The notes beneath the pieces are model-generated. The model made no database searches and was not told the origin of the DNA. It saw only the letters and a program-made list of their open reading frames with translations. This document shows positions 1 to 64,000 of a stretch of 64,000 nt of DNA, piece after piece. Numbering within the stretch: the stretch's first letter is position 1; each line of letters starts with the position of its first letter. The stretch is from Bacteroidota bacterium (GTDB taxonomy: Bacteria; Bacteroidota; JABWAT01), in assembly GCA_023151185.1 (NCBI GenBank), contig JAKLJL010000001.1, positions 310,001 through 374,000 of the forward strand. The letters run 5' to 3'. The position numbers and the translations under genes were made by a program.

Positions 1-2
1 GG

Positions 3-398
3 ATGGCAGATCAATTTAATCTTGATCTCTCCCTGACGGGTGCCGGGGGCGGACTGGGACTTTTCCCTTCCCGTTTTCTATCCGCAGAATTTGTTCACGG
101 AACCGCCAGAATCTCCGGGCTAAAGGCTTTTTCTGACCGGTTCGCCCAGGCTGATCTTTATATCACCGGCGAAGGCCGCCTCGATTCTCAGTCTCTGCAG
201 GGCAAATGGGTGTCTGCCTTTTTGAAAACGGAAAAACCTGTACTTTGTATCTGCAGCAGTTCAGAAACAGGCCTGGATCTTCCCCAAAACTGGACGGTTT
301 TTTCCCTTGACCGGCTTGAGCCCGACCGGGAGAAAGCCATCCGTCAGGTAAAACCTCTCATCCGGCGGATTCTCGGAAGCCTGGTTTCCGGTACCTGA
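3..398 (+). CDS. Glycerate kinase, C-terminal part (gene starts before the window)
   Basis: This is the last 131 codons of a glycerate kinase of the GlxK/GarK family, which phosphorylates D-glycerate to phosphoglycerate with ATP. The glycine-rich 'TGAGGGLG' and the later 'YITGEGRLDSQSLQGK' are the conserved C-terminal block of this family. Full-length members have about 370-380 residues, so roughly two thirds of the protein lies upstream of the window. The ATG at position 3 is internal and is not the start. The gene ends 32 bases before the HAD-like gene and is probably cotranscribed with it. Assignment to the family is firm; preference for the 2- or 3-phosphoglycerate product cannot be read here. 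Confidence 0.85.
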   Translation: MADQFNLDLSLTGAGGGLGLFPSRFLSAEFVHGTARISGLKAFSDRFAQADLYITGEGRLDSQSLQGKWVSAFLKTEKPVLCICSSSETGLDLPQNWTVFSLDRLEPDREKAIRQVKPLIRRILGSLVSGT

Positions 399-430
399 TT
401 TCTGAAGCCGGCTTAGGTAATAAACTCACT

Positions 431-1150
431 ATGAAAAAAGTCATTTCAATTGATTTCTGGAACACCCTGGTTGATACCTCGGGCACTGAAGAACGGAAAT
501 GCCTCAGGTCGGAAAAAAGCCTGGCACTGCTCAGGCAGCACGACCCGGACCTAACAGAAACCCGCCTGAATGCTCAGGTTAAAGCCGGCATTGACTGGTT
601 TAATTCGGTGTGGGTTCAGGAGCACAAAACACCCCAGACTGGTGAACTGGTTGAACGCCTTACTGCCGGACTTAACATCGATCTTTCTGAAACGGAATCC
701 GGAGAGCTTATCCGGATTTTTGAATCTGGTGTTTTGGTTGCGCCGCCGCTGCCTGCACCGGGTGTCAGGGAAATTCTCCCAGAACTTGCATCACGGTACA
801 CTTTGGGAATTATTTCGGATACCCACTTTTCGCCGGGACGGGTTTTGAAACAACTGCTCGAAATGCATGGACTGGTGAACTATTTTTCTGTTTTCGCCTT
901 TTCTGATGAAAGAGGGGTGTCTAAACCACACCCTGAAATGTACCGTCATATTCTGAGGGAATCGGGAGCAAAAGAAAGTGAAATGGTTCACATCGGCGAT
1001 ATGAACCGCACGGATATTGCTGGTGCCCGGGCCTTGGGAATTCATTCTGTCCTTTACACCGGGATAAACCGGGAGGATGAATCAGCAACACAGGCAGACA
1101 AAATTGCCTCCCATTGGCATGAAGTACCTGGCCTGATCACCGGTTTCTGA
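431..1150 (+). CDS. HAD-superfamily hydrolase-like protein with an altered motif I
   Basis: The 239-residue protein has the layout of a haloacid dehalogenase hydrolase. Motif I is 'SIDFWNTLVD' (residues 6-15), motif II is around 'GIISDT', the motif III lysine is in 'SKPHPEMY', and motif IV is 'HIGDMNRTDIAGA'. A helical cap lies between motifs I and II. In motif I the nucleophile Asp8 is present, but the general acid/base Asp two residues later is Trp. Phosphomonoesterases of this superfamily normally need both, so a plain phosphatase is uncertain. The substrate cannot be named. The stop codon overlaps the next start (ATGA), so the two are translationally coupled. Confidence 0.75.
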   Translation: MKKVISIDFWNTLVDTSGTEERKCLRSEKSLALLRQHDPDLTETRLNAQVKAGIDWFNSVWVQEHKTPQTGELVERLTAGLNIDLSETESGELIRIFESGVLVAPPLPAPGVREILPELASRYTLGIISDTHFSPGRVLKQLLEMHGLVNYFSVFAFSDERGVSKPHPEMYRHILRESGAKESEMVHIGDMNRTDIAGARALGIHSVLYTGINREDESATQADKIASHWHEVPGLITGF

Positions 1151-1542
1151 TGATGACCGCAGGCTTTCAGGATGTGCAGGGATACTGGGAAGACTTCCGG
1201 GAGTTTTCATATGAGGAGTGGCTGGATTTGCTTCCCCAACCTGCCGGGTCCCCTCCCGATTATTCCTTTCTTGATGACTTCCATAGATTATACTTTGATG
1301 AGAATTTTTCTGGCCTGGCGCCGGTTATTGGCGGATCACCGGCAGGAATCCTGATCTATTCAGACCGGTGTCCCTGGGAAATTCAGTTTCTCGAGTGTTT
1401 CCTGCCGGCCGATCAGACCGCTGTTCTGGGTATGATCCTGACCAATCATCTGACTCTTCATTCACTTTCTGTCAAAAAGTTGTCTTTCCGTGTATGGTCT
1501 CATCAGGAGACGGTCATCACATTTCTGAAGTCCTCCCGTTAG
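1150..1542 (+). CDS. Small protein of unknown function
   Basis: A 130-residue protein whose start overlaps the HAD-like stop codon in an ATGA. It is acidic and rich in aromatic residues at its N-terminus ('YWEDFREFSYEEWLDLLPQ'). The second half alternates strands and helices ('AGILIYSD', 'WEIQFLECFLP', 'KKLSFRVWSHQETVITFLKS'). That is loosely like the middle of a GNAT acetyltransferase, but the usual acetyl-CoA loop is not recognisable and the chain ends where a GNAT domain would continue. It has no signal peptide or membrane helix. The coupling to the HAD-like gene suggests a shared task. The GNAT resemblance is a guess. Confidence 0.55.
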   Translation: MMTAGFQDVQGYWEDFREFSYEEWLDLLPQPAGSPPDYSFLDDFHRLYFDENFSGLAPVIGGSPAGILIYSDRCPWEIQFLECFLPADQTAVLGMILTNHLTLHSLSVKKLSFRVWSHQETVITFLKSSR

Positions 1543-1551
1543 TAGAAGCGC

Positions 1552-1580
1552 TTGCATTGCGTTTTTTTTCTCCTTACTTT
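1552..1580 (+). promoter_or_regulatory. Possible promoter of the amylase gene
   Basis: TTGCAT (1552-1557) and TACTTT (1575-1580) are separated by 17 bases in the gap before the amylase gene. The spacing is ideal for a sigma70-type promoter, but each hexamer has two mismatches to consensus. A GGAGG ribosome-binding site follows at 1659-1663. Confidence 0.33.
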
Positions 1581-1669
1581 GCTTTCAACTCCTGTAAATT
1601 TCCCGGTTTTCTGATATCTTGCTTTGGTTACACCGGGATTCAGGACACGCAATCAACGGAGGATCAGCC

Positions 1670-4516
1670 ATGTTCAAACAATTTGCCTTACTGGCATTAA
1701 CCGTGCTTATATCTGCACCGGCAGTTTTTGCCCAGGATTCTGTTACAGTTTACTTCAGGTATAGTCCGGCCACATCCATATTCAGAGCCTATCTGCCTGG
1801 CGAGTTTAATAATTGGGGCCCCAATTCGGCAGGAACCATTGCCGTGAATGCGCCTTCACTGATGACTCTTGAAAACGGGGTTTATACCAAATCCGTCCGT
1901 CTGAAAATCGGTGGCGGGTCCGGAACATCAGGCGGTAAAAATGGCTATCAGTACAAAATTCATGAACACAAAAGTTCAGACGGAAAAACCTGGAACTGGC
2001 TGGCAGACCCTCTGAATCCCATTAAATACGGCGGTGACGGGAATTCTCTTGTGATCGTTCAGTCCCCGATGGTTTTTCAGATTCAACCACAAAATGCTTC
2101 CGCAACTGACAATCCGCAACCGGCGGTATTGGCAACAGTTGCTTCAAAGAATTCAGATCCGGTAGATGAAACAAAGTCCGAAATATATCTGAATGATCAG
2201 CTTCTTGGAACTTTCGGCTCTTTCTATGACAAAAACAGGCAGTTTCTGAACGTTCCGTCACTGTCCAGTTTTGGAGCTTCTCTGAGCTCTGGCGCAAATG
2301 AAATTAAAATCAAAGCAATTACTGCTTCTGGAGCAACTTTTACTGATTCAACTTCCTTTTCTTTCCTGGGTTCAACCATTGTAATCAAACAACGGACACC
2401 CGCCGGAATCATCGAGGGAATCAATTACTACCCGGCCGATCCCACCAAAGTTACTCTGTGTCTGTTTGCACCCCGTAAAAAAACGGTTCACGTTATCGGT
2501 GATTTCAATAACTGGCTGATTGATAATGCGTATCTGATGAAAATGGACTCCGTAAATGCAGATTCAGTCCGCTGGTGGCTCACTCTGACCGGGCTGGAGT
2601 CTGGAAAGGAATACGGATTCCAGTATCTGGTAGACGGAAACTTGCGGATTGCTGATCCTTATGCCGAAAAAATCCTTTTCTCTGACGATCAGTGGATCCC
2701 GTCAGTGACCTATCCGAACCTGAAGCCGTATCCTGCAGATAAAACAACATTTGCCGTTTCGGTTTTACAAACCAACCAAACTCCTTACACCTGGCAGGTA
2801 ACCAATTTTGAACGGCCTAAGAAGGAAGATCTGGTGGTTTATGAACTTCTGATCCGTGATTTTGTTGCACGGCATGATTATCAGACCCTGATCGACACAC
2901 TGGGTTACCTGAAACGCCTTGGAATCAATGCCATCGAACTGATGCCCGTCCAGGAATTTGACGGGAATGAAAGCTGGGGGTACAATCCTGCCTTTTATTT
3001 TGCTCCCGATAAATACTACGGGACAAAAAATGATCTGAAAAAATTCATTGATGTCTGCCACCAGAACGGGATTGCAGTGATCATGGATGTAGTTTACAAC
3101 CACATGTTCGGACAGTCGTCGTTTCTGAGGTTATATGCTTCGGGAGATTACGGCCCCGCAACGGCTCAGAATTATTGGTTTAACGTCACAGCCAAACACC
3201 CCTACAATGTTGGCTATGACATGAACCATGAAAGCATCCATAGCCAGTATTTGCTCGACCGGGCCAATAAACACTGGCTTACCGAGTATAAGGTGGATGG
3301 TTACCGGTATGACCTTTCAAAAGGATTTACCCAGGTGAATTATGGTGAAGATGTAGGGGCCTGGTCCGGCTATGACCAAAGCCGTATTAATATTCTGAAA
3401 CGGATGTACAATAAAGTCCGGGAAACCGATGCAACGTCCTATATGATCCTTGAACACCTGGGTGCCAATACAGAAGAAAAGGAACTGGCCACCCATGGAT
3501 TTATGCTTTGGGGCAATATGAACAGTAATTTCAATGAAGCCACTATGGGATGGAATGAGTCAGGAAAGTCAGATTTATCCTGGGGAGCCTATACTGCCCG
3601 TGGATGGACTTCTCCGAATGTTGTTACTTATGCTGAAAGTCATGATGAAGAACGGCTGATGTATAAGAATTTGCAATATGGCAATGTTTCCGGAACCTAT
3701 TCAATCAAATCACTTCCCACGGCCTTAAACAGAATTAAGTTGGCTTCTGCCTTTCTTCTGGGTATTCCCGGGCCCAAAATGATCTGGCAGTTCGGTGAGT
3801 TGGGTTATGATATTTCTATCGATTTTAATGGCCGCGTTGGAAATAAACCAATTAAATGGGAGTATCTGGCCAATAAAGACCGCCTGAATCTGTACAAAAC
3901 AATGGCAGAACTTATCAAACTGAAAATAACAGAACCGGCATTTGAAACTACAACTTTCAGTCAGTCGGTAACAAGCACTTACAAACGGATTAACTTAACC
4001 CATTCCGATATGGATGTTGCAATCATTGGAAATTTTGGTGTGGTTACCGGTTCAGTTTCTGCTAATTTCTCAAAAGCGGGAAAATGGTATCGGTTTTTTG
4101 AAGGAGACAGTCTTGAAGTGACCAATACAAATGAAGCCATTCCGTTAGCTGCCGGTGAGTTCAAAGTTTTTACAACCAAACGCCTTCATTCACCTGAAAA
4201 AGGAATTGTAACTGCTGTGGGTGATGATGTGGTAAAAGCAGGTGGATTTATTCTGGAACAAAACTATCCCAATCCGTTTAATCCCGAAACCAGCATCCGG
4301 TTTTCTGTCGCAACTCTGCAGATGGTCAAAGTTGTCGTTTATGATCTGATGGGCCGCGAAATTGCAACGGTGTTTAATGGTAATGCCGTAGGTGAAAACC
4401 TGGTAACCTGGGATGGTAAAACTGCCGGGGGTGTTCAGGCAGCTTCCGGTATGTATTTCTACAAACTGATTGCCGGTGACAGAACCCTGACCAAAAAAAT
4501 GCTCCTGATCCGGTAA
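1670..4516 (+). CDS. Secreted GH13 alpha-amylase-family enzyme with type IX sorting domain
   Basis: A 948-residue exported glycoside hydrolase acting on alpha-glucans. The start at 1670 is chosen because GGAGG lies 6 bases upstream and a signal peptide follows (MFKQFALLALTVL, cut after 'VFAQ'). Two beta-sandwich glucan-binding-like domains come first, each with 'GEFNNW' or 'GDFNNW'. The GH13 barrel has region I 'DVVYNH', nucleophile Asp548 ('YRYDLSKG'), acid/base Glu595 ('ILEHLG') and Asp659 ('ESHDEE'), so the active site is complete. After a C-terminal sandwich the last 86 residues begin 'LEQNYPNPFNPETSI' and end 'KKMLLIR'. This is the sorting domain that sends cargo through the type IX machinery to the cell surface. 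That domain is repeated downstream at 5953. Confidence 0.9.
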   Translation: MFKQFALLALTVLISAPAVFAQDSVTVYFRYSPATSIFRAYLPGEFNNWGPNSAGTIAVNAPSLMTLENGVYTKSVRLKIGGGSGTSGGKNGYQYKIHEHKSSDGKTWNWLADPLNPIKYGGDGNSLVIVQSPMVFQIQPQNASATDNPQPAVLATVASKNSDPVDETKSEIYLNDQLLGTFGSFYDKNRQFLNVPSLSSFGASLSSGANEIKIKAITASGATFTDSTSFSFLGSTIVIKQRTPAGIIEGINYYPADPTKVTLCLFAPRKKTVHVIGDFNNWLIDNAYLMKMDSVNADSVRWWLTLTGLESGKEYGFQYLVDGNLRIADPYAEKILFSDDQWIPSVTYPNLKPYPADKTTFAVSVLQTNQTPYTWQVTNFERPKKEDLVVYELLIRDFVARHDYQTLIDTLGYLKRLGINAIELMPVQEFDGNESWGYNPAFYFAPDKYYGTKNDLKKFIDVCHQNGIAVIMDVVYNHMFGQSSFLRLYASGDYGPATAQNYWFNVTAKHPYNVGYDMNHESIHSQYLLDRANKHWLTEYKVDGYRYDLSKGFTQVNYGEDVGAWSGYDQSRINILKRMYNKVRETDATSYMILEHLGANTEEKELATHGFMLWGNMNSNFNEATMGWNESGKSDLSWGAYTARGWTSPNVVTYAESHDEERLMYKNLQYGNVSGTYSIKSLPTALNRIKLASAFLLGIPGPKMIWQFGELGYDISIDFNGRVGNKPIKWEYLANKDRLNLYKTMAELIKLKITEPAFETTTFSQSVTSTYKRINLTHSDMDVAIIGNFGVVTGSVSANFSKAGKWYRFFEGDSLEVTNTNEAIPLAAGEFKVFTTKRLHSPEKGIVTAVGDDVVKAGGFILEQNYPNPFNPETSIRFSVATLQMVKVVVYDLMGREIATVFNGNAVGENLVTWDGKTAGGVQAASGMYFYKLIAGDRTLTKKMLLIR

Positions 4517-4593
4517 CTTCCGGTTTTTGGAATTTTTCGTGCAGCCCGGGCCGGGAAACTGGTCCGGGCTTTTTTGTTTCTGCCTCTGTTTTT
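4257..4593 (+). repeat. Direct repeat, copy 1 (sorting domain plus terminator)
   Basis: A 337-base segment that covers the end of the amylase gene and about 75 bases beyond its stop. It matches 5953-6289 without any insertion or deletion. The coding part differs at scattered, mostly synonymous positions, while the part from just before the stop codon to the end appears identical. Confidence 0.92.
4544..4575 (+). terminator. Intrinsic terminator of the amylase gene
   Basis: GCCCGGGCC (4544-4552) pairs with GGTCCGGGC (4561-4569), giving a nine-base stem with one G-U pair. It is followed directly by a run of T. The same terminator recurs at 6240-6271. Confidence 0.8.
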
Positions 4594-5024
4594 TCCAGAG
4601 AAAAATCAGGCGGGTTTATTCAAATAATTGATTTTAGAATTAACAGTTCGGAAAGATTGACAACTGCACTTTAAAATATGACTTTAACAGGTTCCGGCTT
4701 GGGGAGAAAACCTGTTACATTTAAGAGTATACCTCATAAGTTTTCAGGTATTTTATTTAACTGAAATATGTAAGGAATTTGGATACGTTGGACCAAGTCG
4801 CACTAAAGTATCGAACTTCATTTATCCGGTTGGTTATGAAACAAAGGGTGCCTTCGGATCGATTGTGAAAATATAAATTCAGGTCAATCTATCCGGCCCA
4901 AATTATCACGATTAACAAATCTGATAAACCTGGCAAATAAAAAAGATCAGAGACGATTCTATTTATGTAATGACGATATTCTGGCAGCAATTAATAAATC
5001 TTCTTCCTGGTAGGGGTTCGAAAA
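4594..5024. other. AT-rich intergenic segment without a recognisable gene
   Basis: About 430 bases clearly richer in A and T than the flanking genes. No open frame of useful length, tRNA or transposase fragment was recognised. A perfect nine-base inverted repeat, TAACAGGTT (4685-4693) and AACCTGTTA (4709-4717), has no T-tract after it, so it is more likely a protein site or structured RNA than a terminator. The segment ends in an AGGGG sequence just ahead of the unknown gene at 5025. Confidence 0.5.
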
Positions 5025-5888
5025 ATGGTTTTACTTCTTTTGCAGCTTTTTTTATTATCCTCTGAAATTAATATTAAGGAAATGGATTCGAAAATAGTTG
5101 TGTACTATTCCCAATCTACAGACTTTTCATACCCGTCAATATGGAAAATTCAGGTCGAAAACAATTCCTCTGGCGTTGTATTTCATAATATCGATGATTG
5201 TTATTTCATTTTTACGTCAAAAGATAAAACATTCAATTCTGGAGAAAAGAAGGAAACATCAATACCGTATTTGTATAAAATTATGCCAGGTGAGAAGATT
5301 AGTTATTTTCTGGAGAAACCCGAAAAATGGTTCGTACAATTCATTGTTGGTGATCCATTTATTTCTGCACGCGATTTATTCGTTATTCCACCAGGTAAGT
5401 ATAATGTCACTATCGGGTTTTCATTAGGTAAATTTTTGCCGGATGGAAAATGGACCAGCAAACCTTTTGAAATAAAATGTTATTACGAAGTAGATGAACC
5501 AAAAATCAAGTCGGAATTAGCTGACTACACCGAATTATTAAAAAATATAAGAACAGAATATGGTAAACTAAGAAATAACACTATTGCCCTTGATTCTTAT
5601 AAAAAGTTATCAAATACAAATGAAAGCATTTTAGATTTAATTGACAAGTATTCCCAAATGCATCCTGAACACCAATCTATAAAACGATTAGCACTTTTTG
5701 TTTCAACTTTATATTTTGAAGATCCAAATAACTCAAAGATCAAGATAATGAATTTGTTGAATAAATCAGGAATCAAAGCGGATTCGTTCTACAATGGATT
5801 TATTAATTCAATTGAATCCTCAAAGGAGGGTTTTTTGCATTTCGATAATTACTTCATTTTGGAAAATGGAATTCTAAAATACAAGTAA
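5025..5888 (+). CDS. Exported protein of unknown function in an AT-rich segment
   Basis: A 287-residue protein that I do not recognise. It begins with a short hydrophobic export signal (MVLLLLQLFLLSS). Residues about 20-155 look like a beta-sandwich ('KIVVYYSQS', 'IWKIQVENNSSGVVFHNI', 'PPGKYNVTIGFSLGKF'). From about 160 on the chain is helical and rich in Lys, Asn and Ser. Codon usage is strongly A/T-ending, unlike the amylase before it or the phosphatase after it, which suggests recent acquisition. A moderate ribosome-binding site (AGGGG) precedes the ATG. Fifteen bases after its stop lies the start of a broken gene with its own ribosome-binding site, so the two probably formed an operon. 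No sorting domain is present on this protein itself. Confidence 0.65.
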   Translation: MVLLLLQLFLLSSEINIKEMDSKIVVYYSQSTDFSYPSIWKIQVENNSSGVVFHNIDDCYFIFTSKDKTFNSGEKKETSIPYLYKIMPGEKISYFLEKPEKWFVQFIVGDPFISARDLFVIPPGKYNVTIGFSLGKFLPDGKWTSKPFEIKCYYEVDEPKIKSELADYTELLKNIRTEYGKLRNNTIALDSYKKLSNTNESILDLIDKYSQMHPEHQSIKRLALFVSTLYFEDPNNSKIKIMNLLNKSGIKADSFYNGFINSIESSKEGFLHFDNYFILENGILKYK

Positions 5889-5902
5889 TCAGGAGAAAAA
5901 CC

Positions 5903-6212
5903 ATGAAATTAATACTATCATTCCAAAGGTGACTAGGACAAAATCTTTTCAAAACAAAACTATCCCAATCCGTTTAATCCCGAAACCAGCATCCGGTTGT
6001 CTGTCGCAACCCTGCAGACGGTCAAAGTTGTCGTTTATGACCTGATGGGCCGTGAAATTGCAACAGTGTTTAATGGCAATGCGGTGGGTGAAAATCAGGT
6101 AACCTGGAATGGTAAAACTGCCGGGGGTGTTCAGGCGGCATCCGGTATGTATTTCTACAAACTGATTGCCGGTGACAGAACCCTGACCAAAAAAATGCTT
6201 CTGATCCGGTAA
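5903..6212 (+). pseudogene. Remnant of a second type IX-sorted protein gene
   Basis: AGGAG (5891-5895) precedes an ATG at 5903 that reads only MKLILSFQR before a stop at 5930, which looks like the first codons of a signal peptide. About 20 bases on, in a different frame and after another stop, a complete sorting domain runs from 'QNYPNPFNP' to 'KKMLLIR' and ends at 6212. It has no usable start of its own. The simplest reading is a cargo gene that lost its whole body by deletion and kept its two ends. The domain is still well conserved in protein sequence against the amylase copy, so the loss may be recent. Confidence 0.6.
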
Positions 6213-6289
6213 CTTCCGGTTTTTGGAATTTTTCGTGCAGCCCGGGCCGGGAAACTGGTCCGGGCTTTTTTGTTTCTGCCTCTGTTTTT
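5953..6289 (+). repeat. Direct repeat, copy 2 (sorting domain plus terminator)
   Basis: Second copy of the 337-base repeat at 4257-4593, at a constant offset of 1696 bases. Differences are mostly at third codon positions. The stop codon and the downstream hairpin are unchanged. Confidence 0.92.
6240..6271 (+). terminator. Intrinsic terminator, second copy
   Basis: GCCCGGGCC (6240-6248) pairs with GGTCCGGGC (6257-6265), followed by a T run. It is identical to the hairpin after the amylase gene. Confidence 0.78.
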
Positions 6290-6342
6290 GTTTCCGGCAG
6301 GGTTTTTCAGATATTCGAAGTGTAAAACAAGTTCCGGAAACC

Positions 6343-7587
6343 ATGAATAACCTAATCGAACGCCTCCACGCCCTGTCTCATGCTGCCCTGGCTTTGAATT
6401 CCTCACTTGACCTTGATCTGATCCTGGAAAAAAACCTGAAAATTCTCCTGGAGGTTCTGGAGGCTGACCGGGGAACGATTTACCTGATTGACCGGGAAAA
6501 ACAGCAAATCTGGTCGAAGGTCCTCACCGGCGAAGGAATACGGGAAATCCGCCTTCCGGTTGGAGTGGGTCTGGCAGGTCATGTGGCCCTGACCGGAGAA
6601 ACCCTTCTGATTCCGGATGTTTACGAAGATCCCAGGTTTAACAGGGACTATGATGTCCTGAACAACTATCGGACCCGTTCCATGCTGGTCATGCCAATCC
6701 GGAACCAGGACCGGCAGGTAATTGGGGTTTTCCAGGTGATCAACAAACGGGAAGGCGTCTTTACAGCTCTCGATGCAGAATTTGCATCCTCCCTGTCCGA
6801 AATCGCCGGAGTCGCTTTTGAAAATGCGCTTCTGCACCAGAGAAGTCTGAAAGCCGTTCAGCTTGAACGGGAACTGGATATTGCCAGAGATATTCAGGGC
6901 CGGATTATTCCGTCCGTCATGCCGGTGGTCCCGGGTTATGAGTTTTCATTGAAATACCAGGCCTGTAATGAAGTTGGCGGAGATTATGCCGATGTGATTC
7001 CGGTTTCTGACCAATTGGTAGCCTTTCTGATGGCGGATGTTTCGGGCCATGGTATTCCGGCCAGCCTGCTGGTCTCCATGCTGCAGGCCTCCATCCGGGC
7101 TTATCTCGAGACCGGGGTTGATTTTAATAATCTGGCCGACAGAATCAACCGGACTGTATTTGCAAACAGTACGGAAGACACCTATGCTACCTTATTTTTT
7201 GCAGTTCTGGATGTTAAAACCCACCTGATCCGGTTTTTCAATGCAGGTCACCCGAAACCGGTATTTGTCTCTGACCGTATTTCCGGAAGTGATCTGGGTT
7301 CATCCGGCCCGCCGGTTGGTATGTTTTCTGCTTTTCCTTATGAAAACCGGGAACTGAGCCTGATGCCTGGTGAATCTTTGGTGTTATATACAGACGGAAT
7401 TACCGAGACCTTCGATAGGGAGGATGAAATGTACGGAGAGGAGGGCTTGGAAAAAACAGTTCTTTCCGGTAAAAACCTCTCAGGTGCAGAACTCATCAGC
7501 TCAATCTGGGCTGCAGTAAAAAAGTGGGATAACCGGGATGACTCCGATGATGACCGGGCTGTTCTGGTCGTCAAAAGAAAATCCTGA
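6343..7587 (+). CDS. GAF-domain SpoIIE-type serine phosphatase (RsbU-like)
   Basis: A 414-residue cytosolic signalling phosphatase. An N-terminal GAF domain occupies about residues 15-170 ('ILLEVLEADRGTIYLID' to 'SSLSEIAGVAFENALL'). A short coiled-coil linker ('LERELDIARDIQGRIIP') joins it to a PP2C/SpoIIE domain with the metal-binding motifs 'EVGGDYADV', 'MADVSGHGIPASLL', 'FNAGHPKP' and 'LYTDGITE'. Such proteins dephosphorylate anti-sigma-factor antagonists (STAS proteins) in response to a ligand or partner bound by GAF. No partner-switch STAS or kinase gene is nearby. The start at 6343 is chosen because the frame upstream runs through the terminator repeat. The ribosome-binding site is weak. 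Confidence 0.88.
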   Translation: MNNLIERLHALSHAALALNSSLDLDLILEKNLKILLEVLEADRGTIYLIDREKQQIWSKVLTGEGIREIRLPVGVGLAGHVALTGETLLIPDVYEDPRFNRDYDVLNNYRTRSMLVMPIRNQDRQVIGVFQVINKREGVFTALDAEFASSLSEIAGVAFENALLHQRSLKAVQLERELDIARDIQGRIIPSVMPVVPGYEFSLKYQACNEVGGDYADVIPVSDQLVAFLMADVSGHGIPASLLVSMLQASIRAYLETGVDFNNLADRINRTVFANSTEDTYATLFFAVLDVKTHLIRFFNAGHPKPVFVSDRISGSDLGSSGPPVGMFSAFPYENRELSLMPGESLVLYTDGITETFDREDEMYGEEGLEKTVLSGKNLSGAELISSIWAAVKKWDNRDDSDDDRAVLVVKRKS

Positions 7588-7599
7588 TTTCATATTGAC

Positions 7600-7628
7600 T
7601 TGAAATTTTTCCCGGAAATTAATATACT
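7600..7628 (+). promoter_or_regulatory. Sigma70-type promoter of xseA
   Basis: TTGAAA (7600-7605) and TATACT (7623-7628) are separated by 17 bases, each close to consensus. The predicted transcription start is near 7635, about 25 bases before the xseA start codon, which has GGGGAG upstream. Confidence 0.5.
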
Positions 7629-7660
7629 GCACATAAAGACAGTAATTTCCCGGGGAGCAA

Positions 7661-8917
7661 ATGTTTAACCATGACCGAACGGCACGAAACACGCTGCCGG
7701 ATCAGCCATTTTCATCCGTACAGGACGATATGGATTTATTTTCCAGCCAGGTACAAACTGTCAGCCAACTGACGCGGCAGCTAAAAAAAATAGTTGAACA
7801 GGGTTTCCCGGATATCAGCATTCAGGGCGAAATCTCCAATTGCAGAACCCAGTCCTCTGGTCACGTTTACCTGACCCTGAAAGATGAAGGCGCCCAGCTA
7901 CCGGCAGTTATCTGGAGGGGAACTGCTCAGTCACTCGGAATCCGTCCGCAGGATGGAATGAAAGTCATTGCTGATGGTGAATTATCCCTGTATGAACCGC
8001 ACGGTAAATACCAGATGATCATCAGAAGCCTTCGCACGGTCGGTATCGGTGAACTTCAGCGGGCATTTGAGAACTTAAAGGAAAAACTGTACAGGGAAGG
8101 GCTTTTTGACCCGGTTTATAAAAAGGAACTTCCAGAGTATCCCGAAACAATCGGAATTATCACCTCTCCGACCGGTGCGGCCGTACAGGATCTGATTTCG
8201 GTAATTTCCAGGAGAAATCCGATGGTGGCCCTGCAAATCTACCCGGCAAAAGTCCAGGGTGAGGGCAGTGCATCGGAAGTTGTTCAGGGCATCCGGTATT
8301 TTAACCGCCATCCGGTGGATCTTCTGATTGTCGGAAGAGGAGGCGGGTCTTTTGAGGATTTATGGACTTTTAATGAAGAAGAAGTGGCAAGGGCTATCTT
8401 CAAGTCCAAAATTCCGGTCATTTCTGCAGTCGGGCACGAAATTGATTTTACCATTGCTGATTTTGTAGCCGATGTCCGTGCTGCAACACCAAGCCAGGCC
8501 GGTGAAATTGCCGTAAAAGAAAGCCGTGAAATTGAAGAGTATATTACCGGGCTGGCTCATTTTTGCGGCGAAAGAGTTAGTTTGGGAATCCGTCAGAGTC
8601 AGATCCGGGTCAGATCACTTTTAAAAAGCCATGCCCTGAATAAACCGGCAGATCTCGTCAGAATGAAAATGATGCGGGTAGATGACCTTTCCGGACGGCT
8701 TACCCGGGCAGTTGGTTCTGAGCTGAAGGCAGGGAAACGGTCAGTTGAACAACTCACACAGACACTTGGCGCTTTTAACCCAAAAGGGGTATTAAAAAGG
8801 GGATATACCCTGGTTTACCGGAACGGAAAACTGGTCACGGCGTCCTCAGGGCTTAAAAAAACGGATTCGGTTGAAATCGAATTCTCAGACGGAACCCGGT
8901 CTGCTGAAATTACCTGA
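7661..8917 (+). CDS. xseA: Exodeoxyribonuclease VII large subunit
   Basis: The 418-residue nuclease subunit of exonuclease VII, which cuts single-stranded DNA from both ends during repair and recombination. An OB-fold DNA-binding domain ('FPDISIQGEISNCRTQSSGHVYLTLKD') is followed by the catalytic domain with 'GIITSPTGAAVQDL', 'VGRGGGSFEDLWTFNEE' and 'PVISAVGHEIDFTIADFVADVRAATPSQAGE'. A helical region and the C-terminal 'LKRGYTLVY' block complete it. GGGGAG lies 5-10 bases before the ATG at 7661. An alternative ATG at 7730 would remove 23 poorly conserved residues. The small subunit gene follows 65 bases downstream. Confidence 0.95.
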   Translation: MFNHDRTARNTLPDQPFSSVQDDMDLFSSQVQTVSQLTRQLKKIVEQGFPDISIQGEISNCRTQSSGHVYLTLKDEGAQLPAVIWRGTAQSLGIRPQDGMKVIADGELSLYEPHGKYQMIIRSLRTVGIGELQRAFENLKEKLYREGLFDPVYKKELPEYPETIGIITSPTGAAVQDLISVISRRNPMVALQIYPAKVQGEGSASEVVQGIRYFNRHPVDLLIVGRGGGSFEDLWTFNEEEVARAIFKSKIPVISAVGHEIDFTIADFVADVRAATPSQAGEIAVKESREIEEYITGLAHFCGERVSLGIRQSQIRVRSLLKSHALNKPADLVRMKMMRVDDLSGRLTRAVGSELKAGKRSVEQLTQTLGAFNPKGVLKRGYTLVYRNGKLVTASSGLKKTDSVEIEFSDGTRSAEIT

Positions 8918-8966
8918 CCGGGCTCACACCAGTCCATCAAAAATCAAAACAGACGTTAAAATTTAC

Positions 8967-8974
8967 TACCTTTG
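8967..8974 (+). promoter_or_regulatory. Bacteroidota-type -7 element before xseB
   Basis: TACCTTTG fits the TAnnTTTG element of the Bacteroidota housekeeping sigma factor and sits 9 bases before the xseB start codon. No clear TTTG -33 element was found at the right distance, and the predicted transcript would be nearly leaderless. Support is therefore partial. Confidence 0.3.
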
Positions 8975-8982
8975 CATCCGAT

Positions 8983-9207
8983 ATGGCAAAAACAAAAACC
9001 GACCCTGCCCACTCTTCATTCGAGGATAAACTGAGAAGATTGGAAACCATTGTAGAAACCCTTGAATCCGGCCAGATCGGGCTCGAGGAATCCCTCAAAC
9101 TGTACGAAGAGGGAATTATTTTATCCAAAAATTGTTTAGTTGCTTTAAATCAGGCTGAGGCTAAAGTCATTACGCTTCAGAAGCAATTGAATGAAGATGC
9201 AGATTAG
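8983..9207 (+). CDS. xseB: Exodeoxyribonuclease VII small subunit
   Basis: A 74-residue protein with the whole XseB signature: 'SFEDKLRRLETIVETLESGQIGLEESLKLYEEGIIL' followed by a helical C-terminus ('LVALNQAEAKVITLQ'). Several copies of this helical subunit bind the XseA C-terminal region and are needed for a regulated, active exonuclease VII. Its place directly after xseA and before dxs is common in bacteria. The ATG at 8983 has a poor ribosome-binding site, but conservation begins within a few residues of it. Confidence 0.93.
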   Translation: MAKTKTDPAHSSFEDKLRRLETIVETLESGQIGLEESLKLYEEGIILSKNCLVALNQAEAKVITLQKQLNEDAD

Positions 9208-9222
9208 AGGAAGTTACCAACC

Positions 9223-11124
9223 ATGAGCATTCAATCCGGACCCTTGCTGAAAACCATAAATTCACCTGCTGACCTCCGTCATCTATCCGCTTCGCAACTC
9301 GAACAGCTTGCGGTCGAACTCAGAGATTATATTTTGGATGTGGTAAGCCAGAACGGCGGTCACCTTGGGGCAAGTCTGGGCGTTATTGAACTGACAATTG
9401 CCCTGCATTATGTTTATAATACACCCTCCGACCGGATTGTCTGGGACGTGGGCCATCAGGCTTATCCTCACAAAATCCTGACCGGCCGGCGGGAACAGTT
9501 CCCTACCAACCGGAAAAAAGACGGACTTTCCGGATTTCCGAAACGGTCAGAATCAGAATATGATACGTTTGGCGTTGGTCATTCGTCAACCTCAATTTCT
9601 GCCGGAATCGGTATGGCTCAGGCCAGCTACCTGCAGCGCTCAGGGAAGAAGGTTATTGCCGTAATCGGTGATGGTGCACTTACCGGCGGAATGGCGTTTG
9701 AAGGGCTTAATAACGGCGGATTTCTTCAGAATGACCTTCTCGTTGTTCTGAATGATAACCGGATGGGTATTGATCCGAATACGGGTGCCCTGAATGAGTA
9801 TCTGACCAAAGTGACAACCTCACAAACTTTCAATAAACTCAGGGATGAAATCTGGCAGAAACTCGGGAAACTTAACCATCTGGGAGAACACCTCAGAACC
9901 TTTGCCGCAAAACTGGAAGACGGGGTCAAAGCAGTGCTTACACCCGGGATGCTTTTTGAATCGTTCGGATTCAAATATTACGGCCCGATTGATGGCCACG
10001 ACCTTCCGAAACTGATTGAGACCCTTCAGGATATGAAACAGATCAAAGGGCCAAAATTCCTCCATATCCTGACTGTGAAAGGGAAAGGATATGCGCCCGC
10101 TGAAGATGATCAGCTCAAGTTTCACGGGCCGACTCCGTTCGAAAAGTCGAGCGGTACCTTTCCCAAAAAGGCCCCGGCTCCCATTTCTTACACCGATGCG
10201 TTTGGGAAAGCAGTTGTTGAACTCGCCAAACAGGATCCTTCGATCGTGGGAATCACCGCTGCAATGCCAAGCGGTACCGGACTGAAATACCTTGCTGCAG
10301 AAATGCCGGATCGTTTTTTTGATGTGGGAATCGCAGAGCAGCATGCCGTGACATTTGCTGCAGGGCTTGCCTGCGAAAATATGACACCGGTAACTGCAAT
10401 TTATTCTACCTTCCTTCAAAGAGGTTACGACCAGGTCGTTCATGACGTCTGCCTGCAGAAACTGCCGGTTGTTCTGTGTATGGACCGCGGCGGACTTGTA
10501 GGATCAGACGGCCCGACACACCACGGAGTTTTTGATATTGCTTACCTTCGGACCCTTCCGAATATTGTCATCATGGCCCCCGGAAATGAACAGGAACTCA
10601 GAGATATGCTCTATACCGCTACCCGGTATAAAAAAGGTCCGGTGGCAATGCGCTATCCCCGTGGCAATGGAAGCGGAATTGAACTCCGCCCGGGTTTTAC
10701 TGAACTCGAAATCGGAAAGGGTGAAATCCTTAAGCCGGGCAGGGATGTCGCCTTTCTCGCACTTGGGAATATGGTTGAAAACGCCACCGGGGCTGCAGCA
10801 AGGCTTGAACAGTTGGGATACTCTGCAGAAATCGTGAATATGAGGTTTGTTAAACCTTTGGACGAAGCCCTTTTGCGTGATATCTTTAAAAGGTTCTCCA
10901 AACTTGTAACCCTGGAAGATCACCAGGCGCAGGGTGGTTTCGGTTCTGCAGTTGGGGAATTTGCTCTTCGTGAACAGTATAAAGGGGATATCCATATTAT
11001 CGGTATTCCCGATCAGTTTATTGAACATGGAACCCCGGCAGAATGCCACCAGATGGCTGAGATTGATCCGGAGTCCATCGTGAAAAGAACCCTTCAACTT
11101 TTAGAACAACCGGTTACCCTCTGA
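9223..11124 (+). CDS. dxs: 1-deoxy-D-xylulose-5-phosphate synthase
   Basis: A 633-residue thiamine-diphosphate enzyme that condenses pyruvate and glyceraldehyde 3-phosphate, the first step of the MEP isoprenoid pathway. The thiamine-binding motif is 'GDGALTGGMAFEGLNN' and the transketolase core has 'VGIAEQHAVTFAAGLA' with the catalytic Glu. 'MDRGGLVGSDGPTHHG' and the C-terminal 'VTLEDHQAQGGFGSAVGE' are also typical. Length and motif order match the family. The product feeds menaquinone side chains, undecaprenyl phosphate and possibly the geranylgeranyl donor of the GGGP synthase at 27943. Its stop overlaps the next start. Confidence 0.97.
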   Translation: MSIQSGPLLKTINSPADLRHLSASQLEQLAVELRDYILDVVSQNGGHLGASLGVIELTIALHYVYNTPSDRIVWDVGHQAYPHKILTGRREQFPTNRKKDGLSGFPKRSESEYDTFGVGHSSTSISAGIGMAQASYLQRSGKKVIAVIGDGALTGGMAFEGLNNGGFLQNDLLVVLNDNRMGIDPNTGALNEYLTKVTTSQTFNKLRDEIWQKLGKLNHLGEHLRTFAAKLEDGVKAVLTPGMLFESFGFKYYGPIDGHDLPKLIETLQDMKQIKGPKFLHILTVKGKGYAPAEDDQLKFHGPTPFEKSSGTFPKKAPAPISYTDAFGKAVVELAKQDPSIVGITAAMPSGTGLKYLAAEMPDRFFDVGIAEQHAVTFAAGLACENMTPVTAIYSTFLQRGYDQVVHDVCLQKLPVVLCMDRGGLVGSDGPTHHGVFDIAYLRTLPNIVIMAPGNEQELRDMLYTATRYKKGPVAMRYPRGNGSGIELRPGFTELEIGKGEILKPGRDVAFLALGNMVENATGAAARLEQLGYSAEIVNMRFVKPLDEALLRDIFKRFSKLVTLEDHQAQGGFGSAVGEFALREQYKGDIHIIGIPDQFIEHGTPAECHQMAEIDPESIVKRTLQLLEQPVTL

Positions 11125-12125
11125 TGGATAATAAAGTTATTAAGATTGGAATCATCGGGCTCGGCCAGGTGGCCCAGACAATCCACCTGCCGATCTGGCA
11201 GAAAATGCCCAATGTCAGTATTCATGGGCTGTTTGACACCAATAAGTCCCATGCAAAAGCTTTGGCCGAAAAAATTGGAACCGAGGCTTATTCGTCTTCT
11301 GCTGCTATGCTCAGTGATCCTGAAATCGATGCAGTTCATATCTGCACTCCAACTCATACCCACATGAAATATGTGATCGAGGCTATTGAAGCAGGAAAGC
11401 ATGTTCTGGTCGAGAGGCCGATTGCCCGTAACCTCGAGGAAACTCTGGCCATTTATGAAGCCTGGAAAAATTCCAAACTTGTTGTCATGGTCGGAATGAA
11501 TCAAAGGTTCAGACCCGATGCAATGATTCTGAAAAGCTTCATCGAAAACAAGGAACTCGGCGATATTTACTACATCAGAGCCGGGTGGAACAAACCCATC
11601 CGGGATGCTCATTCCTGGCGCCTTAAAAAAGGTCAGTCCGGCGGGGGAGTTCTGATGGATCTGGGGATTATCATGGTGGATCTTGCCCTCTGGATGACCA
11701 ATTTTCCGAAAATTGAATCGGTTTCGGCGATGACCTTTCACCACAATGTCGAAACGGTGGAAGATACGGCCATTTTCCAGTCCAGATTTGAAGGCGGAAT
11801 GCTGAATATTGAATGCTCCTGGTCTCCAATGGCAGAATCGGATGATCAGTGGCTCCGGATTTTTGGTACCAAAGGATCTGCAAAACTCTATCCGTTTAAC
11901 ATCCACAAGATGATGCATGGAAATCTGGTCGATATCACACCGGTTACTGCTGAAACGGATAAAGCCAATTACCGGAAATCCTATGAGAATGAACTCCGGC
12001 ATTTTATCGGTGCTGTCAGGAAACTCCATCCGGCAACCTGTTCCCCGGCAGATGCCGTAGAACGGATGCGACTGATTGACAGTTGTTATCAGTCTGCAAA
12101 AGCTGAAAAGGAACTCAAAGTTTAA
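11124..12125 (+). CDS. Gfo/Idh/MocA-family NAD(P)-dependent oxidoreductase
   Basis: A 333-residue sugar-type dehydrogenase. The N-terminal Rossmann fold starts 'KIGIIGLGQVAQTIHLPIW' (GxGxxA-like), followed by 'AVHICTPTHTH' and 'LVERPIARNLEE'. In the last motif Arg stands where the family usually has Lys ('EKP'), which may matter because that Lys is often catalytic. The C-terminal alpha/beta domain has 'GGGVLMDLGIIMVDLALW', where the usual motif is GG-x-x-x-D-x-G-x-H-x-x-D. The position normally held by His is Ile or Met here. Binding of a nicotinamide cofactor is likely, but the substrate is unknown and the active site may be altered. It is coupled to dxs by an ATGA-type overlap. Confidence 0.82.
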   Translation: MDNKVIKIGIIGLGQVAQTIHLPIWQKMPNVSIHGLFDTNKSHAKALAEKIGTEAYSSSAAMLSDPEIDAVHICTPTHTHMKYVIEAIEAGKHVLVERPIARNLEETLAIYEAWKNSKLVVMVGMNQRFRPDAMILKSFIENKELGDIYYIRAGWNKPIRDAHSWRLKKGQSGGGVLMDLGIIMVDLALWMTNFPKIESVSAMTFHHNVETVEDTAIFQSRFEGGMLNIECSWSPMAESDDQWLRIFGTKGSAKLYPFNIHKMMHGNLVDITPVTAETDKANYRKSYENELRHFIGAVRKLHPATCSPADAVERMRLIDSCYQSAKAEKELKV

Positions 12126-12248
12126 GATTAAACGGGTCCGTGGCTTTTTTATAGCTGAAGAGGACGGGTTTCATTGACTTATACCCTTTATACTTTCAAA
12201 TGAATTGGTTATCTTTAAAAGAATTCCAATAAAACAGGATTTTCCCGG

Positions 12249-13034
12249 ATGAAAAAAAACCTCAGCATCTTTATCCTTCAGGCAGGTCTGGTTCTGTCCG
12301 CCTTTGTTCCCGGTATTTCGGTTGGTCAGGGCACTGCCGGCAGTTCTGCTGAAATTGAGCCGCGGTACCTGATTGATTTTCCAACGGCAGGTGCCATGAG
12401 AAAGGGAAATTATTCAGTTGACTCCCGGCTTGAACCCGGCGGCGGGTTGGTTTTTGGGATGAATGTTGGGATGAGTGACCGGTTCAGTTTTGGTGTCTCC
12501 TACGGGGGATCCAATGTGGTTGGTAACGGGGATCCGGGTTGGTATTCCCAGCCGGGAATCAACATCCGGTACCGGCTGTATGAAGAAACAGACCAATACC
12601 CTGCAATGGTCCTTGGTCTTGATTTCCAGGGATATGGTGGTTGGGTTGATTCAACCAGCCGGTATATCAGCAAAAGTCCCGGCCTCTTTTTTGCTGCTAC
12701 CAAAAATTATGATTTTTTAGGCTACCTGATTCTCACAGGGGGGGCAAATTATTCCATTGAAAGAAAAGACGGAGATCGCGATCTTAACCTTTATGCCGGT
12801 GCAGAAAAAACAATCAATTCAGAAATATCTGCAATTGCCGAGTATAATTTTGCACTAAATGATAATGGCCCAAAATCAGTTGGGAAAGGTCATGGCTATC
12901 TGAATGCCGGAATCCGTTGGTCTGTGGGTTCTGGTCTGACGCTGGAATTGAATTTCAAAAACCTAACCGACAATCTGAACTATGTCGATCCGGGTGGAAG
13001 GTCAATCCGGCTGGAATATACAAACTTTTTCTGA
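12249..13034 (+). CDS. Putative outer-membrane beta-barrel protein
   Basis: A 261-residue exported protein with a clear signal peptide (MKKNLSIFILQAGLVLSAF, cut near 'SVGQG'). The mature chain is made of alternating amphipathic strands rich in Gly, Tyr and Asn ('LVFGMNVGMSDRFSFGVSYGGS', 'GYLNAGIRWSVG', 'LTLELNFKNLTDN'). It ends in Phe, the residue that the BAM machinery reads on barrel proteins. About ten to twelve strands would fit. I do not recognise a defined family; the strand pattern and opening are shared by many uncharacterised FCB outer-membrane proteins. It heads a run of envelope genes that extends to 21573. Confidence 0.65.
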   Translation: MKKNLSIFILQAGLVLSAFVPGISVGQGTAGSSAEIEPRYLIDFPTAGAMRKGNYSVDSRLEPGGGLVFGMNVGMSDRFSFGVSYGGSNVVGNGDPGWYSQPGINIRYRLYEETDQYPAMVLGLDFQGYGGWVDSTSRYISKSPGLFFAATKNYDFLGYLILTGGANYSIERKDGDRDLNLYAGAEKTINSEISAIAEYNFALNDNGPKSVGKGHGYLNAGIRWSVGSGLTLELNFKNLTDNLNYVDPGGRSIRLEYTNFF

Positions 13035-13081
13035 GTCTGAAACATCTAACCTGACAGGATGGTAATCCCCTGGGAGGTCTT

Positions 13082-14083
13082 ATGAAAACGTTCCTATCAA
13101 TTTTAATTCCCGCAGTTCTGCTAACTGGTTGCTACACTCAATTTTCCGGCGTAAACTCTGCATCAAAACGGATGCCGGACCTGACAAAGGTAGAAACCCG
13201 GGTCGATGACAAAACCACAGTGACTGATTATTATGACAACCGGTCATATTCCAGATATATCCGGGATTTCGGATATGGCTTTGGGTACCGGTATTATGAC
13301 CGGTATGGATATGACCCCTATCTTGATTTCGTTTCTACCTACAACACCAACGGATGGGGTTATTCTGGGTATATCGGATTCGACTATGGCTATGGCTGTA
13401 ACTATAATTATGGCTATTACAACCCCTATCAGCCCTATTTTCCTGCATACTCTGATTATTTAACCTACCGGATGGATTTGTGGTATTTATCACGGTTTGG
13501 ACATTATCCTGGGTATAGTTATTACCCTGACTACCGGGATGGATACAATCCGGGCATAGCAAATGAACCCAAAGAATCAGGGACCTGGCGGAGAAGGGAA
13601 TCCAGACGAAATATTCTGACCGAGGTTGGATCAACCTCACTTGCACCAATGCCGATTGAAGTGGCTGCAAATCCACTAGCTGGTGGTGCAGTACAGACTT
13701 CCTTACCGGCCGTCCAGCCGGTTCAAAATGGCAGGGTGACCCGACGGCTTTTGACACCTGAGGGAACCCCGGTTGTTGTTCTTCCATCTTCAACTCCGGC
13801 TACAACATCAATTTTATCAGGAAATAGTGAAAACTCCGGTCGTGTAACACGAAATGTGGTCACACCCGAATCAGGTTCTTCTCAGGCTTCCCCTCCTTCA
13901 ACTGTGCAGGCTAATTCAAATCCTTCAGAGGTTTCTTCCTCCGGCAGGGTTACCAGAAGCGAAAACTCACAACCGGCTGCCAGCCCGGCTCCGGTACATC
14001 AGGAGGCTAAACCTGCAGCACCCGCAGCTCAGCCCGCCCAACCGGCACCTGCTCATCGCAGATCCAGCAGAGGCAGAGGTTAA
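13082..14083 (+). CDS. Tyrosine-rich lipoprotein with GRVTR repeats
   Basis: A 333-residue lipoprotein: the signal peptide ends in a lipobox 'LLTGC', so Cys17 is lipidated. Residues about 45-155 are exceptionally rich in Tyr and Gly ('YGFGYRYYDRYGYDPYLDF', 'YGYGCNYNYGYYNPYQPYF'). The rest is a disordered Ser/Pro/Ala segment carrying three GRVTR motifs near 13729, 13837 and 13943; the first two are followed by a 'TPEG' or 'TPES' element. The end is basic ('HRRSSRGRG'). Low-complexity Tyr-rich chains can be adhesive or bind polymers, but no function can be assigned. A good ribosome-binding site (GGGAGG) precedes the ATG. It lies 46 bases before the FadL-like gene. Confidence 0.75.
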   Translation: MKTFLSILIPAVLLTGCYTQFSGVNSASKRMPDLTKVETRVDDKTTVTDYYDNRSYSRYIRDFGYGFGYRYYDRYGYDPYLDFVSTYNTNGWGYSGYIGFDYGYGCNYNYGYYNPYQPYFPAYSDYLTYRMDLWYLSRFGHYPGYSYYPDYRDGYNPGIANEPKESGTWRRRESRRNILTEVGSTSLAPMPIEVAANPLAGGAVQTSLPAVQPVQNGRVTRRLLTPEGTPVVVLPSSTPATTSILSGNSENSGRVTRNVVTPESGSSQASPPSTVQANSNPSEVSSSGRVTRSENSQPAASPAPVHQEAKPAAPAAQPAQPAPAHRRSSRGRG

Positions 14084-14129
14084 TTTAACCTCTGTTCTTA
14101 GTTTCATTCATTTTTATCGTGAGTTTATC

Positions 14130-15683
14130 ATGAAACGGATTCTTTTTCTGTCCACATCCCTATTATCTGTATTTTCTGTCCAGGCTCAAACTGAACCGGA
14201 TATGATCCGGTATCTGACACCTGTCAGAGGAATTGGTGCACAATCAATGGCAATGGGCTATTCCAATTCACTTATTGCAACTGATAATTCTGCTTTATTC
14301 CTGAACCCGGCCTCCCTTGCAATGGTCAAAAAAACAACACTTTCAGTCAGCTTAAACACAAACCAGGGCTCTGTAGCTTCTGACTGGCTGGGAAATAAAA
14401 ACGAACAGGATTTTTCCAATACCAAGATCAACCAGTTTTCAGTTTCTTACCCCTATCCGGTTTCAAAGGGGAGTTTTGTACTGGCATTTGGGTATGGACA
14501 AACGGAAAACTGGGATCAGACCGTGAAAGGAGGCGGTTACAACACCTCCTCAAGTTTTGTTGAAGGAATATATGGATTCAATCCCTCAGACCGGGTTTCC
14601 CGTAGCGGACTGGAAAATTTTGTTGCCTCGAAAAGGGCCGCTGACCTTATGTTCGACTGGGCGATAAAAAGTAATTTGTTTCAATACCGCCAGGTGGATG
14701 GGCATCCGGACCTTCTCAGGGAAAGATCTATAGTCTTTGGGAACGTCCAGCAGGATTATACAAGTGTTTCTGAAGGGGGCATGAATACCTGGTCGTTTGC
14801 TGCTTCTTCAGAAGTTGCAGAAGGGTTATTTGCAGGAATCTCGGTCCACTTTTTTAACGGTGATTACTACAATAAATATTCTTACAGTGAAAAAGATGTG
14901 AACAGGTACTATTTGTCGGTCCAAGATTCAGGCTTTAATTATATTAATTCAAAAAACGAAAATACCCATGCCAATTTCTCTGCTTTGAATTTCGTCGATA
15001 AACTCGAAGAAAAAATAACCGGCTACAGTGTTAAATTTGGATTGTCCGGCAAATTGACAGATGAATTGTCAGGTGGATTTTCTTACTCGCTGCCAACCTC
15101 TTTAACGGTTGATACAAAAAACTTTGTGGATATGTACATGCAGGCGGTTGATTCATCTGGCGTTCCGCTGATTGATGTCTTTGCAACTGATGAACCCATT
15201 GATTACGCCAGTTCTTACAATCTGGAAGGGGCTTCTGTGATAGAGGCGAATATTGCCTATGCCGGGTTCCCGTTTTCATGTGAAGCTGGGTTAGTGACTG
15301 AAGACTGGACTAATTCCCGGATCACCAGCCCGGATGACAGTGAAAATTATGATGACCTGAATGATTTTTTCAGATTTAACACCAAACGGACATGGGATTT
15401 TAAACTGGGGGTTCAGTATGCTGTTCCAGTCATCCAGTCTTTCGTGAGGGCTGGGATTTATTCTCAGGATTCACCCTATAAAGAAGGTGGAACCCGGGTC
15501 AACCGCCTGAGTGCCGGTTATCAGTTTGTTTCTGAAAGCGGATATACCTTTGATCTGGGGTATAGTTATAATTCATCGTCAGAAACCTATCTGGGATATG
15601 CACCAGCCAATAAACCCAAAGTAACCTATAAAGAAGACCAGAGTTATTCCTCATTTGCAGTTGGGCTTGCCATCAAATTTTAA
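14130..15683 (+). CDS. FadL/OmpP1/TodX-like outer-membrane transport protein
   Basis: A 517-residue outer-membrane barrel. The signal peptide (MKRILFLSTSLLSVFSVQA) is followed by the hallmark opening of this family, 'GAQSMAMGYSNSLIATDNSALFLNPASLAMV', and a long series of amphipathic strands ending in Phe ('AVGLAIKF'). Family members move hydrophobic molecules across the outer membrane. PorV of the type IX machinery has the same fold, so a role in surface protein export is an alternative. The ATG at 14130 is chosen because it starts the signal peptide; an open frame further upstream overlaps the lipoprotein gene in another phase and is not used. Confidence 0.82.
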   Translation: MKRILFLSTSLLSVFSVQAQTEPDMIRYLTPVRGIGAQSMAMGYSNSLIATDNSALFLNPASLAMVKKTTLSVSLNTNQGSVASDWLGNKNEQDFSNTKINQFSVSYPYPVSKGSFVLAFGYGQTENWDQTVKGGGYNTSSSFVEGIYGFNPSDRVSRSGLENFVASKRAADLMFDWAIKSNLFQYRQVDGHPDLLRERSIVFGNVQQDYTSVSEGGMNTWSFAASSEVAEGLFAGISVHFFNGDYYNKYSYSEKDVNRYYLSVQDSGFNYINSKNENTHANFSALNFVDKLEEKITGYSVKFGLSGKLTDELSGGFSYSLPTSLTVDTKNFVDMYMQAVDSSGVPLIDVFATDEPIDYASSYNLEGASVIEANIAYAGFPFSCEAGLVTEDWTNSRITSPDDSENYDDLNDFFRFNTKRTWDFKLGVQYAVPVIQSFVRAGIYSQDSPYKEGGTRVNRLSAGYQFVSESGYTFDLGYSYNSSSETYLGYAPANKPKVTYKEDQSYSSFAVGLAIKF

Positions 15684-15701
15684 AATCCGGTTCTTTTTTT
15701 C

Positions 15702-17858
15702 ATGATCCGAAAAACTTTTTTGCTGGCCAGCGGATTTCTGCTGGCCGGTTTTGTATTTATACTCTGGTTTTTTTCCCGTCTGACATCCGGTGCAGTAACT
15801 GATTGGTCAGGTGAAAAACTCGTTTTCGGATTGACCGGTCAAACTGAAGTATTGAGGGATTCTTCAGGATTTGCAACCATTTCTGCACAAACCTCGCCGG
15901 ATTTTGCCTTTTCACTCGGATATATCCATGCACAGGACCGGTTATGGCAACTGTTTTGGCTGCGTGAAGAAATGCAGGGAAAAACGGCGGCCTATATTGG
16001 GAAATCCGGACTTGGGTGGGATTTGCTTGCCAGAATCCTTGGGTTCGGGCAAAGGGCAGAAAAACTGGTAGATCAGCTTCCTGAATCAGAAAAAATTTAC
16101 CTTCAGGCCTACTGTAAAGGGGTAAATGAGTTTATCCGGCTAAATCCGGATCACCTGCCTCCCGAATTTTCCATACTGAACTGTGATCCCGGTGTTTGGA
16201 AACCTGAGCACTCGGTTGGTATTCTTCTGTTACTGAAATGGCGGTTTTTGGTTCCGCAGGTGAAAACTGAATTGCTGAATATTGTTCTCAGCCAGCCGGG
16301 ATATTCTGCATTCAAAGAAATTCTTCTACCCGGTCTTCCAAACACAGAACGGGTATCGGATGGAATCAACCTGGTTCCGGCCGGCGGAAATTACTCACTC
16401 CCAGATTGGTTGAAGACTGAAAACGGATGGTCTGTGTCACTTTCTGCCTTCGGGAATGGTCTGACCGGAAACAATTCCCCCGTTTTACGGTTAAGCTTTA
16501 AAGACAAAAATCACCTGCCGGCCGGATTTTATCCGGTTTTTCGCAGCGGAACCACTTCCGGCTTGTTTCTTGGATTTCCCGGGACTCCCTGGTTTTTCGC
16601 CGGGATATCAGACAAAGAAGTCTGGTTTCTGGACGGATTCCGGGACACCCTTTCTGCCGGCATCGTGCAGGTTCACAGAAAAGCACTCAGAAACCCGGTC
16701 ACGGTCGAGGTGAAAGATGGATCTCCGGCTGATTTCCTGATCCCGGATATATCATCCGTCATTCTCCTTCCTTCAGAACTTTCCGGGTTTTCAAACGATT
16801 CCGTTCAGTTTTATATCCGGGGAATTGATTTCAATCTTTCCGGCCAGGTTGGCCGTCTTTTAGCTGAATTCCCTGAAACCAAAACCAGTCAGGATTCTGC
16901 CACAGTTAAGATTACCCGTTTCTCCTGCGAAAGTGAGTTTCTGAAGACATGGAGCAATAAAGTAATCTTTGAAAAGGATACTCTGTCAATTCCTGACCTT
17001 GAACAAAGAGCCGGTTCGGTTCAGTCAAATCTAACTCTTTTCAGTTTAATCTATAACTTCCGGAATAACGGAAAATTGTCGGCTGCAGATTTCCATCCGC
17101 TTGAAGAATTGATTTCCGGGTCTGTTTGGCTAAAGGGGAAAAAAGCAGTGATGTCAATTCTTGACGCGGATACAACCCAAACCATCAGAAATAACAGGGT
17201 CTACCTGAAGGCCTGGGAGGGTGAAATATCCGGACAAAGTATCGGGAATTCCGTTTTTTCGGTATTCCGGTATAAGCTGGCTGAAAACTGGCTGGTACCG
17301 GATCTCGGTACCGGATTGTTTGAATTGTGGTATTCCAACAGGGAAACTTCAGATTCAGTTCTTTCCCGGATTTTGCTTGCAGCCGTTAAAAATCCTGATT
17401 ATAACTTACCGGTCACCAGAGTTCCGGTAAAATTACTGATCAGCCATGCATTTGAGGATGCAATCGGGTACCTTCAGGATAATCTGGGAGCCAGCAGTTT
17501 TAACTGGCGGTGGGAAAATGTCAACCAGGTTAGGTTTTTACATCCTTTGGAAACTTCCGGGGTTCAGAACGGGATTGCCGGATTTTATTTTTCTGCCAAA
17601 AGGGACGCTTTTAACTCTTTTAATCATCCAATCCTGTCAGATGTCCGCCAAAAAACAGGCAATACCGAGATTACCGTTTTTACCTGGCTTCCAAATGAAG
17701 AAAATAGACTCAGCTTCGAAACGCCCTCGGGAATTTATGGTATTCCGGGAACAGGATTGGAATCTTATTTCCTTGAAAACTGGAAAAAGTCCAACCCGGT
17801 TCATCTCCTTCCGGCGGTCACCAGTACCGCAGCTTTTAAACTGATACTCCACCCATGA
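15702..17858 (+). CDS. Penicillin-acylase-family protein lacking the nucleophilic serine
   Basis: A 718-residue protein with an N-terminal membrane anchor or signal (residues 5-27) and the fold of penicillin acylases. 'RDSSGFATISAQTSPDFAFSLGYIHAQDRLWQLFWLREEMQGK' is the family's alpha-chain opening. Active members cut themselves before a Ser in 'SNNW' or 'SNMW', and that Ser is the catalytic nucleophile. Here the corresponding stretch is 'TENGW' (239-243), placing Glu240 at the nucleophile position. The following 'PVLRLSFKDKNHLPAGFYPV' and 'GLFLGFPGTPWFFAGI' still align. Self-processing and acylase activity are therefore doubtful, and a binding role is possible. The stop overlaps the next start. 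Confidence 0.72.
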   Translation: MIRKTFLLASGFLLAGFVFILWFFSRLTSGAVTDWSGEKLVFGLTGQTEVLRDSSGFATISAQTSPDFAFSLGYIHAQDRLWQLFWLREEMQGKTAAYIGKSGLGWDLLARILGFGQRAEKLVDQLPESEKIYLQAYCKGVNEFIRLNPDHLPPEFSILNCDPGVWKPEHSVGILLLLKWRFLVPQVKTELLNIVLSQPGYSAFKEILLPGLPNTERVSDGINLVPAGGNYSLPDWLKTENGWSVSLSAFGNGLTGNNSPVLRLSFKDKNHLPAGFYPVFRSGTTSGLFLGFPGTPWFFAGISDKEVWFLDGFRDTLSAGIVQVHRKALRNPVTVEVKDGSPADFLIPDISSVILLPSELSGFSNDSVQFYIRGIDFNLSGQVGRLLAEFPETKTSQDSATVKITRFSCESEFLKTWSNKVIFEKDTLSIPDLEQRAGSVQSNLTLFSLIYNFRNNGKLSAADFHPLEELISGSVWLKGKKAVMSILDADTTQTIRNNRVYLKAWEGEISGQSIGNSVFSVFRYKLAENWLVPDLGTGLFELWYSNRETSDSVLSRILLAAVKNPDYNLPVTRVPVKLLISHAFEDAIGYLQDNLGASSFNWRWENVNQVRFLHPLETSGVQNGIAGFYFSAKRDAFNSFNHPILSDVRQKTGNTEITVFTWLPNEENRLSFETPSGIYGIPGTGLESYFLENWKKSNPVHLLPAVTSTAAFKLILHP

Positions 17859-18697
17859 GTTTGGTTGCAGTTCTTGATATTGGAAAAAGTAAGACATCAG
17901 CCGGTATTTTTACCTCATCAGGGGAATTGATTTTTCAGTCCGGATTTACGGGCAGGGATCTTCTGCTTGAAAAAAGGACTGAACTGAGTGAGTTTTTTTC
18001 CCGGTTTCCGGTTTCTTCCCTGATTGCAGGTGTTGCGGGCATTTCCAGATTAACAGACTCCTGGCGAAACGAGTTCAGGTTGTTTTGTGAAAAAGAAACG
18101 ATCCGGGATGTGGTTCTGGTTTCTGATGCTGATTTTTTTTCTTCTTCGCTGCCCCCGGGTTCTGCAGGAATCAGCATTGGAACTGGTTCAGTAACGGTGT
18201 TAACAGGATTGGATGGTTCAAAAAACCTGCTTGGCGGCTGGGGATATTTATTTGGGGATGAACTGTCGGGATTTTGGTGGTTTGCCCAGTTTTTCAGAAA
18301 ATCGTTGAAATTAGTAGAACAAGATAAACCAGACGATCCGGTTGTTTTGTTTTTTTCCAGGGAATTCAATTGTAAGCCTGACCGCCGGAGTTTTTTGAAG
18401 GCCGGGTATTCCTTGCCGGTTGAAGAGTTGGCGGCTATCGGATCGGCGGCACTTTCCGAATTTGGGTTTTCCTGTTTTCCTGACCCGGATATTAAGAAAG
18501 CAATTTTATCTCTGCTACCGCCTGATTTAACTTTGTATCACGCTTTATACCTGCAGGGCGGGCTGATTTTATCAAATGACAGGCTTAAAGCCGAACTGAT
18601 TTCAGTCGCAAAAAATATAAATCCTGAACTTGCAGTTCGGGAAATTCAATCGCTTTTACCCGGAGGGTTCTCTTGCTGGAAAGAAAAACAGTCCTGA
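17855..18697 (+). CDS. BadF/BcrA-type ATPase, probable N-acetylhexosamine kinase
   Basis: A 280-residue protein of the ASKHA fold, in the family that includes N-acetylglucosamine kinases and the BadF/BcrD ATPases. Phosphate 1 is 'AVLDIGKSKTSAGIF', phosphate 2 is 'ISIGTGSVTVL', followed by 'GGWGYLFGDELSGFW'; the adenosine-side motif is around 'LYLQGGLILSN'. The Cys residues that bind an iron-sulfur cluster in reductase activators are absent, so a sugar kinase is more likely. It is coupled to the gene before it by an ATGA and overlaps the NagZ-like fusion gene after it by 25 bases. It probably phosphorylates amino sugars released in peptidoglycan recycling, which is inference from context. Confidence 0.75.
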   Translation: MSLVAVLDIGKSKTSAGIFTSSGELIFQSGFTGRDLLLEKRTELSEFFSRFPVSSLIAGVAGISRLTDSWRNEFRLFCEKETIRDVVLVSDADFFSSSLPPGSAGISIGTGSVTVLTGLDGSKNLLGGWGYLFGDELSGFWWFAQFFRKSLKLVEQDKPDDPVVLFFSREFNCKPDRRSFLKAGYSLPVEELAAIGSAALSEFGFSCFPDPDIKKAILSLLPPDLTLYHALYLQGGLILSNDRLKAELISVAKNINPELAVREIQSLLPGGFSCWKEKQS

Positions 18698-21573
18698 TTC
18701 TTGCAGTTTTCCTGCTTGCCTCATGTTCAGCTTCAATTCAGCCGGCACCGCAGATTTCCGGAACACCCAATGAATCTGCAGACCAACCGGTTTCCGTTGA
18801 GATTCCGGTTACTCCGGACTCTGATCTGCATTGGGCAGATAGCATGCTCAGCCGGTTGACATTGCGCCAGAAAGTGGCCCAATTGATTTTCCCGAGAACG
18901 GGGGCCTACTATTTTGCGGAAGATTCCAAAAGTTACATGCGGATCAAAAAGCTGATTACGGATGACGAAATCGGTGGCCTGGTGGTTTTTCAGGGAGACG
19001 TCATGGAACAGGCCACCCTGCTGAATGAATGGCAGAAAGAAAGCCGCCTTCCGTTGTGGATCATGCAGGACACTGAAAACGGACTTGCCATGCGGACACG
19101 GAATGCCACGATTTTCCCGCATGTTATGGCACTTGGTGCTATAGACGACACGGCCCTGACCCGAAGGTATGCCCGGGTTGTCGCCCTTGAAAACCGCGCA
19201 GTTGGTATTCATCAGGCCCTTGCTCCGGTTGTCGATGTCAATAACAATCCGGAAAACCCGGTTATAAACGTAAGATCGTTCGGCCAGAATCCCCGTCTGG
19301 TTGCCAGACATGGCCTTGCATATACGATCGGAACTGAACAGGGAGGGCTGCTTCCGACATTGAAACATTTTCCCGGACACGGAGATACTGAAACTGATTC
19401 CCATGCCGAATTACCTGTTCTGAAAGTGACCTCCTCAAGGCTGGACTCACTTGAATTGGTGCCTTACCGGTATATTCTGGCTCAAAGAACACCGGCTGTC
19501 ATGATTGGTCATCTGGCATTGCCTCAGATTACAGGGAACTATACGCCGGCAACTCTTTCCGGTTCTGTTGTAGAAGACCTGCTAAAAGTGCAAATGGGTT
19601 TTAAAGGGCTGGTTGTTACTGATGCAATGGATATGGGTGCCGTTGTAAAAAATTATGGAAATGTAAGGGCAGCAATTGCCGCTCTGAAAGCCGGAAATCA
19701 CTGCCTGATTCTCCCGGTTGGTGAAGAACAGGTCATTGATGGAATAGTGCAGGCTGTGTCAGCCGGTGAACTTGCACCCTCACTGATTGATTCTGCCTGC
19801 ATGAAAATTTTGAAGTTAAAAGAAAAAACAGGGCTGAACCGAAACCGGTTGACTGAAATAGCTGCTGTCCGTAAAACTGTTTCACGGGGTGAACACCTTT
19901 CGCTTGCCGAAGAAGTCGCCAACAGGTCGGTAACCCTGATAAAAAACACCCATAACTGGATTCCATTCAACAAAAATACTCCCAGCCGGATCCTGACAGT
20001 TGTTCTTTCTGAAGGAAAAGACCCGGAAACAGGCGGGGTTTTTGTAAGAGAACTCCGGCGGGAAACCGGTAAAAAAATTGAGTTTTTGCTTTTGGATAAA
20101 CGGTCCAACAGTCTTGATTTCGAAATCGCTGCAAAACGCCTCGATGCCTATCAAAACATACTGATCGTTAGCTTTCTGAATACGTTGAGTTCGGGAGGAA
20201 AAACGACTCTACCTCAGGATTTTACCGGCTGGCTTCAGAAAAATGCGAAAAAACTCGAAGGGAAACGGGTTGCAGGTATTGCTTTTGGTACACCGTATTC
20301 GCTTAATTCGTTCCCTCCTTTTGATGCCCTGATTGCAACTTATTCCGTTTCGGATAATTCCCAAAAGGCAGTTGCCGATGCTCTTGCCGGGCAGATTCCG
20401 TTTTTAGGTAAATTGCCGGTTTCGCTTCTGGAGTTTCCCGCCGGAACCGGGATTGTACCTGTCCGGTTAACCAGGACACCCGATTCGGCAGCCTGCGAAA
20501 TTAAAAATCCAGGGTTTTTCAAACTGGAGAATTTCGCCGAGGAATCCATTCTGGAAGGTGTTGCACCCGGAATGGCAGTGAGTGTTGTTACGGATAAAGG
20601 TGTGATTTATCAAAATACCTTCGGGTTTTTGACCTACGAACCTGGTGCCCCTGCGGTTCAATGTTCAACCCTTTTCGATCTGGCATCCGTTACAAAGGTT
20701 CTTGCAACTACGCTGAGCTGCATGAAACTATATGATCAGGGTAAATTCGATATCCGGGCACCTTTGACCGATTATTACCCTGAAATCACAGATCCGGAGA
20801 AGAAGAAAATTACGCTTTGGCACCTCCTCACCCATACCAGCGGGTTTGAATCCTGGCGGCCGTTTCATTTGCTGGGCGAGCCTGGAAAAAACGAAATATA
20901 TTCGACTATTCTAAATGCAAAACTGGCTTACGCACCAGGAGATTCATCGATTTACAGTGACTGGAATTTTATTCTGCTGGCCGGGATTATTGAAAAAATC
21001 ACAGGGAAACCGCTCGATCAATTTTCGGCAGAGGAAATTTACCAGCCCCTTGGTTTAAAGAACACCCTGTTTAATCCGGTTGGATATGATCCTTCCCGGA
21101 TTGCCCCAACAGAACTGGATACGATTTGGCGGAAGCGGCTTGTCAGGGGAACTGTCCATGATGAAACTGCTCAATTGCTGGGTGGAGTTTCCGGTCATGC
21201 CGGTTTGTTTTCAACAATCAGTGACCTTTCTGTACTAACCGGTATGCTGATCAGGAAAGGGGAATGGCAGGGAATCAGGATTATTTCAGAAGAAACAGTT
21301 CATAAATTTACAGTTTTGGAAAGCCGGAAAGGGCTCAGAGCCCTTGGTTGGGATATCAAATCACCCAAAGGATACACCAGTGCCGGGACCAAATTGGGTC
21401 CAGCTACCTATGGACATCTGGGCTTTACCGGAACCAGTATCTGGATCGACCCTGATCTGAAACTTGGAATTGTGGTTTTGACAAACAGGGTGTACCCGAC
21501 GCGTGCGAATAAAAAAATATCAGCCTTTCGTCCCAAAATTTATGATTTGGCAGCCGAGGCAGCTCTTAAATAG
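18673..21573 (+). CDS. Lipoprotein fusion of GH3 beta-N-acetylglucosaminidase and class C beta-lactamase-like domain
   Basis: A 966-residue two-enzyme lipoprotein. The TTG start at 18673 is preceded by GGAGG at 18662 and gives a signal peptide with lipobox 'LLASC'. The GH3 part is NagZ-like: 'KHFPGHGDTETDSH' holds the Asp242/His244 dyad and 'VVTDAMDMG' the nucleophile Asp317. A GH3 C-terminal domain follows. Residues about 600-966 are a serine hydrolase of the class C beta-lactamase/PBP4 type, with Ser672-Val-Thr-Lys675, a Tyr-Ser-Asp motif ('YSDWN') and a late 'HLGFTGTS' in place of KTG. Such fusions are known in Bacteroidota. Both parts probably act on peptidoglycan fragments outside the cytoplasm. 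Confidence 0.9.
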   Translation: MLERKTVLILAVFLLASCSASIQPAPQISGTPNESADQPVSVEIPVTPDSDLHWADSMLSRLTLRQKVAQLIFPRTGAYYFAEDSKSYMRIKKLITDDEIGGLVVFQGDVMEQATLLNEWQKESRLPLWIMQDTENGLAMRTRNATIFPHVMALGAIDDTALTRRYARVVALENRAVGIHQALAPVVDVNNNPENPVINVRSFGQNPRLVARHGLAYTIGTEQGGLLPTLKHFPGHGDTETDSHAELPVLKVTSSRLDSLELVPYRYILAQRTPAVMIGHLALPQITGNYTPATLSGSVVEDLLKVQMGFKGLVVTDAMDMGAVVKNYGNVRAAIAALKAGNHCLILPVGEEQVIDGIVQAVSAGELAPSLIDSACMKILKLKEKTGLNRNRLTEIAAVRKTVSRGEHLSLAEEVANRSVTLIKNTHNWIPFNKNTPSRILTVVLSEGKDPETGGVFVRELRRETGKKIEFLLLDKRSNSLDFEIAAKRLDAYQNILIVSFLNTLSSGGKTTLPQDFTGWLQKNAKKLEGKRVAGIAFGTPYSLNSFPPFDALIATYSVSDNSQKAVADALAGQIPFLGKLPVSLLEFPAGTGIVPVRLTRTPDSAACEIKNPGFFKLENFAEESILEGVAPGMAVSVVTDKGVIYQNTFGFLTYEPGAPAVQCSTLFDLASVTKVLATTLSCMKLYDQGKFDIRAPLTDYYPEITDPEKKKITLWHLLTHTSGFESWRPFHLLGEPGKNEIYSTILNAKLAYAPGDSSIYSDWNFILLAGIIEKITGKPLDQFSAEEIYQPLGLKNTLFNPVGYDPSRIAPTELDTIWRKRLVRGTVHDETAQLLGGVSGHAGLFSTISDLSVLTGMLIRKGEWQGIRIISEETVHKFTVLESRKGLRALGWDIKSPKGYTSAGTKLGPATYGHLGFTGTSIWIDPDLKLGIVVLTNRVYPTRANKKISAFRPKIYDLAAEAALK

Positions 21574-21614
21574 GGACACTGCCAATGGATTCTCTTTTTG
21601 AAGATAAAAAATAA

Positions 21615-21643
21615 TTGATTTTCATTTTTCGTGCATTTATATT
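21615..21643 (+). promoter_or_regulatory. Sigma70-type promoter upstream of the 79-codon gene
   Basis: TTGATT (21615-21620) and TATATT (21638-21643) lie 17 bases apart. An unattached AGGAGG at 21662-21667 falls in the predicted leader about 55 bases before the start codon, with no gene immediately after it. Confidence 0.5.
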
Positions 21644-21717
21644 CGGGTAAATTCAAGTCAAAGGAGGATTATCGGGATCTGTTGATATCGAGCTATTAAA
21701 CCGAAAGGAAACGAACC

Positions 21718-21957
21718 ATGAACAACCCGGTTGCCGATATCCTGCCAGATGACCTGTTTCTCAAGCTGAGAACTCTTGGTCTGATCAATGAAAAAGGCAT
21801 CAGAGATCTCGAAATCAAAAAACGGTTCCGTGAACTGAGAACCCAAATGGCTGCATCAGAAGTCATTGAAAGTTTGCGGAATGAGTACCCCTACCTCCAG
21901 TACGATACGATCCGTAAAATCGTGTATCAAACAAGACCCCGCTCATCTAAATTTTAA
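21718..21957 (+). CDS. Small conserved-looking protein of unknown function
   Basis: A 79-residue, charged, helical protein without signal or membrane segment. The core 'ASEVIESLRNEYPYLQYDTIRKIVYQ' has the shape of a small helix-turn-helix or a sensor of a partner helix, and the chain ends in a basic 'TRPRSSKF'. It has AAAGGA upstream of its ATG. Codon use is like that of its neighbours. It stands 58 bases ahead of ffh but has its own promoter, and ffh appears to have one too, so shared function should not be assumed. DNA or RNA binding is a guess. Confidence 0.6.
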   Translation: MNNPVADILPDDLFLKLRTLGLINEKGIRDLEIKKRFRELRTQMAASEVIESLRNEYPYLQYDTIRKIVYQTRPRSSKF

Positions 21958-21989
21958 TTTGCGCTTGGCGGATTTCTTATCTATTTTTG
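21958..21989 (+). promoter_or_regulatory. Bacteroidota-type promoter of ffh
   Basis: TTTG (21958-21961) and TATTTTTG (21982-21989) are separated by 20 bases, matching the TTTG/TAnnTTTG promoter recognised by the Bacteroidota housekeeping sigma factor. It lies 27 bases before the ffh start. Confidence 0.5.
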
Positions 21990-22015
21990 CAGTTCTCTGA
22001 AAAAACTGCGAAACC

Positions 22016-23350
22016 ATGTTTGAAGATTTATCCGCCAAGTTTGATTCTGTCTTCAGGAAAATCCGGGGTGAAAACCGGATCACAGAATTAAACATTGCGG
22101 ATTCCATGCGGGATATCCGGCGGGCTTTGCTCGAAGCGGATGTCAATATTCAGGTCGCCAGGGAGTTTACTGAAAAGGTCAGGGAAAAAGCCCTGGGTGC
22201 TGATGTACTCAAATCCGTCAGCCCCGGCCAGCAAATTGTCAAGCATGTATACGATGAATTGGTCACCCTGCTTGGCGGGAGCCACACAGGAATCCGGTTC
22301 AGTCAGAAGCTTCCTTCGGTTATTCTTGTCTGCGGGCTTCAGGGCTCCGGAAAAACCACCTTTTGCGGTAAACTAGCTAATCAGCTTAAAAAACAGGGAA
22401 AAGTGCCGGCAATTGTTGCGGCTGATATCTATCGCCCTGCTGCAATTGATCAGCTCAAAAAGCTGGGAAGTCAGATTTCAGTACCTGTTTTGTCGTACGG
22501 CATCCAGGATGCGGTAGAAGTAGCCCGCCGCGGGGTTGAAGAAAGCAGACTAGCCGGCCGAGGCGTTGTTATCATTGATACCGCCGGCCGTTTGCATGTA
22601 GATTCAGAGATGATGGATGAAGTCCGCCGGATAAAAGAAGCGGTCTCACCCGAAGAAATTTTGTTTGTTGTAGATGCCATGACCGGCCAGGATGCTGTCA
22701 ATACAGCAAAAGCATTCTGGGATACCGTCTCCTACACCGGGGTGGTCATGACGAAAATGGATGGCGATACCCGTGGGGGGGCCGCACTTTCTATTCGTCA
22801 GGTTGTGGGTCAGCCCATTAAATTCCTGTCTTACGGGGAAAAACTTGAAAGCCTTGATCCGTTTTATCCGGACCGGCTTGCACAAAGAATCCTCGGGATG
22901 GGGGATGTTGTTTCACTGGTCGAAAAGGCTCAGGAAGCAATCTCGGCTGAAGATGCCAGAAAATTGAATGAAAAAATCCGGAAAAATGACTTCAATCTGG
23001 AAGATTTCCTCGGTCAAATGAGGCAAATCAAAAAAATGGGGTCGATGTCCAGCATCCTCGGGATGCTGCCGGGCGTTGGAAAAGCTTTGAAAGATATGCC
23101 TGTCGATGATGGGGCAACAAAAAAAATCGAAGCGATTATCCTGTCGATGACAGTTAAAGAACGCCGGAATCCTGACATTCTGAACGGAAGCCGGCGACTC
23201 AGAATTGCCCGTGGAAGCGGAACAACCGTGGCTGAAGTGAACCGGCTGATGAAACAGTTCGGGGATATGAAAAAAATGATGAAAACCATGTCCAAAATGG
23301 GCAAGGGTGCAATGGCCAATCCGGCCATGATGAAAAGACTTTTACGATAA
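22016..23350 (+). CDS. ffh: Signal recognition particle protein
   Basis: The 444-residue SRP54 GTPase that, with SRP RNA, takes nascent membrane proteins to FtsY. The N-domain helical bundle is followed by the G-domain with 'CGLQGSGKTTFCGKLA' (G1), 'IIDTAGRL' (G3) and 'TKMDGDTRGGAALS' (G4). 'SYGEKLESLDPF' closes the G-domain. The methionine-rich M-domain ('FGDMKKMMKTMSKMGKGAMANPAMMKRLL') binds signal sequence and RNA. Length is normal. The ribosome-binding site is weak, as in many FCB genes. It precedes rpsP by 28 bases, a common arrangement. Confidence 0.97.
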   Translation: MFEDLSAKFDSVFRKIRGENRITELNIADSMRDIRRALLEADVNIQVAREFTEKVREKALGADVLKSVSPGQQIVKHVYDELVTLLGGSHTGIRFSQKLPSVILVCGLQGSGKTTFCGKLANQLKKQGKVPAIVAADIYRPAAIDQLKKLGSQISVPVLSYGIQDAVEVARRGVEESRLAGRGVVIIDTAGRLHVDSEMMDEVRRIKEAVSPEEILFVVDAMTGQDAVNTAKAFWDTVSYTGVVMTKMDGDTRGGAALSIRQVVGQPIKFLSYGEKLESLDPFYPDRLAQRILGMGDVVSLVEKAQEAISAEDARKLNEKIRKNDFNLEDFLGQMRQIKKMGSMSSILGMLPGVGKALKDMPVDDGATKKIEAIILSMTVKERRNPDILNGSRRLRIARGSGTTVAEVNRLMKQFGDMKKMMKTMSKMGKGAMANPAMMKRLLR

Positions 23351-23378
23351 TCAAGAACATTTACCAGGAGATACCACA

Positions 23379-23756
23379 TTGGCTGTTAAACTGAGACTGA
23401 AAAGAATGGGACGTAAAAAATTTCCCGTCTACAAGCTGGTTGCCGCTGATTCCCGTTCCAAACGTGATGGCCGTTTTATTGAATCGGTCGGAATGTACAG
23501 TCCGCTTGCCGGGGATCAGAATTTTACTTTCAACGAAGAACGGGTGATGTACTGGATGGGTGTTGGGGCCGAGCCAACCGATACCGTCAGAAACCTGCTC
23601 AGCAAATCCGGACTTCTGATGAAACACCTGTTGATTAAACGGGTTGGAGAAGAAGCTGCTGCTGAAAAAATGGCCAAATGGCATGAAGCAAAAAGTGCTC
23701 CTGCTCCGGCAAAGAAGACAGCAAAAAAAGCAGCAAAAACCGGAGATGAGGCTTAA
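23379..23756 (+). CDS. rpsP: 30S ribosomal protein S16
   Basis: A 125-residue ribosomal protein that helps fold the 5' domain of 16S rRNA. It opens 'AVKLRLKRMGRKKFPVYKLVAADSRSKRDGRFIESVG', the S16 signature. The start is a TTG at 23379 supported by CAGGAG upstream and by the conserved residues following immediately. A basic Ala/Lys-rich tail ('PAKKTAKKAAKTGDEA') extends beyond the usual 80-90 residues, as in several FCB bacteria. It begins the rpsP-rimM-trmD-rplS ribosome-maturation operon. Confidence 0.96.
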   Translation: MAVKLRLKRMGRKKFPVYKLVAADSRSKRDGRFIESVGMYSPLAGDQNFTFNEERVMYWMGVGAEPTDTVRNLLSKSGLLMKHLLIKRVGEEAAAEKMAKWHEAKSAPAPAKKTAKKAAKTGDEA

Positions 23757-23771
23757 TTTAAAGCCGGTTCA

Positions 23772-24293
23772 ATGGATCCGCTGATCAGGATCGGGAAGAT
23801 CTCAAAAACACATGGACTGGACGGATTTGTCCGGGTTGCGTTGAGTGAGGCTCTTTCTGAAAATCTGGTACCGGATGCAAAAGTGTTCATTGGCAAATCT
23901 GAAAACACATCCGATCTGTATCAGATCTCTGAAGCCAGACGGGTCCATGATGGAATTCTGGTCAGTTTTTCCGGCATCCGTGAAATAAACCAGGTTCGCC
24001 TTCTTACAGGACTTTCTGTTTACGTTACGGAACGGGATTTAAAGGAAACAGAGCCAGATAACTCTTTGGCTGCCTTAACCGGTTTTACGGTTTCGGAGTC
24101 ACGCCAAAAAAGGAAACTGGGTGAGATTGAATCGATTTGGGACTCTCCGGCTCACCCGATTCTGGTGGTCAGAACTCCAAAGGGAAGCGAACTTCTGATT
24201 CCTTTGGTTGAATCCTGGATTGTTTCTGTGTCAAGAAAAAAACGGGTTCTTGAATTGAATTTACCCGAAGGTTTGGCAGATGATCCGGTTTGA
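23772..24293 (+). CDS. rimM: Ribosome maturation factor RimM
   Basis: A 173-residue 30S assembly factor. The N-terminal RimM domain opens 'IRIGKISKTHGLDGFVRV' and contains 'VSFSGIREINQVRLLTG'. The C-terminal PRC-barrel-like domain has 'HPILVVRTPKGSELLIPLVESWIVSVSRKKRVL', which binds S19. It lies 15 bases after rpsP and overlaps trmD by 14 bases, so translation of the two is coupled. Confidence 0.94.
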   Translation: MDPLIRIGKISKTHGLDGFVRVALSEALSENLVPDAKVFIGKSENTSDLYQISEARRVHDGILVSFSGIREINQVRLLTGLSVYVTERDLKETEPDNSLAALTGFTVSESRQKRKLGEIESIWDSPAHPILVVRTPKGSELLIPLVESWIVSVSRKKRVLELNLPEGLADDPV

Positions 24294-24960
24294 TGTTCTC
24301 TCGGTTGTTCCTGCTTTGATGGAAAGCCCGCTTGGTTTTTCAATAATGAAAAGAGCAGCGTCGAAAGGACTGGTACAGGTCAACCTGCATAATCTTCACG
24401 ATTATACGCATGACCGGTATAAAACTGTTGATGATTATGCGTTCGGCGGTCAGGCAGGAATGGTGCTCAAATGTGAACCCATTTTCGAATGCCTTGAAAC
24501 GCTGACTTCAGAAGAACCATTCGATGAAATCCTGTTTATGACTCCGGATGGTGAACCGTTTCAGCAGAAAACGGCCAATGAACTCTCTCTGAAAAAACGA
24601 ATCTGCATTATTGCAGGTCATTATAAAGGGATTGATCAGAGAATACGGGATTTTTGGGTGACACGTGAAATCTCAATCGGGGATTTTGTTGTCACCGGCG
24701 GGGAGCTTCCTGCTTTGCTGGTCATTGATGCCGTAACCCGGTTAATACCTGGTGCGCTGGGTGATGCAGAATCAGCATTAACAGACAGTTTTCAGACCCC
24801 TTTTCTTGATGCACCGGTTTACACCCGGCCCGCTGTCTATAAAGGAATGGAAGTTCCGGATGTGTTAAGAAGCGGTGATCATAAAAAAATTCAGGAATGG
24901 CAGGAAAATGAGGCCATTCAAAAAACCAAACAGCGCCGTCCGGATCTGTTGGTGCCTTAA
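24280..24960 (+). CDS. trmD: tRNA (guanine37-N1)-methyltransferase
   Basis: A 226-residue SPOUT methyltransferase that places m1G at position 37 of tRNAs reading CNN codons and so prevents +1 frameshifts. The knotted S-adenosylmethionine site is visible as 'IIAGHYKGIDQRI' and 'SIGDFVVTGGELPALLVIDAVTRLIPG'. 'DDYAFGGQAGMVLK' is the conserved N-terminal motif. Length is typical. It overlaps rimM and is followed by rplS 24 bases later with a strong ribosome-binding site. Confidence 0.96.
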   Translation: MIRFDVLSVVPALMESPLGFSIMKRAASKGLVQVNLHNLHDYTHDRYKTVDDYAFGGQAGMVLKCEPIFECLETLTSEEPFDEILFMTPDGEPFQQKTANELSLKKRICIIAGHYKGIDQRIRDFWVTREISIGDFVVTGGELPALLVIDAVTRLIPGALGDAESALTDSFQTPFLDAPVYTRPAVYKGMEVPDVLRSGDHKKIQEWQENEAIQKTKQRRPDLLVP

Positions 24961-24984
24961 ATAAATTTACTAAGGAGCTGGAAC

Positions 24985-25332
24985 ATGCAAAAGATTCAAT
25001 TGGTTGAGTCTACACAATTAAAATCCGACCTGCCTGAGCTGCGCATCGGAGATACCATTAACGTAAACGTCCGTGTAATTGAAGGTGACAAGGAACGGAT
25101 TCAGGTTTTTACCGGTCTGGTCATCAAAATGAAGGGAAGCGGACTCAGCGCTACTTTTACCGTCCGGAAAATGTCAAACGGTGTTGGTGTTGAAAGAATT
25201 TTCCCGGTTCATTCTCCAAGAATTGCCGGAATTGAAGTGGTCCGTCATGGTCAGGTCCGCCGTGCAAAACTGTACTATCTGCGCAGCCTGACAGGAAAAG
25301 CAAGCCGGATCAAAGAAAAAGTTAAATCCTGA
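24985..25332 (+). CDS. rplS: 50S ribosomal protein L19
   Basis: A 115-residue ribosomal protein at the 30S-50S interface. '[25 protein letters not shown]' and '[15 protein letters not shown]' followed by '[21 protein letters not shown]' are the L19 signature. AAGGAG lies 8 bases before the ATG. It closes the rpsP-rimM-trmD block. The menaquinone gene mqnE starts only 12 bases later, so some transcripts may continue. Confidence 0.97.
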
Positions 25333-25344
25333 TCGGAATAGCCT

Positions 25345-26460
25345 ATGTTTAAATTGCCGGAAGCCCTGATTGAACACCATATTGAACGATCAGGACTGTC
25401 AGATATCTACGAAAAGGTTCTGAACGGAACCCGACTTTCCAAATCTGATGGAATCCGGCTTTTTGAAACTCCTGATTTTAATGCTGTTGGTTTTCTGGCT
25501 AATCTGGCGAGAGAACGGCGGCATGGAAATCTGGCTTATTTCGTTAAAAATCAGAATATCAATTACTCCAATCTTTGTGTTCTGAATTGTTCCTTTTGCG
25601 GGTACAAAAGAAAACCCGGTCAGGAAGGGGCTTATACCTGGCAGATAGACGAGATAGTCAAAAAGGTTACTGACGAAGCCCGTTATGGTGTGAACGAAGT
25701 TCATATCGTTGGAGGACTTCATCCTGATCTGCCGTATTCCTACTATACAGAGCTCCTCCGCCAGATTAAACTTGCAGCTCCGCAAGTTTACATCAAAGCC
25801 TTCACAATGATCGAAATCGATCACCTTACCCGGATTTCAGGGAAGACCCACCAGGGAGTACTTGAGGATCTGAAAGCTTCAGGACTGGATTGCATGCCGG
25901 GTGGCGGCGCCGAAATTTTTGCTCCAAGGGTCAGAACAAAACTCTGTCCTGAAAAGGAAACCGGTGAAGAGTGGCTCCGGATAGCAAAGACTGCCCATCA
26001 ACTCGGAATTAAGACCAATGCAACCATGCTCTACGGTCATATTGAGAATTATGAAGATCGGGTAGATCATATGGTTTCTCTGAGAGACCTCCAGGATGAA
26101 ACCAATGGTTTTTTTGCCTTTATTCCGTTAGCCTACCAACCCAATACCCCCGGTTTTTCCGGTGACTGGACTTCAGGAATTGATAACCTGAAGACACTTG
26201 CCGTTGGCCGGCTCATGCTTGACAACTTTCCGAATATCAAATGTTTCTGGATTATGCACTCCTCCCAGGTCGCCCAGATCTCTTTGTACTATGGTGTTGA
26301 TGATCTTGATGGCACTGTAACCAATTACACCATAACCAAAACTGCCAGTCTGGATGATGATGTAAGAATGACCCAGAACCAAATGGTCAAACTTATCGCT
26401 GATGCAGGTCGGGAACCGGTTGAACGGAATACCCTGTACCAGGTCATTCAGAAATTCTGA
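25345..26460 (+). CDS. mqnE: Aminodeoxyfutalosine synthase (radical SAM)
   Basis: A 371-residue radical S-adenosylmethionine enzyme of the futalosine route to menaquinone. It joins the MqnA product to an adenosyl radical to make aminofutalosine. The cluster motif CxxxCxxC is 'CVLNCSFC' (about residue 77), followed by 'VNEVHIVGGLHPDLP'. 'MPGGGAEIFAPRVR' and 'TNATMLYGHIENYEDRVDHM' favour MqnE over the related MqnC. mqnA follows 9 bases downstream, which supports the assignment. The other futalosine genes are not in the window. The pathway implies a menaquinone-based respiratory chain. Confidence 0.93.
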   Translation: MFKLPEALIEHHIERSGLSDIYEKVLNGTRLSKSDGIRLFETPDFNAVGFLANLARERRHGNLAYFVKNQNINYSNLCVLNCSFCGYKRKPGQEGAYTWQIDEIVKKVTDEARYGVNEVHIVGGLHPDLPYSYYTELLRQIKLAAPQVYIKAFTMIEIDHLTRISGKTHQGVLEDLKASGLDCMPGGGAEIFAPRVRTKLCPEKETGEEWLRIAKTAHQLGIKTNATMLYGHIENYEDRVDHMVSLRDLQDETNGFFAFIPLAYQPNTPGFSGDWTSGIDNLKTLAVGRLMLDNFPNIKCFWIMHSSQVAQISLYYGVDDLDGTVTNYTITKTASLDDDVRMTQNQMVKLIADAGREPVERNTLYQVIQKF

Positions 26461-26469
26461 GGGTGTACC

Positions 26470-27312
26470 GTGAATTCTACACGCCGGATTGGTGCTGCCT
26501 GGTTTTTGAATACTAAACCCCTGATTTATGGGTTTGAAACAGATCCTGAGCTAAAAAAGCAGGTCACTCTGCTGTATGGAATCCCTGCACAAAATGAGGT
26601 TCAGCTTTTTAATGGTGAAGCTGATATTGCACTCGTCCCTTCTATCGAATATGCACGCCACGCCTCCAGGTATGAACTAATACCAGGCGGATGCATTTCT
26701 TCTGACTCAGCAGTGAACAGCGTTATCTTGTTTTTTAACAAAAACCTGGATGGAATTAAACGGATTGCAATTGATCAGAGCTCAAGAACTTCTGTGGTTC
26801 TGTTAAAAATTCTGATGAGTGAGAAGTATGGGATCACACCGGAATATGTGGTGATGGAGCCAGACTTTGATAAAATGCTTCAGGAATGTGATGCTGCTTT
26901 ACTGATTGGCAATAATGCGCTGCAAGGAATTCTCAGATCTTCAAGTTACCTGGATCTTGCTGAGGAATGGATTGATATGACCCAGCTCCCGTTTGTTTTT
27001 GCAGTTTGGGCTGGGAACCGGGGTAAAGTCCTGCCAGGGGATATCAGCCTACTTGATAAATCCCGGAAAATCGGAATGGAAAATATTCAGGTTATTGCGG
27101 CGCAATTTGCCAAAGAGCATGGCTGGAATGCTCCCGATAGCTTTTTTGAAGACTATCTGACCGAACATGTTAAATTCGAACTTACTCCTGAAAGGATGGA
27201 AGGACTTTTCGAGTTTTTCAGGTTGGCCTATATGCTGGGTTATCTGGATTCGTTTCCGGATATCAGAAAAACCGGCGAGGAGGTCAGTTTATATACCCCT
27301 TCACAAAACTAA
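26470..27312 (+). CDS. mqnA: Chorismate dehydratase
   Basis: A 280-residue periplasmic-binding-protein-like enzyme that dehydrates chorismate to 3-(1-carboxyvinyl)oxybenzoate, the first committed step of the futalosine pathway. 'RIGAAWFLNTKPLIYGF', 'VPSIEYARH' and 'IAIDQSSRTSVVLLKILM' are typical MqnA segments, and 'LDLAEEWIDMTQLPFVFAVWAG' is near-diagnostic. The start is a GTG with GAGGG six bases upstream. It draws chorismate from the shikimate pathway, whose entry enzyme is encoded at 59556. Confidence 0.93.
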   Translation: MNSTRRIGAAWFLNTKPLIYGFETDPELKKQVTLLYGIPAQNEVQLFNGEADIALVPSIEYARHASRYELIPGGCISSDSAVNSVILFFNKNLDGIKRIAIDQSSRTSVVLLKILMSEKYGITPEYVVMEPDFDKMLQECDAALLIGNNALQGILRSSSYLDLAEEWIDMTQLPFVFAVWAGNRGKVLPGDISLLDKSRKIGMENIQVIAAQFAKEHGWNAPDSFFEDYLTEHVKFELTPERMEGLFEFFRLAYMLGYLDSFPDIRKTGEEVSLYTPSQN

Positions 27313-27334
27313 AAAGCCCGTTTCCACGGGCTTT
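27313..27334. terminator. Bidirectional terminator between mqnA and gmhA
   Basis: AAAGCCCG (27313-27320) pairs with CGGGCTTT (27327-27334) around a six-base loop. A residues precede it and T residues are in its 3' arm. It sits between two convergent genes and can serve both. Confidence 0.65.
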
Positions 27335-27336
27335 GT

Positions 27337-27933
27337 TCATTTAGCAAACAAGGTTTCTTCCACAATCTGAACAATGATATGCCCGATTGCAATATGGGAT
27401 TCCTGAACGTGGTTTGACCCATTCCACGGGACAATAATAGATTCATCGCATAATTCAGGCATCTTACCGCCAGTTCCGCCCAGTAACCCGAGTACTTTCA
27501 TCCCATGCTGTCTTGCATATTCCATTGCCCGGATGATATTCTCAGAATTTCCAGAGGTGGAAAGACCCAGAAAAACATCTCCCTCTCTGCCATAAGCTTC
27601 TGTCATCCGCATGATTGTATTTTCAAACCCAATATCATTTGGACCCGCAGTCATGGCTGAAGTATCCGTTGTGAGAGCAATTGCCGGAAGTGCAGGCCGG
27701 TCAAATGATCCCCGGTATCTGATGGTGAATTCAGTTGCGATATGCTGACTATCCGAGGCAGATCCGCCGTTTCCGGCAATGAGCAGTTTTCCTTTATTTC
27801 TGAAAGCAGAGATGACAATGTCTGCCATCCGGACAATAGTTTCCGAGTCTTTTTCGGCGACTTGTTTTTTAACTTCACAGGATTGGAGGAGTGAGTTCTT
27901 CGCCAGGTTTATTTTTTCCTGCTGTGTTGCCAT
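27337..27933 (-). CDS. gmhA: Sedoheptulose-7-phosphate isomerase
   Basis: A 198-residue SIS-domain isomerase that converts sedoheptulose 7-phosphate to D-glycero-manno-heptose 7-phosphate, the first step to the ADP-heptose used in lipopolysaccharide cores. 'LLIAGNGGSASDSQHIATEFTIRY' holds the phosphate-binding Ser and the active-site His/Glu. 'GLSTSGNSENIIRAMEYAR' and the C-terminal 'VQESHIAIGHIIVQIVEE' are also family features. The downstream heptose genes are not in the window. It ends the minus-strand run that begins with alaS. Confidence 0.94.
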   Translation of the reverse strand: MATQQEKINLAKNSLLQSCEVKKQVAEKDSETIVRMADIVISAFRNKGKLLIAGNGGSASDSQHIATEFTIRYRGSFDRPALPAIALTTDTSAMTAGPNDIGFENTIMRMTEAYGREGDVFLGLSTSGNSENIIRAMEYARQHGMKVLGLLGGTGGKMPELCDESIIVPWNGSNHVQESHIAIGHIIVQIVEETLFAK

Positions 27934-27942
27934 TGAGATGCC

Positions 27943-28683
27943 TTATCCTTTAATTGCTTTGGCAAAGAGTTCAACCTGGCCAAAATTGTTTTCTTTTTCA
28001 AAATGCGACCCGATTACTATAACCGAGGCTCCAGATGCTGCTTTTTCATGGGCGGTTTCAGGAGTTTTAATTCCACCGCCAACCCAGACTGGCCGATCCG
28101 TTATACCTGAAACTGCCCGGATAACAGAGTTGGGAACCGGGTTTTCTGCACCGGAACCAGCTTCCAGATATAGTTGACTTAGCCCAAGGTAATCAGCCGC
28201 CAGTGCATGGGCTGCTGCAATATCAGGTTTATTGCTGGGTATCGGAAAACTATTACTCATAAAAGAAGCAGAGGTTGGTTTACCCGAATCGATCAGCATG
28301 TATCCAGTTGAAATCGGTTCAAGGTTTAGTTCTTTGAGGATTGGGCTCACAATAACCTGATTTCCGATCAGATAGTCTGCATTTCGTCCGCTGATAAGGG
28401 ACAGGAACAGAATTGCATCGGCATGGGCCGAGACCTGCATGATGGATCCCGGAAAAATAACAACAGGGACATTTGTTTCATTCTTTACAGCCAGAATAAT
28501 TTCATTCAGTTTATCGCTGGTAAGAAGACTACCTCCGATAAGAATAATATCAGTTCCAAGGTCACCGGCATGCTTGCTGAATGCTGCTGCCTGGTGGTTG
28601 GTTATTTTATCCGGATCAAGTAAAACTGCCAGTTGTTTTTTGCCGGCCTGGTGTTTACTGAGTATAGAACTGAAAACGGTCAT
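27943..28683 (-). CDS. Geranylgeranylglyceryl-phosphate synthase (GGGPS/PcrB family)
   Basis: A 246-residue TIM-barrel prenyltransferase that forms an ether bond between sn-glycerol 1-phosphate and a polyprenyl diphosphate. Visible motifs are 'AVLLDPDKI' near the N-terminus, 'VIFPGSIMQVSAHADAILFLSLISGRNADYLIG', 'YLEAGSGAENPV' and 'PVWVGGGIKTPETA'. They fit the group II enzymes found in archaea and Bacteroidota rather than the heptaprenyl PcrB of Bacillota, though chain length cannot be read reliably. The ATG overlaps the alaS stop by one base. The bacterial lipid product is not established in general. Confidence 0.88.
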   Translation of the reverse strand: MTVFSSILSKHQAGKKQLAVLLDPDKITNHQAAAFSKHAGDLGTDIILIGGSLLTSDKLNEIILAVKNETNVPVVIFPGSIMQVSAHADAILFLSLISGRNADYLIGNQVIVSPILKELNLEPISTGYMLIDSGKPTSASFMSNSFPIPSNKPDIAAAHALAADYLGLSQLYLEAGSGAENPVPNSVIRAVSGITDRPVWVGGGIKTPETAHEKAASGASVIVIGSHFEKENNFGQVELFAKAIKG

Positions 28684-31310
28684 CAGTTTAGGCCTGACCT
28701 GATGATTTCGGGTACTGACCGGAGGGCCGACTCCAGTTTCGAAGGATCCTTCCCGCCTGCAGTTGCAAGGTGAGGCTTTCCGCCGCCGTTTCCATCTACT
28801 AGCCGTGCAACTTCCCCTGCCAGTTTTCCGGCATTTAGTTTTTTGGAACTGATCAGATCATCTGTCACTACAGCTACAATCAGGACTTTGCCGTCAGCAA
28901 CAGAGGCCAGGACGCCGGCTCCTTCCGTTTTGAGTTTCGTTCTGAGGGTATCCCCGGCTGCTTTCAGTTCGTCAATCGAGGATGTTTCCAGAATTCCGGT
29001 AACGAGCCGGACGGAGCCTATTTGGGTTGATTTCGAGATTAATTCCCCGATCTGGGTTCCGGCAAGAGACAGTCTGAGTTCGGATAACTGTTTCTCCAGT
29101 TGTTTTTTATCAGAGAGAAGGGATTCAACCAAATTCAGCAGTTCTGCAGGTTTATGGCTGGTCAGTGTTGCGAGATTTTTCAGCAAATCACGTTCTGTCT
29201 GAATAAGCTGATCAGCAGAATCACCGGTAACGGCTTCAATCCGGCGAATACCCGCTGCTACGGACGATTCTGAAACGATTCTGAAAGTCCCGATTTCTGC
29301 TGTGTTGGAAAGATGGGTTCCGCCACAGAATTCTTTCGAGAAACTGCCGATGGTGATAACCCGGACCTTATCTCCATATTTTTCGCCAAATAAGGCCATT
29401 GCCCCGGTTTTCTGGGCCTCATCAAATTTCATTACATCAGCCCGAAGTGCTGTTGATTTTCTGACTTCTGCCAAAACCAGAGACTCAATTTCTGAAAGCT
29501 GCCCATCGGTCAGTTTTTCGAAATGCGAAAAATCAAAACGCAGTTTATCAGGGCCGACAAGAGAACCGGCCTGCCGGACATGATCTCCTAAAACCTGACG
29601 CAATGCAGCATGCAACAGGTGGGTTGCCGTATGGTTTCTGGCCGTATTCTGCCGGTCTGTAACGTTCACAACGGCTTTAATACTGCCGGATCCTGTATCA
29701 GCAGGGAAGCTTTCCAGGATGTGAATGATTTTTTGATCTTCTTTACGGGTATCAATAACCGGGAACCGTTCTCCATCAACCTCGAAGTAGCCGTTATCAC
29801 CAACCTGACCGCCGGACTCACCATAAAATGGAGTCTGGTCGAGTACAACTTCGGTAATATTTGGACCTTTTCTGATTTCCCTGACTTTGCAATTGTCAAG
29901 AATCAGGGCTTCATATCCTTTGAAAGTGGAATCCGGTCCGGATGAAACTGTTTCCCAGGGTGCTCCGGTTTCTTCATAGGCTAAAGTGAATTTTCCTGCA
30001 CGCCGGGCCCGTTCCCGTTGCTCATCCATGAGTCTGCCAAATGTATCTTCATCGAGTGTTAACCCTTCATCAGAAGCCATCAGCCGGGTCAAATCAACCG
30101 GGAATCCGTACGTATCATAAAGTTTGAAGGCATTTTCGCCAGGGAAAATCGTTTTCCCGGATGCCTTGATTTCCTGAACCGCCTGTTCGAAAAGCAGAAT
30201 TCCCCGATCAAGTGCAGCATTAAAGGATTCTTCTTCCGCACGGATCACCTTTTCAACATGAGTCCGCCGTTTCCTGATTTCCGGAAAAGTATCTCCCATT
30301 GTATCAGATAAAACCCCGACAACCTGGTACAGGAACGGATCCCGGAATCCAAGTTTTCTGCCGAACCGGGCAGCCCTTCTTAAAATCCGGCGGATTACAT
30401 ATCCCCGCCCGTCATTGCTGGGAATGACCCCATCAGCAACCGAAAAGGATATAGCCCGGATGTGGTCAGCGATCACTCTCATCGGGACCTGAAAATCACC
30501 CTGGTAGGGTTTTCCGGAGAGTTCGGATACTTTCTGAATGATGGGGGTAAAGATATCCGTATCATAGTTACTTTTTTTCCCCTGCAGAACATTGGTAATC
30601 CGTTCAAACCCCATACCGGTGTCCACATGCTTTGCCGGAAGTTCTTCCAAAGATCCATCCGGTTTCCGGTTATACTGAATAAAAACAAGGTTCCAGAGTT
30701 CAATATATCTGCCGCAGACACCATTTACTGAGCATTCGTGGTCGAGATGCTTTTTATCACAGGCTTCGGGTCCCAAATCAATATGGATTTCGGAGCAGGG
30801 GCCACAAGGTCCGGTCTCACCCATTTCCCAGAAATTTTCCTTCTCTCCGAATTTAGAGATATGGTCGTGCGGTATATCGGTTAATTCCTTCCAGAAGGCT
30901 AAGGCTTCCTCATCTGTTTTGTAAACTGTTGCATATAATTTATCCTTGGGCAGACCCCAGACAACTGTAAACAATTCCCATGCCCAGGAAATTGCTTCTT
31001 TTTTGTAATAATCCCCAAAAGACCAGTTTCCCAGCATTTCAAAAAAGGTATGGTGGTAAGTATCCAGGCCTACTTCTTCAAGATCATTGTGTTTCCCTGA
31101 TACCCGGATGCATTTTTGGGTATCAGCAGCCCGTGTAAAATTCCGGGTTCCTTTGCCCAGGAAAACGTCTTTGAACTGGTTCATTCCGGCATTGGTAAAC
31201 AGCAGGGTCGGGTCTTCAAACGGCACAACAGGTGCACTTGAGACAATGGTATGCTGTTTGGATTCAAAGAACCTGAGAAAATCCTGACGGATTAATTGGG
31301 AGGATCGCAT
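28683..31310 (-). CDS. alaS: Alanyl-tRNA synthetase
   Basis: A class II aminoacyl-tRNA synthetase of 875 residues. The catalytic core carries 'APVVPFEDPTLLFTNAGMNQFKDVFLG' and 'HHTFFEMLGNWSFGDYYKKEAI'. The editing domain has the zinc ligands 'HTATHLLHAAL' and 'CGGTHLSNTAEIG'. A coiled-coil and the C-Ala DHHA1-type domain ('VDGNGGGKPHLATAGGKDP') complete it. I take the ATG at 31310, in front of the conserved 'SSQLIRQDFLRFF'. A GTG five codons upstream is an alternative. A 190-base gap separates it from the divergent Yip1-like gene. Confidence 0.96.
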   Translation of the reverse strand: MRSSQLIRQDFLRFFESKQHTIVSSAPVVPFEDPTLLFTNAGMNQFKDVFLGKGTRNFTRAADTQKCIRVSGKHNDLEEVGLDTYHHTFFEMLGNWSFGDYYKKEAISWAWELFTVVWGLPKDKLYATVYKTDEEALAFWKELTDIPHDHISKFGEKENFWEMGETGPCGPCSEIHIDLGPEACDKKHLDHECSVNGVCGRYIELWNLVFIQYNRKPDGSLEELPAKHVDTGMGFERITNVLQGKKSNYDTDIFTPIIQKVSELSGKPYQGDFQVPMRVIADHIRAISFSVADGVIPSNDGRGYVIRRILRRAARFGRKLGFRDPFLYQVVGVLSDTMGDTFPEIRKRRTHVEKVIRAEEESFNAALDRGILLFEQAVQEIKASGKTIFPGENAFKLYDTYGFPVDLTRLMASDEGLTLDEDTFGRLMDEQRERARRAGKFTLAYEETGAPWETVSSGPDSTFKGYEALILDNCKVREIRKGPNITEVVLDQTPFYGESGGQVGDNGYFEVDGERFPVIDTRKEDQKIIHILESFPADTGSGSIKAVVNVTDRQNTARNHTATHLLHAALRQVLGDHVRQAGSLVGPDKLRFDFSHFEKLTDGQLSEIESLVLAEVRKSTALRADVMKFDEAQKTGAMALFGEKYGDKVRVITIGSFSKEFCGGTHLSNTAEIGTFRIVSESSVAAGIRRIEAVTGDSADQLIQTERDLLKNLATLTSHKPAELLNLVESLLSDKKQLEKQLSELRLSLAGTQIGELISKSTQIGSVRLVTGILETSSIDELKAAGDTLRTKLKTEGAGVLASVADGKVLIVAVVTDDLISSKKLNAGKLAGEVARLVDGNGGGKPHLATAGGKDPSKLESALRSVPEIIRSGLN

Positions 31311-31517
31311 TTGGGTACCTGTCACACTTTTTGATTATGTTTTCTACAAATTCTGGCTCAAAAAAGGTAGAAAGAAAAATCTTTTTGTACCTTAGTCAAC
31401 ACTAAAAAACCAGAAAATAAATAAAATAAATGAATCTGAAAGATACGAATTCAAGGTTTTTTTTTCAATCGGATTTCTCTATCATTGTTACACCCATCAC
31501 GACTAAACGGAGGACCC

Positions 31518-32231
31518 ATGTCAGTATTTGATCGTTTTCTTCTGCTTTTCACTTCACCTTCACAGGCATTTGAAGGCCTCGATGAAACACCCCTTCCAAC
31601 GTCACACATCATTATTTCACTGACAATCGGCATTTTGGTGACCGCCATAATGGCCTTCTGGATTACAAATCAGCCCGAAATACAACGGGAAATGGAAGCC
31701 ATGCAGGCAGACCGGATTCAGAAGATGGTCAGCGACGGAAAGCTGACTCAGGAACAGGCTGATCAGCAACTGGCAGCGATTGAAGGTTTTTCGGATTCTG
31801 CTTTCGGGAAGGTCATTCCGGTTGCCGGAGGGGTGGTTGCGGTAGTATTCTTTTTCTTCCTCTTTTCATTATACCTGTTTCTTATGGGACGGTTTTTGGG
31901 AAATTCGGAATCGTTTGATTTTTTCCGGGCGATGCAGATCAATGCAGTTCTTACCTTATACTCCTCGCTGACCGGAATATTAACCAGTGCCTTGATTGTT
32001 ACCCTCGGAACCACTGCTGCAAATCTGGGTCCGGTTTTATTGCTCGATCAGTTTGATTTCAATAATCCGCTTCATAAGCTGACTGCTTCCGCTGATTTAC
32101 TGAATTGGTTTTATATATTCCTGATGATCACAGGCTTAAAAGTTGCTTCAGGTATGGATTGGCTGAAATCTTCGCTGGTCATTATTCTGCCGTATCTGAT
32201 TTGGAAAGCGGTTCAGATCACCCTTTTTTAA
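31518..32231 (+). CDS. Yip1-domain membrane protein
   Basis: A 237-residue inner-membrane protein with four to six predicted helices: one near residues 30-50, a pair around 110-145 and further ones at 150-235. A charged helix with 'QADRIQKMVSDGKLTQEQADQQLAAIEG' sits between the first two and should face the cytoplasm or periplasm. The opening 'FDRFLLLFTSPSQAFEGLDE' is the usual start of bacterial Yip1-family proteins. Their role in bacteria is unknown. GGAGG lies 6 bases before the ATG at 31518. It is a single-gene unit ending in a bidirectional terminator. Confidence 0.8.
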   Translation: MSVFDRFLLLFTSPSQAFEGLDETPLPTSHIIISLTIGILVTAIMAFWITNQPEIQREMEAMQADRIQKMVSDGKLTQEQADQQLAAIEGFSDSAFGKVIPVAGGVVAVVFFFFLFSLYLFLMGRFLGNSESFDFFRAMQINAVLTLYSSLTGILTSALIVTLGTTAANLGPVLLLDQFDFNNPLHKLTASADLLNWFYIFLMITGLKVASGMDWLKSSLVIILPYLIWKAVQITLF

Positions 32232-32242
32232 TTCCGGATTTC

Positions 32243-32274
32243 AAAAAAAAACCCGCAGGAAGCGGGTTTTTTTT
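32243..32274. terminator. Bidirectional terminator between the Yip1-like gene and icd
   Basis: ACCCGC (32251-32256) pairs with GCGGGT (32262-32267), flanked by a run of A on the left and T on the right. It serves both convergent genes. Confidence 0.8.
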
Positions 32275-32287
32275 GATCATTCAGATG

Positions 32288-33541
32288 TCACATGGCTTCA
32301 ACGACTTTTTTACCGAATTCCGAGCATTTTACCTCACTTGCACCTTCCATCAGGCGGGCAAAATCATACGTAACTGTTTTATTCGAGATTGCGGCGTTTA
32401 AGCCTTTTACAATCAGATCTGCAGCTTCATTCCAGCCCAGATGCCTGAACATCATCTCTCCGGAAAGAATTACTGACGATGGATTTACCTTGTCAAGTCC
32501 GGCATATTTGGGTGCTGTTCCGTGTGTTGCTTCGAAAACAGCATGGCCGGTTGCATAGTTGATATTGGCACCGGGTGCAATTCCGATTCCGCCAACCTGT
32601 GCAGCGAGAGCATCAGAAATATAATCCCCGTTCAGGTTCAATGTGGCAATTACATCATATTCTGCCGGTCGGGTCAGAATCTGCTGAAGGAAATTATCTG
32701 CAATCGCATCCTTGATCAGAATTTTTCCTGCCGGTACATTTCCGTTGCATTCCTCCCAGGAGATAACCCGGTCAGAAAAAGCCTCTTTCGCCAGTTCATA
32801 TCCCCAGTCTCTGAAGGCGCCTTCGGTGAATTTCATGATATTCCCTTTGTGGACGAGAGTTACCGAACTGCGGTTATTGTCAATGGCATACTGAATGGCA
32901 GCCCTGATTAACCTGCGTGATCCGTCCAGAGAAACCGGTTTAATGCCGATTGATGAAGTTTCGGGAAATCTGATTTTGTTGACTCCCATTTCTTTGGTTA
33001 GGAATTCAATAACCTTTTTAACTTCAGGTGTACCGGCCTTCCATTCAATTCCGGCGTAAATATCTTCAGTGTTTTCCCGGAAAATGATCATATCAATTTG
33101 TTCCGGGTGTTTTACCGGAGAGGGAACACCATCAAAATACATGACAGGACGGACGCATGCATAGAGATCAAGCATTTGTCTCAGCGCCACGTTAATTGAC
33201 CTTATACCGCCGCCGACCGGTGTTGTAAGCGGACCTTTAATCCCGATCAGATATTCCCGGATTGCAGTAAGGGTATCTTCTGGCAGCCAGGTATTGGGGC
33301 CATAAACATCATTGGCTTTTTCACCTGCATAGACTTCGAACCATTCAATTGATTTCTTGCCGCCATAAGCTTTTTCAACTGCTTTGTCCATGACATACTG
33401 GGATGCTTTCCAGATATCAGGCCCGGTACCGTCACCTTCGATAAATGGGATAACCGGTCGGTCAGGAACCTGAACTTTTCCGTCAGCAAAGTAAATTTTT
33501 TCTCCCCTGGCCGGGGGAACAAGTTTGGTATAAGTACTCAT
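32288..33541 (-). CDS. icd: Isocitrate dehydrogenase (NADP)
   Basis: A 417-residue TCA-cycle enzyme that oxidatively decarboxylates isocitrate to 2-oxoglutarate. It is of the Escherichia coli type: '[12 protein letters not shown]' at the start, substrate site '[28 protein letters not shown]', and '[25 protein letters not shown]'. In '[11 protein letters not shown]' the Lys-Tyr pair marks NADP rather than NAD use. The Ser in '[13 protein letters not shown]' corresponds to the one phosphorylated in E. coli by AceK; no aceK gene is present here. The start overlaps the end of the DUF1232 gene by four bases. Confidence 0.95.
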
Positions 33542-33960
33542 GAGTCAGACTCCTGGGTTTTGGTCGGTTTTATTGGTTTTTTTGAAAGGATATAGTCTTT
33601 GTAGGCCGATAGTTCTTCAATCATGTATGATGCCACCATTGAAAGGACACCCAGATCATCCAGAAATCCCAGAACAGGGATCGTATCCGGAATAAAATCG
33701 AGAGGTGTGACCAGATAGAGAAGTCCGGCACCTATGATAAATTTTTTTGCTTTGGATGTGTTCGGGTCCTTAAAGTACAGGAACATCAGAAGTACCTTGT
33801 CCGCCAGAGCAGAATGCCGGATTTTATCAAAAACTGATGAAAACCGGTTCGAAATCTCCTTTTCACCTTCCGGACTGGCAGCTTTTTTAAAGTACTCTGA
33901 CTTTTTTAGTTCTTCAACATCCTTGATCGGGCTGCTGCCCGGTTCTTTTAATTCACTCAC
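33538..33960 (-). CDS. DUF1232 (YkvA-like) membrane protein
   Basis: A 140-residue protein with a charged N-terminal half and the DUF1232 core, '[43 protein letters not shown]'. The 'TPLDFIPD' motif and two short hydrophobic helices define the family, whose function is unknown. It is sandwiched with four-base overlaps between the FmdB-type gene upstream and icd downstream, so the three are one translationally coupled unit. Nothing in the sequence ties it to isocitrate metabolism. Confidence 0.85.
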
Positions 33961-34163
33961 TTGCCTGATTCCGGCTGGGGGCTTGTTTTTTTATAATCGG
34001 TGATGTAAAAGCCGGATCCTTTGAAAACAAAGCCTCCGCCCGAAATTTTCAGTTCGGCATCCGATCCGCATTTTTGACAGGGTTGAACAGAGGCATCCGA
34101 CATTTTTTGGAATTTTTCAAAAACATGACCGCAGGATCTGCATTGAAAATCATAAGTTGGCAT
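33957..34163 (-). CDS. FmdB-family zinc-ribbon protein
   Basis: A 68-residue protein with one zinc ribbon: 'PTYDFQCRSCGHVFEKFQ' and 'VQPCQKCGSDAELKISGGGFVFKGSGFYITDYK'. Two CxxC pairs bind the metal. The start at 34163 is chosen because GGAG precedes it and the family always begins MPxY. An in-frame ATG ten codons upstream is less likely. Related proteins were first noted near formamidase and amidase genes and are called regulators, but the role is not established. The DUF1232 gene overlaps its end. Confidence 0.88.
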   Translation of the reverse strand: MPTYDFQCRSCGHVFEKFQKMSDASVQPCQKCGSDAELKISGGGFVFKGSGFYITDYKKTSPQPESGK

Positions 34164-34219
34164 ACTTAATCTCCGGATTTCAATTTTTGGCAAAAAGTTC
34201 GCAAAAATTGTGCCGTATG

Positions 34220-35410
34220 TTATTCAAGAGACTCCAAGGCGGATTTGAACTGGGTCATTGCATCTTCTAGAACTTCCATACTGGTCGCATAACTGATCCT
34301 GAGGGACAGCGGAGCTCCAAAGGCATCACCCGGTACGGCAGCGATTCTGAAATCACTGATCAGAATCTCACAGAATTGGTTGATGGTGGTAACAGGTGCA
34401 CCCTTGTAAGATTTACCGATTATCCGGCTGAGATCGGGAAAAACGTAAAATGCACCGCCGGGAGCTTTCAGATTAACGTAGGGCATAGCAGACATGGATT
34501 CAAAAACGAATTTCCGTCTTTTTTCGAATTCTTTGAACATGTAGTTTAAAGGGCCGACCCCTTTTGAAATCGCTTCAACCGCTGCCTTTTGGCTAACAGA
34601 ACAGGCATTGCTTGTCATCTGAGACTGGATCTTGGCTGCACCGTCAATAATTGTTTTGTTACCGGCAAGGTAACCGATTCTCCAGCCGGTCATGGCAAAA
34701 GACTTCGAAACCCCGTTTACAACAAACACCCACGGTTTAAACTCAGGGACCGAGGCAGGGCAGAAATGCGGGGTTCCGTCAAAAATCAGGTGCTCATAAA
34801 TTTCATCAGAAAGAACCAGGATTTCATGATCGACTGCGACCTGGCACAGGGCACGTATTTCATCGGGAGTGTAAACGGATCCGGTTGGGTTACTGGGTGA
34901 ATTCAGCACCAGAACTCTGGTTTTTGAAGTTATAGCCTTTTTTAACTGATCCGGGCTGATTTTAAAATTGGTTTCCCAGCCAGCAGGCAGGATAACCGGA
35001 ACGCCTTCGGCGAGTTTGACCATTTCAGGATAGGAAACCCAGTAGGGAGCCGGAATTATAACCTCATCCCCGGGGTTTAAAACGGCAAAAAAGAAGTTGG
35101 CAATTGAGTGTTTGCCACCATTCGAGACCAGTATTTCCTCGGGTTTAAAGTCAATCCCGTTTTCTTCCCGGAATTTTTTAACAATGGCGTCTTTCAGTTC
35201 GGGTAGGCCGTTGTTCGGGGTGTAGTGGGTATAGCCGGCCCTGATGGCGTCAAATGCTGCTTCCTGAATGTAGGCCGGCGTATCAAAATCGGGTTCACCG
35301 GCAGACAGGCTGAGCACCTTTATACCCTGCCGCTTCAATGCGGCGGCTTTTGCAGTAATAGCAAGTGTCTGGGATTCATGAATTTTATCGAGCCGTTGGG
35401 CACCTTGCAT
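34220..35410 (-). CDS. aspC: Aspartate aminotransferase, class I
   Basis: A 396-residue pyridoxal-phosphate enzyme that interconverts aspartate and 2-oxoglutarate with oxaloacetate and glutamate. 'LSAGEPDFDTP', 'YTPNNGLPELKDAI', 'NSPSNPTGSVY' and the cofactor lysine in 'VNGVSKSFAMTGWRIGYLAG' place it in the thermophile-type (subgroup Ib) aspartate aminotransferases. Several relatives also accept prephenate or aromatic acids, which cannot be excluded. AGGAG lies 8 bases before the ATG at 35410. A start nine codons upstream is possible but lacks a site. Confidence 0.92.
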   Translation of the reverse strand: MQGAQRLDKIHESQTLAITAKAAALKRQGIKVLSLSAGEPDFDTPAYIQEAAFDAIRAGYTHYTPNNGLPELKDAIVKKFREENGIDFKPEEILVSNGGKHSIANFFFAVLNPGDEVIIPAPYWVSYPEMVKLAEGVPVILPAGWETNFKISPDQLKKAITSKTRVLVLNSPSNPTGSVYTPDEIRALCQVAVDHEILVLSDEIYEHLIFDGTPHFCPASVPEFKPWVFVVNGVSKSFAMTGWRIGYLAGNKTIIDGAAKIQSQMTSNACSVSQKAAVEAISKGVGPLNYMFKEFEKRRKFVFESMSAMPYVNLKAPGGAFYVFPDLSRIIGKSYKGAPVTTINQFCEILISDFRIAAVPGDAFGAPLSLRISYATSMEVLEDAMTQFKSALESLE

Positions 35411-35414
35411 GGGG

Positions 35415-35900
35415 TTATCTCCTGGGGAATTTTTCATTTAATCTGCTTAAAACGGATGGGGGGACAAATTCGGATACGTTTGCACCAAGCCGTGCGAGTT
35501 CCCGGATGATGGTGCTGTTGAGGAAAGTGTATTTATCGCTGGGCATCAGGAAAACGGTAGAAATCTCGGGCTGGATTTTCCGGTTCATCAGGGCCATCTG
35601 AAATTCGTACTCAAAATCACTGACCTGTCTGAGGCCTCTAACTATTGAAAGTGCACCTGCGTTGACACAATAATCGATTAAAAGTCCGTCGATGGTATCA
35701 ACAGTTACGTTCGGAAGATGACTGGTTGCTTCCCGGATCATGTCCTTCCGTTCCGCTGAAGTAAACAGCGGGGTTTTCGAACTGTTAACGGCCAAAGTTA
35801 CAATGACATGATCAAAAATTTTACATGCCCGCTCAAGAACATCAAGGTGCCCGTTGGTTATGGGGTCAAAAGTGCCCGGGTAGATAGCTGTTTTATCCAT
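35415..35900 (-). CDS. coaD: Phosphopantetheine adenylyltransferase
   Basis: A 161-residue nucleotidyltransferase, the penultimate step in coenzyme A synthesis. 'AIYPGTFDPITNGHLDVLERA' carries the T/HxGH motif and 'TFLNSTIIRELARLGANVSEFVP' the second nucleotide-binding motif. 'IVRGLRQVSDFEYEFQMALMNR' is also typical. The ATG at 35900 is chosen because the conserved sequence begins four residues later; a longer frame upstream overlaps rsmD. It overlaps rsmD by 8 bases, as is common for this pair. Confidence 0.95.
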   Translation of the reverse strand: MDKTAIYPGTFDPITNGHLDVLERACKIFDHVIVTLAVNSSKTPLFTSAERKDMIREATSHLPNVTVDTIDGLLIDYCVNAGALSIVRGLRQVSDFEYEFQMALMNRKIQPEISTVFLMPSDKYTFLNSTIIRELARLGANVSEFVPPSVLSRLNEKFPRR

Positions 35901-36453
35901 TAACGTCCCTGCCGGAAAGATAAAAAAGGCACAGTCTTGTTTTTCCGTATTTCCGGTCATCGACCGGGTTGCAGCCTGCCGGTGGTTTGAAATCAGAAGA
36001 AGCTTCGAATGCAAACAAGGCCCGGTTCAGACGAAAATTCTGGCTGAGTGTGTCAAAAAGGGAAGCAAATCCGTCCCAGTTATAAGGCGGATCTGCAAAG
36101 ATGACTCCGATATCCCTTCCGGAATAACTGCCGGCCCAGCGGATTGCGTCCGATCTGACCAGATCATACCGGTTTTTCTCAATTTTCAGCCTGATCAGGT
36201 TCTGCTCAGCAGTTTTTACTGAAGCCGGATGGTTATCGACGAAAACGGAATAGACGGCACCCCGGCTCAGCGATTCAGCGCCCAATGCTCCTGAACCGCA
36301 AAACAGGTCTGCAACGGCTAAATCCTGAAAATGGAGGTGATTGGAAAGGAGGTTGAACAGGTTTTCTCTCACCCGGTCAGAGGTGGGTCTTACATGATCA
36401 CCTGCCGGGCATTCAAGCAGACGTCCTCTGAATTCCCCCGAAATTATTCTCAT
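35893..36453 (-). CDS. rsmD: 16S rRNA (guanine966-N2)-methyltransferase
   Basis: A 186-residue rRNA methyltransferase acting on the assembled 30S subunit. 'MRIISGEFRGRLLECPAGDHVRPTSDRVRENLFNLL' is the RsmD opening. The S-adenosylmethionine site is 'VADLFCGSGALGAESLSRG' and the catalytic motif is 'FADPPYN'. The downstream overlap with coaD strengthens the call. No regulatory feature was seen. Confidence 0.95.
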   Translation of the reverse strand: MRIISGEFRGRLLECPAGDHVRPTSDRVRENLFNLLSNHLHFQDLAVADLFCGSGALGAESLSRGAVYSVFVDNHPASVKTAEQNLIRLKIEKNRYDLVRSDAIRWAGSYSGRDIGVIFADPPYNWDGFASLFDTLSQNFRLNRALFAFEASSDFKPPAGCNPVDDRKYGKTRLCLFYLSGRDVNG

Positions 36454-36480
36454 AATGCAGCTTTCAGTTGGTGGAAGCTG

Positions 36481-37002
36481 TCAGTTTTTCGGGTCCTTGT
36501 TTCCCATGGTTTTATCAAACTGTTCATCCAGCAGGCTGGAAAAATTATCATCAAAAATTTCGGAAATATCTACTTCCATTGATTCTGAGGAAATAATCTG
36601 GCGGAGCGATTCTTTTGCTTTTTTTGCGTAGATTCTGACAGTTCCCGGCGGAATGGTCGTCTTGAAAATAATCTCTAGGATATACCGGTCATCAATGCTC
36701 ATCAGGTAAATTGACCGTTCCTCGCCTTCATGGAACAGAACTTCAAAACTTGCCTTTTCGCCGATCAGTCTCGCCATTTCACTCGTTGCGGTAAAATTGG
36801 AAGCGGCCAGAACAGAAAAAACTTCAAGATCACGGTCCAGTAGTCCGCCGATTTTGGACAGAAGCTGTCCGGTCATGTCTCCGAGGATAATCGCCGTGGC
36901 TGCTGTTTTGGTGTACAGATCCTTCAGCACATTGGTGGCAAGTTCCATCTGGTTTTCACTGAGATAGACTTGTCTGAAATCCTCATTCCCTGTCTTTGCC
37001 AT
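36481..37002 (-). CDS. Roadblock/LC7-like protein with C-terminal extension
   Basis: A 173-residue soluble protein. Residues about 15-130 have the roadblock/LC7 alternation ('ATAIILGDMTGQLLSKIGG', 'FSVLAASNFTATSEMARLIGE', 'SIYLMSIDDRYILEIIFK'). The remaining 40 residues are acidic and helical ('SMEVDISEIFDDNFSSLLDEQFDK'). Roadblock proteins bind Ras-like GTPases, and MglB is the GTPase-activating partner of MglA. It runs divergently from the chemosensory operon that ends in mglA, which suggests it belongs to the same circuit. Whether it is the GAP or another adaptor cannot be decided here. Confidence 0.72.
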   Translation of the reverse strand: MAKTGNEDFRQVYLSENQMELATNVLKDLYTKTAATAIILGDMTGQLLSKIGGLLDRDLEVFSVLAASNFTATSEMARLIGEKASFEVLFHEGEERSIYLMSIDDRYILEIIFKTTIPPGTVRIYAKKAKESLRQIISSESMEVDISEIFDDNFSSLLDEQFDKTMGNKDPKN

Positions 37003-37070
37003 GGGGTTCCTTCAGAATTATTTGCAGGAATTTAAAAGTTCACCGGTTAAAAATCTACTGACCGCGCAGT

Positions 37071-37430
37071 TTAGGCCAAATTTTTTGCAATTTGTTCGCC
37101 GAATTTATTAAGCTGATATCTGACATTCCCAACGAGGGCCTTGTCTGAGGCAACAATGGCGAGCAGGGTTCCCGACTCGGTCACCACCTTGGATAGAAGG
37201 ATTCCGTTTTCGTACTCGATCATGGACTGGTGCAGGGTGCCAACCCCGAGGTCTTTGCCCATTTCTTCTGTATTCCGGATCCCGCCCGAAATAATTCCCC
37301 CTACGGCATCCGTATCCAGGTCGGTGTTGGTTAAGGATTCAATGACGAAGCCATCCTTGCCAATAACAACTGCGGCCAGAATACCTTCAACTGAAATCAG
37401 GTTTTTAAGAAGCGGTTTAAGGGAATCCAT
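37071..37430 (-). CDS. Roadblock/LC7 protein, MglB-like
   Basis: A 119-residue single-domain roadblock protein: 'LLKNLISVEGILAAVVIGKDGFVIESL', then 'DAVGGIISGGIRNTEEMGKDLGVGTLHQSMIEYENG', then 'LLAIVASDKALVGNVRYQLNKFGEQI'. This is the compact form seen in MglB and in predicted regulators of Ras-like GTPases. GGAG precedes the ATG at 37430; the frame upstream of it has no site. It is the promoter-proximal gene of the minus-strand unit facing the chemosensory operon. Confidence 0.82.
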   Translation of the reverse strand: MDSLKPLLKNLISVEGILAAVVIGKDGFVIESLTNTDLDTDAVGGIISGGIRNTEEMGKDLGVGTLHQSMIEYENGILLSKVVTESGTLLAIVASDKALVGNVRYQLNKFGEQIAKNLA

Positions 37431-37783
37431 GATGAAACTCCGGGTAATCTGTTGAACTTCAGTCAGCCGAGGCGGTCTGCGCATCCAGACTGCTGCCATA
37501 AAAGTCTAAAATAACCAGAGGCGTGTTCAAATTCAATTAAATCTGCCGGAAGGAGAAGACATTTCCGGTCCGGGAAATTAAAACGCGGTTGCAGGGGTTA
37601 AGAAATTCAGGGGAACGGGGATAAAACCATTGAAAATTCGCCTAAACCCTTATAAAAATAAATATTTTCTTGACAATATTGAACTAGTTTTAGTAACTTA
37701 AAATCTGAATTAGCCTGTTTCAACAACACCTTTTTCTGATCACTTTTTTTTATTTGACTCAATTTTCGAGATAGGAGCTTAAA
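37431..37783. other. Intergenic region between divergent roadblock and chemoreceptor genes
   Basis: About 350 bases without a coding frame or structured RNA that I can recognise. The half near 37640-37750 is AT-rich and contains the plus-strand promoter at 37670. The region is the natural control point for both the roadblock pair and the chemosensory operon. AGGAG (37769-37773) is the ribosome-binding site of the receptor gene. Confidence 0.6.
37670..37699 (+). promoter_or_regulatory. Sigma70-type promoter of the chemosensory operon
   Basis: A perfect TTGACA (37670-37675) is followed after 18 bases by TAACTT (37694-37699). The predicted start is near 37706, giving a leader of about 78 bases before the receptor gene. 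Confidence 0.45.
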
Positions 37784-40294
37784 ATGGCGGGTACTTTCTT
37801 TGAAAGCGGAATGTTTGCCCAGAACACCATCCGTGGTAAACTGCTGAACAACTTTGCAAAGGTAGTGGCAATTCCCGTAGGTATTATTGCTGCCGTTCTT
37901 CTGTTCACCATCAGCATGATTACCTCTAACCAGGCCGATGATTCTGCAACCCAGCAGCTGGCAAGTGCCAAGGCGGCAATGGAAGAGCAGGGCAAGATTC
38001 TGACCAAGACTATCTCGACATTGAATAATGATATTTATTCCCGGGTTTCGAATACAATCGGATCTTCTGAGTTCGTGGCCCTGATGTCAAAATTTAACCG
38101 GGCACCGAATATTCCGGAGAAGGATGCTGCCCGTGAAGATCTGAACAGTGTGGCTTTCGATAACATTGTTTCCTATGAACTGAGCTTTTTTACCATTCTG
38201 GATAACCGTGGACGTGTCATTACCCGTGCGACCGACCCGGCTTCTTTCGGCGATGATGTTTTTATCCGGGATTACTCAAAAATTGACGGCGTCAGCCCGG
38301 TCAACCAGTTTGTTGATGCAGCATCCAAAACCCTGACCAATAAAACAGGTCTGATGATGATCCCCGAGGATGTCCTCAAAAAAGAACTTCTGATTCAGGC
38401 CAATATTCCGATGAATGTTACCGGATTCCGCCCTTCCGAGCAGCATCTGAATGAACTTGCTACGTTTGAAGTCACCAACGAGGCCGGGGAAAAAGAAACG
38501 AAATATGTCGGGTTGGGAACCGTTGTCATTCTTCCGATCGTAGACCGCCTTCAAAATGTTCTGGGTGTTGTTGTTGGCGGGAAGCTTTTGGCCAGGAACA
38601 ATAACTTTCTTGTTCAGAATTTTCATACCATCGTAGAGCAAAACCGTGCATCGGCCAGCATTGTTGCAAACGGCATCCGGATCGTGTCCACTGAATCCAT
38701 GGCGTTTGGTGAAAACATCAATCAGTTTGCTGTCGGGGTTCCGCTAAAGGCTGATGTTCTTCAGCAGGCAGATACAGTTGGTTCAGTTGTACTGACCGAT
38801 GTGAATACCGGTGCAACCGAACGGGCCTACATGCAGGTTTCGGCTATGACCAACTCAATTACCTACAAACCGAACGAAAGTGTTCTGGCTTATGGTGTGG
38901 TAACCACCCCTTATGCGACCTATGGTACTGTAATTGATGAACTTCAGTCTTCGGCAACAACCCTGTTCTGGATTTCGGTTTTGATTCTGATTGTTTCCAT
39001 TGCACTCGGGTTCGTTGGCGCCTTTTACTTTGCAAGAACTCTTTCCGGGTCACTTACTACGACAGTTGATAACCTGCTGGTGACTATGGACCGGGTTGCC
39101 CACGGAGATTTTAATGCCAGAACCAACATTCATACCGGTGACGAATTTGAGGAACTTGGCTCCCGGTTCGATGAAATGATCCGGCGTCTTTCGGCACTGA
39201 TCGAAACGGAAGCCGAACGGGATTCGATGCAGAAACAGTTAACCAACCTTCTTGTGGTTGTGTCCAATTCAGCAGAGGGTGACTTCACCCAGCGGGCAAC
39301 TGTAACTGAAGGTGCTCTCGGTGCACTTGCAGACTCCTTTAACCTCATGGTGGATGACCTTGGACGCCTTATCCGTGAAGTCCAGTCTGTGACCCGTCAG
39401 GTATCTGAATCTGCCAAGGAAATTCTTGCCTCAACGGAAGAGATGGCACATGGTGCTGAAGAACAGTCCATTCAGGTGACGAACGCTTCGGCGGCCGTAG
39501 AAGAAATGGCTGCTTCCATCCGCCAGGTGGCAAATAATGCTGACTCTGCTGCAGAAGCTGCCTCAAAGGCTGCAGAAGTAGCCCAGTCGGGTGGTAACAT
39601 CGTACTTGAAACGATCGAGGGGATGAGAAGGATCCGGTCTACTGTGCAGGATTCTGCCCAAAAAATCAAGTCACTTGGTGAATCATCCAATGAAATCGGT
39701 AAAATCGTCCAGGTGATCGACGAACTTGCGAGCCAGACGAACCTTCTTGCTCTTAATGCTACCATTGAGGCTGCCCGTGCCGGTGATGCCGGACGTGGTT
39801 TTGCCGTGGTTGCTGACCAGGTGCGTGAACTTGCTGAACGTTCTGCAAAAGCAACAAACGATATTTCACAGCTGGTACAAACCATTCAGGCAGAAACACA
39901 GGAAGCGGTACACGCCATGGAAAAGGGTACTGCGGAAGTGGAAAAAGGTACCCGGCTTGCCGACGAAGCTGCACGGGCACTTGAGCAGATCCGGTCGGTG
40001 GTACAGCAGTCAACAGAACTTATTCAGGAAATCTCGCTTGCAGCCAAGCAGCAGGATATCGCTTCGGCAGGCGTCGTAATGGCGATGAATGAAGTGTCCC
40101 AGATCGCGAAACAATCTCTGATCGGATCCCGTCAGTCAGCTGCCTCTGCAACTGATCTGGTGGAAATTACGAAACGTCTGTCCCAGTCTGTGGCAAGGTT
40201 TAAACTGCCGGGCGGAAGTGAACTGCTGGATTCGGCCAGTGCACCCTTTTTCAGCGATTACGGCAGCGGAGAAATGAAAATTACCTCTAACTGA
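37784..40294 (+). CDS. Methyl-accepting chemotaxis protein
   Basis: An 836-residue transmembrane receptor. One helix at about 25-48 and another at 393-416 enclose a periplasmic sensor of about 340 residues, probably of the Cache type ('[21 protein letters not shown]', '[16 protein letters not shown]'). Two HAMP-like units follow ('[30 protein letters not shown]' and '[29 protein letters not shown]'). The signalling coiled coil has the conserved tip '[44 protein letters not shown]'. The C-terminus lacks a CheR-docking NWETF-type pentapeptide. It is the only receptor here and heads the operon, so it is the likely input to the giant CheA. Confidence 0.95.
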
Positions 40295-40299
40295 TACCG

Positions 40300-41118
40300 G
40301 TGACTCAGGAGAGTGTTCAGTTACTGAACCATTTTTATTTGATTTTAAATCAGAAAACCGGGCTGGTGTTAACCAGAAACCAGCACGGAAATCTGAAAAG
40401 CAGGCTGTTGAAACTGTTTCATGAGTTTTCAATAAACGAAGAGTCTCTTGAGTCAGTTCTCAGTGAAAACCCAGCCGCCTATGAAAAAATTCTGGAAGAA
40501 GTCCTGATCAATGAATCTTATTTTTTCAGGAATGAAGATCATTTCAGGGTTTTAAGAGAAATCATTTTTCCTGTATTTGCTGATAAAAGCAGTTTCAGTA
40601 AAGAAAAATCATTACGGGCACTTAGTGTCGGCTGCAGTACAGGCCAGGAGCCCTTATCCATTCTGATGGCGTTTTATGAATCACCTGCATACAAATCTGC
40701 CGGTGATTTCCATGTTGATGCAATCGATTTGTCGAAACAGGCCATAGTCACTGCCTTAAAGGCAGACTACAACCGAATGCAATGCAGGGGGTTGACCTCG
40801 GTATTGAAAGAGAAATATTTTAAACCATCCGGAACGGGTACCCTGAAGCCGGATGCGGGCTTACTTGAAAAAATAAGTTACGTTCACAGCAACATTCTGA
40901 ATCATGAACTTTTTGAAGGTGTTTACGACCTGATTTTTGCCAGAAATACCCTTATTTATTTTGATGATGTTAACTCTGAGCGGGTAAAACAAAAACTGAT
41001 CAGAGCACTTAAGCCGGGTGGATATTTATTCCTCGGAGAGTCCGAAATAGGATGGGGCCTGGGAGAACGTGTTCAGCCAATGAAATTCAATCAGTCAATT
41101 ATATACAGAAAACGGTAA
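40300..41118 (+). CDS. cheR: Chemotaxis protein methyltransferase CheR
   Basis: A 272-residue enzyme that methylates glutamates of the receptor. The helical N-domain is followed by 'EEVLINESYFFRNEDHFRVL', the S-adenosylmethionine site 'ALSVGCSTGQEPLSILMAF', and 'FDLIFARNTLIYFDD'-like sequence ('YDLIFARNTLIYFD'). The family motif usually has Cys or Asn before the last Tyr, as here. The start is a GTG six bases after the receptor stop. CheR and the CheB-like gene at 46850 make up the adaptation arm. Confidence 0.93.
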   Translation: MTQESVQLLNHFYLILNQKTGLVLTRNQHGNLKSRLLKLFHEFSINEESLESVLSENPAAYEKILEEVLINESYFFRNEDHFRVLREIIFPVFADKSSFSKEKSLRALSVGCSTGQEPLSILMAFYESPAYKSAGDFHVDAIDLSKQAIVTALKADYNRMQCRGLTSVLKEKYFKPSGTGTLKPDAGLLEKISYVHSNILNHELFEGVYDLIFARNTLIYFDDVNSERVKQKLIRALKPGGYLFLGESEIGWGLGERVQPMKFNQSIIYRKR

Positions 41119-41119
41119 G

Positions 41120-41524
41120 TTGGGACTCTCAAAGATCGAAATAATGGAACTGTTCCTGATTGAAGGATCCGAACATGCCCGTGATCTGGAACTCAGTCTG
41201 GCCAGGCTGGAAACTGAAGATGCGGCTGATGTTCTTTCTGATATGCAACTTCATGCCCATACAATTAAAGGTGCAGCTTCGATGGTTGGCTTTATGAACA
41301 CCAGTCATGTTGCCCGGTTTCTGGAACGGGTATTAATAGAACTTTCAGAAAAGAAACTTGCTCTGGATGATGAAACCAGAGAATTTTTAAATGAAGCGAC
41401 CAGAATCGTCCATAAATTTATCAGGAATATTACAGTCGGGGAGCTCAACGAAGCAATAATCCTGAAAGACATTGCCGGGAAGTACGACCGGATCATTTCT
41501 AAAATGGAAACTCAAAATGCGTAA
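41120..41524 (+). CDS. Stand-alone Hpt (histidine phosphotransfer) protein
   Basis: A 134-residue helical protein with one Hpt domain. The phosphate-accepting His47 is in 'LHAHTIKGAASMVGF', followed by 'HVARFLERVLIELSEKK'. Such a module could take phosphate from, or give it to, the receiver domain of the CheA hybrid or the receiver fusion at 48855. The start is uncertain: a TTG at 41120, directly after the cheR stop, keeps the full first helix; an ATG at 41144 is the alternative. It overlaps the cheA start by 8 bases. Confidence 0.82.
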   Translation: MGLSKIEIMELFLIEGSEHARDLELSLARLETEDAADVLSDMQLHAHTIKGAASMVGFMNTSHVARFLERVLIELSEKKLALDDETREFLNEATRIVHKFIRNITVGELNEAIILKDIAGKYDRIISKMETQNA

Positions 41525-44500
41525 CTGGAAAAAAATCAATCTGCTCGGAAACCTGAGTTCCAGGCAGGAAACTCCCGGCGATGCAGTTGCAAAATTTATT
41601 CAGGGATTGATTGCTCAGCTTGAATCCGGCCAGGTTCAGTCCGACCGGGTTGATTTGCTTACCCGGATTTTACTGCAATGTGAAAAATATGCCGGCGGAA
41701 CCTATCCTCCTGTTGCCAATTCTTCTTTTAATGACTTTTTCCAGTTTTTATCCTCTTTACCGGCTGAATTAAACCCTGAAAATCCGTTCGACGAGAAATA
41801 CGAACAACTTGCCTCCCAAACAGCAGAAACTGTCCAATATCTTGTTTCGGCAGTTGATGCCGTGTCTATCCCTTCCGATCTCTCCGAGCTTTATTCCTGG
41901 GCCGGACTTTCAGCACCCGGCGAACCTTCAGTGCAGAATACAAATCTTGCCGGTCCTGAACCTGAGGAAACCCAGATTACGGATGCTGTTTCGGCTGTTA
42001 GAGATCTGAAACCTGATTTTTCCCAATTTAACCATCCGTTAGCCCTTGGGTTTAGTCTTGCTGAATTGTTTGAAGGGGTTAAATCTGCACCCCAAAACGT
42101 ATTTACTGCTGAAACTCCGGCCCAGACCTTTGAAGAGGAGTTTGCTGCCCCTGTTCAGTCTGGCTTCAGCGAAACCCTGCTAAGCGAGCCTGTTTCAGAT
42201 GGAGCTGAAATTACAGCCGAGGCAGCAATTGAGGAAGAAATTGTTCTGGAAGACCACGGCATTTCTGATCTGACGGACGGGCTTCTGGAAGGACCGGTTT
42301 CTGAAGAATTGATTCAGGAAGAGCCCGGGTCTGTAATTTTGTCTGAAGAACCTGCTGGTATTGCAGAGGAGATTTTTGATTTTGAATCAGATTCCGCCGG
42401 TGCACCAGAGGAACAACAGCCGGTTAGTGAAGAGAGTTTGGAAAGTACTGAGGAGTCTGATGTGGTGACGGAACCACAAGAATCCGTGGAAGCTCCGGTC
42501 AATCACATGCAGTGGCTCATCTCCCAGATCATTTCAGTTTGGGATTCAGCGTTAACGGGTCATGCTGATTATGCTCTGATCCGGCAGGGAATGAGTGAAT
42601 TGTCTTCGTCCCCTTCCCCTGTTTCTGCATTCCGTGAAGTAAGTCCTTTACCTGAGTATCAGGAATTTATCGATTTTCTCGAACTTTCAGATCAAAATGA
42701 AGCCTTCGACCGTGACCTCGTAAAACCACAGATTGATCAGATCTCGAACAGGGTCTTTGAATTATTTACCGAAATTCTGAAACAGCAAACTCAGGATGAA
42801 CTTGGGGATTCCTTCTCAGAAGAGACTGAATCCATCCCCGTTTCTTCGGATGAAATCTCTGAAAACAGTTCCGGATCTGCCGAAGACCTGGTTTTAGAGG
42901 ATGTTGAGGCAACCATTGAAGACGGGGTCGCCGAAACCGGCACTTTAGATGAAGCCGAAGAAGAGGTTGTTTCTGACAGTAAAGATGAGGAAATCATCCT
43001 TTTGGAAGATGATCTTTCAGTTGATTCCATTACTGAAGATGAACCCGGTGAGTCTGTTTTGGCTGAGGATCTAAGTTCGGAAGACATTCTGGCTGATGCT
43101 GATGTCCCGGAAGAACAGAGTCAACCGGAAGAGCCGGCATTAATCGAACTGGAAACCGGAATTTCTGATGAATCCGCTTTTACGGCTTTAACCGAAGAGC
43201 CAGGTCATGATGCGCCTTCAGGTGAAGACATATCCGGAATTTCTGTCTTTCAGGAAGAGTCAGCCGGAGCTGATATCCTGCTTGATCAGTTTGTTACCGG
43301 ACCGGATACCCTGGCCGAACATGAAGATTTAAAGCCCGGATCAGAATCAGTCGACTATTTCGGCGTTATTCAGCAGATTTATCTGGATATCAAAAAGCTG
43401 AATTCGATTCAGGGCAACAATACGGGGATTAATCAGTTTGTTGATTTCAGTCTCTCGCTTAAAGATCCGGTTGAAGTGCTCAGGGAACATCTGAATATTC
43501 AGATTGCAAAAGAGTTCATCGAATATGTCGATCTCCTTCATGGCAGATATGATAACGGTGAAAAAAATGCCTATCAGGAAATGCTCTCCCACCGGATGGA
43601 TATTGCCGATCAATTATTTCAGGTGCTGTTGAACAACCCTGAAATTACTGGTGAAGAACAGCCTGAAGAAACTGCTGAAGAAATCCAAACCCCGGATCAC
43701 CTGACTCCGTCGACCCTTCATCTTGTCACAGACGAGGATCTTGCCGAAGAAACTGAATCCGTTGCAGATGAACTTACTGAAACAATTGATGAAGACCTGA
43801 TTCTTACCGGAGAACCCGGTGAACTGACAGACATTGAAACTCTTCCCTCCGAACTATCTGAGGAAGAAATATCCGGCATAATGGTTGAGGAGCAGGAAAC
43901 TGTAAGTCTGGATGAGCCTGAAATTCCGGATTCTGAACCCGGTTTGCCGGATCCGGATCAAACAGAAATGGTCATAGAAGAACCAGAATCCTACGAGTCT
44001 GAATCCAACGGGGCAGAAGCCTTGATTTCAGATGAGGAACCGGTGCTTGAGGATGAAAGTCTTATTTTTGAAGAGCCATCTGAGCTTGCAGATGACACTG
44101 CCGGACTATCTGTATTGATTGAGACAGAGCCGGCAGAGAATCCGGACCTTCTTTCACTTGCAGAGGAAGACGGAACTTCTCTGATCGAAGAATCCCTGAC
44201 CGGGGACGCCGGAGACCTTAGTGAACTGGATGCTTCTGTTCTTCAGGAGCCAGATCTGGTTGGCCTGGAAACACTCGAAGAACCGGAACTTGCCATCATT
44301 GAGGATACGCTTGAGTTACCGGATGATCAGGATACGCTGCTTGAACTCCCGGATGAACCGGCTGAACCTGCTGCCACTATCCCTTCAGAAAAACCAAAAC
44401 GGCCGCGGCAGGAACTGAATGAAATTCAGCAGGTCTTTTTGCTTGAAGCAGATGAAAATATCCAGAAAATAAGTACCGATCTTCTGGAACTCGAAAAAGA

Positions 44501-46853
44501 CCTCGGCAATATTTCAATTATCGACGGAATTCTGAGAAGTGCCCATACCCTGAAGGGGTCTGCGGCCATGATGAAGTTCTCGAACATGAGCAAACTGGGA
44601 CACAAAATGGAAGATGTGTTCCAGATCCTCCGGGATGAGAAAATTCCTGCAGACCGGGACCTGATTGATATCATGCTTAAAGGCACCGATATCCAGGTAA
44701 ATATGCTGACTTCTCTCAGGGAAGAGGGGCATGACGAAGTACCCGGGCTTGAAGAAGCTACCTTTAACCTGGTCCAGTACCTGAATAAGCTTCAGGCAAA
44801 ACTGGAAGGTAAAGAATTTACACCCGAAAAATTTGTCCAGACAGAACCAGTTGCCAAAGCAGAGGTTCCGGTTTCGTCCGGCCAGGAAATTCAGGCAGCA
44901 CCAGCAGCCCAGATGCAGCAGGATAACCGTCCGAAAGGGGTTGTTGCCGAGCAAACACTCCGGATCAACATTACCACCCTGAACAACCTGATCAATCTGG
45001 CTGCCGAACTTCTCATTTCCCGTAACCGGATGAATAACCAGCTGGGTTTCATGGAAGGCACACTTCTGAAGCTTCAGAAAGAAAAACTGCTTCTGAACTC
45101 CATCATGAAAAAGGTTTCTCAATTTGCAGGGAAAACGACGGATAATGCATCCGGATTTTTCTCAAGTGAGGAACAGGGCATTCTGCAGGATTTTGCAGAA
45201 TCCGAATTTGACCGGTTCAGCGACCTGGATATTATTCTCAGGGATATGCGGTCTAACCTGTCGAACTTTGAAGATTTAAGTTCTGAAATCCGGGGTTTCT
45301 CGGATGCTTTCCGCCAATCCATCCTTTCTGTATCCTCCATCGCAAACGAACTCAACGTTGAAATTATGTCGATGCGGATGGTTCCGGTAAAACACATGTT
45401 TATCCGGTTCCAGCGGTCCATCCGGGACATTGGCCGTGAGGAAAGCAAGGATGTGGATCTGAAGATTGAAGGTGAAGACACCCGTCTTGATAAAACGGTA
45501 ATGGAAGAGGTGATTGAACCGATTATGCACTGTGTCCGGAATGCTGTTTCGCACGGAATTGAGCTTCCGGATACCCGTAAGGGAAAGGGGAAATCCGAAA
45601 CGGGACTGATCACCCTCAGAGCCTACCAGGACGGGAACCAGGTTGTACTCGAAGTTGAAGATGATGGGAACGGAATTGATGCCCAGCGGCTGAAACAGGC
45701 TGCTATTTCCAAACGGATTGTCTCGGCAGAACGTGCAGAAGCCATGACCGATACCGAGGCCATGGAACTCATGTTTATTCCCGGATTTTCCACTGCCGAA
45801 AAAGTAACCTCCCTTTCCGGACGTGGGGTTGGGATGGACGTCGTGAAAAACGTCGTGACCAAGTTCAAAGGAAATATTTCGGTTAAATCAACGCTTGGAA
45901 AAGGGTCCTGCTTTACTATCCGCCTGCCGCTTACCCTTGCAATCAACCAATCCCTGCTGATTCAGGCCGGTGGAAAAACCTATGCCTTTCCGCTGAGTTC
46001 GGTTGAAGAAACTGTCGAACTTATCATGGAAAACATCCAGAAAATCGGCGAGCAGGAATTGATAACCGTCCGTGACCAGACCATTCCGCTTATTCACCTG
46101 AATCAGGTGATCGGGATGGAAGAGGACCCAGCCTCGATGAAACCAAAATACCCGGTTGTGATCCTGTCAGATGCTGACCAGAAAATTGCGGTACGGGTAG
46201 ACCGCCTGATCGGGAAGGAAGAAATTGTAGTAAAAACCCTCGGATCGCACCTTAAAAACGTAATGGGTGTTATGGGGGCAACTGTTTTGGGAGACGGTTC
46301 CGTTATTCTCATCCTGGATGTTTCCTATCTGTTCAGGTATTGGCAGGGCGGTAAAAACGCAGGAACCTCCGTCCGGTCTTCTTACGGGGCGCTTCCAGTG
46401 CTCGAGACAGAAGGATTCATGCCCGATGAAGAGGAAGCTGAAGAGACACCAAAACGGCCTGAACCGGCAAAAACAAGAGTTCGGGGAAAAATCAGAGTTC
46501 TTTGCGCCGATGATTCAGTATCCATCAGAAAGTATGTTGAATCTTTGCTGAAGCGGGAAGAGTATGAAGTAACTACTGCCCAGGACGGTGCTGAAGCTTA
46601 CGATATTGCAGAGAAAAATAAGTTTGATCTGATCATGACTGACCTTGAAATGCCCAAGATGCACGGGTATGAACTGATCAGTGCGCTGCGGTCCAAACCA
46701 CAGTTCAGCCAGATACCGATTGTTATTCTGACTGCCCGCTCAGGCGAAAAACACCGCCGCCGCGGACTTGAACTTGGCGCCAATGCCTTTTTGAACAAAC
46801 CGTTTGATGTGGATGAATTGCTGAATACAATTCATGGTCTTCTGGGCAGATGA
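41517..46853 (+). CDS. cheA: Giant CheA-CheY hybrid histidine kinase
   Basis: A 1778-residue kinase, more than twice the usual CheA length. Residues 1-965 hold three helical modules of about 90-100 residues (near 25-116, 331-424 and 612-710), separated by long Glu/Asp/Ser/Pro linkers. A P1 Hpt domain follows with phosphate acceptor His1010 ('AHTLKGSA'). Next come the dimerisation domain (from about 1142), the ATPase with N-box 'HCVRNAVSHGIE' and 'EVEDDGNGID' (about 1338-1390), a CheW-like P5 domain ('KTYAFPLSSVEET') and a C-terminal receiver with Asp1709 ('MTDLEMPKMHGYEL'). The order P1-kinase-CheW-receiver is that of Myxococcus FrzE. I take the ATG at 41517; an upstream TTG overlaps the Hpt gene and has no site. 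Confidence 0.93.
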   Translation: MRNWKKINLLGNLSSRQETPGDAVAKFIQGLIAQLESGQVQSDRVDLLTRILLQCEKYAGGTYPPVANSSFNDFFQFLSSLPAELNPENPFDEKYEQLASQTAETVQYLVSAVDAVSIPSDLSELYSWAGLSAPGEPSVQNTNLAGPEPEETQITDAVSAVRDLKPDFSQFNHPLALGFSLAELFEGVKSAPQNVFTAETPAQTFEEEFAAPVQSGFSETLLSEPVSDGAEITAEAAIEEEIVLEDHGISDLTDGLLEGPVSEELIQEEPGSVILSEEPAGIAEEIFDFESDSAGAPEEQQPVSEESLESTEESDVVTEPQESVEAPVNHMQWLISQIISVWDSALTGHADYALIRQGMSELSSSPSPVSAFREVSPLPEYQEFIDFLELSDQNEAFDRDLVKPQIDQISNRVFELFTEILKQQTQDELGDSFSEETESIPVSSDEISENSSGSAEDLVLEDVEATIEDGVAETGTLDEAEEEVVSDSKDEEIILLEDDLSVDSITEDEPGESVLAEDLSSEDILADADVPEEQSQPEEPALIELETGISDESAFTALTEEPGHDAPSGEDISGISVFQEESAGADILLDQFVTGPDTLAEHEDLKPGSESVDYFGVIQQIYLDIKKLNSIQGNNTGINQFVDFSLSLKDPVEVLREHLNIQIAKEFIEYVDLLHGRYDNGEKNAYQEMLSHRMDIADQLFQVLLNNPEITGEEQPEETAEEIQTPDHLTPSTLHLVTDEDLAEETESVADELTETIDEDLILTGEPGELTDIETLPSELSEEEISGIMVEEQETVSLDEPEIPDSEPGLPDPDQTEMVIEEPESYESESNGAEALISDEEPVLEDESLIFEEPSELADDTAGLSVLIETEPAENPDLLSLAEEDGTSLIEESLTGDAGDLSELDASVLQEPDLVGLETLEEPELAIIEDTLELPDDQDTLLELPDEPAEPAATIPSEKPKRPRQELNEIQQVFLLEADENIQKISTDLLELEKDLGNISIIDGILRSAHTLKGSAAMMKFSNMSKLGHKMEDVFQILRDEKIPADRDLIDIMLKGTDIQVNMLTSLREEGHDEVPGLEEATFNLVQYLNKLQAKLEGKEFTPEKFVQTEPVAKAEVPVSSGQEIQAAPAAQMQQDNRPKGVVAEQTLRINITTLNNLINLAAELLISRNRMNNQLGFMEGTLLKLQKEKLLLNSIMKKVSQFAGKTTDNASGFFSSEEQGILQDFAESEFDRFSDLDIILRDMRSNLSNFEDLSSEIRGFSDAFRQSILSVSSIANELNVEIMSMRMVPVKHMFIRFQRSIRDIGREESKDVDLKIEGEDTRLDKTVMEEVIEPIMHCVRNAVSHGIELPDTRKGKGKSETGLITLRAYQDGNQVVLEVEDDGNGIDAQRLKQAAISKRIVSAERAEAMTDTEAMELMFIPGFSTAEKVTSLSGRGVGMDVVKNVVTKFKGNISVKSTLGKGSCFTIRLPLTLAINQSLLIQAGGKTYAFPLSSVEETVELIMENIQKIGEQELITVRDQTIPLIHLNQVIGMEEDPASMKPKYPVVILSDADQKIAVRVDRLIGKEEIVVKTLGSHLKNVMGVMGATVLGDGSVILILDVSYLFRYWQGGKNAGTSVRSSYGALPVLETEGFMPDEEEAEETPKRPEPAKTRVRGKIRVLCADDSVSIRKYVESLLKREEYEVTTAQDGAEAYDIAEKNKFDLIMTDLEMPKMHGYELISALRSKPQFSQIPIVILTARSGEKHRRRGLELGANAFLNKPFDVDELLNTIHGLLGR

Positions 46854-47920
46854 TCAAAGTCGGAGTGATCGCTGCCTCCGGCCGGTTCGATTCCTGGATA
46901 AGACAAACACTGAATGATTCGCAGGATCTGATCATATCCGGGTTCTGGAATCAGCCGGATGGTGTTCCCGGAGACAGTTCGGTGGCAGACCTTCAGGTTC
47001 TGCTCGTGTTCTTTGAAAATTCTGATGCTGATAAAAACCTGTTTCAGGTTTTAAAGAATTGCTTTTTGCTCTACCGGAAACCGGTTATTCTGGTTACCGA
47101 GGAATTTCTCTGGACAGAGACCGAGGCATGGTCTCAAAGTTTTCCTGTCGTCAGTTCCCTTACGGTTTCTGAATTGTACCTGCCGGATGGCCGGGAACAC
47201 CTGAGGGAAGCTGTTCGGATGACCAGCTATGTCAGCCGTGAAATACTGGATTCTTTTCTGGATCAGCCGGCGGTTAGCCTGCAGGTACCCACAGAAGAAC
47301 CAGCTGTTCCAGAGCAGGAGCCAGAGACGCCAGGGAAATCTGCAGGTATTCCGGTTTTGCTGATCGGTGCCTCAACCGGCGGACCCAAAGTAATACTTGA
47401 TCTGGTCAAAAAGTTAGGAAAATGGTGTGAAACATATGCAATTGTAATTGCCCAGCACCTGTCTCACTCCTTTCTGGAGCAGTTTATTCAGCAGGTTCAG
47501 GCCGTCGTTCCGGTACAGGTTGAGCTGATCCAGACCGGGGTTCAACTGAGGCAGGGTGTTTTATTTCTTGCGCCCGTCCGCAGACAGTTTATTCTGGGTT
47601 CAGAAGGCTTTTTTGTTCCTGACCCGGGGCGCCATTTGTATCCGTTCATGCCCAATATTGATGTATTGTTTAAGAGCATCGCCCTTTTTTCAGGAAAAGA
47701 GGTCATCTGTCTGATTCTTTCGGGTCTTGGCCGTGACGGGACCGAAGGGGCAAGACTCGTCCGCAGAACCGGCGGACTGGTCATTACCCAGCAGCCCGGA
47801 ACAGCAGAGATCAGTTCAATGCCTGATTCGGTTACGGCAGCAGGACTTCAGCACTTTATTTTAACGCCTGATGAAATGGCGAAATTTTTAAAAAATTATG
47901 CGGTTAAAACCGAATTATGA
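46850..47920 (+). CDS. cheB: CheB-type methylesterase with degenerate receiver
   Basis: A 356-residue protein whose C-terminal half is a complete CheB methylesterase: Ser175 ('GASTGGPKV'), His203 ('AQHLSHSF') and Asp296 ('LGRDGTEGA') form the catalytic triad. The N-terminal 130 residues keep receiver-like strands, but the acidic pair is replaced ('VGVIAASGR') and the acceptor Asp position reads 'VLLVFF'. It therefore probably cannot be phosphorylated, and the esterase must be unregulated or controlled by binding. A Glu/Pro linker (about 143-163) joins the two halves. It starts inside the cheA stop codon. Confidence 0.9.
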   Translation: MIKVGVIAASGRFDSWIRQTLNDSQDLIISGFWNQPDGVPGDSSVADLQVLLVFFENSDADKNLFQVLKNCFLLYRKPVILVTEEFLWTETEAWSQSFPVVSSLTVSELYLPDGREHLREAVRMTSYVSREILDSFLDQPAVSLQVPTEEPAVPEQEPETPGKSAGIPVLLIGASTGGPKVILDLVKKLGKWCETYAIVIAQHLSHSFLEQFIQQVQAVVPVQVELIQTGVQLRQGVLFLAPVRRQFILGSEGFFVPDPGRHLYPFMPNIDVLFKSIALFSGKEVICLILSGLGRDGTEGARLVRRTGGLVITQQPGTAEISSMPDSVTAAGLQHFILTPDEMAKFLKNYAVKTEL

Positions 47921-48384
47921 GCTCAATAACACCTACTAACCCTCAGATCAGAGGGCAGTTCAGGCTGCTGGTTTTTGAAGTCGGGAGCAAACGGCTTGCC
48001 ACTCCGGTCGAAGCAGTCAGGACAATTGCCGATCTCGAAGAGGGCATGATTGCTGCTGCCCAGGCAGAAGCTGAAGGTAATGAAAGCTGGCAGGGACATA
48101 TCAATTTTATCGATCTGGCCAGTCTGTATTTTACTGAAGAATTGCATAAACCGTCAGATGAACGCAAGTTGATTGTTTTAAAATCTGACCCGGGTAATCT
48201 GAATGGTGTCATTGTTGACCGTGTTTTTGGTGTGGGAACTTATGAAACTCTGTTCCCGGTTCCTTCCGGAATTTTTAAGCTGCCGGAAGGGGTGATCACC
48301 CACATTATCACAACTGAAGATCCCTGGTTCGAGGTTGTCAATATTCAGAAAATTATAGAACTTAACGGGATTAACAGGGGGTAG
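47917..48384 (+). CDS. CheW-like coupling protein 1
   Basis: A 155-residue CheW-domain protein: 'FRLLVFEVGSKRLATPVEAVRTI' and 'RKLIVLKSDPGNLNGVIVDRVFGVGTYE'. CheW proteins link receptors to CheA in the array. A charged insert ('AAAQAEAEGNESWQGH') lengthens the usual loop, and the opening is less typical than in the second CheW gene. It is coupled to the CheB-like gene by an ATGA. Two different CheW genes also occur in the Frz system. Confidence 0.82.
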   Translation: MSSITPTNPQIRGQFRLLVFEVGSKRLATPVEAVRTIADLEEGMIAAAQAEAEGNESWQGHINFIDLASLYFTEELHKPSDERKLIVLKSDPGNLNGVIVDRVFGVGTYETLFPVPSGIFKLPEGVITHIITTEDPWFEVVNIQKIIELNGINRG

Positions 48385-48390
48385 ACCGGA

Positions 48391-48843
48391 ATGAATGAAT
48401 TACAGCTTCTGGTTTTCCGCATCGAAGATCACTACTTTACCGTTCCCATCAATAAAGTTGCCCGTGTGGTTGATACCCTGCAGTCAAAGTCAATGCCCCT
48501 GCTCAATACCGCTTTTGAAGGCCTTTTCATTTTTGATAACCGCCTGGTCCCGATTATCCGTCTTGCCGAACAGCTTGGGTTTTACGGGAACAACATTTAC
48601 AATACGAATCTGGATGAATCGGTTATTATCTTAAATTCTGAAGGATATTTTTTCGGATTCCGAGTGGATGCCATTGAAGGAATTGAAAAGGTTTTATCCT
48701 CCGAATTTCATCCGGTTACAGCAGACGTTGCAGACTCGGCGGGAATAAAAGCAGAAATTATCAGTTCCTGGGCTGAAATTACCGGGGCAACCGTTTATCT
48801 TGTGGATACAGACCGGCTTCTGTCGGCAACCCTGTTCAATTAA
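48391..48843 (+). CDS. cheW: CheW-like coupling protein 2
   Basis: A 150-residue CheW domain: 'LQLLVFRIEDHYFTVPINKVARVVD', 'LFIFDNRLVPIIRLAEQLGF', 'SVIILNSEGYFFGFRVDAIEGIEKV'. The order of two SH3-like half-barrels is complete. It lies 6 bases after the first CheW gene. One of the two may couple the receptor, the other may bind the receiver fusion or stay with a different receptor elsewhere in the genome; the sequence does not say which. Confidence 0.86.
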   Translation: MNELQLLVFRIEDHYFTVPINKVARVVDTLQSKSMPLLNTAFEGLFIFDNRLVPIIRLAEQLGFYGNNIYNTNLDESVIILNSEGYFFGFRVDAIEGIEKVLSSEFHPVTADVADSAGIKAEIISSWAEITGATVYLVDTDRLLSATLFN

Positions 48844-48854
48844 GGATTACTCTT

Positions 48855-50096
48855 GTGGATACAAAAAAGAAAGTTTTAATTGTTGATGACGAAGAAACCA
48901 TTGCCTGGGGAATCAGTAAAACCCTTGCGCAAAGTTCTGACCTTGGCGTTGAAACTGCCTATACGGTTAAAGCCAGCCAGGCGCTTGAAATGCTGGGCTC
49001 AGACAGATACGATCTGGTTATCACAGATATTAAAATGCCCGAAATGACCGGCATTGATCTGCTTAAAGAGGTTAAAGAAAAGTATCCCGATACCGGTGTC
49101 ATTATTATGACAGCTTATGGCTCGACAGAAGTCCAGATGGAAGCCAGTAAACGGGGAAGTATTTTTTACATTGAAAAACCCTTCGATATTAAAGTTCTGA
49201 AAAAGGCCATTTCTGATTTCTTTACCAAACGCCAGAACATTAATCCGGGTGGCACCCGGGAAGAAATGACCGGGAACGAAGACAGTTTCAAAGGAAACAT
49301 CGGATCGCTGCAGCTCATGGATGTGGTCCAGATGAACTGCCTTGGCCGTATTACCTGTACCCTTAAAGTAACTGACGGCCAAAAAGACGGAATAATTATT
49401 TTCAAAAAGGGAGATATCGTTCACGCCGAAACCAGCGGAATGGTCGGGAAGGAAGCCTTTTTTAATATTGCCGGCTGGAAAGGCGGCAGTTTTGATATGG
49501 TAAATGAAATTTCTGCCCAGGTGACCATTCTCGACCATTGGGAACAGCTTCTGATCGAGGCCCTTCAGGTACTGGATGATGGCAGTCAGGATAATGTAGC
49601 CGGTGATGATTTTGATTTTGATTTTGGTCAGCCGCCTTCCGGGACCACCATCAAAGCCAGTGTGGCTGAGCAGGCTCCTTCAGCTCCGGTAAGTCCGGTA
49701 GAAACCAATCTCGATATGACCCCGGTTGGAGATACGGCAAACGATGCCTCGACTCTGATGGAACGTATGCTGAAAAAAACCGGATCAGATGCTGTGTTTA
49801 TCATGACCCCTGATGGCTTTGTCATCGACCGGAAAATCACCAATGAAGCCCTGAAAATTGACCAGTCCGGCGAAAACATTTCAAGAACTTTATCGGCCGT
49901 GATTGCGTTAGGTGAAAATATGTTTTCAGGACCGCTGAACCGGGTTGTCATGTCCTTTCAGAATAAATACATCATTGTTAAGGCAATACCGAACAGTGAT
50001 CTGTTGTTTGTCATGTCGGCTCCGGCAGCTCTGCGCCTGGATGATATTCTACCGACAATTGAAAAAGAAGCCCAATACCTGACCAATCTAATCTAA
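48855..50096 (+). CDS. Receiver-PATAN(DUF4388)-roadblock fusion protein
   Basis: A 413-residue output protein in three parts. Residues 1-125 are a response-regulator receiver with phosphate acceptor Asp58 ('LVITDIKMPEMTGIDLL') and 'IEKPFD' at the conserved Lys. Residues about 145-245 are a PATAN/DUF4388 domain ('GNIGSLQLMDVVQMNCLGRITCTLKV', 'GIIIFKKGDIVHAETSGMVGKEAFF'). An acidic linker leads to a roadblock/LC7-like domain ('DAVFIMTPDGFVIDRKI', 'YIIVKAIPNSDLLFVMSAPA'). The design links a CheA phosphate signal to a Ras-like GTPase. The start is a GTG, 11 bases after the CheW stop. Confidence 0.86.
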   Translation: MDTKKKVLIVDDEETIAWGISKTLAQSSDLGVETAYTVKASQALEMLGSDRYDLVITDIKMPEMTGIDLLKEVKEKYPDTGVIIMTAYGSTEVQMEASKRGSIFYIEKPFDIKVLKKAISDFFTKRQNINPGGTREEMTGNEDSFKGNIGSLQLMDVVQMNCLGRITCTLKVTDGQKDGIIIFKKGDIVHAETSGMVGKEAFFNIAGWKGGSFDMVNEISAQVTILDHWEQLLIEALQVLDDGSQDNVAGDDFDFDFGQPPSGTTIKASVAEQAPSAPVSPVETNLDMTPVGDTANDASTLMERMLKKTGSDAVFIMTPDGFVIDRKITNEALKIDQSGENISRTLSAVIALGENMFSGPLNRVVMSFQNKYIIVKAIPNSDLLFVMSAPAALRLDDILPTIEKEAQYLTNLI

Positions 50097-50113
50097 TCAG
50101 CCGGGAAACCATC

Positions 50114-50482
50114 ATGACTGCGCAACTGAGTGATATCATCCGCCCCCTATCCGACCTGCCTGGGGTTGTTGGCATTTTAATAATTGATCAGGATGGACTT
50201 GTGATGGAAACCACATTTCCGTCGGAAAGGGATCCTGATCTTCTTGGATCGGTCTTTGCAATTCTTGACCTGAATGTCACCGGGCAGTTATCAAAGCTGG
50301 GTGAAAATGCCCATCAGGTCTTTTTTTCAACCGCCGATAAACTGATTCTGATCCAAAAAATTGAAGATGTTACTTTGGTGCTGTATACTCGAAAAGAGAA
50401 TCTTTCTGAACTTCAGGACCGGTTATTTGATGCAGCCGGCAAGATTTCCGAGTTTTTACACATTGCCGGTCAGAATACTTGA
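50114..50482 (+). CDS. Roadblock/LC7 protein
   Basis: A 122-residue single-domain roadblock protein: 'PLSDLPGVVGILIIDQDGLVMETTFPSERDPDLLGSVFAILDLNV' and 'NAHQVFFSTADKLILIQKIEDVTLVLYTRKE'. It precedes mglA by 52 bases, the place where mglB is found in Myxococcus. It is thus the best positional candidate for the MglA GTPase-activating protein, although two other LC7 genes (36481 and 37071) and the LC7 domain of the gene before it are rivals. Confidence 0.82.
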   Translation: MTAQLSDIIRPLSDLPGVVGILIIDQDGLVMETTFPSERDPDLLGSVFAILDLNVTGQLSKLGENAHQVFFSTADKLILIQKIEDVTLVLYTRKENLSELQDRLFDAAGKISEFLHIAGQNT

Positions 50483-50534
50483 AAAAATCAGTAAGACTTT
50501 GAATATTAGCAGAAGAAATGACTAAGGGGATGAG

Positions 50535-51359
50535 ATGGCTTCGATCAATTATGCGAACCGTGAAATTGTAATTAAAATTGTTTATTACGGTCCCGGGCTC
50601 AGCGGTAAAACAACCAACCTGCAGGTGATCCACCAGAATGTTCCCGATAATACCCGCGGAAACATGATTTCACTGGCAACCGAAGCAGACCGGACTCTCT
50701 TTTTTGACCTTCTTCCTCTGAATCTTGGAAGTGTTAAAGGGTTTAATACCAAATTCCAGCTTTACACGGTTCCGGGACAGGTTTATTACAATGCAACCCG
50801 TAAGCTGGTTCTTAAAGGCGTTGACGGTGTTGTTTTTGTTGCCGATTCAGGTGTCGGTAAGATGAACGAAAATATCGAATCCCTCCAGAATCTGAAAGAT
50901 AACCTTGCTGAGTATGGAATCGATCTGAACAATTTCCCGATCGTTCTGCAGTACAACAAACGGGATCTTGCCAATGTTTACAGTGTTGAAGAGCTGAATA
51001 AAAATCTGAACCCGAATAACGTTCCGGCAGTTGAAGCTTCCGTTATCAAAAATATCGGGGTATTTGAAGTTCTTAAAGCAATCAGCCGTGAAACACTTGC
51101 CCGGATTAATAAACAATCTGGTCCTGCACCACAGCCTGCAGCGGGTGCCCAACAGGCTGCTCCGGCGGCGGCTGCACCTGCACCTGCGCCTGCACCGGCT
51201 CCCGCACCAGCACCAGCTCCGGCGCCCGCACCGGCTCCACCACCTGCACCGGCTCCACCACCTGCCCCTGCACCGGCTCCCTCCGGACAGCAGCCTGGTG
51301 CGCCACAACAGGGCGGCACGTTTTTTAAAAACCTGATTAATAAAATGGATAATAAATAA
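50535..51359 (+). CDS. mglA: MglA-type Ras-like GTPase with Ala/Pro tail
   Basis: A 274-residue small GTPase. The first 195 residues are typical MglA: P-loop 'YYGPGLSGKTTNL', switch region 'TEADRTLFFDLLPLNLGSVKGF', 'LYTVPGQVYYNATRKLVLKGVDGVVFVADS' and base recognition 'QYNKRDL'. In the second motif 'TVPGQ' replaces the usual DxxG, as in all MglA proteins. Unusually, a chain of Ala-Pro repeats of about 50 residues follows (51160-51285), then a Gly/Gln stretch and a short amphipathic end, 'FFKNLINKMDNK'. MglA in Myxococcus marks the leading pole and drives gliding and pilus motility. It is the last gene of the operon. Confidence 0.92.
   Translation: MASINYANREIVIKIVYYGPGLSGKTTNLQVIHQNVPDNTRGNMISLATEADRTLFFDLLPLNLGSVKGFNTKFQLYTVPGQVYYNATRKLVLKGVDGVVFVADSGVGKMNENIESLQNLKDNLAEYGIDLNNFPIVLQYNKRDLANVYSVEELNKNLNPNNVPAVEASVIKNIGVFEVLKAISRETLARINKQSGPAPQPAAGAQQAAPAAAAPAPAPAPAPAPAPAPAPAPAPPPAPAPPPAPAPAPSGQQPGAPQQGGTFFKNLINKMDNK
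51160..51285 (+). repeat. Low-complexity Ala-Pro coding repeat in mglA
   Basis: About 40 codons alternating Ala (gca, gct, gcg, gcc) and Pro (cct, ccg, cca), interrupted only by a few extra Pro. Codons are mixed, which argues that the peptide rather than the DNA repeat is kept. Confidence 0.8.
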
Positions 51360-51378
51360 TCCGTTTTCCAGTCTGACA

Positions 51379-51411
51379 GGGGGATCCGGTTTCCGGCTCC
51401 CCCTTTTTTTT
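51379..51411 (+). terminator. Intrinsic terminator of the chemosensory/mglA operon
   Basis: GGGGGATCCGG (51379-51389) pairs with CCGGCTCCCCC (51393-51403) with a single mismatch. Eight T residues follow. Confidence 0.85.
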
Positions 51412-51515
51412 ATCCGGAACCAAAGGTAACTCTCACTCATACGTACGGGAATTGCCTGACTTCAGTTTTCTTTTATTCCGCATACTTTCTATTTTTAAGG
51501 TTTTACAGGAAAACT

Positions 51516-52220
51516 ATGCTCAGAACTATCTGGGCCGGTGCCATTATTTTTCCGGCAACGGTCATTTGTGCCTTTTTTTCAATGGTTTGGTCCTTGTTTG
51601 TTCCAAGGGGAAGAGGGTATCACCTGTGGGCAAGAATCTGGTCTTTTATCATCATCAAAACCATTGGGATCAGAATCAAAATTACGGGCCTGGAAAACCT
51701 GGATCCCGAAATGAATTATGTTTTTGTGTCAAATCATGCAAGCGCCATTGATATTCCGGTTGTCATTCATGCAATTCCCTATCAGATCCGCCTGGTTGCG
51801 AAAAAGGAACTTGAAAAGGTACCTATGATGGGATGGTCCCTGAAGGTCGGAGATTATATTCTCATTGACCGGACGAACCGGAGTAAATCGAAAGAGTCAC
51901 TGGATGAAGCTTCCTATAAACTCAGAAATGGCAGAAGTGTTCTGATGTTTGCTGAAGGAACCCGGAGTACCGACGGGAACCTGCTCCCGTTTAAATCAGG
52001 GCCATTCCTGCTGGCGATTGATGCTCAGGTTCCGGTTGTTCCGGTGACTCTCAACTTTACCCATAAAATAATGGAAAAGGACCGTCTTCGGGTTCACCCC
52101 GGTCAGGTTGAAGTTGTGATATCTGAACCGGTTTACACTGAAGGAAAAACAGAAGCCGACAGAAAAGAGCTTCTCGAAAGGACTCAGGCTGCAGTAAGAT
52201 CAAAATTGAAATTGAATTGA
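51516..52220 (+). CDS. plsC: 1-acylglycerol-3-phosphate acyltransferase
   Basis: A 234-residue membrane acyltransferase that adds the second fatty acid to lysophosphatidate. An N-terminal hydrophobic helix (residues 4-28) anchors it. The catalytic motif NHxxxxD is 'SNHASAIDIPV', the glycerol-phosphate motif is 'FAEGTRSTDG' and 'VPVVPVTLN' is the last conserved block. ACAGGA lies 5 bases before the ATG. gatC follows after 7 bases, so the two are cotranscribed despite unrelated tasks. Confidence 0.92.
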   Translation: MLRTIWAGAIIFPATVICAFFSMVWSLFVPRGRGYHLWARIWSFIIIKTIGIRIKITGLENLDPEMNYVFVSNHASAIDIPVVIHAIPYQIRLVAKKELEKVPMMGWSLKVGDYILIDRTNRSKSKESLDEASYKLRNGRSVLMFAEGTRSTDGNLLPFKSGPFLLAIDAQVPVVPVTLNFTHKIMEKDRLRVHPGQVEVVISEPVYTEGKTEADRKELLERTQAAVRSKLKLN

Positions 52221-52227
52221 GGGAAAA

Positions 52228-52517
52228 ATGGCTGTAACACCAAAGGATGTCGATTATATTGCTGCTCTGGCCCACCTGAAGTTTGGTGAGGCTGAGAAAG
52301 CCGCCATGGTAACGGATATGAATAATATTCTGTCTTACATGGAAAAGCTGAATGAACTGAATACTGATCAGGTTGATCCGCTTACTGCGATAACGGATGC
52401 AGAAAACGTTTTACGGCCCGATGAACCAAAGACCATGCTCCAGAACGAGGATGCCTTATCCAATGCACCGTCCAAAATCGGACCATTCTTCCGGGTTCCC
52501 AAGGTGATTGACCAGTT

Positions 52518-52521
<4 letters not shown>
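52228..52521 (+). CDS. gatC: Aspartyl/glutamyl-tRNA amidotransferase subunit C
   Basis: A 97-residue helical subunit of the GatCAB complex that makes Gln-tRNA or Asn-tRNA from misacylated precursors. 'VDYIAALAHLKFGEAEKAAMVTDMNNILSYMEKLNELNTDQVDPLT' and 'LRPDEPKTML' match GatC closely. GatA and GatB are not in the window; gatC is commonly separate from them in this group. It overlaps kdsB by four bases. Confidence 0.94.
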
Positions 52522-55758
<3,237 letters not shown>

Positions 55759-55779
55759 CCATTTTAAAAGTTCAGGAAT

Positions 55780-56751
55780 ATGACTGACCCGATTATTGCA
55801 AGCGGATTAAAAACTGTCCGGATTGAAGAACAAGCCATTCGTGCACTATCCGAACGGATTGATGATCAGTTTAAGCAGGCTGTTGAAAAAATTCTCTCGA
55901 TCAAAGGCCGGGTAGTTGTTACGGGCGTAGGAAAATCGGGGATCATTGCCCAGAAAATGGTGGCAACTTTAAACTCGACCGGGACGCCAAGCATGTACCT
56001 GCATCCGACAGATGCAATTCATGGTGATATGGGAATGGTCAGAAAAGAAGATGCTGTTATTGCCATTTCAAAAAGCGGCAGTTCCGAAGAAATGGTTTAC
56101 CTGCTTCCTCTTCTGAAACGGATTCCGGTACCGATTATCTGCATGGTAGGGAATTTAAAATCAAAAATGGCAGAATTGGCCGATATCGTTCTGAATATCC
56201 ATGTTCAGGAAGAAGCTTGCCCGCATGATCTGGCCCCGACATCCTCGACAACGGCTACTCTGGTTATGGGGGATGCACTGGCAGTTGCCCTGCTGGAGGC
56301 CCGGAATTTTACCAAAGAAGATTTTGCCTTTTTCCATCCCGGTGGGGCTCTGGGCCGCCGGTTGCTCCTGACCGTCAGGGAATTTATGGTAACCGGGAAT
56401 GAACTTCCGGTTGCCCGACCTGAAACCCGGATGAAAGAAGTCCTGTTCATCATCACCAGCAAACGGCTTGGATCCTGCCTGATCACAGATCCGGAAGGTA
56501 AACTGGCCGGAATTATTACCGACGGTGATATTCGGCGGTCCATTGAGAAGTACCCTGATTTTCTGAGTCTTCAGGCTTCAGAAATTATGGGCCGGTCGCC
56601 AAAAACGATTCTGCCCGAAACGCTGGCTTCCACTGCACTGAGTAAAATGGAAGCCTTCAACATTACGCAGCTTGCTGTAACCGATGAGGCAGGAAAACCT
56701 GTGGGGATTGTTCACATCCATGATCTGATTAAAGCCGGACTGGACGGATGA
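55780..56751 (+). CDS. kdsD: Arabinose-5-phosphate isomerase
   Basis: A 323-residue enzyme that makes arabinose 5-phosphate from ribulose 5-phosphate. The SIS domain has 'VTGVGKSGIIAQKMVATLNSTGTPSMYLHPTDAIHGDMGMV' and 'ISKSGSSEEMVYLLPLLKR'. Two CBS domains follow ('VREFMVTGNELPVARPETRMKEVLFIIT' and 'ASEIMGRSPKTILPETLASTAL'). The gene order kdsA-kdsD-lptC fixes the lipopolysaccharide role over the GutQ or KpsF variants. Its stop overlaps the lptC start. Confidence 0.94.
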   Translation: MTDPIIASGLKTVRIEEQAIRALSERIDDQFKQAVEKILSIKGRVVVTGVGKSGIIAQKMVATLNSTGTPSMYLHPTDAIHGDMGMVRKEDAVIAISKSGSSEEMVYLLPLLKRIPVPIICMVGNLKSKMAELADIVLNIHVQEEACPHDLAPTSSTTATLVMGDALAVALLEARNFTKEDFAFFHPGGALGRRLLLTVREFMVTGNELPVARPETRMKEVLFIITSKRLGSCLITDPEGKLAGIITDGDIRRSIEKYPDFLSLQASEIMGRSPKTILPETLASTALSKMEAFNITQLAVTDEAGKPVGIVHIHDLIKAGLDG

Positions 56752-57293
56752 AAAAGTTTCTCCTTCACACCCTGCCGGTTTTTTTCCTCCTGATTACTTC
56801 CTGCGGGGATTCCGATCAGAAAATGGTAACTGAACTTCTGCCTTCCGGCGCACCAACCAATCAGCTCTGGACCATGTCGACCACTGTAACGGATTCCGGA
56901 TTTGTAAAGTCGGTGATTCAGGCCGGTTATACAGCCAAATTCGGCCGGGCAGAGGAAAGCAAAACCCACCTCGACAGCGGTGTTTTTGTTCAGATGTTTA
57001 ATGAAGCCGGGGAATTAACCTCCACCCTGACCTGTCAACGGGGCATTATCGATGATATTTCCAAGGATATGGAAGCCTTTAACCAGGTTAAACTGGTAAC
57101 AAAAGACAGTACAATTCTGGAGAGTGAATATCTGAAATTCCTTCAGACAACCGGCAAAATATCCTCCGATAAATTTGTAACCATCACCAAGCCTGGCCAG
57201 GTTCTGCGCGGAACCGGGTTTGAGTCCGACAAAGACGTTGTCAATTTCAAGATATTCAAGGCCAGCGGTGAAGCAGAGGTTGAATCCAAATGA
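56748..57293 (+). CDS. lptC: LptC-like lipoprotein, lipopolysaccharide export
   Basis: A 181-residue exported protein. The N-terminus (MKKFLLHTLPVFFLLITSC) has a lipobox with Cys19, so it is a lipoprotein rather than the single-helix anchored form of E. coli. The rest is a beta-jellyroll with the LptC pattern 'VIQAGYTAKFGRAEESKTHLDSGVFVQMFNEAGELTSTLTCQRGIID' and 'VKLVTKDSTILESEYLKF'. LptC passes lipopolysaccharide from the LptB2FG transporter to the periplasmic bridge. Position between kdsD and the OstA-like gene supports the call. Confidence 0.87.
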   Translation: MKKFLLHTLPVFFLLITSCGDSDQKMVTELLPSGAPTNQLWTMSTTVTDSGFVKSVIQAGYTAKFGRAEESKTHLDSGVFVQMFNEAGELTSTLTCQRGIIDDISKDMEAFNQVKLVTKDSTILESEYLKFLQTTGKISSDKFVTITKPGQVLRGTGFESDKDVVNFKIFKASGEAEVESK

Positions 57294-58549
57294 AACCGGT
57301 TGTCCTTTTGGTTCTCACCCATTTCCTCTTTTTATCAGCATTTTCACAACCCCGGGATCTGGTTAAACTGATTTATGCGGATTCTTTCACCGGATTTCAG
57401 ATCAATGGAGAGCCGGTCAGGGAATTTACCGGAAATGTTCATGTTGAACGGGACGGTGTAAACCTGTACTGCGATAAAATGATTGAATTCGTAAACCGCA
57501 GGCTTCTTGAGGCAAAAGGGAATGTTAAAATTGTCCAGAATGCAGATATTCTGACCGCTGATTTTGGCCGGTACTATCCCGATACCCGGTTTATCACCGT
57601 TGAGAAAAATGTGAAACTGAATTCTGAAGGCAATCTCCTGACCTCTGATTTCGGAAATTTCAACTTCCAGTCCAATCTGGCTGGATTCTGGAGCAGGGTT
57701 AAACTGGTTGACCCCGGAAATAATGAAATTCTTGCCGATTCTCTGGATTATAACCGGAATACCGGTCACAGCAAACTTTTCAGGAACGTCCGGATTTATT
57801 CACCGGCCGATCAGTCGGTTATTACCGGACAGTATGCCGAGAACTACAACACCTCACGGACTGCGTTCATTGAAAAAGAGGCCTTTTTATTCCAACTGCC
57901 CCGAAAACCGGGCGAAGATACACTGATGATCCGGAGTCTTAAAATGGAATCCAACCGGTCTGATTCTGTTAACCGGTATGTGGCCATCGGAAAGGTCAGA
58001 ATGGTGCAAGGGGATCTTTCTGCCAGGTCTGATACGATGACCTTTCTGAAAAATGAAGGGAAAATCAGTTTAAGAAGTGAGCCCGCAGTCTGGCATGGAG
58101 CCAACCAGGTGACAGGAGATTCAATTGATGTCTTACTGGAAGAAAATAAATTAAAAAAACTGGATTGCCTGGGAAGTGCATTTTCTGTTTCCAGAAAAGA
58201 TTCGGTGATGAGAAAATATGATCAGTTGCGTGGCCGCCGGATCCAGTATCTGTTTTCGGATAAAAAGCTTGAAACTGTTGTAGTAGATACAACAGCAGAA
58301 AGCCTGTACTACCTGGATCAGGACGGGAAACCCTCAGGAGCCAATTTTATCACCGGGGACCAGATTGTCATCCGGTTTACCGATAATGAAATCGAAGACA
58401 TCCGGGTTCGCAGCGGGGTTGAAGGAAAATTTTTTCCGGAACGGCTGGTTGCCGCAGAACCGATTTTACTGAAAAATTTTAAGTGGCTCGGAAGGGAACG
58501 GCCGACGCCGCAGGAGTTGAGGAATTATGTCAGGTCAGGAATCCGGTAA
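57290..58549 (+). CDS. OstA-like (LptA/LptD N-terminal) periplasmic protein
   Basis: A 419-residue exported protein with a signal peptide ([19 protein letters not shown]). It consists of tandem OstA-type jellyroll repeats: '[37 protein letters not shown]', '[25 protein letters not shown]', '[22 protein letters not shown]'. It is longer than a usual LptA and lacks the LptD barrel, as often in Bacteroidota. It probably forms part of the lipopolysaccharide bridge across the periplasm. It overlaps lptC by four bases and lptB by 23. Confidence 0.88.
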
Positions 58550-59294
58550 CGAAAAACAACCCATGATTTTACGTGGTGAAGACCTGGTTAAGCAATATAA
58601 AAAACGCCGGGTCGTAAAAGGTGTTTCAGTGAACGTCCGCCAGGGAGAAATTGTCGGGCTTTTAGGTCCGAATGGGGCAGGAAAAACAACCACGTTTTAT
58701 ATGATCACCGGTATGGTTAAACCCACTTCTGGCCGGATTTTTATAAATGATCTTGAAGTAACCGATGACCCGATGTTTGTCAGGGCTCAAAAGGGGATCG
58801 GGTATCTGCCCCAGGAGGCAAGTGTTTTCAGGAAACTTTCAGTTGAAGACAATATTCTGGCGATTCTGGAATTCATGCCGTTGAACAAAGCACAGCGGAA
58901 GGAACGGGTCGAGGAACTTCTGGAAGATTTCAATATTACCCACATCCGGAAGTCATTGGGTTATATGCTTTCGGGAGGTGAACGGCGCCGGTGTGAAATT
59001 GCCCGGGCCCTGGCAAGCAATCCCAGTTTCATTTTACTGGATGAGCCCTTTGCCGGGGTAGATCCGATTGCGGTTGAGGATATTCAGTCCATTGTAGCCA
59101 AACTGAAAGACCGGGGCATCGGCGTTCTGATCACCGATCACAACGTACATGAAACACTCAGTATTACCGACCGGGCTTACCTTCTTTTTGACGGGTCCAT
59201 CCTGCTGCAGGGGACTGCCGAACATCTTGCCCAGGATGAAAATGCCAGAAAGCTGTATCTCGGTGAAAAGTTCACCCTTGAAAGATATAAATAA
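58527..59294 (+). CDS. lptB: Lipopolysaccharide export ABC transporter ATPase
   Basis: A 255-residue ATPase that drives lipopolysaccharide extraction from the inner membrane. Walker A is '[21 protein letters not shown]', the signature is '[21 protein letters not shown]', Walker B is '[16 protein letters not shown]', and '[23 protein letters not shown]' ends it. These are specific to LptB. GAGG seven bases before the ATG at 58527 supports that start; it lies inside the previous gene. It is the last gene of the lipopolysaccharide operon. The permease genes lptF and lptG are elsewhere. Confidence 0.95.
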
Positions 59295-59296
59295 AG

Positions 59297-59329
59297 TTTG
59301 CATTCCGGAGTGGAATTTGTTTATTTTTA
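59297..59329 (+). promoter_or_regulatory. Possible Bacteroidota-type promoter of the aroF leader
   Basis: TTTG (59297-59300) and TATTTTTA (59322-59329) are 21 bases apart. The second element misses the TAnnTTTG pattern at its last base. An inverted repeat, CGGAGT (59306-59311) and ACTCCG (59329-59334), overlaps it and could be an operator or the end of the lptB transcript. Confidence 0.33.
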
Positions 59330-59350
59330 CTCCGCAATAAAACTAAAGCT

Positions 59351-59419
59351 ATGACCCATCAGCCAACATATCAAACCGGCTTCTTCTCCTTTTCCTACTG
59401 GTATTTCTATTGGGCTTAA
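59351..59419 (+). CDS. Aromatic-rich leader peptide upstream of DAHP synthase
   Basis: A 22-codon frame starting at an ATG and ending in TAA. The last twelve residues read FFSFSYWYFYWA: four Phe, three Tyr and two Trp, nine of twelve aromatic. The N-terminal part (MTHQPTYQTG) is ordinary. No strong ribosome-binding site precedes it, as for many genes here. Position, about 135 bases ahead of the enzyme that opens aromatic amino acid synthesis, and the composition together indicate a regulatory leader peptide whose translation senses charged Phe-, Tyr- and Trp-tRNA. It is too short for ordinary gene calling. Confidence 0.75.
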   Translation: MTHQPTYQTGFFSFSYWYFYWA

Positions 59420-59437
59420 GCCCATATTTTCTTTTTC
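59411..59437 (+). promoter_or_regulatory. Putative attenuator hairpin at the end of the leader peptide
   Basis: TGGGCTTAAGCCCA (59411-59424) is a perfect palindrome that includes the last Trp codon, the Ala codon and the TAA stop. A T-rich tract (59426-59437) follows, so the RNA can form a five-pair stem with a four-base loop and terminate. A ribosome stalled on the aromatic run would cover the 5' arm. Further CCGG-containing repeats at 59464-59475, 59480-59485, 59490-59495 and 59506-59511 can pair in alternative ways before the aroF start. Confidence 0.5.
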
Positions 59438-59555
59438 TCCAAAAATCCTTGTTTTGATTTATATTCCGGCCGGAAACGTCCGGATTTGCCCGGATTAAAA
59501 CTTTTATCCGGAAAACCCTGTTTAAAAAGGAAAAATTTTACAAAAGGTACAGATT

Positions 59556-60608
59556 ATGGTTGTCGTAATAGAAAAAAATGCAAGCGAAGAACAGATTCAG
59601 CAGGTTATCGGGTTTTTGAACGGATTCGGATTCGATGTTCACCGGTCATCAGGGGTTAGCCAGACGGTTCTGGGCGCCATTGGCGTGAAGCCTGATTTTG
59701 ACCAGCGGGAGGTTCAGCTTTTACCCGGGGTTCAAAAGGTTTTCAGAGTGACAGAACCTTATAAACTCAGCAGCCGGTCATTTAATCCCGAAGGAACAAT
59801 TCTTGATGTTAAAGGGGTAAAAATTGGTGGGCCTGATGTCGTCATGATGGCCGGTCCCTGCAGTGTGGAATCAGAAGAGCAAATTCACCTGGTTGCCAAA
59901 CATGTCGCTGAACAGGGTGCTGTAGCCCTCCGGGGCGGTGCTTTCAAACCCCGGTCCTCTCCTTATGCCTTCCAGGGGCTTGGAGAACCGGCACTGAAAT
60001 GGATGCGGGAGGCTGCCGATGCCAACGGCCTGATTGTGATCACGGAGGTAATGGACAGCAGCCAGATTGATTTGGTCGGGAAATATGCGGATATTTTTCA
60101 GCTTGGTGCCCGGAATATGCAGAACTATGCCCTGTTAAAGGATATTGGCAGGACCCGGGTGCCGGTAATGCTGAAACGGGGACTTTCGGCAACCATTGAA
60201 GAATGGCTGATGTCGGCAGAGTATATTCTTGCTTCGGGAAATCACAATGTCATGTTGTGTGAACGGGGCATCCGGACTTTTGAAACTGCAACTCGGAATA
60301 CCATGGATATTTCGGCCATACCGGTAATTCACAAGAAATCTCATCTGCCTGTGATTGCCGATCCCTCTCATGGGGTTGGAATCCGGGACAAAGTGATTCC
60401 GATGGGGCTTGCCGCCGTTGCTGCCGGTGCAGATGGCTTGATTGTTGAAGTTCACAACTGTCCGGAAAAAGCAAAATCGGATGGGGCCCAGTCTCTGTAT
60501 TTTGAACAATTTACTGAACTTTCCCGCCAGGTTGGGGCCATTGCCCGAGCCATTGACCGGGGAATCCATGTGAATCCCAATAGTTTTATTGAAGATACCC
60601 AACATTGA
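59556..60608 (+). CDS. aroF: 3-deoxy-7-phosphoheptulonate (DAHP) synthase
   Basis: A 350-residue enzyme that joins phosphoenolpyruvate and erythrose 4-phosphate, the entry step to chorismate. Residues 1-85 form a ferredoxin-like regulatory domain ('[29 protein letters not shown]'), and the barrel has '[14 protein letters not shown]', '[18 protein letters not shown]', '[12 protein letters not shown]' and '[15 protein letters not shown]'. This is the type I-beta layout of Thermotoga, whose N-domain mediates feedback inhibition by Tyr and Phe. A leader peptide with Phe/Tyr/Trp codons lies upstream, so control at both enzyme and transcription level is likely. glmS follows after 12 bases. Confidence 0.95.
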
Positions 60609-60620
60609 AAGGTTTTTCGT

Positions 60621-62459
60621 ATGTGCGGAATTATCGGTTATATCGGTAAGAAAAATGCAATTGACATCGTACTGACCGGATTGAAGCGGATGGAGTACCG
60701 GGGATATGACTCCACCGGTGTTGCCCTGCTTCAGGACGGTCGGTTTACGGTAAAAAAACGCCGTGGAAAAGTGGTTGAACTCGAAGAGATCATTGATCTT
60801 GGTGAAATGGCTTCAACCTGCGGACTGGGACATACCCGGTGGGCTACCCACGGACAGCCGAATGATGTCAATGCACACCCGCACATTGATTCCGACGGTC
60901 AGGTCGTGGTTATTCATAACGGAATCATCGAAAATTACGACACTCTTAAAAAAGATCTTCTGGGAAAAGGACACCGGTTCCGGTCAGAAACGGATACTGA
61001 AGTCGTAGCCCATCTCATTGAATCTCTCCATAAAGACCATCCTGAACTTCCCCTGGATGAGGTTGTTGCTGTTATGCTTCACGAAATTACCGGAACCTAT
61101 GGTCTGGTTATGATGGCTGCCTGGGACCCAGATAAAATCGTGGTTGCCAGAAAAGGAAGTCCGATGATTTTGGGGATTGGGGATGGTGAGTTTTTTGCTG
61201 TTTCTGATGCTTCTGCAATAATTGAACACACCCGGGATGTTGTCTATCTGAATGACGGCGAAATGGCGGTTCTGACAAGAACCGGATATTCGGTCAGAGA
61301 TATGAAAAACAAAGCGCTTGAAGCTGAAATTGACCGGATCACCTATGATCTGGATCAGATAGAAAAAGGTGGATTCCCGCATTTCATGCTGAAAGAGATT
61401 TTTGAACAGCCCGAGTCCATTTTCAATTCGATGCGGGGACGGATTGATTATGATGCGCTTTCCATTCGTCTTGGCGGAATTTCAACCCATTTGGGCCGGC
61501 TGCTCAGGGCCAGGAGAATTATAATCGCTGCCTGCGGTACTTCCTGGCATGCCGGACTTGTTGGTGAGTATTTGCTTGAAGAATATGCCAAAATTCCGGT
61601 CGAGGTTGAATATGCTTCAGAATTCAGGTACCGGCAGCCCATTATCTACCCGGATGATGTTGTTATTGTGATTTCACAATCGGGTGAAACTGCCGATACG
61701 CTTGCTGCGGCACGGGAGGCTAAATCTAAAGGTGCTCTTGTAGTCGGTATCGTGAATGTGGTTGGGTCAACCATTGCCCGGGAAACTGACTGCGGTATTT
61801 ACATCCATGCCGGGCCTGAAATCGGAGTGGCCTCGACAAAGGCCTTTACTGCACAGGTTACCGTTCTGGCCCAGCTTTCTCTGATGCTGGGTGTTTATAC
61901 CGGGCTGGATATTACCAAGCGCCGGGCATTTGTTGAAGCCCTCAGAACCATTCCTGATTTAGCCAGACGAACACTTGAACTCAATCCTGATATTGAAACG
62001 ATCGCTGAAACTTTCCGGAATTCAACCAATTTTCTGTATCTGGGCCGTGGGTACAACTTCCCGGTTGCACTTGAAGGGGCTCTGAAACTAAAGGAAATCA
62101 GCTACATCCATGCAGAAGGATATCCGGCAGCCGAAATGAAGCATGGCCCGATTGCCCTGATTGATGAAAATATGCCGGTTGTCTTTGTAGCAATCCAGGA
62201 CAGCACCTATCACAAGGTTATTTCAAACATCGAAGAAGTAAGAGCCAGAAAAGGCCGGGTAATTGCCATTGCAAATGAAGGAGATGAGAATATTGACCGT
62301 CTTGCTGAATTTGTAATTAAAATTCCGGTGACAATTGAACCGCTTACTCCCTTGTTGACCTCCATCCCGCTTCAGTTGCTTTCTTACCATATTGCTGTCA
62401 TGAGAGAGTGCAATGTGGACCAGCCACGAAACCTGGCTAAATCAGTTACAGTTGAATAA
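60621..62459 (+). CDS. glmS: Glutamine-fructose-6-phosphate aminotransferase
   Basis: A 612-residue enzyme that makes glucosamine 6-phosphate, the source of amino sugars for peptidoglycan and lipid A. The glutaminase domain begins MCGIIGYIG, with Cys2 as nucleophile, followed by 'LKRMEYRGYDSTGVALL'. Two SIS domains hold 'AACGTSWHAGLVGEYLLEE', 'ISQSGETADTLAAAREAK' and 'LGRGYNFPVALEGALKLKEISYIHAEGYPAAEMKHGPIALID'. The C-terminus 'NLAKSVTVE' is invariant. No glmS ribozyme is present: the 12-base gap to the gene before it leaves no room. Confidence 0.97.
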   Translation: MCGIIGYIGKKNAIDIVLTGLKRMEYRGYDSTGVALLQDGRFTVKKRRGKVVELEEIIDLGEMASTCGLGHTRWATHGQPNDVNAHPHIDSDGQVVVIHNGIIENYDTLKKDLLGKGHRFRSETDTEVVAHLIESLHKDHPELPLDEVVAVMLHEITGTYGLVMMAAWDPDKIVVARKGSPMILGIGDGEFFAVSDASAIIEHTRDVVYLNDGEMAVLTRTGYSVRDMKNKALEAEIDRITYDLDQIEKGGFPHFMLKEIFEQPESIFNSMRGRIDYDALSIRLGGISTHLGRLLRARRIIIAACGTSWHAGLVGEYLLEEYAKIPVEVEYASEFRYRQPIIYPDDVVIVISQSGETADTLAAAREAKSKGALVVGIVNVVGSTIARETDCGIYIHAGPEIGVASTKAFTAQVTVLAQLSLMLGVYTGLDITKRRAFVEALRTIPDLARRTLELNPDIETIAETFRNSTNFLYLGRGYNFPVALEGALKLKEISYIHAEGYPAAEMKHGPIALIDENMPVVFVAIQDSTYHKVISNIEEVRARKGRVIAIANEGDENIDRLAEFVIKIPVTIEPLTPLLTSIPLQLLSYHIAVMRECNVDQPRNLAKSVTVE

Positions 62460-62460
62460 T

Positions 62461-62486
62461 AAAAAAGGGGCTGAGGCCCCTTTTTT
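62461..62486. terminator. Bidirectional terminator after glmS
   Basis: AAAAAAGGGGC pairs with GCCCCTTTTTT around a short TGAG-type loop. It lies between glmS and the convergent small gene, whose stop codon overlaps its edge. Confidence 0.85.
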
Positions 62487-62775
62487 ATTCCGGTAAATCA
62501 TCCTGGGATTTCGACAGATTCTGCCTGGCCCGTTCATCCTCAATATACTCTCTGACAGCCGGTTTCATATAAACCTGGTCAAGATCCATACCGGCAAAAA
62601 TCCGGGCGAGGGTGGCCATCCGGATTTCAGGAGTCAGGCGTTTATTGATCATGATCAGTTTCTCCTGGTTTAACAGGCAGGATCCGCCGGAAAAATCCCC
62701 GATTTCATACCGGATTCTGAAGCCAAGGTCCCTGGCAAGCTGTTCAAGTTCGGTTAGTATCTCCTGCTTTTTCAT
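62485..62775 (-). CDS. Small protein of unknown function
   Basis: A 96-residue soluble protein: 'KKQEILTELEQLARDLGFRIRYEIGDFSGGSCLLNQEKLIMINKRLTPEIRMATLARIFAGMDLDQVYMKPAVREYIEDERARQ' in outline, helix-strand-strand-helix. The middle 'GGSCLLNQEKLIMINKRL' resembles small FCB proteins found beside DNA or nucleotide genes, but I cannot name a family. The ATG at 62775 overlaps the stop of the upstream gene (TAATG) and has AGGAG at a workable distance; a GTG three codons earlier is less likely. Function unknown. Confidence 0.65.
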   Translation of the reverse strand: MKKQEILTELEQLARDLGFRIRYEIGDFSGGSCLLNQEKLIMINKRLTPEIRMATLARIFAGMDLDQVYMKPAVREYIEDERARQNLSKSQDDLPE

Positions 62776-63503
62776 TACCAGCACACTCCTGCAGTCAGTT
62801 CATGGTGAAGGAGGGAAATCCGGCCATCTTCCCGGTCCAGATTCCATCGCTGAACACCAGAGCAGGCGGTAACCGACAGTCCGGCCCAGCCAAAAACCTC
62901 CGGGATTCTGAACCGGATTAATCCGGAAGCTCTGAACTGGCTTCCGAGTCCGTCGTTAAAGGAAGAAAGCCCAAATCCGGCACCGGCAAGAAGGCTGAAA
63001 TCAACCAGAATCAGTTTTCTCTGGAAAGAACAGGAATAACCGGTTTGCAACCCAGCAGAAGTTCCGTAGAAGGAGTTTTGTCCGGAACTGTCCGGTTTTT
63101 TCCAGCTTAGAATATCACTAAAAATCATCAACGGAATTTTATGGGCCGGGTGGGTTGTTGAAAGGGTGAATTCTGCAATTTTCTGGCTTAACTGGCCAAA
63201 CTGCCAGGATCCGGTAGCATCAGGATTTTTAAGTTTTCCGTACGAGTACCGAATGCCGAGATTTTCAGACTGGTAGACCACAACCGGACTCTGGATCCGG
63301 CCGGTGAGAGTTTTAACACCTGGAGTTTCTGAAAAGCCGCTGATCGATCCGGCAGTTACCCCTGCTTCGAAGGACGCGGTAACTTCCTGAGAGGAACGGG
63401 TCCCCGAAAAAATCTGGGCCGGAGAAGAAAATGGGGGAATCAGGGCGAAAAACACAGGCAGGAACAGAAAAAATGCCTTAACGATAAAGGTATTTGGGTT
63501 CAT
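62775..63503 (-). CDS. Putative exported beta-barrel protein
   Basis: A 242-residue protein with a signal peptide (hydrophobic residues 8-27, cut near 'SSPAQ'). The mature part alternates strands rich in Ser, Gly and aromatic residues ('TASFEAGVTAGSISGFSE', 'GIRYSYGKLK', 'LLAGAGFGLSSFNDGLGSQFRASGLIRFRI') and ends in Trp. This fits a small outer-membrane barrel, though the number of strands is unclear. I recognise no family. It is coupled to the small gene downstream by a TAATG overlap and diverges from the AlkZ-related gene. Confidence 0.55.
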   Translation of the reverse strand: MNPNTFIVKAFFLFLPVFFALIPPFSSPAQIFSGTRSSQEVTASFEAGVTAGSISGFSETPGVKTLTGRIQSPVVVYQSENLGIRYSYGKLKNPDATGSWQFGQLSQKIAEFTLSTTHPAHKIPLMIFSDILSWKKPDSSGQNSFYGTSAGLQTGYSCSFQRKLILVDFSLLAGAGFGLSSFNDGLGSQFRASGLIRFRIPEVFGWAGLSVTACSGVQRWNLDREDGRISLLHHELTAGVCW

Positions 63504-63513
63504 TTAAATTAAA

Positions 63514-63542
63514 TTGTAAATGGTTAATAAAATTTGTATCTT
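63514..63542 (+). promoter_or_regulatory. Possible promoter of the last gene
   Basis: TTGTAA (63514-63519) and TATCTT (63537-63542) are separated by 17 bases in an AT-rich 95-base divergent gap. Confidence 0.35.
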
Positions 63543-63598
63543 AAAATACCTATTTTCTTTTCTAATTTCTAATTGAAGGTCAAGGACAGGTAAACTGT

Positions 63599-64000
63599 AT
63601 GCCGTTAAAAATCTCTCAGGACTACCTGGAAAAACTTCGGGATCAAAGCTTCAGAAGAACGAAGGCTCTTTCCATTAAGACGGATCAGGATGCTGTGGAT
63701 TTCATTTCCAGTGTCGGATTCTGTTTCGCCTTCAAAGCCGAACTGTCTGAACTGCCTTCCATCTGGAATGCTGTTAAAGGAGAACGCCGTCCTGAAATCC
63801 CCACCAGTATCAATCAGGACCCTGATGTCACCTTTACCTGGGCACTGAAAGATAAATTACCCCAGAACCGGAAAGCCTTTTACGGTAAATTCCTGAAGAA
63901 ACAGCCAACTTTTATTTCGGTTGACTACATTCCTTATTTTTTTGTTCTGAATGCCAATGTTGGCTCTGCCGACAGTTCCTGGGAAAATTTCGTTCACAAA
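63599..64000 (+). CDS. AlkZ/YcaQ-related winged-helix protein, N-terminal part (gene runs off the window)
   Basis: An open frame from an ATG at 63599 to the window edge, 134 codons, without a stop. It reads 'RTKALSIKTDQDAVDFISSVGFCFAF', 'LPSIWNAVKGERRPEI', 'TWALKDKLPQNRKAFYGKFLKKQPTFISVDYIPYFFVLN'. The pattern of a short helical start, 'VGFCF', a Trp-containing 'WALKDKLP' and 'YYGK'-like block is shared by proteins annotated as AlkZ-related, distant kin of the YcaQ DNA glycosylase for interstrand cross-links. The key catalytic region, if any, lies beyond the window. The family call is moderate and the function inferred only from that kinship. Confidence 0.55.
   Translation, partial: MPLKISQDYLEKLRDQSFRRTKALSIKTDQDAVDFISSVGFCFAFKAELSELPSIWNAVKGERRPEIPTSINQDPDVTFTWALKDKLPQNRKAFYGKFLKKQPTFISVDYIPYFFVLNANVGSADSSWENFVHK

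Follow-up and report, generated by a model that had tools for sequence, protein, structure and literature searches.

The penicillin amidase family (PF01804), which includes penicillin G acylase, cephalosporin acylase, PvdQ and D-succinylase, is built on a common fold in which residue 1 of the β-chain is the nucleophile. In the account given for PvdQ, the oxyanion hole is composed of Val-β70, Asn-β269 and His-β23 (PMC5474475). Of these, Val-β70 contributes by its backbone. A second point of reference is RmNag3 from Rhodothermus marinus, in which a GH3 NagZ domain is joined to a C-terminal β-lactamase-family domain; this enzyme is reported to be an active GlcNAcase with activity on acetyl-chitooligosaccharides, and the authors argue for a periplasmic location and a link to peptidoglycan turnover (PMC6987092). 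The likeness of RmNag3 to the locus described here concerns a neighbouring fusion of the same architecture, not the acylase-like protein, and the main text of that paper nowhere uses the term acylase (PMC6987092). A literature search by title and the start of the abstract, with subscription journals outside its coverage, showed nothing among the entries listed on altered acylases of the kind discussed below, and no wider absence is claimed.

The window analysed here is a 64,000-nucleotide stretch of a Bacteroidota genome. It contains an intact ORF of 718 amino acids with the penicillin-amidase fold over its full length, and the features of this gene and its neighbours are as follows.

14130..15683, + strand, outer-membrane protein (OMP) with weak PorV/FadL similarity below curated cut-offs, ending 18 bases upstream of the acylase-like gene
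15702..17858, + strand, penicillin-amidase-fold protein lacking the Ntn nucleophile (PF01804, AF2, VIA-align)
15717..15773, + strand, N-terminal hydrophobic helix, residues 6-24 (hydropathy 2.4 over 19 residues from residue 6; model helix 2-31)
15831..16301, + strand, conserved α-chain block, residues 44-200 (4hsr_A match)
16419..16430, + strand, E240-N-G-W243, sequence-aligned to Ser1-Asn-x-Trp4 (profile-profile alignment; Glu in all three genus genomes)
16434..16436, + strand, Val245, structurally paired with β-chain residue 1 (4hst_B and 1jx9_B rows)
16491..16502, + strand, L264-S-F-K267 where Asn20-Asp-Pro-His23 is expected (gap-free reading from P260)
16641..17027, + strand, degenerate middle of the β-chain, residues 314-442, the expected region of the oxyanion Asn (alignment, AF2)
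17855..18697, + strand, BadF/NagK-type sugar kinase, its first 4 bases shared with the acylase-like gene
18673..21573, + strand, NagZ-type GH3 fused to a PBP4B/β-lactamase-family domain, with a lipoprotein-like signal (family matches)

Membership of the family is evident from both profile and fold across the whole length of the window protein. Its match to PF01804 (E 5.8e-48) scores 164.8 bits, where the cut-off is 21.3, and the α-chain 4hsr_A is the best match to the N-terminal part (residues 30-177; E 1.7e-18), which bears out the initial annotation of a penicillin-acylase-like protein that keeps the N-terminal block of the family. The AF2 model (pLDDT 76.4, pTM 0.83), built from an alignment of 57 sequences, namely the window protein and proteins from the collected loci, has its best PDB Z score by VIA-align with cephalosporin acylase 3s8r_B (Z 27.6; 503 residues; rmsd 3.8), and the best Foldseek match is D-succinylase 7eby_C (TM 0.60 by query length). 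The N-terminal hydrophobic helix, shared with the family like the fold and the α-chain block, is likely a membrane anchor, and the remainder of the protein would then be periplasmic. The protein differs from the family in its length of 718 residues, against a median of 817.5 in 70 intact members.

At the nucleophile site as placed by sequence, the window protein reads K238-T-E-N-G-W243. In a profile-profile alignment of four orthologs with ten acylases, each of which retains Ser, Asn, Trp, Asp and His, E240 falls on Ser1, N241 on Asn2 and W243 on Trp4 (Prob 100, E 3.3e-53). The claim that TENGW stands where self-cleaving members have SNNW is supported by the letters and by the profile alignment, but the structural model puts Val245, not Glu, at this place. 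The same substitution was sought in relatives and is present in all three genomes of the genus, the other two (G001 and G002) reading DENGW and SENGW; with intact ORFs throughout, the Glu is not the slip of a single assembly, and an assembly or frameshift error as its source was ruled out on these grounds. The AF2 model begins the hairpin with a β-strand at residues 244-250, and both β-chains numbered from 1 among the matches listed (4hst_B and 1jx9_B) pair residue 1 with V245, the match lists giving just the first and last aligned residue of each pair. Counting back without gaps from T11, P16, P29 and Y33, which are conserved (T255, P260, P273 and Y277), also leads to 245, and the sequence register requires a 5-residue insertion between Trp4 and T11. 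The model of the more distant G003 ortholog (L037; pLDDT 75.3, pTM 0.84) pairs chain residue 1 with Trp244 in 31 of 50 rows among the matches listed, in agreement with the gap-free count from T11 and P16. By sequence, the nucleophile residue in G001, G002 and G003 reads E, E and S, and by structure F, F (same column) and W.

The structural models of the site have 57 sequences behind them and middling confidence there, and with Glu given by the sequence alignment and Val by the model, it is uncertain whether Glu physically occupies the site. The original observation appears right in substance and uncertain in letter: in neither register (E240 by profile, V245 by structure) does the β-chain of the window protein begin with Ser, Thr or Cys, though Glu is perhaps not the residue that replaced Ser. 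With no nucleophile in the predicted sites, neither self-cleavage nor acylase activity would be expected, as the initial annotation had anticipated. It had also named the finding that would count against it, a structural alignment with another Ser, Thr or Cys at the active site; the predicted structures place Val245 (window) and Trp244 (G003) there.

A model error of a single residue would matter in one respect, since all three members of the genus carry Ser244, Ser246 and Ser248 around Val245. These residues speak for a functional Ntn hydrolase whose nucleophile has moved (to Ser244, Ser246 or Thr239) and that cleaves itself a few residues off the usual place, a reading nevertheless improbable, for the G003 ortholog has no Ser, Thr or Cys at its structural site or at either adjoining residue (K243, W244, V245), and the His and Asn positions are kept in none of the four orthologs. 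Thr239, proposed earlier as a shifted nucleophile, is Asp in G001 and Ser in G002, and this lack of conservation leaves no conserved shifted nucleophile at that position. Use of Glu240 for some other chemistry, such as that of a general acid/base, is very improbable: Glu followed by N-G-W is found in all three genus genomes, but an equivalent of Glu240 is absent from the G003 ortholog, and the model places Glu240 outside the pocket position.

The losses extend to other catalytic positions, which goes beyond the initial annotation. Read without gaps from P260, the NDPH positions of the four orthologs are LSFK, IEQL, INQI and IAWY, such that K267 stands in the place of the His in the window protein. 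Loss of this His alone is not decisive, because penicillin G acylase itself carries Gln at position 23 in the alignment. The Asn oxyanion column is occupied by other residues in all four orthologs, but this stretch aligns poorly, and the ortholog alignment of this poorly aligning region yielded no recognizable Asn oxyanion motif in the window protein; within residues 314-442 of the AF2 model, 95 of 129 residues fall in segments with pLDDT < 50. The window protein thus has neither the oxyanion His nor a recognizable oxyanion Asn, and stands apart from the penicillin amidase family in lacking these together with the nucleophile.

The order OMP, acylase-like gene, kinase and NagZ-PBP4B is kept in four of four genomes of the class and forms part of a longer order common to all four (dxs, oxidoreductase, two OMP-region genes, OMP, acylase-like gene, kinase, NagZ-PBP4B, ffh), the class and the order sample being the same four genomes (the window genome, G001, G002 and G003). 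A profile search of genome contigs with the ortholog alignment returned two loci, both already in this set. Apart from this locus, each of the four genomes also encodes an acylase whose signature is intact (L031, L032, L033 and L034).

The acylase-like gene is fast-evolving yet constrained. Its product is 42% identical between species where dxs, the oxidoreductase, the gene labelled 12249 and ffh stand at 86-90%, and this fast evolution is what might suggest a decaying pseudogene. That alternative can be given very little weight, as the ORFs are intact, their order is conserved in four genomes, and dN/dS between G001 and G002 (66.5% identity) is 0.125, comparable to the kinase (0.20) and OMP (0.18), with NagZ-PBP4B at 0.062 and dxs at 0.035, all rough values at a dS of about 2. 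Together, this constraint and the presence of Glu in all three genus genomes argue for a pseudoenzyme rather than a decaying gene. Elsewhere in the window, positions 13082-14083 encode a fast-evolving, Tyr-rich protein with 36-38% identity within the genus, the genes on its upstream side being at least 86% identical.

The cluster with a NagZ/β-lactamase-type fusion and a sugar kinase, as first described, is real and is supported by family matches, shared motifs and gene order. The kinase matches PF01869 below cut-off in both the window copy (E 0.26) and the G001 ortholog (E 1.1e-5); the window kinase is strongly diverged, yet it keeps the D-x-G-x-S-K-T, GTGS and GGWG..GDE of clear PF01869 members, which we take to be its catalytic motifs. 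The listed TTG start of the NagZ-PBP4B gene, itself putative, overlaps the kinase gene by 25 bases, and the PBP4B-type domain of this fusion may act in the manner of AmiE (cf. PMC5061867). Away from the locus, the window genome yields a single match each to NamZ_N (E 8.8e-63) and AnmK (E 2.5e-93), and the presence of these relatives in the same genome fits a setting of amino-sugar recycling. Promoter-like sites show no excess (12 vs 13.4 in shuffles), and terminator-like sites are in excess (28 vs 13.3 in shuffles).

Acylase matches were found in 296 of 392 genomes in a search of the phylum, and among the best matches listed only the four of the window class span the length of the ortholog profile. 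A sample taken from the surroundings of NagZ-PBP4B fusions, of short acylases and of the best intact acylases among the matches listed gave 127 candidates, or 106 distinct acylase-family proteins once repeats were removed; ORFs of < 550 amino acids, those running off either edge of the locus and those with < 1000 bases downstream had been excluded before the count. Intact was taken to mean S-N at the site together with a His and an Asn in the NDPH and Asn columns, respectively, and all other proteins were termed altered, which divides the 106 into 70 intact and 36 altered. A kinase gene, counted if on the same strand with a start within -200 to +1000 bases downstream, directly follows 22 of the 36 altered acylases and 2 of the 70 intact ones. 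By family, the figures are 10 of 14 altered and 1 of 25 intact (Fisher p 1.5e-5, families not being independent units). The sample is non-random, having been drawn with acylase queries of which several were kinase-linked; among altered families outside the queries, a kinase is found in six of nine. With the limit relaxed to 1500 bases on either side, L122 and the proteins of f40 and f43 also have one. The window protein, with its altered signature and BadF/NagK-type kinase directly downstream, is therefore one of a wider altered group, many members of which lie beside a kinase gene, a second point not made in the initial annotation. In four loci (L091:9559-11265, L092:9435-11159, L093:6272-7999 and L094:6952-8628), the gene directly upstream of an altered acylase of families f10 and f3 presumably encodes a PolX-type DNA polymerase.

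The trio of acylase, kinase and NagZ-PBP4B recurs in three families, two of them altered (f1 and f14, four proteins each) and one intact (f12, two proteins). The f12 acylases (L073 and L155) share the neighbourhood and its order with the window protein, with the kinase between acylase and NagZ-PBP4B, and the f16 acylases (L075 and L076) likewise lie beside NagZ-PBP4B. Unlike the window protein, both families retain S-N-A-W, D-P-H and the Asn motif A-N.

Inspection by eye of the 36 altered acylases gave, by sequence, Ser at or near the site in 25, Gly in 5, Glu in 3, and Ala, Asn and an ambiguous residue in one each. A view of the whole altered group as Ser-less, taken from automatic columns, was dropped, as the alignment had hidden the Ser in most members. 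Among the Ser holders, the Ser lies three residues before the Trp in most, and in f14 is placed by the pattern R-S-[IV], four residues before the Trp in L074. It is missing from all three f10 proteins, two of four in f35, the single f43 and f27 proteins and the three members of the window genus. On the tree, E, G, A or N takes the place of the nucleophile on separate branches, with at least five changes; the nucleophile is thus not strictly kept in the altered group, which suggests that parts of the group can do without catalysis. Asn is present at the oxyanion column in 11 of the 36; given this and the Ser in 25, a large share of the altered proteins may still be active enzymes. Accounting for the group as mostly a divergent catalytic subfamily (S-x-A-W ... 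R-H-V), in which only some lineages, that of the window included, are inactive, is a serious possibility, if one held at somewhat under an even chance; an R-H-V in many aligned rows agrees with it, but the Ser is gone from the lineages named above, and in f3 the His is missing from four of five proteins, which read RYVY. It is compatible with a pseudoenzyme reading of the window protein itself. One altered acylase of G058 (L024:1435-3921) reads A-S-G-N-A-W, with Gly at the usual Ser place, Ser one residue earlier and SAT in the Asn columns, and on this sequence is a candidate for a truly shifted nucleophile.

The phylogeny of these changes is less clear than their number. In a first tree of the α-block, a single f14 protein grouped with the window class (83/86) on a long branch. 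A larger tree separates the window class, the f14 group and a large altered group (100/100), with three changes in the free tree, and places f14 beside the intact own-family paralogs (97/89) on long branches. Topology tests gave p-AU values of 0.34 for all altered proteins together, 0.40 for these with the f12/f16/f50 acylases, and 0.54 for the window class with f14. None of these groupings is rejected, and neither tree decides for a single origin of the altered proteins. Gene order suggests that the window gene descended from an intact acylase of the same locus, a descent that the tree does not resolve.

With a probability of roughly 0.68, the window protein is best regarded as a constrained pseudoenzyme, an acylase homolog without catalytic function that is anchored in the membrane and serves the salvage of peptidoglycan sugars. 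It would be an uncleaved, single-chain periplasmic protein in which neither the nucleophile nor any other recognizable catalytic position survives, its gene-order counterpart being the intact-looking acylase beside kinase and NagZ-PBP4B (f12) or beside NagZ-PBP4B (f16). The remaining groove or surface may bind a product of peptidoglycan turnover or a partner, whose identity is a guess, the NagZ-PBP4B lipoprotein being the obvious candidate for a partner, and this binding could help a step that supplies amino sugars to the cytoplasmic kinase. Acylated sugars and homoserine lactones, the ligands put forward in the initial annotation, are putative. The more general proposal, that acylases beside NagZ and an amino-sugar kinase repeatedly became non-catalytic, uncleaved periplasmic receptors or scaffolds for muropeptides or amino sugars, still needed by the salvage pathway, in several lineages of the phylum, is speculative and less likely than not. 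These observations advise caution in naming such genes penicillin acylases. The neighbour-sharing series from intact acylases (f12 and f16), through altered proteins with Ser, to altered proteins without it offers a direct route to the non-catalytic role of the fold, and ties the non-catalytic acylase fold to the salvage of peptidoglycan sugars.

Follow-up and report, generated by a model that had tools for sequence, protein, structure and literature searches.

Within the 64,000-nucleotide stretch of Bacteroidota DNA that we analysed (the window), a chemosensory operon on the forward strand runs in the order MCP, CheR, Hpt, CheA, CheB, CheW, CheW, RR-DUF4388-LC7 (RR, response regulator), LC7 and MglA. 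Its MCP gene (37784-40294, +) was syntenic in 12 of 12 relatives compared, and is followed by CheR (40300-41118, +; PF01739, E-value 1.1e-37), a stand-alone Hpt protein (41120-41524, +; PF01627, E-value 1.2e-11) that is kept within the window's family, a giant hybrid CheA (41517-46853, +), the CheB methylesterase (46850-47920, +; PF01339, E-value 2.1e-39) and two CheW proteins (47917-48384 and 48391-48843, +; PF01584). Downstream of these lie the RR-DUF4388-LC7 protein (48855-50096, +), assigned by Pfam with an LC7 part that scored below the curated cut-off (E-value 0.011), a syntenic LC7/roadblock protein (50114-50482, +; PF03259, E-value 1e-6) and an MglA-like GTPase (50535-51359, +), whose residues 1-196 matched solved MglA by phmmer (E-value 6e-74) and which ends in a Pro/Ala-rich tail of ~75 residues. 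With MCP, CheA, CheW, response regulator, LC7 and MglA together, this is predicted to be the gene set of an MglA-linked (Frz-like) system. Two divergent LC7 genes are located upstream of the MCP gene (36481-37499, -); this location is shared by the window's family and genomes G086 and G007, the first of the two genes being 70-94% identical across this set. Only in the window's family were CheR, CheB and the stand-alone Hpt seen next to cheA; the region upstream of cheA in distant relatives gave no separate ortholog of the stand-alone Hpt, and those relatives have two or three true Hpt copies inside CheA itself.

The cheA open reading frame (P0001, 1778 residues) starts with an ATG at 41517, overlapping the end of the stand-alone Hpt gene by 8 bases, and ends at 46853. 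From residue 970 Pfam describes an ordinary kinase: a true Hpt (P1) domain (residues 970-1059; 44424-44693, +; PF01627, E-value 1e-13), dimerisation (H-kinase_dim), ATPase (HATPase_c) and CheW-like domains (44949-46337, +; PF02895, PF02518 and PF01584) and a C-terminal receiver (Response_reg; 46497-46832, +; PF00072, E-value 6e-30). Judged by these Pfam matches and by a motif scan that places HxxKG in the Hpt, the protein is a predicted hybrid CheA histidine kinase. A CheA P2 (response-regulator binding) family appeared neither among the Pfam matches to CheA nor among the listed matches of the module members described below, and a Pfam search of residues 1-960 gave no match. The same genome has a second CheA-type kinase (a 1072-aa frame at G000:C24:41691-44808) with several Hpt copies and without the modules.

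In this N-terminal part of the giant CheA an earlier note, made by reading the sequence, had claimed three like helical segments at residues ~25-116, 331-424 and 612-710. These were borne out as modules of ~95 residues at 23-118 (M1; 41583-41870, +), 329-424 (M2; 42501-42788, +) and 612-708 (M3; 43350-43640, +). The acidic linkers of 150-250 residues said to separate them were present as well, at residues 119-328 (41871-42500, +; 210 residues, 24% acidic), 425-611 (42789-43349, +; 187 residues, 33% acidic) and 709-965 (43641-44411, +; about 250 residues, 34% acidic and 1% aromatic); overall, acidic residues made up 24-34% of the linkers and aromatic residues 1-6%. Identity to relatives was 35-79% for the modules (59-79% for M3) versus 21-34% for the linkers (25-32% for linker 1 and 21-22% for linker 2). 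The note was also right that no module has the Hpt motif HxxKG, the sole example in the protein being at residue 1010, inside the true Hpt.

The likeness of the three modules was assessed with a "far-only" profile, an iterative HMM built on distant proteins alone from a seed of five G086 segments chosen by eye; it settled on 38 modules and contains no sequence from the window's family. Among 796 ORFs this HMM matched M2 at an E-value of 4.9e-6. When window-family profiles were compared with it by HHalign, M1 (88%, 88 columns), M2 (96.7%, 91 columns) and M3 (85%, 91 columns) all aligned in register, so that a single profile links the three segments as the note had proposed to check; for each module none of 60 column shuffles did as well. 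Compared directly, M2 and M3 were in register across 86 columns, with 0 of 100 shuffles as good, whereas helical control regions of the same proteins (Hpt and dimerisation) scored about 0.1-5%. M1 was also recovered in a search of its own genome (E-value 3.5e-12) with alignment A1, which itself contains M1. In the strictest test, in which the HMM was built without any member of one position class, M2 was recovered (E-value 0.0016) and M1 and M3 were not, needing profile-profile comparison; their link to the family therefore rests on profile-profile evidence together with conserved order. These sequence comparisons confirm that M1, M2 and M3 form one module family, alike beyond chance, with a consensus that starts dh..Fh..hh..h...l........h...L..Ll..pD.h..L..s.h..h.dF..FL.

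An AlphaFold2 (AF2) model of M2, built on eight related rows taken from the window and from two loci, was confident and compact (pLDDT 92.6, pTM 0.81), with five helices at module positions 2-17, 24-35, 40-45, 51-65 and 71-95. A model of residues 1-730 from three sequences had low confidence (pLDDT 38.5), and we used only its helix pattern: predicted helical islands at 20-129, 328-435 and 614-711, to which only a short helix (2-12) and a tiny one (181-185) are added, with very low pLDDT in linker 1 past residue 135. Structure prediction thus did not bring out the unrelated folds or disorder that would have told against the earlier note, and M2 is predicted to be folded; the confident model is for M2 only, M1 and M3 having no confident model of their own.

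A Foldseek search of the PDB with the M2 model, a method that is weak on small helical folds, returned 46 matches, all with E-values above 2.6 and TM scores below 0.46, and a viral structure library gave no match. Profile searches of PDB sequences yielded only weak or partial matches, such as to a designed protein (E-value 3.7e-5) and to the Elongin-A LW domain (6zuz, E-value 0.042). Across Pfam, NCBIfam, PHROGs and PADLOC there were only scattered matches, of one to three members each, to unrelated families; the plasmid records searched held no module, nor did four genomes of the phylum of locus L041 and 294 of that of L042, in runs made without a positive control. Our literature search found no paper describing these modules. 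By all libraries searched, then, the module family appears to be new, while the chemosensory system itself is of a known, Frz-like kind. The 6zuz match was a lead to homology with the TFIIS N-terminal (LW) docking domain that the fold search did not support: that domain is small and helical like the modules, but the M2 fold search did not return it, and we treat the resemblance as analogy only. The ligands of LW domains are aromatic motifs within disordered regions.

Hpt domains (PF01627) are also helical, lie on the N-terminal side of CheA and are often repeated. The modules could be read as decayed Hpt domains that have lost the phosphorylated histidine; they too are helical and stand ahead of an Hpt, and the distant relatives carry their several true Hpt copies in the very same protein. 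However, HHalign between the modules and the Hpt domains of the same proteins gave at most about 1% and HxxKG is missing, which in effect rules this reading out; in addition, no Hpt structure was among the fold matches, and the highest histidine frequency in any module column is 16%. We find this origin hardly credible.

In a phylum sample of 394 genomes the module occurred in 16, which are exactly those with a giant CheA and exactly those with an RR-DUF4388-LC7 protein. Two genomes of the same genus and one of the same family have the architecture of the window. The rest of the sample contributed about a dozen giant CheAs, of which the intact ones have 1986-2466 residues and kinase parts 44-50% identical to the window's. 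The number of modules does vary among related CheAs, another point the note had raised: there are three in all four genomes of the window's class, four in family f26 and five in family f5, both belonging to a Chlorobia-like group. In G389 the fifth copy comes from a second CheA (the assembly is 13% contaminated). The fragmented assembly G279 has two copies, the first on a fragment of CheA and the second in a separate protein of ~190 residues with an unrelated N-terminal part (L122:3245-3823, -), so membership of the family is not confined to CheA; by eye, this separate gene sits between apparent glycosyltransferase and CTP synthase genes. In the single-contig genome G007 a change of frame within module 2 (L046:5491-5555) divides the giant cheA; the two frames overlap near a T run, and the split may reflect a sequencing error, decay or frameshifting.

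The order MCP-CheA-RR-LC7-MglA is syntenic in most relatives. In G136 (L069) the RR-DUF4388-LC7 gene is ~130 kb from cheA, and both are kept. The module was found in 0 of 86 genomes of the large family f8. If G007 is Chloroherpeton thalassium, f26 would be relatives of Thermochlorobacter and f8 probably the Chlorobiaceae. A 2022 study (PMC9318685) describes the Chlorobiaceae as non-motile and Chloroherpeton as a glider, with gliding presumed for Thermochlorobacter. The type IV pilus ATPase PilT (TIGR01420, at E-values of 1e-60 or less) was absent from all 16 module genomes; on this strict search PilT-driven twitching is an unlikely output of the system, and gliding would be a likelier one.

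In a tree of 61 modules, positions 1 and 2 split from positions 3 and later (support 95/93). Position labels required five changes on this tree, against a possible minimum of four and an average of 34.6 in shuffles, with the caveat that few columns and long branches make the finer forks weak. Modules thus group by position across distant lineages and not by protein, from which the copies look specialised rather than interchangeable; between positions, identity is about 20% at most. As far as these sequences indicate, three or more distinct modules were probably present in the common ancestor, with later gains in the Chlorobia-like group or losses in the window's class.

This pattern bears directly on what the modules might bind. 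The earlier note had suggested that they bind whole globular LC7, CheW or MglA domains, gathering several copies on one kinase. The operon includes genes for all of these partners, and the RR-LC7 protein occurs in exactly the same genomes as the module; but because the genes that co-occur belong to a single operon, their co-inheritance singles out no partner. The grouping by position speaks against three equal sites collecting copies of one partner, and most distant relatives keep the modules although no CheW was detected near their cheA. We therefore regard binding of globular partners as distinctly unlikely. The modules might instead self-associate, so that CheA molecules, or CheA and the MCP, pack into arrays or clusters of a particular kind in which the linkers set the spacing. 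Several copies per kinase, their variable number, the long flexible linkers, and amphipathic helices whose hydrophobic register is conserved would all suit such packing, whereas division into position classes with so little identity between positions is unlike typical homotypic repeats; a conserved motif in a linker also speaks against it. Self-association seems to us unlikely, if worth keeping in view.

The linker motif in question is LGFSLAELF at residues 177-185 of the window's CheA (42045-42071, +), an instance of the family pattern [FYL]G[FILV]x[LF]xx[LV][FA]. One copy of this motif (FGFxLxxLF) stands between modules 1 and 2 in 16 of 16 CheAs, compared with 0-0.2% of shuffled linkers, and in the window it coincides with the small helix predicted at 181-185 in the low-confidence model. 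A similar motif, F-[ST]-x-x-[DE]-[LF]-[FLVI], follows the last module in most distant relatives. Two further motifs lie in partner tails. In eight of nine distant relatives the MCP tail has [DEN][DE]LF[VIL] (DLF[VIL]), a motif that the MCPs of the window's family are without. The MglA tail ends in FFKNLx[NK]KM in 10 of 10 intact genes, the window's included (FFKNLINKM, within FFKNLINKMDNK at 51321-51356, +), and the stretch before it is Pro/Ala-rich or otherwise variable. MglA chains of known structure have ~200 residues; the best-matching one (203 residues) aligns only to residue 196, leaving the tail unaligned. All of these motifs were first noticed by eye and counted later, so that the shuffles describe the patterns and test no prior hypothesis.

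The reading that we favour, with a probability of roughly 45%, is that the CheA N terminus is a docking scaffold whose specialised modules bind short linear motifs within an MglA-linked chemosensory complex. Folded beads, drifting linkers and short motifs in partner tails are the usual anatomy of docking scaffolds, and we prefer docking because conserved folded beads are strung here on drifting acidic linkers, with conserved motifs in linkers and partner tails. One could also suppose that the N terminus acts only as a spacer and binds nothing specifically, as its long, acidic and poorly conserved linkers might suggest; however, the linkers drift, yet the modules and the linker motif persist between proteins that share only 44-50% identity in their kinase parts, and we consider a mere spacer quite improbable. 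Under the docking scaffold, three related, specialised helical domains would precede an ordinary Hpt-kinase-CheW-receiver CheA, kept apart by long linkers that are predicted to be disordered, and would dock onto short linear motifs of the same signalling complex. Candidate ligands are CheA's own FGFxLxxLF, the MglA tail FFKNLxNKM and, in the Chlorobia-like relatives, the MCP-tail DLF[VIL]; since the modules have diverged by position, one ligand common to all of them is unlikely. Docking of this kind would hold receptor, kinase, response regulator-LC7 and MglA GTPase together, and phosphorylation could then be handed on locally to a polarity or gliding switch, with surface motility as the presumed output.

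The closest known counterpart is the FrzE/Frz system of Myxococcus xanthus with MglA/MglB, in which a polarity switch based on MglA likewise receives its input from a chemosensory kinase pathway, and which also has MglB-like LC7 proteins. The Frz pathway, too, connects to MglA via a response regulator (PMC3441718, PMC4316618), and a direct FrzZ-RomR interaction had not been demonstrated as of a 2014 survey (PMC4316618). Unlike in Frz, kinase and MglA are joined here in gene order within one operon, the regulator forms one protein with DUF4388 and an LC7-like part, and MglA has a conserved tail motif. The CheA described here carries the apparently new modules. By analogy, the output of the kinase in the present system may also be MglA and cell polarity.

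The way in which chemosensory kinases connect with polarity control by MglA is still an open question, and here receptor, kinase, RR-LC7 and MglA share one operon, which adds to them a conserved, unannotated domain family and conserved short motifs. What we computed is one module family without a recognised family or solved fold, in three to five copies at conserved positions, an invariant linker motif, and operon co-inheritance with RR-DUF4388-LC7 and MglA. More speculatively, and on balance doubtfully, this would be a new-fold domain family acting as a motif-docking network, in which CheA modules read disordered motifs of CheA itself, the receptor and MglA and so tie chemosensing to the polarity switch. 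A 95-residue module and three short motifs provide the parts for a direct test of such scaffold coupling.
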